DNA from: an alpha proteobacterium SCGC AAA536-G10
GTDB lineage: Bacteria > Pseudomonadota > Alphaproteobacteria > Puniceispirillales > Marisalimonadaceae
Length of the DNA: 32,028 nt
Direction: 5' to 3'
NCBI GenBank assembly: GCA_905182395.1
Contig: CAJJBL010000053.1
Span: 1 to 32,028 of the forward strand
This document shows positions 1-32,028 of the stretch, piece by piece. Position numbers and translations under genes: made by a program. Positions within the stretch are counted from its first letter, which is position 1. The number at the start of each line of letters is the position of its first letter. A model generated the notes under the pieces. It had not been told where the DNA came from. It worked only from the letters and a program-made list of their open reading frames with translations, and made no database searches.

Positions 1-1
1 G

Positions 2-1672
2 ATTCATGGTCCTGCAATCATTTGTGAGTCTACTGGCACAAATGTTATTGACGACGGTTGGATAGCAAATTTAGATAAATTATACAATTTAACCTTAACT
101 AGAAATCAAAAAAAAGTTAATAAAAAAAGCATTGGGACATCTGTAGACGTTGTAATGCTAGAAGTATTTAACAATCTTTTTATGAATATAGCAGAACAAA
201 TGGGAGCAACTCTAGCAAACACAGCTTATTCAGTAAATATTAAAGAAAGATTTGATTTTTCATGCGCTCTTTTTAACGCTTCAGGTGCATTGGTTGCAAA
301 TGCTCCTCATGTGCCTGTTCATCTTGGGTCAATGTCTGAAGCTATAAGGACTGTAATAAAATTAAATAAGGACAATATTTTTTCAGGTGATGTTTTTGTT
401 TTAAACGCCCCTTTTAATGGTGGAACACATCTTCCAGATGTTACGGTGATAACTCCAGTATTTAACAACGAACAAAATAAAATTCTTTTCTTTGTTGCCT
501 CGCGTGGACATCATGCTGACATAGGAGGAAAAACGCCAGGGTCAGCTCCTCCTGATTCAAAACATATTGATGAAGAAGGAGTTCTAATAGACAACTTTAA
601 AATGTTTGAAAAAGGTGTTTTTCGTGAAAATGAAATTAGGAAAATACTAGCTTCTGGGAAATACCCATGTAGGAATATTGAACATAACATGGCTGATCTT
701 GCAGCCCAAGTAGCCGCTAATGAAACTGGTATTAGAGAGATTAAATCAATGATCAATCATTTTGGCATAGAAACAGTTCATGCTTATATGGACCATGTTC
801 AAGATAATGCTGAAGAATGTATTCGTAACGCAATAACTAGATTAGAAGAAGGTAAATATGAATATGAACTTGATAATAATGAGTTTATAAAAGTTTCAAT
901 CAAAGTTGATAAGGTTAAACGTGAAGCAACGATTGACTTTACCGGAACTGCAAAGAAAAATCCTTTTAATTATAATGCTCCAATGGCTGTTTGCCATGCT
1001 GTAATCCTTTATGTCTTTAGAACATTAGTGGGAACAAACATTCCTTTAAATGAAGGATGTTTTAAACCTCTTAATATAATAATACCGAATAACTCTATGA
1101 TAAATGCTCAATACCCATCAGCTGTCATTGCGGGTAATACAGAAGTAAGTCAATTAACTTGTAATGCCCTTTTTGGAGCTCTAGGCATCATTGCCGGAAG
1201 TCAGGCTACAATGAATAATTTTGTTTGGGGAAATGATAAAATACAGAATTATGAAACTATATGTGGTGGTACTGGTGCAGGACCTAATTTTCATGGCACA
1301 TCTGCTGTTCAAACACATATGACTAACACTAGAAGCACCGACCCCGAAATACTGGAATCTCGATTTCCAGTTAGATTGGAAGAGTTTTCAATAAGAAAAA
1401 AATCAGGTGGTAAGGGAAAATTTAACGGCGGTGATGGTGCGACAAGAAAACTAAGGTTTCTTGAGCCAATGATGGTTACAACTCTGTGTTCTCATAGAAG
1501 AGTTCCTCCTTTTGGAGTGGACGGAGGACAGCCAGGGGAATGTGGAAAAGAATGGCTAGAAAGAAAAGATGGTACAGTGTTAAAGTTGAAAGGAAATGAT
1601 AGTTGCAATGTTGAAATTGATGATTTGTTTATAATGGAAACACCAAGTGGAGGTGGGTTTGGAACTGGATAA
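2..1672 (+). CDS. Hydantoinase/5-oxoprolinase family protein, 3' part (HyuA C-terminal tail fused to HyuB domain); 5' end outside window
   Basis: The frame is open from base 2 (IHGPAIICESTGTNVIDDGWIANLDKLYNLTLTRNQKK...) into the 155..1672 ORF. HyuB hallmarks: MGATLANTAYSVNIKERFDFSCALFNASGALVANAPHVPVHLGSM and C-terminal ETPSGGGFGTG. Confidence 0.88.
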   Translation: MHGPAIICESTGTNVIDDGWIANLDKLYNLTLTRNQKKVNKKSIGTSVDVVMLEVFNNLFMNIAEQMGATLANTAYSVNIKERFDFSCALFNASGALVANAPHVPVHLGSMSEAIRTVIKLNKDNIFSGDVFVLNAPFNGGTHLPDVTVITPVFNNEQNKILFFVASRGHHADIGGKTPGSAPPDSKHIDEEGVLIDNFKMFEKGVFRENEIRKILASGKYPCRNIEHNMADLAAQVAANETGIREIKSMINHFGIETVHAYMDHVQDNAEECIRNAITRLEEGKYEYELDNNEFIKVSIKVDKVKREATIDFTGTAKKNPFNYNAPMAVCHAVILYVFRTLVGTNIPLNEGCFKPLNIIIPNNSMINAQYPSAVIAGNTEVSQLTCNALFGALGIIAGSQATMNNFVWGNDKIQNYETICGGTGAGPNFHGTSAVQTHMTNTRSTDPEILESRFPVRLEEFSIRKKSGGKGKFNGGDGATRKLRFLEPMMVTTLCSHRRVPPFGVDGGQPGECGKEWLERKDGTVLKLKGNDSCNVEIDDLFIMETPSGGGFGTG

Positions 1673-1673
1673 A

Positions 1674-3416
1674 TTAAATAGACTTCATATAACTTATTAA
1701 CTTATCATTTAAATCCTTATTAGGAATGTGAAATCTATCTACTGTCTGATCCCAGTTAATATCCTTAAATGCTCTTTTTAAAATTTCATAATTATCACTT
1801 TTACTAATATCCTGTTCTAACATAGATCTTGAGTAAAGAATTAAAGCTAAGGACCTTGAGTCCATTACTCTAAGTTCAAAACTAAGTTCGATTACTTTGT
1901 TAAAATTATCAGCAAAGAAATGACCAAGTATTAAATCTTTTATCCGATTATCTGATGTTGATTGTCCCTGTGGCACAGGATCTAAATCAAAAGCTTTATT
2001 AAGTAATTCAAGACCTTCATCAACTTTACCAATTCTTACCAAAACTTCTCCATAGCCTGATAAAACTCTAGGATCGTTAGGGACCATATTAAAAGATTTT
2101 TTTCCATGATCTTCTGCTAGAATATAATCATGGTTACTTAAATAAACTGCAGACAACATTCTATGACATTCAAAATCATTTTCATTACATTCTAATGATT
2201 TATCAATATTTCTTTTAGCTTCTGCAAACAGTATTTCTGTTTCTTTATCTGAAAATCCTCTAAACATCGCCTGCCCTAAAGTGCATACTTTCCAAGCATA
2301 AGCTTGAGCATTATTAGGATCCGCTTGAATAGCTTTATCAAAATATTCAAGAGCCTCTCCATTAGCCTCTTTTGTGAATTGATGATGTTTTTCCTTACCT
2401 CTAAGCAAATATTCATATGAACTGATGTTTTCAGTTGGTTTTCTTTTTGATCTTTGTAAGGAGCTTATTTCTATCTCGCCAAGTAAAGTTATAGATATTT
2501 TTCTAACAATTTCATCTTGTAAATCAAAAATATCATCAAGAACTCTATCATATTTATTGCTCCAAATAATACTATCATCTCTAGCATCACTAAGTTCAAT
2601 ATTTATCCTAACTCTTTTTCCAGAAGCTCTAATACTTCCATTTACTATAAAATCTAAATTAAATTCTTTAGAAAACTCTTTAATATCTTTTTTCTCATCT
2701 TTAAAATTAATAGAAGTTTGTCGAGAAAGAATTTCAAATTCTCTCATCATTGAAAACTCTGTTATTAAATCTTCACAGATACCATCTACTAAAAAACCAC
2801 TATCTTCATCGTTACCAGTATTCGTAAAAGGTAAAATTGCAAATTTCAGTTTTTTATTTATAGATTTTTGTGACTTTTCCTTAAACTTATTCAAACCATC
2901 TCCTAAAATAGAAAAAACTTCAAACGCTTCAGAAATATTTTTTAATTCAACTTTTCCTAATGGGTATATTTTTTCATCAATTTTTTTATTTATCTGTTGT
3001 CTAACAATATCTGAAATAAGTATTTCACTGACTGGACATTGGCCTTCTAATCGAGCGGCTATATTAACTCCATTACCATAAACATTATCACCTTCAATAA
3101 TAATATCATCTAAATGAATACCCACTCTCCATAAAAGTTTTGGATCCACTTCTATTTTCTTATTTCTAGCTAATATTGCGTTTTGAAATTCTATAGCAGC
3201 ATTTGCACATTCAACAGGACTTTGAAATTCAGCAATAACGGAATCTCCTGCTGTATGAAAAATACGACCTGAAAATTGTTCAATAATTGGATCAATTATA
3301 TCACGACATGCCTTAAGGCTAGCTAAAGTTTTTTCTTCTTGTTCTTCCATATGCATACTAAAACCAACACAATCAGTCGCTAGAATTGTTGTTAATTTTC
3401 TTTTAACTGTAGACAT
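1674..3416 (-). CDS. Class III adenylate/guanylate cyclase domain protein with C-terminal TPR repeats
   Basis: Cyclase motifs ATDCVGFS, HTAGDSVIAEF and RVGIHLDDIIIEGDNVYGNGVNIAARLEG, then a KFAILPFTN...FLVDGICEDLITEFS middle domain and TPR-like repeats. Confidence 0.88.
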   Translation of the reverse strand: MSTVKRKLTTILATDCVGFSMHMEEQEEKTLASLKACRDIIDPIIEQFSGRIFHTAGDSVIAEFQSPVECANAAIEFQNAILARNKKIEVDPKLLWRVGIHLDDIIIEGDNVYGNGVNIAARLEGQCPVSEILISDIVRQQINKKIDEKIYPLGKVELKNISEAFEVFSILGDGLNKFKEKSQKSINKKLKFAILPFTNTGNDEDSGFLVDGICEDLITEFSMMREFEILSRQTSINFKDEKKDIKEFSKEFNLDFIVNGSIRASGKRVRINIELSDARDDSIIWSNKYDRVLDDIFDLQDEIVRKISITLLGEIEISSLQRSKRKPTENISSYEYLLRGKEKHHQFTKEANGEALEYFDKAIQADPNNAQAYAWKVCTLGQAMFRGFSDKETEILFAEAKRNIDKSLECNENDFECHRMLSAVYLSNHDYILAEDHGKKSFNMVPNDPRVLSGYGEVLVRIGKVDEGLELLNKAFDLDPVPQGQSTSDNRIKDLILGHFFADNFNKVIELSFELRVMDSRSLALILYSRSMLEQDISKSDNYEILKRAFKDINWDQTVDRFHIPNKDLNDKLISYMKSI

Positions 3417-3547
3417 ATGAAATGAGGTTCCTAATTTACCTTTAAAATTTAGGTAATATTAACATCTTAAATATAAAAAAAAATATTTAATATTAATAAA
3501 CATTAATAAAAAATTAATCAGTAAACATTATTTTTTTAAAATTAATC

Positions 3548-4276
3548 TTAAATATTTAATATTTTAATACATAAAGGAACAAGTATCGATGTAATAAGTC
3601 CAGTCAATCCCATTGCAACTGCAGAAAAAACACCTGCGTTAGTATCTTTGCTCATCGCTCTTGCTGTGCCTATACCATGACTAGCTAAACCTAATGCAAA
3701 ACCTCTTGCTTCCATTTTTTTTATTCCCATTAAATCAAAAACAAATATGGCTAAAGAAGCTCCAATCACTCCTGTTGTAAAAGTAAAAATAGCTGTTAAT
3801 GAAGGTATTCCTCCAATTAACTCACTAATACCCATTGCAATAGGGGTGGTAACACTTCTAGGTAATAAGCTTAGAATTAATTCATCATTCAAATGGAATA
3901 ATGTAGATAAAAAGTATGTAATTAATATAGAAAATAAAGATCCTATAAAAATAGAAATAACTATCGCTTTTGAATTTTGAACGATTAATTGCCAATTTTT
4001 ATATATAGGAATAGCTAAACATACTGTTGCAGGACCTAGTAAAAAATGTATAAATTTTGCTCCATCAAAATAACGTTCATATTGAACATCAAATATCAAA
4101 AGTACAGAGCTTACTAGTAAAATACTTATTGCAACAGGATTTAATAACGGAAATAAATTTGATTTTCTATAAAGGAAATCTGCGGTCAAGTATGCACCTA
4201 TAGTTAAGGTTAACCAAAACAAAGGCTCCGCCTGAAGATATACCCATATACTATAAAGTTTTTGCTGATCAATCAT
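3548..4276 (-). CDS. LrgB family protein
   Basis: Hydrophobic protein with LLPRSVTTPIAMGISELIGGIPSLTA and ASHGIGTARAM motifs typical of LrgB/CidB; adjacent to an LrgA-like ORF. Confidence 0.9.
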   Translation of the reverse strand: MIDQQKLYSIWVYLQAEPLFWLTLTIGAYLTADFLYRKSNLFPLLNPVAISILLVSSVLLIFDVQYERYFDGAKFIHFLLGPATVCLAIPIYKNWQLIVQNSKAIVISIFIGSLFSILITYFLSTLFHLNDELILSLLPRSVTTPIAMGISELIGGIPSLTAIFTFTTGVIGASLAIFVFDLMGIKKMEARGFALGLASHGIGTARAMSKDTNAGVFSAVAMGLTGLITSILVPLCIKILNI

Positions 4277-4277
4277 T

Positions 4278-4643
4278 TTATTTTTGATCTTTAAGAAGTT
4301 TTTCCATTAAAAAGCCTGTAAGAGCTAAAGTTAACAAAGTTCCAATTACAAGAACTAAGATAACCTCTACTAAACTCTCCTCTAAAAAGGATAAATGCAT
4401 TACTACACCCACTCCTACTGGAACAAATAGAAGTGGCAGGTAATGCAAAAGATTTTCAGCTGATTTAAATAAATTTAAATTAATTGTTTCACTAAATTTA
4501 AAATCAAGTTTTTTAAATAATAATAAAGTAATTAATAATAAAACAAGACCTATTACAGGACCAGGAATACTAAGTTCTAAAATTTTTTGAATTAATTCAC
4601 CTAATAACTGAAAAAGGAAAATTAAAAAAATACTGTTAAGCAT
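4278..4643 (-). CDS. CidA/LrgA family protein
   Basis: Small four-TM protein, IPGPVIGLVLLL and LLFVPVGVGVVMH motifs; 1 nt from the LrgB ORF. Confidence 0.88.
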   Translation of the reverse strand: MLNSIFLIFLFQLLGELIQKILELSIPGPVIGLVLLLITLLLFKKLDFKFSETINLNLFKSAENLLHYLPLLFVPVGVGVVMHLSFLEESLVEVILVLVIGTLLTLALTGFLMEKLLKDQK

Positions 4644-4656
4644 AGATTTATACTGA

Positions 4657-5901
4657 CTAAAAAAATGCTTGAATACCTGTTTGTGCTCGACCTAGAATTA
4701 AAGCATGAACATCGTGAGTACCCTCGTAAGTATTTACAGTCTCTAAATTCATAAGATGACGCATTACCTGATATTCAGCATGAATTCCATTTCCTCCATG
4801 CATATCTCTAGACATTCTAGCTATATCCAAAGCTTTTCCACAATTGTTACGTTTTATAAGTGATATTGCTTCAGGTGCTAATCTTCCATTATCAAAAAGT
4901 CGACCTACTTGAAGCGCAGCGCTTAAACCTAATGTAATTTCAGTTTGCATATCAGCTAATTTTTTTTGGATTAATTGTGTGGCAGCCAAGGGTTTTCCAA
5001 ATTGTTTTCTATCTAATGTATATTGCCTTGCTCTATGCCAACAATCTTCTGCAGCCCCCATTACTCCCCAAGCAATTCCATATCTAGCACTATTCAAACA
5101 TCCAAATGGTCCTTTTAAACCAGACACATTAGGCATCAGACTATCGTCAGGAACAAACACTTCATCCATAACAATTTCACCCGTAATAGACGCTCGAAGA
5201 GATAGTTTTCCTTTGATTTTAGGAGCAGTAAGCCCTTTCATTCCTTTTTCAAGAATAAAACCTTTAATAGCCCCAGCATGCTCTTTTGATTTTGCCCAAA
5301 CAACAAAAACATCAGCTATTGGTGAATTAGAAATCCACATCTTTGAACCAGATATGGTATATCCACCCTTAACCTTCGTAGCTGTTGTTTTCATTGATCC
5401 AGGGTCCGAGCCAGCATCTGGCTCAGTTAATCCAAAACAGCCAATTAATTCGCCAGAAGCTAATCCAGGCAGATACTTTTCTCTTTGTTCTTCACTACCA
5501 TACTTATAAATTGGATGCATAACTAAAGATGATTGGACTGACATCATTGATCTATATCCTGAATCTACCCTTTCTACTTCTCTTGCAACTAGACCATAAG
5601 AAACATAAGAAGCTCCTGCACAACCATATTTTTCAGGAATAGTAATTCCTAACAGTCCAAGCTTACCCATTTCTTTAAATATTTCTTTATCTGTTTTTTC
5701 ATCTAAAAAAGCCTCTTCTACTCTTGGCATAAGTTTAGATTGAGCATATTCATGAGCTGATGCTTGTATAAGGGTCTCTTCTTCTGAAAGTAAAGAATTC
5801 AATAAAAGAGGGTCCTCCCAATTGAATTGAGCTTTTGAAGCATTAGTAGCTTTTATATCAAGCACATTTTTATCTTTACTTTGAGAGAGATTATTTTCCA
5901 T
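4657..5901 (-). CDS. gcdH: Acyl-CoA dehydrogenase, glutaryl-CoA dehydrogenase type
   Basis: [34 protein letters not shown] and [19 protein letters not shown] match GCDH. An ATG at 5901 follows AAAGGA, so it is preferred over 5922. Confidence 0.88.
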
Positions 5902-5964
5902 TAATTTTCCTTTAAATTTCATTTAAATATTATTTACTTAATTAAATTAATTAATTCAACTTGA

Positions 5965-6573
5965 TTACGGTTTTAATAGGTTAGATAAATGCCTTTCAAC
6001 AAAATCTAATCTATCCTGCCCCCAGTATATTTGATCATTTACAATATATGTTGGTGCTCCAAAAACATTTTTCTCAATGGCAAATTTTGTTCCAGATTTC
6101 ATTTCCTCTTCACATTCTTCACTTTTTGCATAATTTAAAATTTCATTTGCATCTAAATCCATTTTTTTTAAAATGTTAACAAGAGTTTCTTCATCATCAA
6201 TATTAAGATTTTCTACCCATAAAGCATTCATAATATTATTTGCAAGATTAAAAGCTTGATTAATATTTTTACGTTTAGAAGCAATTATTATCAAAGAAGG
6301 CAATAAAGATTTTGATGGAAAATACTTTGGCTCAAGGTTTAAATTAATTTTTAAAAAATCTCCCCATCTTTTTAATTCTTGCAACCTAATTTTTTGTCTT
6401 TGAATGGGTCTTTTTGAAACAGGGACACCTCCTGAGAGAGGAAAAATTTCTCCATAATTTACAGGATACATATTTACATTAACATTAAATTTATTAACAA
6501 TTTCAATAAACCGTTGATGACCCATAAATGACCATGGACTTCCTGGGCTCATAAAGTATTCTACTGTTACCAT
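5965..6573 (-). CDS. DsbA family / 2-hydroxychromene-2-carboxylate isomerase-like protein
   Basis: N-terminal VEYFMSPGSPWSFMGHQRF (Ser active-site motif of kappa-GST/HCCA isomerases), FGAPTYIVNDQIYWGQDRLDFVE at the C-terminus. Confidence 0.82.
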   Translation of the reverse strand: MVTVEYFMSPGSPWSFMGHQRFIEIVNKFNVNVNMYPVNYGEIFPLSGGVPVSKRPIQRQKIRLQELKRWGDFLKINLNLEPKYFPSKSLLPSLIIIASKRKNINQAFNLANNIMNALWVENLNIDDEETLVNILKKMDLDANEILNYAKSEECEEEMKSGTKFAIEKNVFGAPTYIVNDQIYWGQDRLDFVERHLSNLLKP

Positions 6574-6592
6574 AACTTCCTCATTTTAATTT

Positions 6593-6964
6593 TTAGTTAG
6601 AACCAAAGCCTGATCCTTCAACTTTATACTCATCTCTTGGAGGACTAAAAACATCTAAAACTTTTGCTCCGTTAGGACCTCCAATAATACCATGATCTAC
6701 TCCGCCAGGAGTTTGCCAAAAGTCACCTTTATTAATTATGATTTCTTCTCCATCTTGAATTCGTATACCTGAACCTTCTATTAGGTAACCCCATTGTTCT
6801 TGAGGATGTGAATGTATCTTGCCTTTTGCATTTGCCTCTATAGTCACAACTGATAACATTGCTTCTTGACCACAAAAGATTCTAGTGGAAATACCATCAC
6901 CTAAAACTCTTTTAATACCAGTATCCAAGTCATCAATATTATGAAAAAACTCTTTTTGGCTCAT
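6593..6964 (-). CDS. Cupin domain-containing protein
   Basis: KIHSHPQEQWGYLIEGSG ... GDFWQTPGGVDHGI cupin motifs. Confidence 0.85.
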   Translation of the reverse strand: MSQKEFFHNIDDLDTGIKRVLGDGISTRIFCGQEAMLSVVTIEANAKGKIHSHPQEQWGYLIEGSGIRIQDGEEIIINKGDFWQTPGGVDHGIIGGPNGAKVLDVFSPPRDEYKVEGSGFGSN

Positions 6965-6985
6965 AAAGATCTCCTAAAGTAAGAA

Positions 6986-7849
6986 TTAAACAGGCTTATC
7001 ACCAGCAAAGGTGATGCGATGCATTAATCTTCTCTGTCCATGGTAATCATTTATTGGGTTATGCATAGTACATCTATTATCCCATAATGCTACAGATCCT
7101 GGCTTCCATTTAAATCTACAAGTAAATTCGGATTTAATTTGATGCTTAAAGAGATATTCTAAAATAGGAGCACTTTCTTCTTCTGACATTCCGACGAAAT
7201 GTGTTGTATGTGCTTCGTTAACATATAAAGATTTTCTTTTAGTTTCAGGATGAGTTCTAACAACTGGATGAATAGCAGTTAACTCATCTCCTTTCAAACC
7301 AACTGAAGCGTGCTTCATAATATCTGATCTAGTTTTAGCTACACGAGATTTTCCAGAAATATTAACACCTTTTAAAGTATCTAAAAATTTACGCATTCCA
7401 TCAGAAAGTCTTTCATAGGCTAAATATTGGTTGGCAAATTCAGTGTCTCCTCCAAACTCGGGAGTTTCAAGAGCATACAGCATCGTTCCCATTGGAGGTT
7501 TTTCTTGATAAGTGGTGTCACTATGCCAAATGCCTCCAAAATTATTTATATCCGTTTCTTTTTTTAGAATTGGAGTAATTTCAGGAAAATCTTCTAAACC
7601 TTTTACAAATGGATAAACTACTGGTTTCCCAATTTTATTAGCAAAAAGTTTTTGAGAAGCTGGGTCAAATTTTTGATCTCTAAAAAATATTACTTGATAA
7701 TCTAACAACGCGTTATAAATATCTGACATTATTTCATCAGACATGTTTTTAGACAAATTAACATTTTGTACTTCCGCTCCTAAAGATCCTGCTAAAGGAC
7801 TTACAATAATATTATTATATTCAGTTTTAATTGACGAAGTAGTTAACAT
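6986..7849 (-). CDS. TauD/TfdA family Fe(II)/2-oxoglutarate-dependent dioxygenase
   Basis: HSDTTYQEKPPMGTMLYA (HxD) and WDNRCTMHNPINDYHGQRRLMHR (distal His and Arg) motifs. Confidence 0.92.
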   Translation of the reverse strand: MLTTSSIKTEYNNIIVSPLAGSLGAEVQNVNLSKNMSDEIMSDIYNALLDYQVIFFRDQKFDPASQKLFANKIGKPVVYPFVKGLEDFPEITPILKKETDINNFGGIWHSDTTYQEKPPMGTMLYALETPEFGGDTEFANQYLAYERLSDGMRKFLDTLKGVNISGKSRVAKTRSDIMKHASVGLKGDELTAIHPVVRTHPETKRKSLYVNEAHTTHFVGMSEEESAPILEYLFKHQIKSEFTCRFKWKPGSVALWDNRCTMHNPINDYHGQRRLMHRITFAGDKPV

Positions 7850-7983
7850 TTGAAGACCTATTTTATAATTAAAAAAAATAAAAAATTTATTTATGAATAT
7901 TATTATTTTAAATTAGTTGCACAAATATAATATAAATAGCAATAATAATAGAATAAAAATAGTCATAAATTAAATTAAATTGA

Positions 7984-9039
7984 ATGAATATTAATAAAAT
8001 GAATGAAAATAAGTCGCCCCATTTACCTGTAAGACAAAAATGGCTAGATCAGCATATTGAGGAAGCAATTTTGCCTGAACTTCAAATAATAGATCCTCAT
8101 CATCATCTATGGGATGCTGGGTTTGGAAGATACTATGTAGAAGAATTACTAAAAGATATAAAATCATCAGGCCATAATGTTGAATCTACTGTTTATATCA
8201 TGAGTTCTTCAAATACTAAAATCTACGCTAAAGATGGCCTAGAAGAATTCAGATCATTATCAGAGATTAAATTTGCGACTGATGAGGCTAAAAGAGCTGA
8301 TTTAATTCCTCATAATCATGTTAAAGTTAACGCATCAATTGTAGGCTCAGTAGACCTAACTTTTGGAAAAAAATTAGAACCAGTTTTAGAAAAAGCTATT
8401 GATATAAGTGAAGGTCGTCTTAAAGGAATAAGAATGCTTTTAGCATCTCACCAAGACCCTAGAATTAATTCGGGTGCGGTTAGATCTGATCTTGGTTTAA
8501 TGCTTCATCCTAATTTTATAGATGGAGCTAAATGTATTCAAAATTCTAATTTATCTCTAGATTTCTGGATATACCATACTCAACTAAATGAATTAGAACA
8601 AATTGCAAAAGCTTTACCTGACTTAACTATAATTCTCAATCATGTTGGGGGGCCTATTCATTTAGGTGAATATGAAGGAAAGCAAGCTTTAACTCATAGA
8701 GAGTGGCGATTAGCTATGATGAGATTATCTAGAATTCCAAATATCAATGTTAAACTTGGTGGATTAGGTATGGCTGTCAATGGAGCTAAATTTCATGAAA
8801 AAAATATCCCTCCTAACTCAACTCAATTATCTGATATTTGGAAACCATGGATTTATGAAACCCTTGATATGTTTGGGTTTGATAGATGTATGTTTGAAAG
8901 CAATTTTCCAGTAGATAAAGGATCTTGTAGTTATGGTGTATTATGGAATGCATTTAAAATTTTAGCTAAAAATATGTCTAAAGACGAAAAAAATAAATTG
9001 TTTAAACAAAATGCTTCTAGAATATACAAAATTAAATAA
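7984..9039 (+). CDS. Amidohydrolase family 2 (TIM-barrel metal-dependent hydrolase)
   Basis: IIDPHHHLWD (HxH), ILNHVGGP, MFESNFPVDKGS. Confidence 0.87.
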   Translation: MNINKMNENKSPHLPVRQKWLDQHIEEAILPELQIIDPHHHLWDAGFGRYYVEELLKDIKSSGHNVESTVYIMSSSNTKIYAKDGLEEFRSLSEIKFATDEAKRADLIPHNHVKVNASIVGSVDLTFGKKLEPVLEKAIDISEGRLKGIRMLLASHQDPRINSGAVRSDLGLMLHPNFIDGAKCIQNSNLSLDFWIYHTQLNELEQIAKALPDLTIILNHVGGPIHLGEYEGKQALTHREWRLAMMRLSRIPNINVKLGGLGMAVNGAKFHEKNIPPNSTQLSDIWKPWIYETLDMFGFDRCMFESNFPVDKGSCSYGVLWNAFKILAKNMSKDEKNKLFKQNASRIYKIK

Positions 9040-9054
9040 TAACGTTTTTAAAGG

Positions 9055-10104
9055 ATGAAAATGAAAGAAGTTTCTATTCTCGAACAATCAGTATCAGTTG
9101 AGGGCAAACCACAATCTGTAACAATTCAAGATAGTATTAATTTAGCTAAAACAGCAGAAAAACTTGGTTATAAGAGATTTTGGGTATCAGAACATCATAA
9201 TCATCCAACAATAGTAGGAACTGCTCCAGAAGTGCTAATGGCAGCAATTGCAACACAAACAAAAAATATTAGAATTGGTAGTGCTGGAATTATGCTGCCT
9301 CATTATTCTCCATTTAAAGTGGCTGAACAATTTAGAGTGCTTGAAGCATTAGCTCCCAATAGAATTGACTTAGGACTTGGAAGAGCTCCTGGATCAGATG
9401 GAAGAACCGCTCTGGCTTTAAATCCTAACAGCAGAAATGATAGTGAACAATTTCCAGGTCATGTGAGAGATTTAATGGCTTGGGTAAATAATGAAAAATT
9501 AATAGAAGGCCATCCATTTGGAAGTTTAATAGCCCAGCCCACTTCTGAAACAGGCCCAGAAATGTGGATGCTTGGGACTTCCAATTATGGAGCTCAATTA
9601 GCTGCTTACCTAGGGATTCCATATTGTTTTGCTCACTTTATAACTAATGGCTCTGGAATGAAAAGTGCTATCGAAATCTATAAGTCAGAATTTCAACCTA
9701 ATAAAAAATATAAAAAACCTAGGGTAAACGTTTGTTTATGGGCGTTAACTGCTAAAACAAATGATGAAGCAAAATATTTGTTTTCCTCAAGAGCTGCATG
9801 GAAAATTGGAAGAGATATAGGGCATTTAGGACCTATTACTGATCCTGATAATGCTTTAAATATTATTAATAGTAATAATTGGGAAAATGAATATAACCAT
9901 ATGTATGAAAACTCTCTTGTTGGAGAAATTAATTATACAAAAGATAAAATTGATAAGTTAATTAAAGAAAATGATGTTGATGAAATTTCTATACTTTCTT
10001 GGTGCCATGACGAAAATGCAAGGATAAAATCATATGAATTATTTTCTAACGCATATGAATTAAATATAAAAAATACAAACTATAAAAATGTGTCTGTTAA
10101 CTAA
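9055..10104 (+). CDS. LLM class flavin-dependent oxidoreductase (luciferase-like monooxygenase)
   Basis: RFWVSEHHNHPTIVGTAPEVLMAAIATQTKNIRIGSAGIMLPHYSPFKVAEQFRVLEALAPNRIDLGLGRAPGSD. An ATG at 9061 is a better-spaced alternative start after AAAGG. Confidence 0.92.
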   Translation: MKMKEVSILEQSVSVEGKPQSVTIQDSINLAKTAEKLGYKRFWVSEHHNHPTIVGTAPEVLMAAIATQTKNIRIGSAGIMLPHYSPFKVAEQFRVLEALAPNRIDLGLGRAPGSDGRTALALNPNSRNDSEQFPGHVRDLMAWVNNEKLIEGHPFGSLIAQPTSETGPEMWMLGTSNYGAQLAAYLGIPYCFAHFITNGSGMKSAIEIYKSEFQPNKKYKKPRVNVCLWALTAKTNDEAKYLFSSRAAWKIGRDIGHLGPITDPDNALNIINSNNWENEYNHMYENSLVGEINYTKDKIDKLIKENDVDEISILSWCHDENARIKSYELFSNAYELNIKNTNYKNVSVN

Positions 10105-10157
10105 ATCAAAAAAAAATTGTAATTAAATTAAAAATTATTAAATATTGGAGATAAATT

Positions 10158-10766
10158 TTGATTTTTATCAAAAAAACTTTTGCTAAATATAAAACATTAA
10201 TAATTATGTTTTTGTTTATTCCATTTTTAACAGGATGCTTCCAAACTAATATGAAACAATTTGAAAAAAATACTCCACAACTAGATTTATTTAACTTTTT
10301 CAAGGGAGATACAATCGCGTATGGAATTTTTGAAGATAGATTTGGAAATTTAAAACGACAATTTAGAGTAAACATAAAAGGTGAAGTAAATAATCAATTA
10401 TTAATTTTAGATGAAGATTTTCTTTACGACGATGGAGAGAAAGCTAAAAGAATATGGAATATAAAAAAAATCACTGATGAAAACAAAAATATAAGTTATG
10501 TCGGAGAAGCCGATGATGTAGAAGGCATAGCTTCAGGTTCGATATCAGGAAATGCATTAAATTGGTCATATGATATTTTTCTAAATATAAAAGGTAGTAA
10601 CATAAAAGTTCATTTTAATGATTGGATTTACCAACAAAGCGACAATGTTGCAATTAATAGAGCTTATGTTAGTAAATTTGGAATTAATATAGGTTCTGTA
10701 ACTTTAGTTTTTCTTAGAGGCAAAACTGCTGAAAGCATAGGTCCTCTTAATTTAAAGAATTGGTAA
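10158..10766 (+). CDS. DUF3833 family lipoprotein
   Basis: TTG start after GGAG; lipobox-like FLTGC; FKGDTIAYGIFEDRFGNLKRQF resembles DUF3833. Confidence 0.72.
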   Translation: MIFIKKTFAKYKTLIIMFLFIPFLTGCFQTNMKQFEKNTPQLDLFNFFKGDTIAYGIFEDRFGNLKRQFRVNIKGEVNNQLLILDEDFLYDDGEKAKRIWNIKKITDENKNISYVGEADDVEGIASGSISGNALNWSYDIFLNIKGSNIKVHFNDWIYQQSDNVAINRAYVSKFGINIGSVTLVFLRGKTAESIGPLNLKNW

Positions 10767-10773
10767 ATCAGAA

Positions 10774-11316
10774 ATGCTTTTTAAATCTTTATGTTTTTTT
10801 TTATTATTTATTATTAATAACGCTTTTGCAAATTCTGAAAAACCAGATCATTTTGATCAAAAAACTTCATTTATATTAAATAATTATTTTTCTAATTATA
10901 ATTTATTAGGTCATGCAAAATATAAATATTTATTTTTTGATATATATGATGCAAGCCTTGTTTCTCAAGAAGAAAATTTTAATAATAATAACTTTGCACT
11001 AATATTGAAATATAATAGAAAAATAACTAAAGAATCAGTTATTAACGAAACTATAAATGATTTTAAAAAACAGAGAACATTCAATAAAAATGAAATAGAT
11101 AAATTAAAAAATTTATTAGACACTACTTTTAAAAATATAGAAATTGATGATATTTTTATTGCTATAAAAAAAGATAATGCTGCTTTTCTTTATTTTGAAG
11201 GTGAAAAAGTTTTAGAAATAGAAGATCAAGATTTCATCAATATATTCTTTAATATTTGGCTTAGAAAAGATAGCCAAAATCCAGATTTTACAAAGGCTCT
11301 TTTAGATAAAAAGTAG
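10774..11316 (+). CDS. Chalcone isomerase-like family periplasmic protein
   Basis: Signal-peptide-like N-terminus; LLGHAKYKYLFFDIYDASLVSQ...LILKYNRKITKESV resembles the bacterial chalcone_isomerase-like family. Confidence 0.68.
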   Translation: MLFKSLCFFLLFIINNAFANSEKPDHFDQKTSFILNNYFSNYNLLGHAKYKYLFFDIYDASLVSQEENFNNNNFALILKYNRKITKESVINETINDFKKQRTFNKNEIDKLKNLLDTTFKNIEIDDIFIAIKKDNAAFLYFEGEKVLEIEDQDFINIFFNIWLRKDSQNPDFTKALLDKK

Positions 11317-11333
11317 TTAAAAGGAAATTTTTA

Positions 11334-11873
11334 ATGCGTTTAAGTGCCTTTTTTTTTGAAATCATTCCGATATCATTTTTTTTTATTGGATCACAATATT
11401 TCAATTTAATAATTGCAGCTACTATTTCTATAATAACAAGTATCATTGTTATCATCACATTTTATATTTTAGAGAAAAGGTTTTCAAATTTTCAAATTTT
11501 TTCGATAAGTTTATCAATTTTACTTACTTTAATTGCCTATTTCTTAAATGATGAAAATTTTATAAAAATTCAACCAACAGTTTTTAATGGTTTTTTTAGC
11601 TCTGTTTTATTAATTGGATTGTTTTATAAAAAAGCAATGATGAAAAAATTTTTTGGTACCCAATTTTTTCTTACAAATGAGACATGGGTAAAATTAAGCC
11701 TTAGATGGGGGATCTTCTTTTTATTTCTTTCAATAACAAATGAGTTTGCATGGCGTAATCTATCCACTGAAAATTGGGTTTTTGTTAAAGTCTTTTTTTT
11801 AATGCCCTTAGTTGGGATTTTTATGTTGGCTCAATTACCTCTTACTCTTAAAGGATCAATAAAAAATAAATAA
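11334..11873 (+). CDS. Septation protein A / YciB (IspZ) family inner-membrane protein
   Basis: Multi-TM; NETWVKLSLRWGIFFLFLSITNEFAWRNLSTENWVFVKVFFLMPL is YciB-like. Confidence 0.78.
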   Translation: MRLSAFFFEIIPISFFFIGSQYFNLIIAATISIITSIIVIITFYILEKRFSNFQIFSISLSILLTLIAYFLNDENFIKIQPTVFNGFFSSVLLIGLFYKKAMMKKFFGTQFFLTNETWVKLSLRWGIFFLFLSITNEFAWRNLSTENWVFVKVFFLMPLVGIFMLAQLPLTLKGSIKNK

Positions 11874-11938
11874 AACTATTTGCTTTGTAAAAATGAAATA
11901 GGAAATAAATAGTCTGCAACATAATTAGGAAATATCAA

Positions 11939-13093
11939 TTGAGTATAATTATAAAAGACATTATAGTTCACATTATAAAATCCAAATTAGAAATACCCTT
12001 TGCCTTTTCTCAAGGATGGGTAAACCAGAGATCAGCTACTTTAGTAGAAATTCAAACTAGTGATGGTCTTACTGGCTGGGGTGAAGCTTTTTGTCAAGGC
12101 TTAGAACCTCCTGAAATATCTGCAACCGTTATAGACGTCGCTTTAAAGCCTTTATTGTTAAATCAATCTCCATTAGACATAGAGGTGCTATGGCATAAGA
12201 TGTATAATATGACTAGAGATTACGGTAGAAAAGGATCTGTTATTTCAGCTATCAGCGCCATTGATATTGCACTATGGGATATAGCTGGACAATTCTATAA
12301 TCAACCAATCTATCAACTTTTAGGTGGAGCTTTTAGAAAAAAAATTAAACCTTATGCTACAGGATTTTATCGTATTAAAGGAAAAGGAGAAGCCAAAAGA
12401 TTATCTGATGAAGCTATTACTCATTATGAAAATGGCTTTGATCATATGAAAGTTAAATTAGGATTTGGGTTGCAGGACGATATAGAATGTATGAAATCTA
12501 TTAATGAAATTTTAGAAGGAAAAAACGTTACTTTAATGATTGATACAAACCATGCTTATGGAAGATCTGAGGCTTTATATTTAGGACATGCGCTTAAAGA
12601 ATACAATCTAAGATGGTATGAAGAACCAGTTGTTCCAGAAGATATAAGTGGTTATGCTGAACTTAGATCAAAATTAAAAATGCCTATTGCAGGTGGAGAG
12701 AATGAACATACTTTGTTTGGTTACAGATCTCTTTTTGAAAATGGTGCGGTTGATATAGCTCAGCCAGATATTGGATCTTGTGGAGGGATTACATCTGCAA
12801 AACATATAATAGCATTAGCTCATAGTTTTGGAGTAGAAGTTAACCCTCATGTATGGGGGTCAGCCATTGCACAAGCAGCATCTATCCAAGTGATTGCAGC
12901 AATACCAACCACGCATCATTCAATTTTTGCAAAATCTCCTATATTAGAATATGATCAATCAAGTCATCCATTTAGAAGAGATTTATTAAACAAACCAATT
13001 GAATTAGAGGATGGATTTGTGAATGTCTCATCTAAACCTGGGCTTGGTATTGATGTAAACATATCAACTATTAAAAAATACAAAACAAACTAA
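11939..13093 (+). CDS. Mandelate racemase/muconate lactonizing enzyme family protein
   Basis: TTG start after AGGA; KVKLGFG, IDTNHAYGR, EEPVVPED, GGENEHT, QPDIGSCGGIT, NPHVWGS enolase-superfamily motifs. Confidence 0.9.
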   Translation: MSIIIKDIIVHIIKSKLEIPFAFSQGWVNQRSATLVEIQTSDGLTGWGEAFCQGLEPPEISATVIDVALKPLLLNQSPLDIEVLWHKMYNMTRDYGRKGSVISAISAIDIALWDIAGQFYNQPIYQLLGGAFRKKIKPYATGFYRIKGKGEAKRLSDEAITHYENGFDHMKVKLGFGLQDDIECMKSINEILEGKNVTLMIDTNHAYGRSEALYLGHALKEYNLRWYEEPVVPEDISGYAELRSKLKMPIAGGENEHTLFGYRSLFENGAVDIAQPDIGSCGGITSAKHIIALAHSFGVEVNPHVWGSAIAQAASIQVIAAIPTTHHSIFAKSPILEYDQSSHPFRRDLLNKPIELEDGFVNVSSKPGLGIDVNISTIKKYKTN

Positions 13094-13122
13094 ATTTAAT
13101 TTTAAAAATGTAGGAATACGTA

Positions 13123-14235
13123 ATGTTACATCTTCTTGATCCAATAATTAAATCTTATCACATTGATGTTTCAAATGGCCTTAATATTCATTATTTAGAG
13201 GCTACTAAAAATGATGTTAACAAAAATAATCAACCTATAATATTACTTCTTCATGGATTTCCTGAATTAAGTTTCAGTTGGCGAAATTTAATGCCTGAAT
13301 TAGCAAAAGAAGGTTTTAGAGTTATAGCGCCTGATATGAGAGGTTATGGACTTACAACTGGCGGAGGCAAAAAGTACAATAATGATATTTCAGAATATAG
13401 ATTATTAAATCTTTCTACTGATATTATTGCACTATTAAGTGCTCTTAATATAGATCATATTGATCTGTTAGTTGGTCACGATGCTGGCTCTTCTGTTGCA
13501 GGAATTTCTGCATTAATTAGACCTGATATATTTAAATCAGTTGTGATGATGAGTGCTCCTTACGCTGGAGCTCCTCACATTGACACTAACTTATTAATTG
13601 AAGATCCTATTCATAAAGACCTTGAAAAATTAAACCCTCCAAGAAAACATTATCAATCTTATTACTCTACTCCTGAAGCAAACAAAGATATGCATCTTGA
13701 AAAGGATAAATTACATAGATTTCTTAGATCTTATTATCATATGAAAAGTGCCGACTGGGAAGAAAACAAACCATATGAACTTGGATCTTGGACAGCTTCA
13801 AATTTAGCTAAAATGCCTGAATATTATATTATGCAATTAGATCAGAATATGGTTGAAGCTGTTATGCCTCATTTTCCTAAAGACAAAAAATATGAAAATT
13901 GGCTTAATGATGAAGAATTAGAAGTTTATTCAAATAGTTTCTTCATAAACACCTTTCAACCAGCCCTTAATTGGTATAGGTGCATGACCTCATTTGATAA
14001 AAACAGTGATCTAAAAATCTTTTCTAATAAAAAAATAGAAGTACCTTCTTGTTTTATAGCAGGAGAAAAAGATTGGGGAATATTTCAAAAACCAGGTGCT
14101 TTAGAAAAAATGGAAAATATTTTATGTTCACATTATTGTGGTAGACATATTATTAAAAATGCAGGACATTGGGTCCAACAAGAAAATCCAATCGATGTAA
14201 TTGAAACATTATTAGATTTTTATAAAAATAAATAA
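13123..14235 (+). CDS. Alpha/beta hydrolase, epoxide hydrolase-like
   Basis: LLHGFPELSFSWRNLMPELA, RVIAPDMRGYG, VGHDAGSSVAG (Asp nucleophile elbow), NAGHWVQQENP (His). Confidence 0.87.
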   Translation: MLHLLDPIIKSYHIDVSNGLNIHYLEATKNDVNKNNQPIILLLHGFPELSFSWRNLMPELAKEGFRVIAPDMRGYGLTTGGGKKYNNDISEYRLLNLSTDIIALLSALNIDHIDLLVGHDAGSSVAGISALIRPDIFKSVVMMSAPYAGAPHIDTNLLIEDPIHKDLEKLNPPRKHYQSYYSTPEANKDMHLEKDKLHRFLRSYYHMKSADWEENKPYELGSWTASNLAKMPEYYIMQLDQNMVEAVMPHFPKDKKYENWLNDEELEVYSNSFFINTFQPALNWYRCMTSFDKNSDLKIFSNKKIEVPSCFIAGEKDWGIFQKPGALEKMENILCSHYCGRHIIKNAGHWVQQENPIDVIETLLDFYKNK

Positions 14236-14256
14236 TATTTATATTTAGGAATAATT

Positions 14257-15150
14257 TTGAATTTTTCTATATCTGGCAATCTGTTCAAAGGTATTGGAAT
14301 AGCATCTATTGGTGCATTAATTTTATCACCTGACACTCTATTTATGAGATGGTCTGAAATGGACGTTTGGTCAATGTTAACTTGGCGTGGTTTAGAGATG
14401 GGAATTATACTTATATTATTCTCTAGTTGTTTTAAAATATATAGATCCAAATATAAAAATATATATTCCCCCGTGGGTCTTTCTATCATTATAAGTCAAA
14501 TTATAAGCTCTTTGTTATTTACTTATGGAATTGCAGAAACATCAGTTTCATTAATTTTATTTTGTTTAGCAACATCACCTATTTTTGCTTCCCTTTTTTC
14601 AATTTTCATTCTTGGTGAAAAAACAAATAGAGCGACTTGGATAACGGCTTTTTTTGCCTTAGTTGGAGTAGGAATAGCCGTTTTAAATGGTGACGATGTT
14701 ATTAACGCGCCTCAAGGAAGTGTATTAATTGGAACAATATGTGGAATTGGAGCATCTGCAACACTTGGATTAAGTCTTGTTCTTTTGAGGTTTAAACCAA
14801 ATGTTCCTGCAATGACCGTTACTGGTGTAAGCGCCCTTGGCAATGGTTTTATAGGATTATTATTTGTTGAGCCAAACTTGCTTTTTCAAGGTGACATTTT
14901 ATCTATTTCTTTTTCTGGATTGGTTATACTTCCAATATCTTTTGCTTGCTTAACCTTTGCTACAAGATACACACCTGCTTCTAATATTGGTTTGTTAATG
15001 TTATTAGAAACTGCATTAGGTCCTTTTTGGGTATGGGTAGGAACAACCGAAACTCCAAATTTATTTATGATTTTAGGAGGTGTGATTGTTATATCTAGCC
15101 TTGCATGGTATATTTTAATTGATCAAATAAAATTTTCTATAACAAAGTAA
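14257..15150 (+). CDS. DMT family (EamA) transporter
   Basis: Multi-TM duplicated EamA pattern; LATSPIFASLFSIFILGEKTNRATWITAFFALVGVGIAVL; TTG start. Confidence 0.85.
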   Translation: MNFSISGNLFKGIGIASIGALILSPDTLFMRWSEMDVWSMLTWRGLEMGIILILFSSCFKIYRSKYKNIYSPVGLSIIISQIISSLLFTYGIAETSVSLILFCLATSPIFASLFSIFILGEKTNRATWITAFFALVGVGIAVLNGDDVINAPQGSVLIGTICGIGASATLGLSLVLLRFKPNVPAMTVTGVSALGNGFIGLLFVEPNLLFQGDILSISFSGLVILPISFACLTFATRYTPASNIGLLMLLETALGPFWVWVGTTETPNLFMILGGVIVISSLAWYILIDQIKFSITK

Positions 15151-15161
15151 TATTTTGATTT

Positions 15162-16952
15162 TCATGTCCAAAAAAATATAATAATTGGGATTGAAATACA
15201 TATGATTAGTATTTCTAGAGGTAGACCTAGTTTCCAGTAATCTCCAAACTTATAATTACCCGGCCCCATAACCAATGTATTACATTGATGACCTATAGGA
15301 GACAAAAAAGCACAGCTCGCTCCAATGGCAACGCACATTAAAAAAGCATCAACTGATTGTCCTGTTTCAGAAGCAACGTTTGCTGCAATTGGTGCCATTA
15401 TTACAGCTGTTGCAGCATTATTTATAACATCAGATAAGAACATAGTAATCACCATTATTATTATAAGAATCCAAACCAAATCTAATACATTTGAATATTG
15501 AGCTAACGATGATGAAATTGAGGATGTTATACCATATTCAGTTAATGTGTTTCCAATAGGTATCATTGCTGCAAGCAAAACCACCACAGGCCAATCAATA
15601 TGTCTATAAATACTATCACCTGTTAGCAATCGAATAGAAGCAAAAGCAAGAACACAAAGAAGAAAAGCAACTATAATTGGAAGAAAATCAAAAATTATAG
15701 AAGACAAACTTAGTAAGAAGATACCTATGGCTAGAAATGTTTTTGAAGTATCGTTAACAATATCAAACTCTCTTTGCCACAAAGGCATCAAACCAGCAAG
15801 TTCAAGTCTTTCTCCAATTTTAGATTCATCTCCTCTGTTAGCAATTAATAAAACATCTCCTGATTTGAAAATTTCATTAGATAATCTAAATCTATACTTC
15901 AATCCTCTTCTCCACAAACCTAATAAAGATAATTGTCCACCTATTAGTCTTTTAAAATAATTATATTTTCTTCCAATAAGTCTAGATTTTGGAATAATAA
16001 TAGCTTCAATTCCAGCAATATTTTTACTCATATTAAGATCATCTTCTAAATTCAAACTCAACCCAAAGTCCTTTTGGATTTCTGCAATGTAATCAGGGTT
16101 TATTTTAAGAATTAAAATTTGCCCTTCATAAATTTTATAATTTCCATGTATTTCTGATTTTTTATTTTCTTCATTTATTTTACCTATTAAAGAAGTATCG
16201 TCATCTAACATACTCCTAAGATCATAAGCACGTTTATCTATTAAAGGACTATTTGCATTTACTTTCATCTCAACAAGATAATCGTCTAAATTGATTAAAG
16301 GATTATTAACAGAGTTTATTGGCCTAATAGGAATTAGTCTCCATCCTATCAACATAATAAAAACTATACCAATTACGCTTACGGGTACCCCTACAAATGC
16401 AAAGTCAAAAAAACTAAAATCTTTACTTGAATATTCACCTCTTAATTCTGAAATTATTATATTAGGAGGTGTTCCTATTTTAGTGTTCATTCCTCCTAAA
16501 ATTGATGCAAACGCTAATGGCATTAAAAATTTTGAGGGATTCCATTCCATTCTTTGACAAATAGAAATTGTAATTGGTAAAAGCATTGCCATTGCACCAA
16601 TATTATTCATAAATGATGACAAAAATGCTGCTATTAGACATAAAATTAAAATAAATTGTGTCTGAGAGTGAATTATTTTTTGAATTTTCATACCTAAAAA
16701 TGAAATAAATCCAGATTTTTCAAGACCTTTACTTATTAATAAAACTAAAGCCACTGTTACAACAGCTGGATGACCTAAGCCTGAAAAAGCCTCTCTAGCT
16801 GGAATAAAACCAAAAATCACAAACAAAGATAGCATTATTAGAGAAACAGCATCATATCTTACTTTTCCCCAAATAAATAAAGCAACAAGGATTATCATTA
16901 AACATGAAATTATATTTTGGTCTGTTATTGAGTTTATTATTGTTAAGTCCAT
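15162..16952 (-). CDS. SLC13 family permease with central TrkA-C-like domains
   Basis: FIPAREAFSGLGHPAVVTVALVLLISKGLEKSG, FMNNIGAMAMLLPI, GTPPNIIIS, IGHQCNTLVMGPGNYKFGDYWKLGLPLE. Confidence 0.9.
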   Translation of the reverse strand: MDLTIINSITDQNIISCLMIILVALFIWGKVRYDAVSLIMLSLFVIFGFIPAREAFSGLGHPAVVTVALVLLISKGLEKSGFISFLGMKIQKIIHSQTQFILILCLIAAFLSSFMNNIGAMAMLLPITISICQRMEWNPSKFLMPLAFASILGGMNTKIGTPPNIIISELRGEYSSKDFSFFDFAFVGVPVSVIGIVFIMLIGWRLIPIRPINSVNNPLINLDDYLVEMKVNANSPLIDKRAYDLRSMLDDDTSLIGKINEENKKSEIHGNYKIYEGQILILKINPDYIAEIQKDFGLSLNLEDDLNMSKNIAGIEAIIIPKSRLIGRKYNYFKRLIGGQLSLLGLWRRGLKYRFRLSNEIFKSGDVLLIANRGDESKIGERLELAGLMPLWQREFDIVNDTSKTFLAIGIFLLSLSSIIFDFLPIIVAFLLCVLAFASIRLLTGDSIYRHIDWPVVVLLAAMIPIGNTLTEYGITSSISSSLAQYSNVLDLVWILIIIMVITMFLSDVINNAATAVIMAPIAANVASETGQSVDAFLMCVAIGASCAFLSPIGHQCNTLVMGPGNYKFGDYWKLGLPLEILIICISIPIIIFFWT

Positions 16953-16989
16953 AATTTTTCTAATTAAGCTATAAAAATTAAAATCAAAG

Positions 16990-17394
16990 CTATTTTTTTA
17001 AAAACTGTTTAATTACCTTTAATCTATAATCAAATATCTTCTTATCTAATTTATTAGTATCACTCCATCCCCAAACTGGTCCTGGCCAAGCTGGATCGTC
17101 TTTACTTCTTACTACAACATGAATATGTAACTGCGATACGACGTTACCTAACATGCCAATATTAATTTTATCTAAATTTTCTTCTGATTTTATAAAATCT
17201 CCAATATTGCTGGCAAAGTTTAGTAACATATTTCTTTCTTCTAGATTTATGTCACTAAGTTCAATTAAGTTAGGTTTATTTGGAATTAGAACAACCCAAA
17301 AAAACTCTTTTACATTCATTAATCTAATTTGAAAATTAACTTGCTCGTTTATTAATAAGGAATCATTTTCTAATCTAGTATCTAATTCAAACAC
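16990..17394 (-). CDS. HIT domain-containing protein
   Basis: VVSQLHIHVVVRSKDDPAWPGPVWG; GTG start downstream of AAAGGA. Confidence 0.85.
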   Translation of the reverse strand: MFELDTRLENDSLLINEQVNFQIRLMNVKEFFWVVLIPNKPNLIELSDINLEERNMLLNFASNIGDFIKSEENLDKINIGMLGNVVSQLHIHVVVRSKDDPAWPGPVWGWSDTNKLDKKIFDYRLKVIKQFLKK

Positions 17395-17488
17395 GTCAAA
17401 TTCCTTTAAATTTATAAACTTATATATACAATATATATTGAATGAATTTAAATATAATTACTCAGATTATTATAAAAAGGACATATCA

Positions 17489-18727
17489 ATGATTAAAGAG
17501 ACAAATATATCAATTAATCAAGATAGATTATGGGATAGCCTAATGACAATGGCAAAGATTGGTCCTGGAATAGCAGGTGGTAATAATAGACAAACCGTTA
17601 CTGTTGAAGATGGAGAGGCTAGAAAATTACTACAAAAATGGTCTGAAGAGGCAGGAATGAGTATGACTGTAGATGAGTTAGGCTCAATGTTTTTAAAAAG
17701 AGAAGGCACCTCTAAAGACGCTCTTCCAGTAGTAATAGGAAGTCATTTAGACACACAACCGACTGGTGGCAAGTATGACGGAGTATTAGGCGTCTTAGCA
17801 GGACTAGAAATAATTAGAACTTTAAATGATCTGAATATTCAAACCAAACATCCTATTATGATTGTTAATTGGACTAACGAGGAAGGTTCTCGTTTCCCTC
17901 CAGCCATGATGGCGTCAGCAGGATATGCAGGAATTTATGATGTTGAAACTCTTCTATCAGCTAAAGACGCTGAGGGAAATGTGTTTGGAGATGAGCTTGA
18001 AAAAATAGGATGGAAAGGCAGTGAACCAATTGGAAAACAAAAAATTCATTCTTATTTTGAATTACATATAGAACAAGGACCTATTCTTGAAACAGAAAAA
18101 ATAGATATTGGCGTTGTAACACATGGTCAAGGATTGAAATGGTTAGAAGTAGAGTTATCAGGAGTTGAACAACATACTGGAACCACTCCTATGCATGTTA
18201 GAAAAGATACTTCTCTAGCAATGTCTGAGATCATTTTAGCCGTAAATAATATTGCAAACAAAAATCTTCCTAATGCGCTTGGAACTGTTGGACATATAGA
18301 AGTATTTCCTAACTCTCGAAATGTTATTGCTGGAAAAAGTATTTTTACTATTGACTTTAGATCTCCAGATATAAATAAACTGGATTACATGGATGATGAA
18401 TTAAGATTTATAGCTAAAGATATATGTAAAAAGTATGATGTAAAACTTGAAATAAACCAAATTGGTGGATTTGATCCTGTATCGTTTGATAAAGAATGTT
18501 TAAATCATATTCGAAATAGTGCCAAAAAATTTGGATACTCATTTAAAGATATTATTTCAGGTGCTGGACATGATGCTTGCTGGATTAACACTGTTGCACC
18601 ATCAGCAATGATTATGTGTCCATGTGTAGACGGGTTAAGTCACAATGAAGCTGAAGAAATAAAACCTGAATGGGCTGCATCGAGTACAAACGTTCTTTTA
18701 CATGCAGCAATAGCTGCTGCAAATTAA
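17489..18727 (+). CDS. M20 family Zn-dependent hydrolase (allantoate amidohydrolase / N-carbamoyl-L-amino acid hydrolase type)
   Basis: IGSHLDTQPTGGKYDGVLGVLAGLEIIR, NWTNEEGSRFPPAMMASAGYAG, ELHIEQGPILE, SGAGHDACW. The ATG at 17489 has an upstream AAAAGGA; the track start at 17438 is TTG. Confidence 0.9.
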   Translation: MIKETNISINQDRLWDSLMTMAKIGPGIAGGNNRQTVTVEDGEARKLLQKWSEEAGMSMTVDELGSMFLKREGTSKDALPVVIGSHLDTQPTGGKYDGVLGVLAGLEIIRTLNDLNIQTKHPIMIVNWTNEEGSRFPPAMMASAGYAGIYDVETLLSAKDAEGNVFGDELEKIGWKGSEPIGKQKIHSYFELHIEQGPILETEKIDIGVVTHGQGLKWLEVELSGVEQHTGTTPMHVRKDTSLAMSEIILAVNNIANKNLPNALGTVGHIEVFPNSRNVIAGKSIFTIDFRSPDINKLDYMDDELRFIAKDICKKYDVKLEINQIGGFDPVSFDKECLNHIRNSAKKFGYSFKDIISGAGHDACWINTVAPSAMIMCPCVDGLSHNEAEEIKPEWAASSTNVLLHAAIAAAN

Positions 18728-18791
18728 AATATATAAATATATAAATATTGGAGTATAAGTTTATCCAATAATAAAAATTTAGGAAAAGTCA

Positions 18792-19007
18792 TTGACAAAA
18801 CGTATACAAAATAATGAACCTAGTAAAAAAACATTTGATTTCTGTCATAAAGTACATGGAGACGTTCATCTATCTGTAAAAGAAATGGCTGAAAAATTTG
18901 AATTAGATATTTCAACTCTTGCTAAAGTAAGTAAACGTAAAATTTCATATCATAAAGGTTGGTGTTTAAAATCAACTATGAATAAAAAAGTAAGTATCAC
19001 TATTTAA
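18792..19007 (+). CDS. Hypothetical small basic protein with helix-turn-helix-like segment
   Basis: TTG start preceded by AGGAAAA; VKEMAEKFELDISTLAKVSKRKISYHKGWCL resembles short DNA-binding modules of phage/homing-endonuclease proteins (from memory). Confidence 0.45.
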   Translation: MTKRIQNNEPSKKTFDFCHKVHGDVHLSVKEMAEKFELDISTLAKVSKRKISYHKGWCLKSTMNKKVSITI

Positions 19008-19028
19008 AGCATTTAATTTTACAATTTA

Positions 19029-19640
19029 TTAAATATATTCTAACAAAAAATTAGAAGCTCTACTTTTTAAGAGATAGTGTATTGGCAAAGAGTTATCATT
19101 TTTGGCTTGATCAATAATTTTTTGTTTGATTGATCCTTTAACTAACAAAACTATAAATTCACTCTTTAAAATTAATGAAAGGTTCATAGTTATTCTTGGT
19201 AAAAAAGGATCCCCATGAGAAGTAATTGTCAATATATTTGGATCAGCACTTAAATCAAATAAATTAAAATCATTTATCATATCTGGGAATAAAGATGCAA
19301 AATGACCATCTTCTCCCATGCCCAATAAATTTACATCAAAAGGCGTTATAATAATTTTAGATTTTATTATTTTTTCACTTAAGGGAATGAAATTTGCTAA
19401 CTTGGCTTTGTTTTTTAATAAATGATCATTGATAAGTTTTTGATTACTATGGATATGGTTTTTATTTACTAATCTATCATCAACTAAAGTTATTTGAACT
19501 TTATTCCAAGGAAGGTCAATTTTAGATAAATCTTCAAAAAGCTTTAAAGGGCTAGTCCCACCTGAAACAACAAAAGTTGCAGTTCCCTTTTTATCAATTG
19601 CTAATTTTAATTTATCAGAGATTAGTTTAGTTAAGATCAT
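19029..19640 (-). CDS. pgl: 6-phosphogluconolactonase
   Basis: FVVSGGTSPLKLFEDLSK, VQITLVDDRLV, NLLGMGEDGHFASLFP; ATGA overlap with zwf. Confidence 0.92.
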   Translation of the reverse strand: MILTKLISDKLKLAIDKKGTATFVVSGGTSPLKLFEDLSKIDLPWNKVQITLVDDRLVNKNHIHSNQKLINDHLLKNKAKLANFIPLSEKIIKSKIIITPFDVNLLGMGEDGHFASLFPDMINDFNLFDLSADPNILTITSHGDPFLPRITMNLSLILKSEFIVLLVKGSIKQKIIDQAKNDNSLPIHYLLKSRASNFLLEYI

Positions 19641-21094
19641 TTTAAATCATCCTTAGGATCTATCCATACATGACCATTATGTAATAAAATATTATCTTTA
19701 GGACCTGACGTTCCTGGAACATACAACTCAGGTGGATTATTTTTGACCATTTTAACTATAGGATCAATATAATCCCACGCAGCTAAAACTTCATCTGACC
19801 TCATAAATAATGTCTGATTACCCATTACAACGTCCATTAACAAACGTTCATATGCATCAGGTAATCTATAAGAAAAACTGTCACTAAAAGATAAATTTAG
19901 TTCAGAAGGAAAAAATTTTATTTCACCTGCTCCAGGTGCTTTTGATATTAATTGTAACTTTAAACCTTCTTGTGGCTGAACTCGTATAATAAGTCTATTA
20001 GGTAAATCTTCAGCTTGATTTTCTTTTAATTTAGAAAAAATATCATGAGGTTTCTTTTTAAACGTTATAACAATTTCACTTGCTCGTGAAGGCATTTTCT
20101 TTCCTGTTCTTACATAAAAAGGAACCCCTGCCCAACGCCAATTTTCAATACATACTTCAAGTGAAACAAAGGTTTCAGTATTAGAACGTTTTCCCAATTC
20201 ACTCTCATAACCTTGATACTGTCCAATTTGTATTTCAGTTTCCTTAAGTGGTTTTAAAGCTTTTAAAACTCTTAATTTTTCGTCTCTTACCTGATCAACA
20301 TCAAAATATGAAGGAGGTTCCATAGCAACTAAGCATATCAACTGCAACAAATGGTTTTGCAACATATCTTTAATGGCGCCATATTCATTATAATAACCAA
20401 TTCTGTCTTCAACTCCGATTGTCTCTGCAACAGTAATTTGAACATTATCAATATTTTTATTGTCCCATTGATTTTCAAAAAAAGTATTAGCAAACCTCAA
20501 AGCCATAAGGTTTTGGACAGTTTCTTTACCTAAATAATGATCTATTCTATATATTTGATGTTCTTCAAAAATATCATATAATTTTTTATTAATTATTATG
20601 GCTGACGATTTATTATGGCCAATTGGTTTTTCTATTACTAATCTACTTTGAGGAAAATTTAAACTTCCTTTTTTTATCACATTGCAAGCGTCTCCAATCA
20701 GACTAGATGCAATTGAAAGATAAAAAATACAAGGTCTTTTGAGATTACATTTATTATTCACTAATAATGATAAATTATTTAATCCTTCTCCTGATACTAC
20801 GTCAAGAACAACTATTTGTATTAAACTTTTAAATTCGGACCATTTTTTTTTGTTTATTGTTTTATTTTCTATTGCTTCTTTACAGTAAGGTAATAATTTA
20901 GATGAATACTCTTCTATATTACTTTTTTGACGAAGGCATATAATAATTCTAGATTCTTTGTTAATTTGATTATCTAAAAAGATCCAAAAAAGTGCTGGCA
21001 TTATTTTTCTTAGAGATAGATCACCACCACCACCAATGATTATAAAATCGCTTGGCACAAGTAAAGAATTGTTAGATATTTGTTTATTCATCAA
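19637..21094 (-). CDS. zwf: Glucose-6-phosphate dehydrogenase
   Basis: IIGGGGDLSLRKIMPALF, RLVIEKPIGHN, YRIDHYLGKETVQNLMALRFAN, RTGKKMPSRASEIVI. Confidence 0.95.
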   Translation of the reverse strand: MMNKQISNNSLLVPSDFIIIGGGGDLSLRKIMPALFWIFLDNQINKESRIIICLRQKSNIEEYSSKLLPYCKEAIENKTINKKKWSEFKSLIQIVVLDVVSGEGLNNLSLLVNNKCNLKRPCIFYLSIASSLIGDACNVIKKGSLNFPQSRLVIEKPIGHNKSSAIIINKKLYDIFEEHQIYRIDHYLGKETVQNLMALRFANTFFENQWDNKNIDNVQITVAETIGVEDRIGYYNEYGAIKDMLQNHLLQLICLVAMEPPSYFDVDQVRDEKLRVLKALKPLKETEIQIGQYQGYESELGKRSNTETFVSLEVCIENWRWAGVPFYVRTGKKMPSRASEIVITFKKKPHDIFSKLKENQAEDLPNRLIIRVQPQEGLKLQLISKAPGAGEIKFFPSELNLSFSDSFSYRLPDAYERLLMDVVMGNQTLFMRSDEVLAAWDYIDPIVKMVKNNPPELYVPGTSGPKDNILLHNGHVWIDPKDDLK

Positions 21095-21151
21095 AGCTCT
21101 TAAAATATAAAATTATTACTCTTAGTTCTCTTAATTTTTTTAAATATAACA

Positions 21152-21216
21152 CTTTTTTATACATTTTTATTAATTTAAATTATAAAGTTTATTATTTATT
21201 TTAATGTATAAAAAAG
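21152..21216. promoter_or_regulatory. 14-bp perfect inverted repeat in the zwf / YihU-like divergent promoter region
   Basis: CTTTTTTATACATT at 21152-21165 and its reverse complement AATGTATAAAAAAG at 21203-21216. Confidence 0.5.
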
Positions 21217-21277
21217 GTAAACATGTTAATAAAATTATTCAAAAAAAAATAATTAACTTTAATTGATGGGGAATTAA

Positions 21278-22186
21278 ATGGGAGAAAATATTGCTTTTAT
21301 AGGGCTTGGAGCTATGGGTGGGCCAATGGCTCAAAATATTATAAGAAAAGGAACTAAAGTATCTGTTTATGACATAGATAAAACAAAAATGGATCCTATA
21401 ATTGAAGTTGGAGGCACTCCTGGAAGGAATATAAAAGAGACAATTGAAAACGCTGACATCATTATTACTATGTTGCCTTCAACTGAAAATGTTAAGTCTG
21501 TTATGACTGATAATGATGGTGTTCTTTCTTTTGTTAAGCCAAATGCAATTATTTTAGATATGAGTACTATTGCCCCGACAGGAACAGATGAAATCTATAG
21601 ACTATGCAAAGAAAGTAATCTTCAATTTATAGATGCACCTGTAGGTAGATTAGTTAGTCATGCTATTTCTGGTGATTCACTTTTTATGGTTGGATGCGAC
21701 AATGAAGAAGCATTTAAAAAGATTGAACCTCTATTAAATGCTATGGGAACAACTATAATTAGATGCGGAAAAGTTGGATCTGGAATTAGAGCCAAAGTTG
21801 TAAATAATTTTCAGATATTAAGCATTGCTCAAATCACAGCAGAAGCATTAACTTTAGCACAAAAAATTGGACTTGATCTTGATGTGTTTAAAGAAGTCAA
21901 CGCTGGCACCACTGCTAACAATGGTCAATTCCATATTAACTTTTTATCAAAAGTACTTAAAAATGATATTGAACCAGGTTTTACGATTGACCTTGCACAT
22001 AAAGACATGGGTTTAGCAATAGAAACAGCTAATAGTTTCAGAGTAGGATTACCTGTAGGTTCTGCTGTTCAAGCAGTTTATGGGCAAGCAAGGTCTGGTA
22101 AGTTTGCAAAAAAAGACTTCAGCGCATTACTTGATTACGCTTGTGAACTAGCAGAGATTGATCCACCTAGAGTAAAAAAATCGTAA
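21278..22186 (+). CDS. Beta-hydroxyacid dehydrogenase family NAD(P)-dependent oxidoreductase, resembling YihU (3-sulfolactaldehyde reductase)
   Basis: IAFIGLGAMGGPMAQNI Rossmann motif; DAPVGR, GSGIRAKVVNNFQ, FTIDLAHKDMGLAIETAN and VYGQARSGKFAKKDFSALL resemble recalled YihU sequence more than HIBADH. Confidence 0.85.
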   Translation: MGENIAFIGLGAMGGPMAQNIIRKGTKVSVYDIDKTKMDPIIEVGGTPGRNIKETIENADIIITMLPSTENVKSVMTDNDGVLSFVKPNAIILDMSTIAPTGTDEIYRLCKESNLQFIDAPVGRLVSHAISGDSLFMVGCDNEEAFKKIEPLLNAMGTTIIRCGKVGSGIRAKVVNNFQILSIAQITAEALTLAQKIGLDLDVFKEVNAGTTANNGQFHINFLSKVLKNDIEPGFTIDLAHKDMGLAIETANSFRVGLPVGSAVQAVYGQARSGKFAKKDFSALLDYACELAEIDPPRVKKS

Positions 22187-22224
22187 AAAATTTGTTTACC
22201 TGTTTTTCAATATAAATGACTAGT

Positions 22225-22249
22225 TAGTATGATTAAATTAATCATACTA
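22225..22249. terminator. Near-perfect palindrome between convergent genes; candidate bidirectional terminator
   Basis: TAGTATGATTAA-A-TTAATCATACTA: 12-bp arms around one centre base, spanning the stop of the minus-strand SDR. Confidence 0.55.
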
Positions 22250-23015
22250 CTGGACATAATCCTCCATCTAAATTGATGGCTGTACCAGTTATATATGAAC
22301 TTTTATCAGAAGATAGAAACGCAACTAAATTAGCGTAATCAATTTCTTCACCTACTTTTCCCATAGGAACTTTTTTTGCCATTTGTTTGTAAAGTTCGTT
22401 TACTCCATCAGTACCAGCTCGGCGATCCCATTGAGCGCTTTTAAGTAAACCAATACAAATGGTGTTTACCCTTATATTATCTTTTGCATACTCATTGGCT
22501 AATGATTTTGTTAAATTGATACCTGCAGCTCGAGAAACAGTAGTAGGTAAAGACCCTGCATTAGGAGCCTTTCCACCACCAATAGTAGCATTGATTATAA
22601 CTCCTCCATTATTAAGTTTCATATGCGGAATAGCTAACCGACACATTCTAATTGTAGCCATAATTTTTAAATTTATGTCATCTTCCCAAATTTTATCTGT
22701 AACAGTTTCAAACATCCCTGCGGCAGATGCGCCAGCATTATTAAGTAAAATATCAACTTTTTTAAATCTAGAAATTGTCTCTTCAATTAATTTTTTACAA
22801 TCATCAGCTTTACTCACATCTGCTTGAACATTTAGAACTTCATTATTTGTTTTATTGGATATAATTTGAGCTTTTTCTTTTAAATAATCACCACGTCTTC
22901 CACATATTACTACTTTGGCCCCATGCTCTGATAACAATTGAGCAGAAGCAAACCCTAGTCCATCACTTCCACCAGTAATAACAGCAACTTTATCTTTCAA
23001 ACCTAAGTCAAACAT
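22242..23015 (-). CDS. SDR family oxidoreductase with non-canonical active-site motif
   Basis: VAVITGGSDGLGFASAQLL, NNAGASAAG; PTTVSRAAGINLTKSLANEYAKDNIRVNTI aligns to YxxxK as TxxxR. Confidence 0.9.
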   Translation of the reverse strand: MFDLGLKDKVAVITGGSDGLGFASAQLLSEHGAKVVICGRRGDYLKEKAQIISNKTNNEVLNVQADVSKADDCKKLIEETISRFKKVDILLNNAGASAAGMFETVTDKIWEDDINLKIMATIRMCRLAIPHMKLNNGGVIINATIGGGKAPNAGSLPTTVSRAAGINLTKSLANEYAKDNIRVNTICIGLLKSAQWDRRAGTDGVNELYKQMAKKVPMGKVGEEIDYANLVAFLSSDKSSYITGTAINLDGGLCPVV

Positions 23016-23053
23016 ATCAACACTCCTTTATTATTTAATAATTTATATTATAG

Positions 23054-24109
23054 TTATAATTGTATTTTAATAGTCTTATTAGTATCAGCCGATTCTAAGA
23101 TTGATAATGCAACTTTTAAAGTTGTCATTCCATCTTCAGCATCAGTAATAGGTTCTATTTTTCTTTCAATGACGTCTTTAAAATGATTTATTTGGGAAAT
23201 ATAAGGATCTAATTCAGTATAGTGAATTTCATTTTTAATTAATTTATCTTTCCAATTATTAATATTTGTTTTTTTATCATAGCTCCATAATTTAAGGTTA
23301 GGAAACTCCAAAGAGCCCTCAGTTCCTATTATTCGAATACTATTCTCACTTAATTTAGGAAGATGTATATTTTCTCCTATAGCGGTTTCCCAAGACCAAG
23401 GAGATGAACCTGCATCAGTTATTAGGAAATTTCCTAATATTCCATTTTTAAATTTAAAGTTAACAGTAAGAACATCTTCTTTTTTAAAATTTCTAAGCGC
23501 ATTTGTAGAAAATGAAGAAACCGTTTCAATTTCACCAAAGATATACCTTAAACAATCAATTTCATGAATAAGATTGGTAATAACTGGGCCTGCCGTAATT
23601 TCCTGTCTCCATTTAGGATCAAAATACTCATTATCTTTTCTTAATCCCCATATTCCTGACAAGCCTATAACTTGACCAAGCTTACCTTCCTTAATTATTT
23701 GTTTTGTATTTAATACTAAAGGATAAAATCTTCTTTGATGCCCAACTAAAACTTTACAATTTTGTTTTTTAGCAAGATCTAAAATTTCTTTAGCTTCAAT
23801 TACACTCGCTGTAATAGGCTTTTCAATTAAAACGTCTAAACCTAACTTTAAAGCCAAACATGATGTTTTATAGTGCATAATTGTTGGAGTAGATATTATA
23901 ACACCATCAACGCTTATGCTATTATTAAGGTCTTCTAAATTAGAAAAATAAGGCAAATTGTTAGAGTTACAAAAAAATTTTGCTTCTAAATCCAAGTCAA
24001 CTACGCCGCACACTTTAATACCATCCATCTTTTTAATCGCCATAACATGACGTTTCCCAATGGTTCCAAGACCTACAATGGCAATATTTATTATTTCTTT
24101 TTTTAGCAT
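23054..24109 (-). CDS. Gfo/Idh/MocA family oxidoreductase
   Basis: IAIVGLGTIGKRHVMAIKKM, DVLIEKPITASVIEAKEILDLAKK, VGHQRRFYP. Confidence 0.92.
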   Translation of the reverse strand: MLKKEIINIAIVGLGTIGKRHVMAIKKMDGIKVCGVVDLDLEAKFFCNSNNLPYFSNLEDLNNSISVDGVIISTPTIMHYKTSCLALKLGLDVLIEKPITASVIEAKEILDLAKKQNCKVLVGHQRRFYPLVLNTKQIIKEGKLGQVIGLSGIWGLRKDNEYFDPKWRQEITAGPVITNLIHEIDCLRYIFGEIETVSSFSTNALRNFKKEDVLTVNFKFKNGILGNFLITDAGSSPWSWETAIGENIHLPKLSENSIRIIGTEGSLEFPNLKLWSYDKKTNINNWKDKLIKNEIHYTELDPYISQINHFKDVIERKIEPITDAEDGMTTLKVALSILESADTNKTIKIQL

Positions 24110-24678
24110 TAAGTTTTAATTGAACTCATAAATCTATTCATAGAAATTGCACCATCAAAAGAATGAGGGAAAACTAGAGGTGTAGCTTTAGCCTCACATT
24201 TAATAACGATAAGAGACGGACCTTCTTCATTATAAACTGTATTTATAATCTTATCATAGTCATCTTCACTCTTAACTGTATAACAGTTATCAAAACCTGA
24301 TCCTTTAGCTATGAGTTCTAAGTCTGACTTTCCTGCAGTTGCCGTTGGTTGGCTACCTGTCTCTACATAAGACTCATTATCAAGTACTATAACAGTAAGA
24401 TTTGAAACAGGGTGATTTGCAATGGTAGCCAAAGAACCTAAACTCATCAAAGTATCACCGTCACCTGTAAACAATAATATTCTTAAATTTGGTTGAGCTG
24501 TTGCAAGACCTAATGCAAATGGTATTGATTGTCCCATTGCACCAATAAAACCAAAATTACCTATATTATCTCCAGCAGACATTAAATCCCAAGTAGAAGT
24601 ACCAATGCCACTCACTACTCGGAGATTATCTTTTCTATTTTTTAAAATTTTTTGTACAAATGGTCTTCTATCAATCAT
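24109..24678 (-). CDS. Thiamine pyrophosphate-binding decarboxylase subunit, ComE-like (sulfopyruvate/phosphonopyruvate decarboxylase type)
   Basis: TPP-binding motif GDGDTLMSLGSLATIANHPVSNLTVIVLDNESYVETGSQPTATAG. Confidence 0.82.
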   Translation of the reverse strand: MIDRRPFVQKILKNRKDNLRVVSGIGTSTWDLMSAGDNIGNFGFIGAMGQSIPFALGLATAQPNLRILLFTGDGDTLMSLGSLATIANHPVSNLTVIVLDNESYVETGSQPTATAGKSDLELIAKGSGFDNCYTVKSEDDYDKIINTVYNEEGPSLIVIKCEAKATPLVFPHSFDGAISMNRFMSSIKT

Positions 24679-24683
24679 AATCT

Positions 24684-25211
24684 TTATCCATTCTTAAATT
24701 GTTTAGCACCAATCATTTTCTGAGAAAGTAATACAGCTGCTGATCGATTTGTGTTGAACGCAAACCTAGCCGCGGCATCAACAGTAGAGCCAACTTCTTC
24801 TTCATAATCAGCACGAAATACTTTTATATCCATTGCTTCTAGAACTTTTGGTGTACCTAAACCCATAGGAACCTGCCACGGCACAAATTCTCCCCATTCA
24901 CCTCTCATTGAAACTACAGTAAGAAAAGGTATTCTGCATATATTAGGAAGAGCTAAAGCATTAATACAATTACCAACTCCACTTGATTGCATAAGTAATG
25001 CGCTTCTTTTCCCACCAGCATACGCTCCACAAGATAATCCAACACCATCTTGCTCAGTTGTTAAAGTTACAACATCAATTTCATTATCTTTTTCACAGAG
25101 ATTTATTAATGGTGTATGACCTGCATCTGGCACGTGCGAAACCATTGTTATGTCTAAGTCTTTAAAAACAGCATATATATCATTTCGCCAGTCTTTAACT
25201 AAATCTACCAT
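24684..25211 (-). CDS. Thiamine pyrophosphate-binding decarboxylase N-terminal subunit, ComD-like
   Basis: TTEQDGVGLSCGAYAGGKRSALLMQSSGVGNCINALALP resembles sulfopyruvate decarboxylase alpha subunits; 5-nt gap to the ComE-like ORF. Confidence 0.82.
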   Translation of the reverse strand: MVDLVKDWRNDIYAVFKDLDITMVSHVPDAGHTPLINLCEKDNEIDVVTLTTEQDGVGLSCGAYAGGKRSALLMQSSGVGNCINALALPNICRIPFLTVVSMRGEWGEFVPWQVPMGLGTPKVLEAMDIKVFRADYEEEVGSTVDAAARFAFNTNRSAAVLLSQKMIGAKQFKNG

Positions 25212-25409
25212 AGTTTACGTCCATTTCTATATATCATTAAATTCTAAATACTATTAAACATGTTAAATACTAAAACTTATAATTTCAAGCGTATTGGTTA
25301 AAAGTTTTATTTTAAATTACATAATTGAATATTTATTAAAAAACTATATCAAATGAAAAGTTCGTGCAATAATATTAAAATTATTTAAATTTTACAGGAA
25401 TTAGAGCTA

Positions 25410-26156
25410 ATGAATGAACATGAAACTAAAGTTGCAATTGTTACAGGTGCTGCAAAAAATATAGGAAGAGCAACCTGTGAAGGCTTATCTAGATTAGGCT
25501 TTAATATTTTAGTTCATGCTAATACTGATAAAGAAGGAGCGGCTGAAACTGTCAATTTAGTAAAAGCCAATGGACTGTTAGCAAATCAAGTGATTGGAGA
25601 TTTAACCAAGCCAGAAACATCTCAAGAATTAGTTTTTGAAGCAACTAAACTTGGAAAAGTATCTGCTTTAATAAACAACGCGTCTCAGAGAGAATTTAAT
25701 AAATTTGATGATATGACTTTTGATGATTGGCGTTTTGTAATGTCAATAAATTTAGATTCTTTATTTCATACTTGTAAAGCTGTTATTCCTGCTATGAAAG
25801 AAAATAAATGGGGAAGAATAATCAATTTAGGTGGTCTATCTGCGCATATAAGCGCCATTGGTAGGGCTCATGTAATAACATCTAAATCAGGAGTGATTGG
25901 GTTTACTCGAGCATTAGCCATGGAATATGCAGAGACAGGAATTACTATAAACTGTGTGGTTCCAGGATTAATAGATACGGTTAGAGGAACTTCAGCAGGT
26001 AGCAGTTTAGTTCATCCTTCTCACTCAAATCCTCCAGTAGGAAGAAAAGGTTTTCCTGTCGAGGTGGCAACTATGATAACTAATTTATGTGCCCCAAACT
26101 CAGACTTTATCACTGGTCAAACTATTCATGTTAATGGTGGCAGTTTTTTCTCGTAA
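25410..26156 (+). CDS. SDR family oxidoreductase with atypical catalytic position
   Basis: VAIVTGAAKNIGRATCEGLSRLG, LINNASQRE, AHVITSKSGVIGFTRALAMEYA, TGQTIHVNGGSFFS. Confidence 0.9.
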   Translation: MNEHETKVAIVTGAAKNIGRATCEGLSRLGFNILVHANTDKEGAAETVNLVKANGLLANQVIGDLTKPETSQELVFEATKLGKVSALINNASQREFNKFDDMTFDDWRFVMSINLDSLFHTCKAVIPAMKENKWGRIINLGGLSAHISAIGRAHVITSKSGVIGFTRALAMEYAETGITINCVVPGLIDTVRGTSAGSSLVHPSHSNPPVGRKGFPVEVATMITNLCAPNSDFITGQTIHVNGGSFFS

Positions 26157-26168
26157 AGAAATACAAAC

Positions 26169-27053
26169 TTGATGACAAACAAATCTATTGATATTTGGGC
26201 GGCATCATTTTTAATTATTTTTTCAGCTGTACTTGGTTTAAATCAAGTTCTCGTTAAATTAGTGAATGCTGGAATGCATCCTTTCTTTCAAGTAGCTTTA
26301 AGGTCAGCATTAGCTGTTTTCCCAATTTTAATCTTTTGTTATTTTTCAAAGAAAAAAATAATAATTTCAGATGGCAGTTTATTTCCAGGTATAATTGCAG
26401 GTGTTTTATTTGCTTTAGAATTTATACTATTATTTACTGCTTTAGATTATTCAACAGTAACAAGAGTTTCACTTATTTTTTATACTATGCCTGTATGGCT
26501 AACATTAGGTGCTCACTTTTTAATTGATGAAGACAAACTATCAAAAAATAAAATAATTGGATTATTTTTAGCTTTTTTTGGATTAATACTAGCTATTTAC
26601 AGACCTAATGAAATATATCAAAGCAAACAATTTCTAGGTGACTTATTCTCTCTATTAGCTAGTTTTTGTTGGGCTATAATAGCAATTATGCTCAAAATTA
26701 CACGTTTAAAAAAATCTATCCCTGAAACACAATTATTATATCAATTAATAGTATCTGGAGTAATTTTATTACCCGTATCTTTCTTGTTTGATGACTTTAT
26801 AAGAGAAATAAATATAAACTTAATATTTATATTTATATTTCAGGTTATTTTTGTTATGTGCATTGGCTTTATTGGCTGGCTATGGGTTATGTCTAAGCAC
26901 TCTGCTAGTAGCACGAGTTCTTTTTCATTCTTAACGCCCATATTTGGAGTTTTCTTTGGATGGCTAATAATGGATGATAATATAAACTCACAAATATATT
27001 TATCTTTATTTCTCACATGCTTAGGTATTTATATTATCAATAAAAAACAATAA
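26169..27053 (+). CDS. DMT family (EamA) transporter
   Basis: Multi-TM EamA pattern; TALDYSTVTRVSLIFYTMPVWLTLGAHFLIDEDKLSKNKIIGLFLAFFGLILAI. An ATG at 26172 is the likely start. Confidence 0.85.
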   Translation: MMTNKSIDIWAASFLIIFSAVLGLNQVLVKLVNAGMHPFFQVALRSALAVFPILIFCYFSKKKIIISDGSLFPGIIAGVLFALEFILLFTALDYSTVTRVSLIFYTMPVWLTLGAHFLIDEDKLSKNKIIGLFLAFFGLILAIYRPNEIYQSKQFLGDLFSLLASFCWAIIAIMLKITRLKKSIPETQLLYQLIVSGVILLPVSFLFDDFIREININLIFIFIFQVIFVMCIGFIGWLWVMSKHSASSTSSFSFLTPIFGVFFGWLIMDDNINSQIYLSLFLTCLGIYIINKKQ

Positions 27054-27061
27054 TAATATTA

Positions 27062-29254
27062 TTAGTCTTTAGCTGGGGTCTTCTTTATAGCTTTTGGTTT
27101 TGAAGATGATTTTTTACTAAATGTTTTCATGCCTTTATTTTTTTCACCTGTTTTGAAGGTATCACTTTTAGGCTTTCTATCTCTAGATGGCTTTTTATCT
27201 CTATTAGCATTGAATTCTTTTAATTTTTTTTCTTCATTAAAGTTATTTTCAAAATGTGGTAATTTATCATTTCCAGATTTACTATTAGTTTTATTACTGT
27301 TTCTTTTATCTTTGAAATCAGTTCTATTATTATTTCTATCTAAACTCTGATAATTATCTTTCTGTTTTCCTCGACGACTTGAAGGCTTTCCGGCATCTTT
27401 GTTTTCAACATTACTAATATCTTTTTCAATATAATTATCAGCAAAAGGAGAAAACTTTGGCTTTGTTCTCTTTTTATCAGAATTTTGCCATCTATCAGAT
27501 TTACCTTTTCCTTTAAAATCATCTTTTTTAAAATCTCTTGATCGACCTTCACCAGATCTATTGTAATCAGGTTTTCCTCTACCAGGCCTATCCCCATCTG
27601 ATCTTCCTCTGCCTGATCTTCCTCTGTCTGGCCTTCCTCTGTCTGAAGAATTAGCTCCTTCAGGTGGCTTATCTAACAATCTAACCATAATATGACGTTC
27701 AATTGGTTTGCTTAGTGATGCAAGTTCTTTAAGAGTTGTAGCTGCCTCTTCTGAAATTTCAACGTTTGTAATTTTTGGAAGAATTTTAATAGAACCAATA
27801 TCTCTGTTTGACAAATTACCTGCCTTACATAACATCGCAACTAACCATCTAGGCTCTGCAGTATCATCTCTTCCGACAGACAACTCAAACCAAAGACTTT
27901 TTTGAAAACCATTTCCTCTAGAACGTCCTTCATCTCTTTCTGATGGGTTCCTTATCTCTTCAGGGGCAGACAAATTACTTCCAAGAAGTCTATAATAAGC
28001 TGCGGCTAACTGTTCAATTGAATTATTTGAAATTAATAAATTAACTATTTCTTTTTCTTCTTCTTTTAAAGGCTCTTTTAAGACCGCATTATCAACTAGC
28101 CTTTTTTGATCTTGTTCAAGAATTTCTTCTCTAGAAGGAGTTGAAGCCCAAATTGGCTTTATGTTAGCTTGTGCAAACAATCTCTCCGCTAATCTTGAAC
28201 GACTTTGCGGAACTAGAACAGCACAAACCCCTTTTCTACCAGCTCTTCCAGTTCGACCACTTCTATGAAGCAAAGTGTCGGATGTTCTTGGAATATCAGC
28301 ATGAATAACTAAATCTAAATTTGGTAAGTCAAGACCTCTGGCAGCAACATCAGTAGCTACACAAACTCTTGCCTTAGAAGTTCTCATCGCCTGAAGTGCC
28401 ATATTTCTTTCATTTTGACTAAGCTCACCTGACAAAGCAACGGCTGAAATACCTCTGTTTGTTAAACGGCTTGTCATATGATTAACAGCTATTCTTGTAG
28501 CACAAAAAATAATTGCATTTGCAGCTTCATAATACCTAAGAGTATTAATAATAGCATTTTCCTGATCACTCATTACTATTTTAAACGCTCTATACTCGAT
28601 ATCAACGTGTTGTGAATTAGTTTCTCCAGCTGTAATACGAATTGCATCCTTTTGATAACGTTTAGCTAGATTAGCAATTCCTCTTGGAACTGTTGCAGAA
28701 AACATTAATGTTTGACGTTCTTCAGGTGTAGCATCTAAAATGGCTTCTAAATCTTCTCTGAAACCCATATCTAACATTTCATCTGCTTCATCTAAAACAA
28801 CTGTTTTAATATTTGAAACATTAAAATAACTTCGTTCTATATGATCTTTTAATCGACCTGGCGTTCCAACAACAATATTAGGTCTACTCTCTAAATTTCT
28901 TCTTTCAGTTCTTATATCCATTCCACCAACGCATGAAACTATTTTTGCATCCGATGATGCTAATAACCAACTCAATTCATTTTTAACTTGTAAAGCTAGT
29001 TCTCTTGTCGGAACAATAATTAATGCCTCAGGAGACTTTGGAGTTTTAAATAATTGATTATCAGTTGTTAAATTCTCAACTATGGCCATACCAAAAGCTA
29101 TAGTTTTTCCAGAACCAGTTTGGGCAGATACAAGTAAATCCGAGCCAGAATATTCTTTTTTTGATACTTCTTCTTGAACAGGGGTTAATTTTTCATAACC
29201 CTTTTGCGTCATCGCATTGATAATAGCACTAGGGATTCCAGATGTTTCTAACAT
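27062..29254 (-). CDS. DEAD/DEAH box RNA helicase (DeaD/CsdA-like) with DbpA-type RNA-binding domain and basic low-complexity tail
   Basis: SAQTGSGKTIAFGMA, PTRELALQ, VLDEADEMLDMGF, MFSATVP, HRSGRTGRAGRKG; LWFELSVGRDD...RWLVAMLCKAGNLSNRDIGSIKI. Confidence 0.93.
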   Translation of the reverse strand: MLETSGIPSAIINAMTQKGYEKLTPVQEEVSKKEYSGSDLLVSAQTGSGKTIAFGMAIVENLTTDNQLFKTPKSPEALIIVPTRELALQVKNELSWLLASSDAKIVSCVGGMDIRTERRNLESRPNIVVGTPGRLKDHIERSYFNVSNIKTVVLDEADEMLDMGFREDLEAILDATPEERQTLMFSATVPRGIANLAKRYQKDAIRITAGETNSQHVDIEYRAFKIVMSDQENAIINTLRYYEAANAIIFCATRIAVNHMTSRLTNRGISAVALSGELSQNERNMALQAMRTSKARVCVATDVAARGLDLPNLDLVIHADIPRTSDTLLHRSGRTGRAGRKGVCAVLVPQSRSRLAERLFAQANIKPIWASTPSREEILEQDQKRLVDNAVLKEPLKEEEKEIVNLLISNNSIEQLAAAYYRLLGSNLSAPEEIRNPSERDEGRSRGNGFQKSLWFELSVGRDDTAEPRWLVAMLCKAGNLSNRDIGSIKILPKITNVEISEEAATTLKELASLSKPIERHIMVRLLDKPPEGANSSDRGRPDRGRSGRGRSDGDRPGRGKPDYNRSGEGRSRDFKKDDFKGKGKSDRWQNSDKKRTKPKFSPFADNYIEKDISNVENKDAGKPSSRRGKQKDNYQSLDRNNNRTDFKDKRNSNKTNSKSGNDKLPHFENNFNEEKKLKEFNANRDKKPSRDRKPKSDTFKTGEKNKGMKTFSKKSSSKPKAIKKTPAKD
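27598..27642 (-). repeat. Three tandem imperfect 15-bp units encoding RGRxx repeats in the helicase tail
   Basis: CTGATCTTCCTCTGC / CTGATCTTCCTCTGT / CTGGCCTTCCTCTGT on the + strand; codes for RPDRGRSGRGRSD-like sequence on the minus strand. Confidence 0.75.
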
Positions 29255-29441
29255 AATCAGCTTTCAGAGTTTAAAAAGAAGTAATTTCAAGAAATAATTT
29301 ATACATATTTCATATTTTAATATAATTAATTACTAGATTGATCTTTTAGTCTTCAAAATCAATAAAGTAAAGAAAAGCTTTTGATGTTATAAAGTATTTT
29401 CTATAAACTCCTCTTTTTAATTTTAATTATGATTACCTTTT

Positions 29442-30623
29442 ATGAACAAAAAATACGATGTTATAATTATTGGAGCAGGCGCAGCAGGATTAATGTCAGC
29501 TATAGAAGCGGGGAAAAGAGGAAAAATAGTTTTCTTAATTGATCATTCAACAAAAATAGCCGAAAAAATAAGAATCTCAGGTGGTGGAAGATGTAATTTT
29601 ACAAATTTATATTCTAACCCAAGTAATTTTTTATCTAATAACAAACATTTCTGCAAATCAGCTTTTGCAAAATATACTCAAAATGATTTTATAGATTTAA
29701 TAGAAAAACATAATATTGAGTTTTTTGAAAAAAAATTAGGACAATTATTTTGCAACACTTCTGCTAAAGAAATCATTGATATGCTGGTTAAAGAATGTAT
29801 TGAAAATAATGTAAATATTGATTTAGAAACCAAAGTAATAAGTTTATCTAAAACTGAAAACGAATATATAATAAAAACAAACAAAGGAACTTACACATCT
29901 AAATCTATGGTTATTGCTACAGGAGGCTTGTCTATTCCAAAAATTGGAGCAAGTGATTTTGGCTACAGAATTGCCAAACAATTTGATTTAAAGGTTACTG
30001 ACTTATTCCCTGCATTAGTACCTCTAACATTTGAAGAAAAAGAATTAGAATTTTGCAAATCCCTAGCGGGAGTATCATTAAATGCTTCTGTTAAAGTTGA
30101 TAAAACTATTTTTAATGAAGGTTTAATTTTTACTCATAGAGGAATAAGTGGTCCTTCAATTTTACAGATTTCATCTTATTGGAAATCTGGACAACCGATT
30201 AGCATCAATTTATTACCTGGGCATAATATGGATATAATATTAAAACAAAGACGCAATGAAACTCCTAAACAAACTTTATCTAATGTTTTAGCAGATTATC
30301 TTCCAAATAAATTAGCATTAGCTATATGCAATAAATTTTTAATTAATCAAAAAATTGCGGATGCTTCTAATGAAATATTAAAAAAATTATCAGACTTTGT
30401 TAACAACTGGATTGTCTACCCAAAGGGCACTGAAGGTTATAAAACAGCGGAGGTTACACTTGGAGGGATTGACACCAAAGAAATTTCATCCTCTACAATG
30501 GAATGTATAAAACATCCTGGGTTGTTTTTTATTGGTGAAGTTTTAGACGTAACAGGACATTTGGGTGGACATAATTTTCAATGGGCTTGGTCATCAGGTT
30601 TTGTGGCAGGACAAAATGTCTAA
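29442..30623 (+). CDS. NAD(P)/FAD-dependent oxidoreductase, HI0933/YhiN family flavoprotein
   Basis: VIIIGAGAAGLMSAIEAGKRG, KIRISGGGRCNFTN, VTLGGIDTKEISSSTMECIKHPGLFFIGEVLDVTGHLGGHNFQWAWSSGFVAG. Confidence 0.93.
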   Translation: MNKKYDVIIIGAGAAGLMSAIEAGKRGKIVFLIDHSTKIAEKIRISGGGRCNFTNLYSNPSNFLSNNKHFCKSAFAKYTQNDFIDLIEKHNIEFFEKKLGQLFCNTSAKEIIDMLVKECIENNVNIDLETKVISLSKTENEYIIKTNKGTYTSKSMVIATGGLSIPKIGASDFGYRIAKQFDLKVTDLFPALVPLTFEEKELEFCKSLAGVSLNASVKVDKTIFNEGLIFTHRGISGPSILQISSYWKSGQPISINLLPGHNMDIILKQRRNETPKQTLSNVLADYLPNKLALAICNKFLINQKIADASNEILKKLSDFVNNWIVYPKGTEGYKTAEVTLGGIDTKEISSSTMECIKHPGLFFIGEVLDVTGHLGGHNFQWAWSSGFVAGQNV

Positions 30624-30624
30624 G

Positions 30625-31569
30625 TTAAATTGCTGTTCTTTTAGCGGCTTCAGAATTGTGGTCACCTGCTTCATCCCAATAAGGAACTGGCCCATAAATT
30701 TCTATTAAAAAGTCAAGAAACGCCCTTACCTTTGGTGACAAATGCTTGCCACTTGGATATACGGCATAAATAGGGTAATCTTCTTGAACATATTCATCTA
30801 GTATTGAAACCAATGTCCCTGCAGCAATATGCCTTCCAACAACAAATCTAGATAACATAGCTAAACCACCACCATTAATTGCAGATCTAAGAATAGCATC
30901 TCCATGGTTTAATTGTAACATTCCTTTTGCATGTATTAACCTTATCTTTCCATCCACAAGAAAATGCCAATCATTATAAGGACTTCCATTTCTAAATGAA
31001 ATTATATCGTGCTTACCCAAATCATCTGGGTGATTAGGTTTACCCTTTCTTTTAATATATGATGGAGAAGCAAATAAAGTTCTAGGATTTGGAGCAAGTT
31101 TTCTAGCTATTAGAGATGAGTCTTTCATTAAAGCTATCCTAATTCCTAGGTCAATATTATTATCTATTAGATCTAATTCATTATCAGAAATAACCATTTC
31201 TATTTCAACTTCAGGATACCTTTCTCTAAAAAGAGGAAGATGTGGAGCAACATGTCTATAAGAAAAAGTACTAGGCGCTGTAATTCTTAAGTGTCCACGC
31301 GGAGCATTTGTGGCGCTTGAAACAGCTGCTTCAGCTTCATCAACATCTCCAATAATTCTCCTTGCCCTATCAAGATAAGCAAATCCTACTTCAGTTAATG
31401 AAACAGAACGAGTTGTTCTATTTAATAACCTAGCTCCTAAGCGATCTTCAAGAGCAGAAATACTTTTAGAAACAACAGAAGGCGATAAATCCATTTGCCT
31501 TCCTGCTTTTGCAAGAGAACCGTTATCAGCAATAGAAACGAAAACTCTCATCCCTGATAATAAATCCAT
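30625..31569 (-). CDS. LysR family transcriptional regulator
   Basis: N-terminal HTH FVSIADNGSLAKAGRQMDLSPSVVSKSISALEDRLGARLLNRTTRSVSLTEVG. Confidence 0.95.
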   Translation of the reverse strand: MDLLSGMRVFVSIADNGSLAKAGRQMDLSPSVVSKSISALEDRLGARLLNRTTRSVSLTEVGFAYLDRARRIIGDVDEAEAAVSSATNAPRGHLRITAPSTFSYRHVAPHLPLFRERYPEVEIEMVISDNELDLIDNNIDLGIRIALMKDSSLIARKLAPNPRTLFASPSYIKRKGKPNHPDDLGKHDIISFRNGSPYNDWHFLVDGKIRLIHAKGMLQLNHGDAILRSAINGGGLAMLSRFVVGRHIAAGTLVSILDEYVQEDYPIYAVYPSGKHLSPKVRAFLDFLIEIYGPVPYWDEAGDHNSEAAKRTAI

Positions 31570-31647
31570 ATAGTTATCCTCAAATAAAAAACAATTCTTA
31601 TCATAACAAAAATTATTTTAGAAGTAACATTAAAAAAACTTGAAATA

Positions 31648-31666
31648 ATTACTCCATTTGAGTAAT
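31648..31666. promoter_or_regulatory. Dyad ATTACTC-CATTT-GAGTAAT; candidate LysR-type operator
   Basis: 7-bp perfect arms with a T-N11-A arrangement, about 80 bp upstream of the LysR start. Confidence 0.4.
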
Positions 31667-31719
31667 AGAAGAGTACATACGGCGTGAAGTAGGCCATTCT
31701 AGACATAAAACGAAGCTGC

Positions 31720-31811
31720 GGAGGGGTGGCCGAGTGGCTGAAGGCGCCGGTTTGCTAAATCGTTAAAGGGAGAAATCCCTTTCGGGGGTTCGAATCCCCC
31801 TCCCTCCGCCA
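31720..31811 (+). tRNA. tRNA-Ser (anticodon GCU)
   Basis: Acceptor GGAGGGG pairs with TCCCTCC (one G-U), then discriminator G and encoded CCA; D-arm GCCGAGTGGCTGAAGGC; anticodon loop TTGCTAA; long variable arm AAAGGGAGAAATCCCTTT; T-arm GGGGGTTCGAATCCCCC. Confidence 0.97.
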
Positions 31812-31935
31812 TAATTAATCACCTCATCATCAAATTGCACCTAAATATATGCCAAAAATCCCATGATTTATATAGCATTTATGGGATAATATTTTATTAT
31901 TAATCCTTTGCAGGCCGTTGCAATACATGTTATTA

Positions 31936-31956
31936 TGTGGGGTATTTTGTGGGGTA
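31936..31956 (+). repeat. Direct repeat TGTGGGGTA x2 (12-bp period) just upstream of the integrase start
   Basis: TGTGGGGTA at 31936-31944 and 31948-31956, separated by TTT. Confidence 0.85.
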
Positions 31957-31959
31957 AAA

Positions 31960-32028
31960 ATGATTAAAAGACATCCCTATAACAAACTGACATCAATTGC
32001 TGTAAAAAAACTATCCAAACCTGGTAAA
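31960..32028 (+). CDS. Tyrosine recombinase/integrase, P4-type N-terminus (partial, runs off right edge)
   Basis: ATG followed by an open frame to the window end: MIKRHPYNKLTSIAVKKLSKPGK. This resembles the start of DUF4102 (P4-type) integrases and lies about 150 bp downstream of tRNA-Ser. Confidence 0.72.
   Translation, partial: MIKRHPYNKLTSIAVKKLSKPGK

Follow-up and report, generated by a model that had tools for sequence, protein, structure and literature searches.

Islands carrying P4-type (DUF4102) integrases that target tRNA genes have a characteristic layout, in which the integrase lies by the 3′ end of the tRNA and reads away from it while the tRNA itself stays intact, and in which a short duplicated segment of the tRNA 3′ end serves as att and the cargo varies. 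The locus described here has the first of these properties and its relatives have the others; it is unlike those islands in that the core is only 10 bp long and the targets are SAR116 tRNA-Ser isoacceptors, and in that the DNA analysed represents the left end only. Tandem accretion has been described for ICE, IME and CIME elements (Streptococcus and others; PMC5704250), which the relatives resemble in bearing att-bounded modules in tandem, some of them without an intact integrase; unlike in those systems, no conjugation genes were identified here, and it is the att copies seen on draft contigs that point to tandems. Tycheposons (Prochlorococcus) and tRNA-bounded islands (Methylophilaceae, PMC10872708) are likewise flexible cargo regions of streamlined marine bacteria that have a tRNA border and a tyrosine recombinase, but the recombinase here has an Arm-DNA-bind_3 domain and sits at tRNA-Ser, and the comparison is one of general layout. 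The arrangement is of a well-known kind, and what is of interest is the occurrence of tandem att arrays, or stacked modules, in SAR116 relatives. The SAR116 lineage is abundant in the ocean. The searchable literature says little about its mobile elements, and we found nothing specific there on SAR116 islands at tRNA-Ser.

The window (the whole stretch of DNA that was analysed, 32,028 bp, with its right end at 32028) is a complete contig, G000:C53, of a 1.43 Mb genome (G000) that is 85% complete and assembled in 123 contigs. Its features at the right end are as follows.

30625–31569, minus strand: LysR-type regulator, chromosomal left flank (Pfam; collinear with sister genome G001)
31720–31811, plus strand: tRNA-Ser, anticodon GCU, 3′ CCA encoded; integration target (ARAGORN)
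31802–31811, plus strand: att core CCCTCCGCCA, attL copy (assigned from relatives that repeat exactly these 10 nt at the far end)
31812–31959, plus strand: element-side attL arm and integrase leader (sequence comparison with G025)
31960–32028, plus strand: P4-type (DUF4102/Arm-DNA-bind_3) tyrosine integrase, first 23 codons, cut by the contig end (open reading frame and orthologues)

A preliminary description of this DNA had proposed an intact tRNA-Ser(GCU) with encoded CCA, followed after about 148 bp by the start of a P4-type tyrosine recombinase. ARAGORN calls the tRNA at 31720–31811, and the reading frame (MIKRHPYNKLTSIAVKKLSKPGK) begins with an ATG at 31960, 148 bp past the tRNA, and stays open until it runs off the right edge of the window. 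Pfam recognised no domain in these 23 residues alone. A DNA search of 58 genomes of the family returned two that match through tRNA, leader and reading frame at 79–80% identity, G025:C4 and G031:C32 (the SAR116-cluster single cells AG-899-L08 and AG-439-F07, of a genus other than the window's); both have the same tRNA, near-equal spacing between tRNA and integrase, and the reading frame complete at that place. Given these two SAR116 relatives, the window most likely represents a different genus within their SAR116 family. The G025 orthologue (P0002, 407 aa counted from the matching ATG) comprises Arm-DNA-bind_3 (PF13356, 3.8e-16), Phage_int_M (PF22022, 1.7e-24) and Phage_integrase (PF00589, 1.2e-14), and by eye offers ACRTSEV, HGMRSSF, ALAH and AAYRR as candidates for the catalytic R-K-HxxR-H-Y set, a region that in the window would fall past the contig end. 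The window peptide is identical to P0002 at 19 of 23 residues, the best of 2,000 shuffles reaching 10; the 12 nucleotide differences at the start of the frame fall 2, 1 and 9 at the three codon positions, mostly the third; and start codon and leader are conserved between the window and its relatives. Because the orthologues in G025 and G031 share the tRNA, the spacing, these 19 residues and a third-position pattern of substitution, we assign the window reading frame as an integrase, and full-length three-domain orthologues at the same site bear out its proposed P4-type identity. The window's own integrase is presumably complete and functional. Immediately ahead of it lies a direct repeat, GTGGGGTA, with copies at 31937–31944 and 31949–31956 (a 12-bp period), which are possible arm sites for the integrase.

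The only other genome of the window's genus, G001, is collinear with positions 2–31821 in blocks of 86–98% identity. Similarity ends 10 nt past the tRNA, beyond which the sister carries different DNA without the window's integrase. Genes of the left flank are ordinary (hydantoinase B, amidohydrolase, G6PD, DEAD helicase, LysR), and the expectation of ordinary chromosome to the left of the tRNA and accessory DNA to its right agrees with this comparison. Searching G000 with the DNA that follows the tRNA in G001, for a displaced flank, revealed no more than weak similarity, within another island on contig C22. Within the collinear stretch, a gene resembling CitMHS citrate transporters (596 aa, 15162–16952) is missing at that place from the sister genome.

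The second att copy proved shorter than had been proposed. The preliminary description took a 31-nt 3′ segment of the tRNA as the repeat; neither 22-nt words with 3 mismatches nor exact 11-nt words found a long tRNA repeat as attR, and the core was detected only with shorter words. Such words revealed a recurrent far end in the relatives (...GAGGAGGTT-CCCTCCGCCA-TTA...), in which the duplicated core corresponds to the final 10 nt of the tRNA gene, CCCTCCGCCA. This 10-mer occurs in 32 copies in 14 genomes (14 copies being the tRNA itself), as against 1 match for a reversed control pattern; of the 18 non-tRNA copies, 3 appear chance-like by their context (G014:C9, G017:C63, G034:C8). A second copy had also been expected in the window's own genome, where CCCTCCGCCA occurs only once in the assembled sequence; the assembly contains neither an attR nor any further piece of the integrase, and an Arm-DNA-bind_3 domain is likewise missing from it, an absence which, at 85% completeness and in 123 contigs, constitutes weak evidence. 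A block of genes beyond the hotspot on its right side, comprising an oxidoreductase and its neighbours, was considered as a marker for the right flank in the genus of the window and rejected, as it lies in a different setting there. With the 10-bp core as a simple search key, draft and single-cell genomes can be screened for the borders of islands, for empty sites and for tandem modules.

Comparison with relatives lacking the insertion, as the preliminary description had suggested, was possible both with G001, which has no such integrase at the same site, and with occupied and unoccupied pairs across the family. In G020 a single contig runs from the tRNA through the integrase to the far core and contains a whole element of 18.8 kb; the sequence to the right of its attR matches what immediately follows the tRNA in G011 (88.7% over 399 bp) and in G005 (88%). 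Four further pairs join flanks across contigs: the attR flank of G039 with the tRNA flank of G037 (93.7% over 399 bp), G042 with G056 (94.8% over 212 bp), G013 with G017 (84.8% over 400 bp), and the attR flank of G040 with the tRNA flank of sister genome G001 (87.9% over 199 bp). By this last match, the sister bears directly past its tRNA the kind of sequence found past a far core in G040. Read as occupied and unoccupied alleles, these pairs show insertion in the relatives. Integrase regions and their hosts also differ in relatedness: G042 and G027 are 99.7% identical in the chromosomal flank and 84.5% in the integrase region, G034 and G014 are 85.1% and 97.8% identical in the same two regions, and the integrase regions of G039 and G055, which belong to different genera, are 94% identical. 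Such incongruence between element and host is as expected of mobile elements that have been exchanged repeatedly. For the window, the integrase side (31812–32028) is 73.5% identical to G025 and the chromosome 76.5%, and because the two differ from G025 about equally, we retain the option that the window's copy may be of old vertical descent.

We conclude that an integrative element (genomic island) very probably inserted itself at the 3′ end of tRNA-Ser(GCU) through site-specific recombination, and that the junction is its attL end. In the proposed mechanism, the element's own P4-type tyrosine recombinase would join the terminal 10 nt of the tRNA gene (CCCTCCGCCA, attB) with the identical attP core of a circular form; the element would supply its own copy of these 10 nt and thereby leave the tRNA whole, and the copy it displaces would come to mark the far end as attR. 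Within the family the same att is reused, and on this account the site holds tandem att-bounded modules, phage-defence genes among them. The window itself contributes the tRNA, the attL arm, the start of the integrase and an integrase allele absent from the collinear sister; the relatives contribute the integrase, the duplicated core, occupied and unoccupied alleles, element/host incongruence and cargo. For the window's element, we infer an attR, cargo and mobility from these relatives. The edge of an island or integrative element that had been proposed at this position is upheld by the orthologous integrases at the same position, the divergence of G001 past 31821, the allele pairs and the ordinary left side.

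Three other accounts of the junction were weighed against this one. The contig stops only 69 bp into the reading frame, and tRNA and frame might be unrelated neighbours brought together by chance or by misassembly at a contig end; this can practically be dismissed, as the independent single-cell assemblies of G025 and G031 have the same order of tRNA, leader and integrase at near-equal spacing, which refutes it. The junction might also be the remnant of a decayed island, an immobile integrase fragment left by the tRNA after loss or degradation of the element, with the break possibly beyond codon 23. Degenerate or truncated integrases do occur at this tRNA in the family (a 133-aa fragment in G052, a 195-aa fragment in G021), and G000 itself has a degraded integrase past tRNA-Arg on C22; yet the 23 visible codons are intact and differ from G025 and G031 by coding-type substitutions, and start codon and leader have been kept, such that we regard a remnant as unlikely, if still the most serious of the three.

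A prophage or phage satellite at tRNA-Ser, in place of a non-viral island, appears more improbable again. Phages often carry integrases of this family (363 phage records matched, the best at 40%, Caulobacter phage DMCA), and an element of the sister genome at this att type (on G001:C20) pairs an integrase with a phage-like DNA polymerase. Against this, a search of viral contigs for a packaged or circular form returned no relatives and no att patterns, no viral contig having a close integrase or att junction, and the cargo scanned in the closest relative comprises defence and protease genes and includes no gene for phage structural proteins. An integrative element at tRNA-Ser(GCU) remains the preferred explanation of the window's right end.

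Across the 58-genome family, the tRNA-Ser site is an integration hotspot. The sequence past CCA varies widely among 38 stretches read downstream of tRNA-Ser(GCU), and a single homologous integrase family recurs there, full-length or nearly so in 15 stretches and partial in others. Arm-DNA-bind_3 is matched in 35 of the 58 genomes, and 33 of its 58 matches lie directly past a tRNA-Ser on the same strand (16 at tRNA-Ser(GCU), 17 at other tRNA-Ser). G013, G039, G040 and perhaps G027 contain at least three cores each, and their middle core is followed by sequence that elsewhere lies directly past the tRNA; we read these multiple cores, on draft contigs, as modules that would have been stacked by integration into the same att, that is, by accretion. 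The G001:C20 element (L125, 3922–5307 after reverse-complementing) has an integrase of the same family in opposite polarity, which starts ~160 bp from the core on its left side and points away from it; the element seems, again on draft contigs, to represent a second type using the same core.

G025 shares the integrase type of the window, and on its contig C4 a distance of ~39.7 kb separates the core in the tRNA (C4:39859) from the far core (C4:205). The island between them (C4; L042 and L078) has a C5 methyltransferase adjoining the candidate defence proteins PDC-M33A, B and C, together with two CHAT-domain proteins, a Sel1-repeat caspase, a trypsin-like protease and a helicase; undescribed defence systems may be present in this island. 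No relaxase, conjugation genes or oriT were found among the G025 proteins scanned, which are part of the island's complement. Near the far core, genes are shared with other genomes at 89–100%, and this stretch is probably an older layer. The relatives' islands contain candidate defence sets. A broader model, plausible although we lean slightly against it, would make SAR116 tRNA-Ser genes standing docking sites for stacked att-bounded modules that share the 10-bp core, one kind with a tRNA-proximal integrase and defence cargo and a second with its integrase next to attR; such stacks would grow in tandem and turn over, would form a principal reservoir of the clade's defence genes, and would have one of their ends in the window. 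Taken alone the window is one more left end; the stacked-module hotspot suits comparative study.

Several smaller observations concern neighbouring sites. In genomes without a proximal integrase, a motif like GTGGGGTA occurs in reverse complement (TACCCAC...TACCC) ~55–60 bp past the tRNA, possibly serving the other type of element as arm sites. The window's genome has a second tRNA/integrase junction near a contig edge, G000:C55 (L007:249–1551), where tRNA-Gly(GCC) is followed by a 383-aa tyrosine recombinase. On G000:C22 (L006:805–1854), tRNA-Arg(ACG) is followed by a degraded tyrosine recombinase with a broken frame, and weak matches to island DNA of G001 lie 4–9 kb further on; this is probably an old island.
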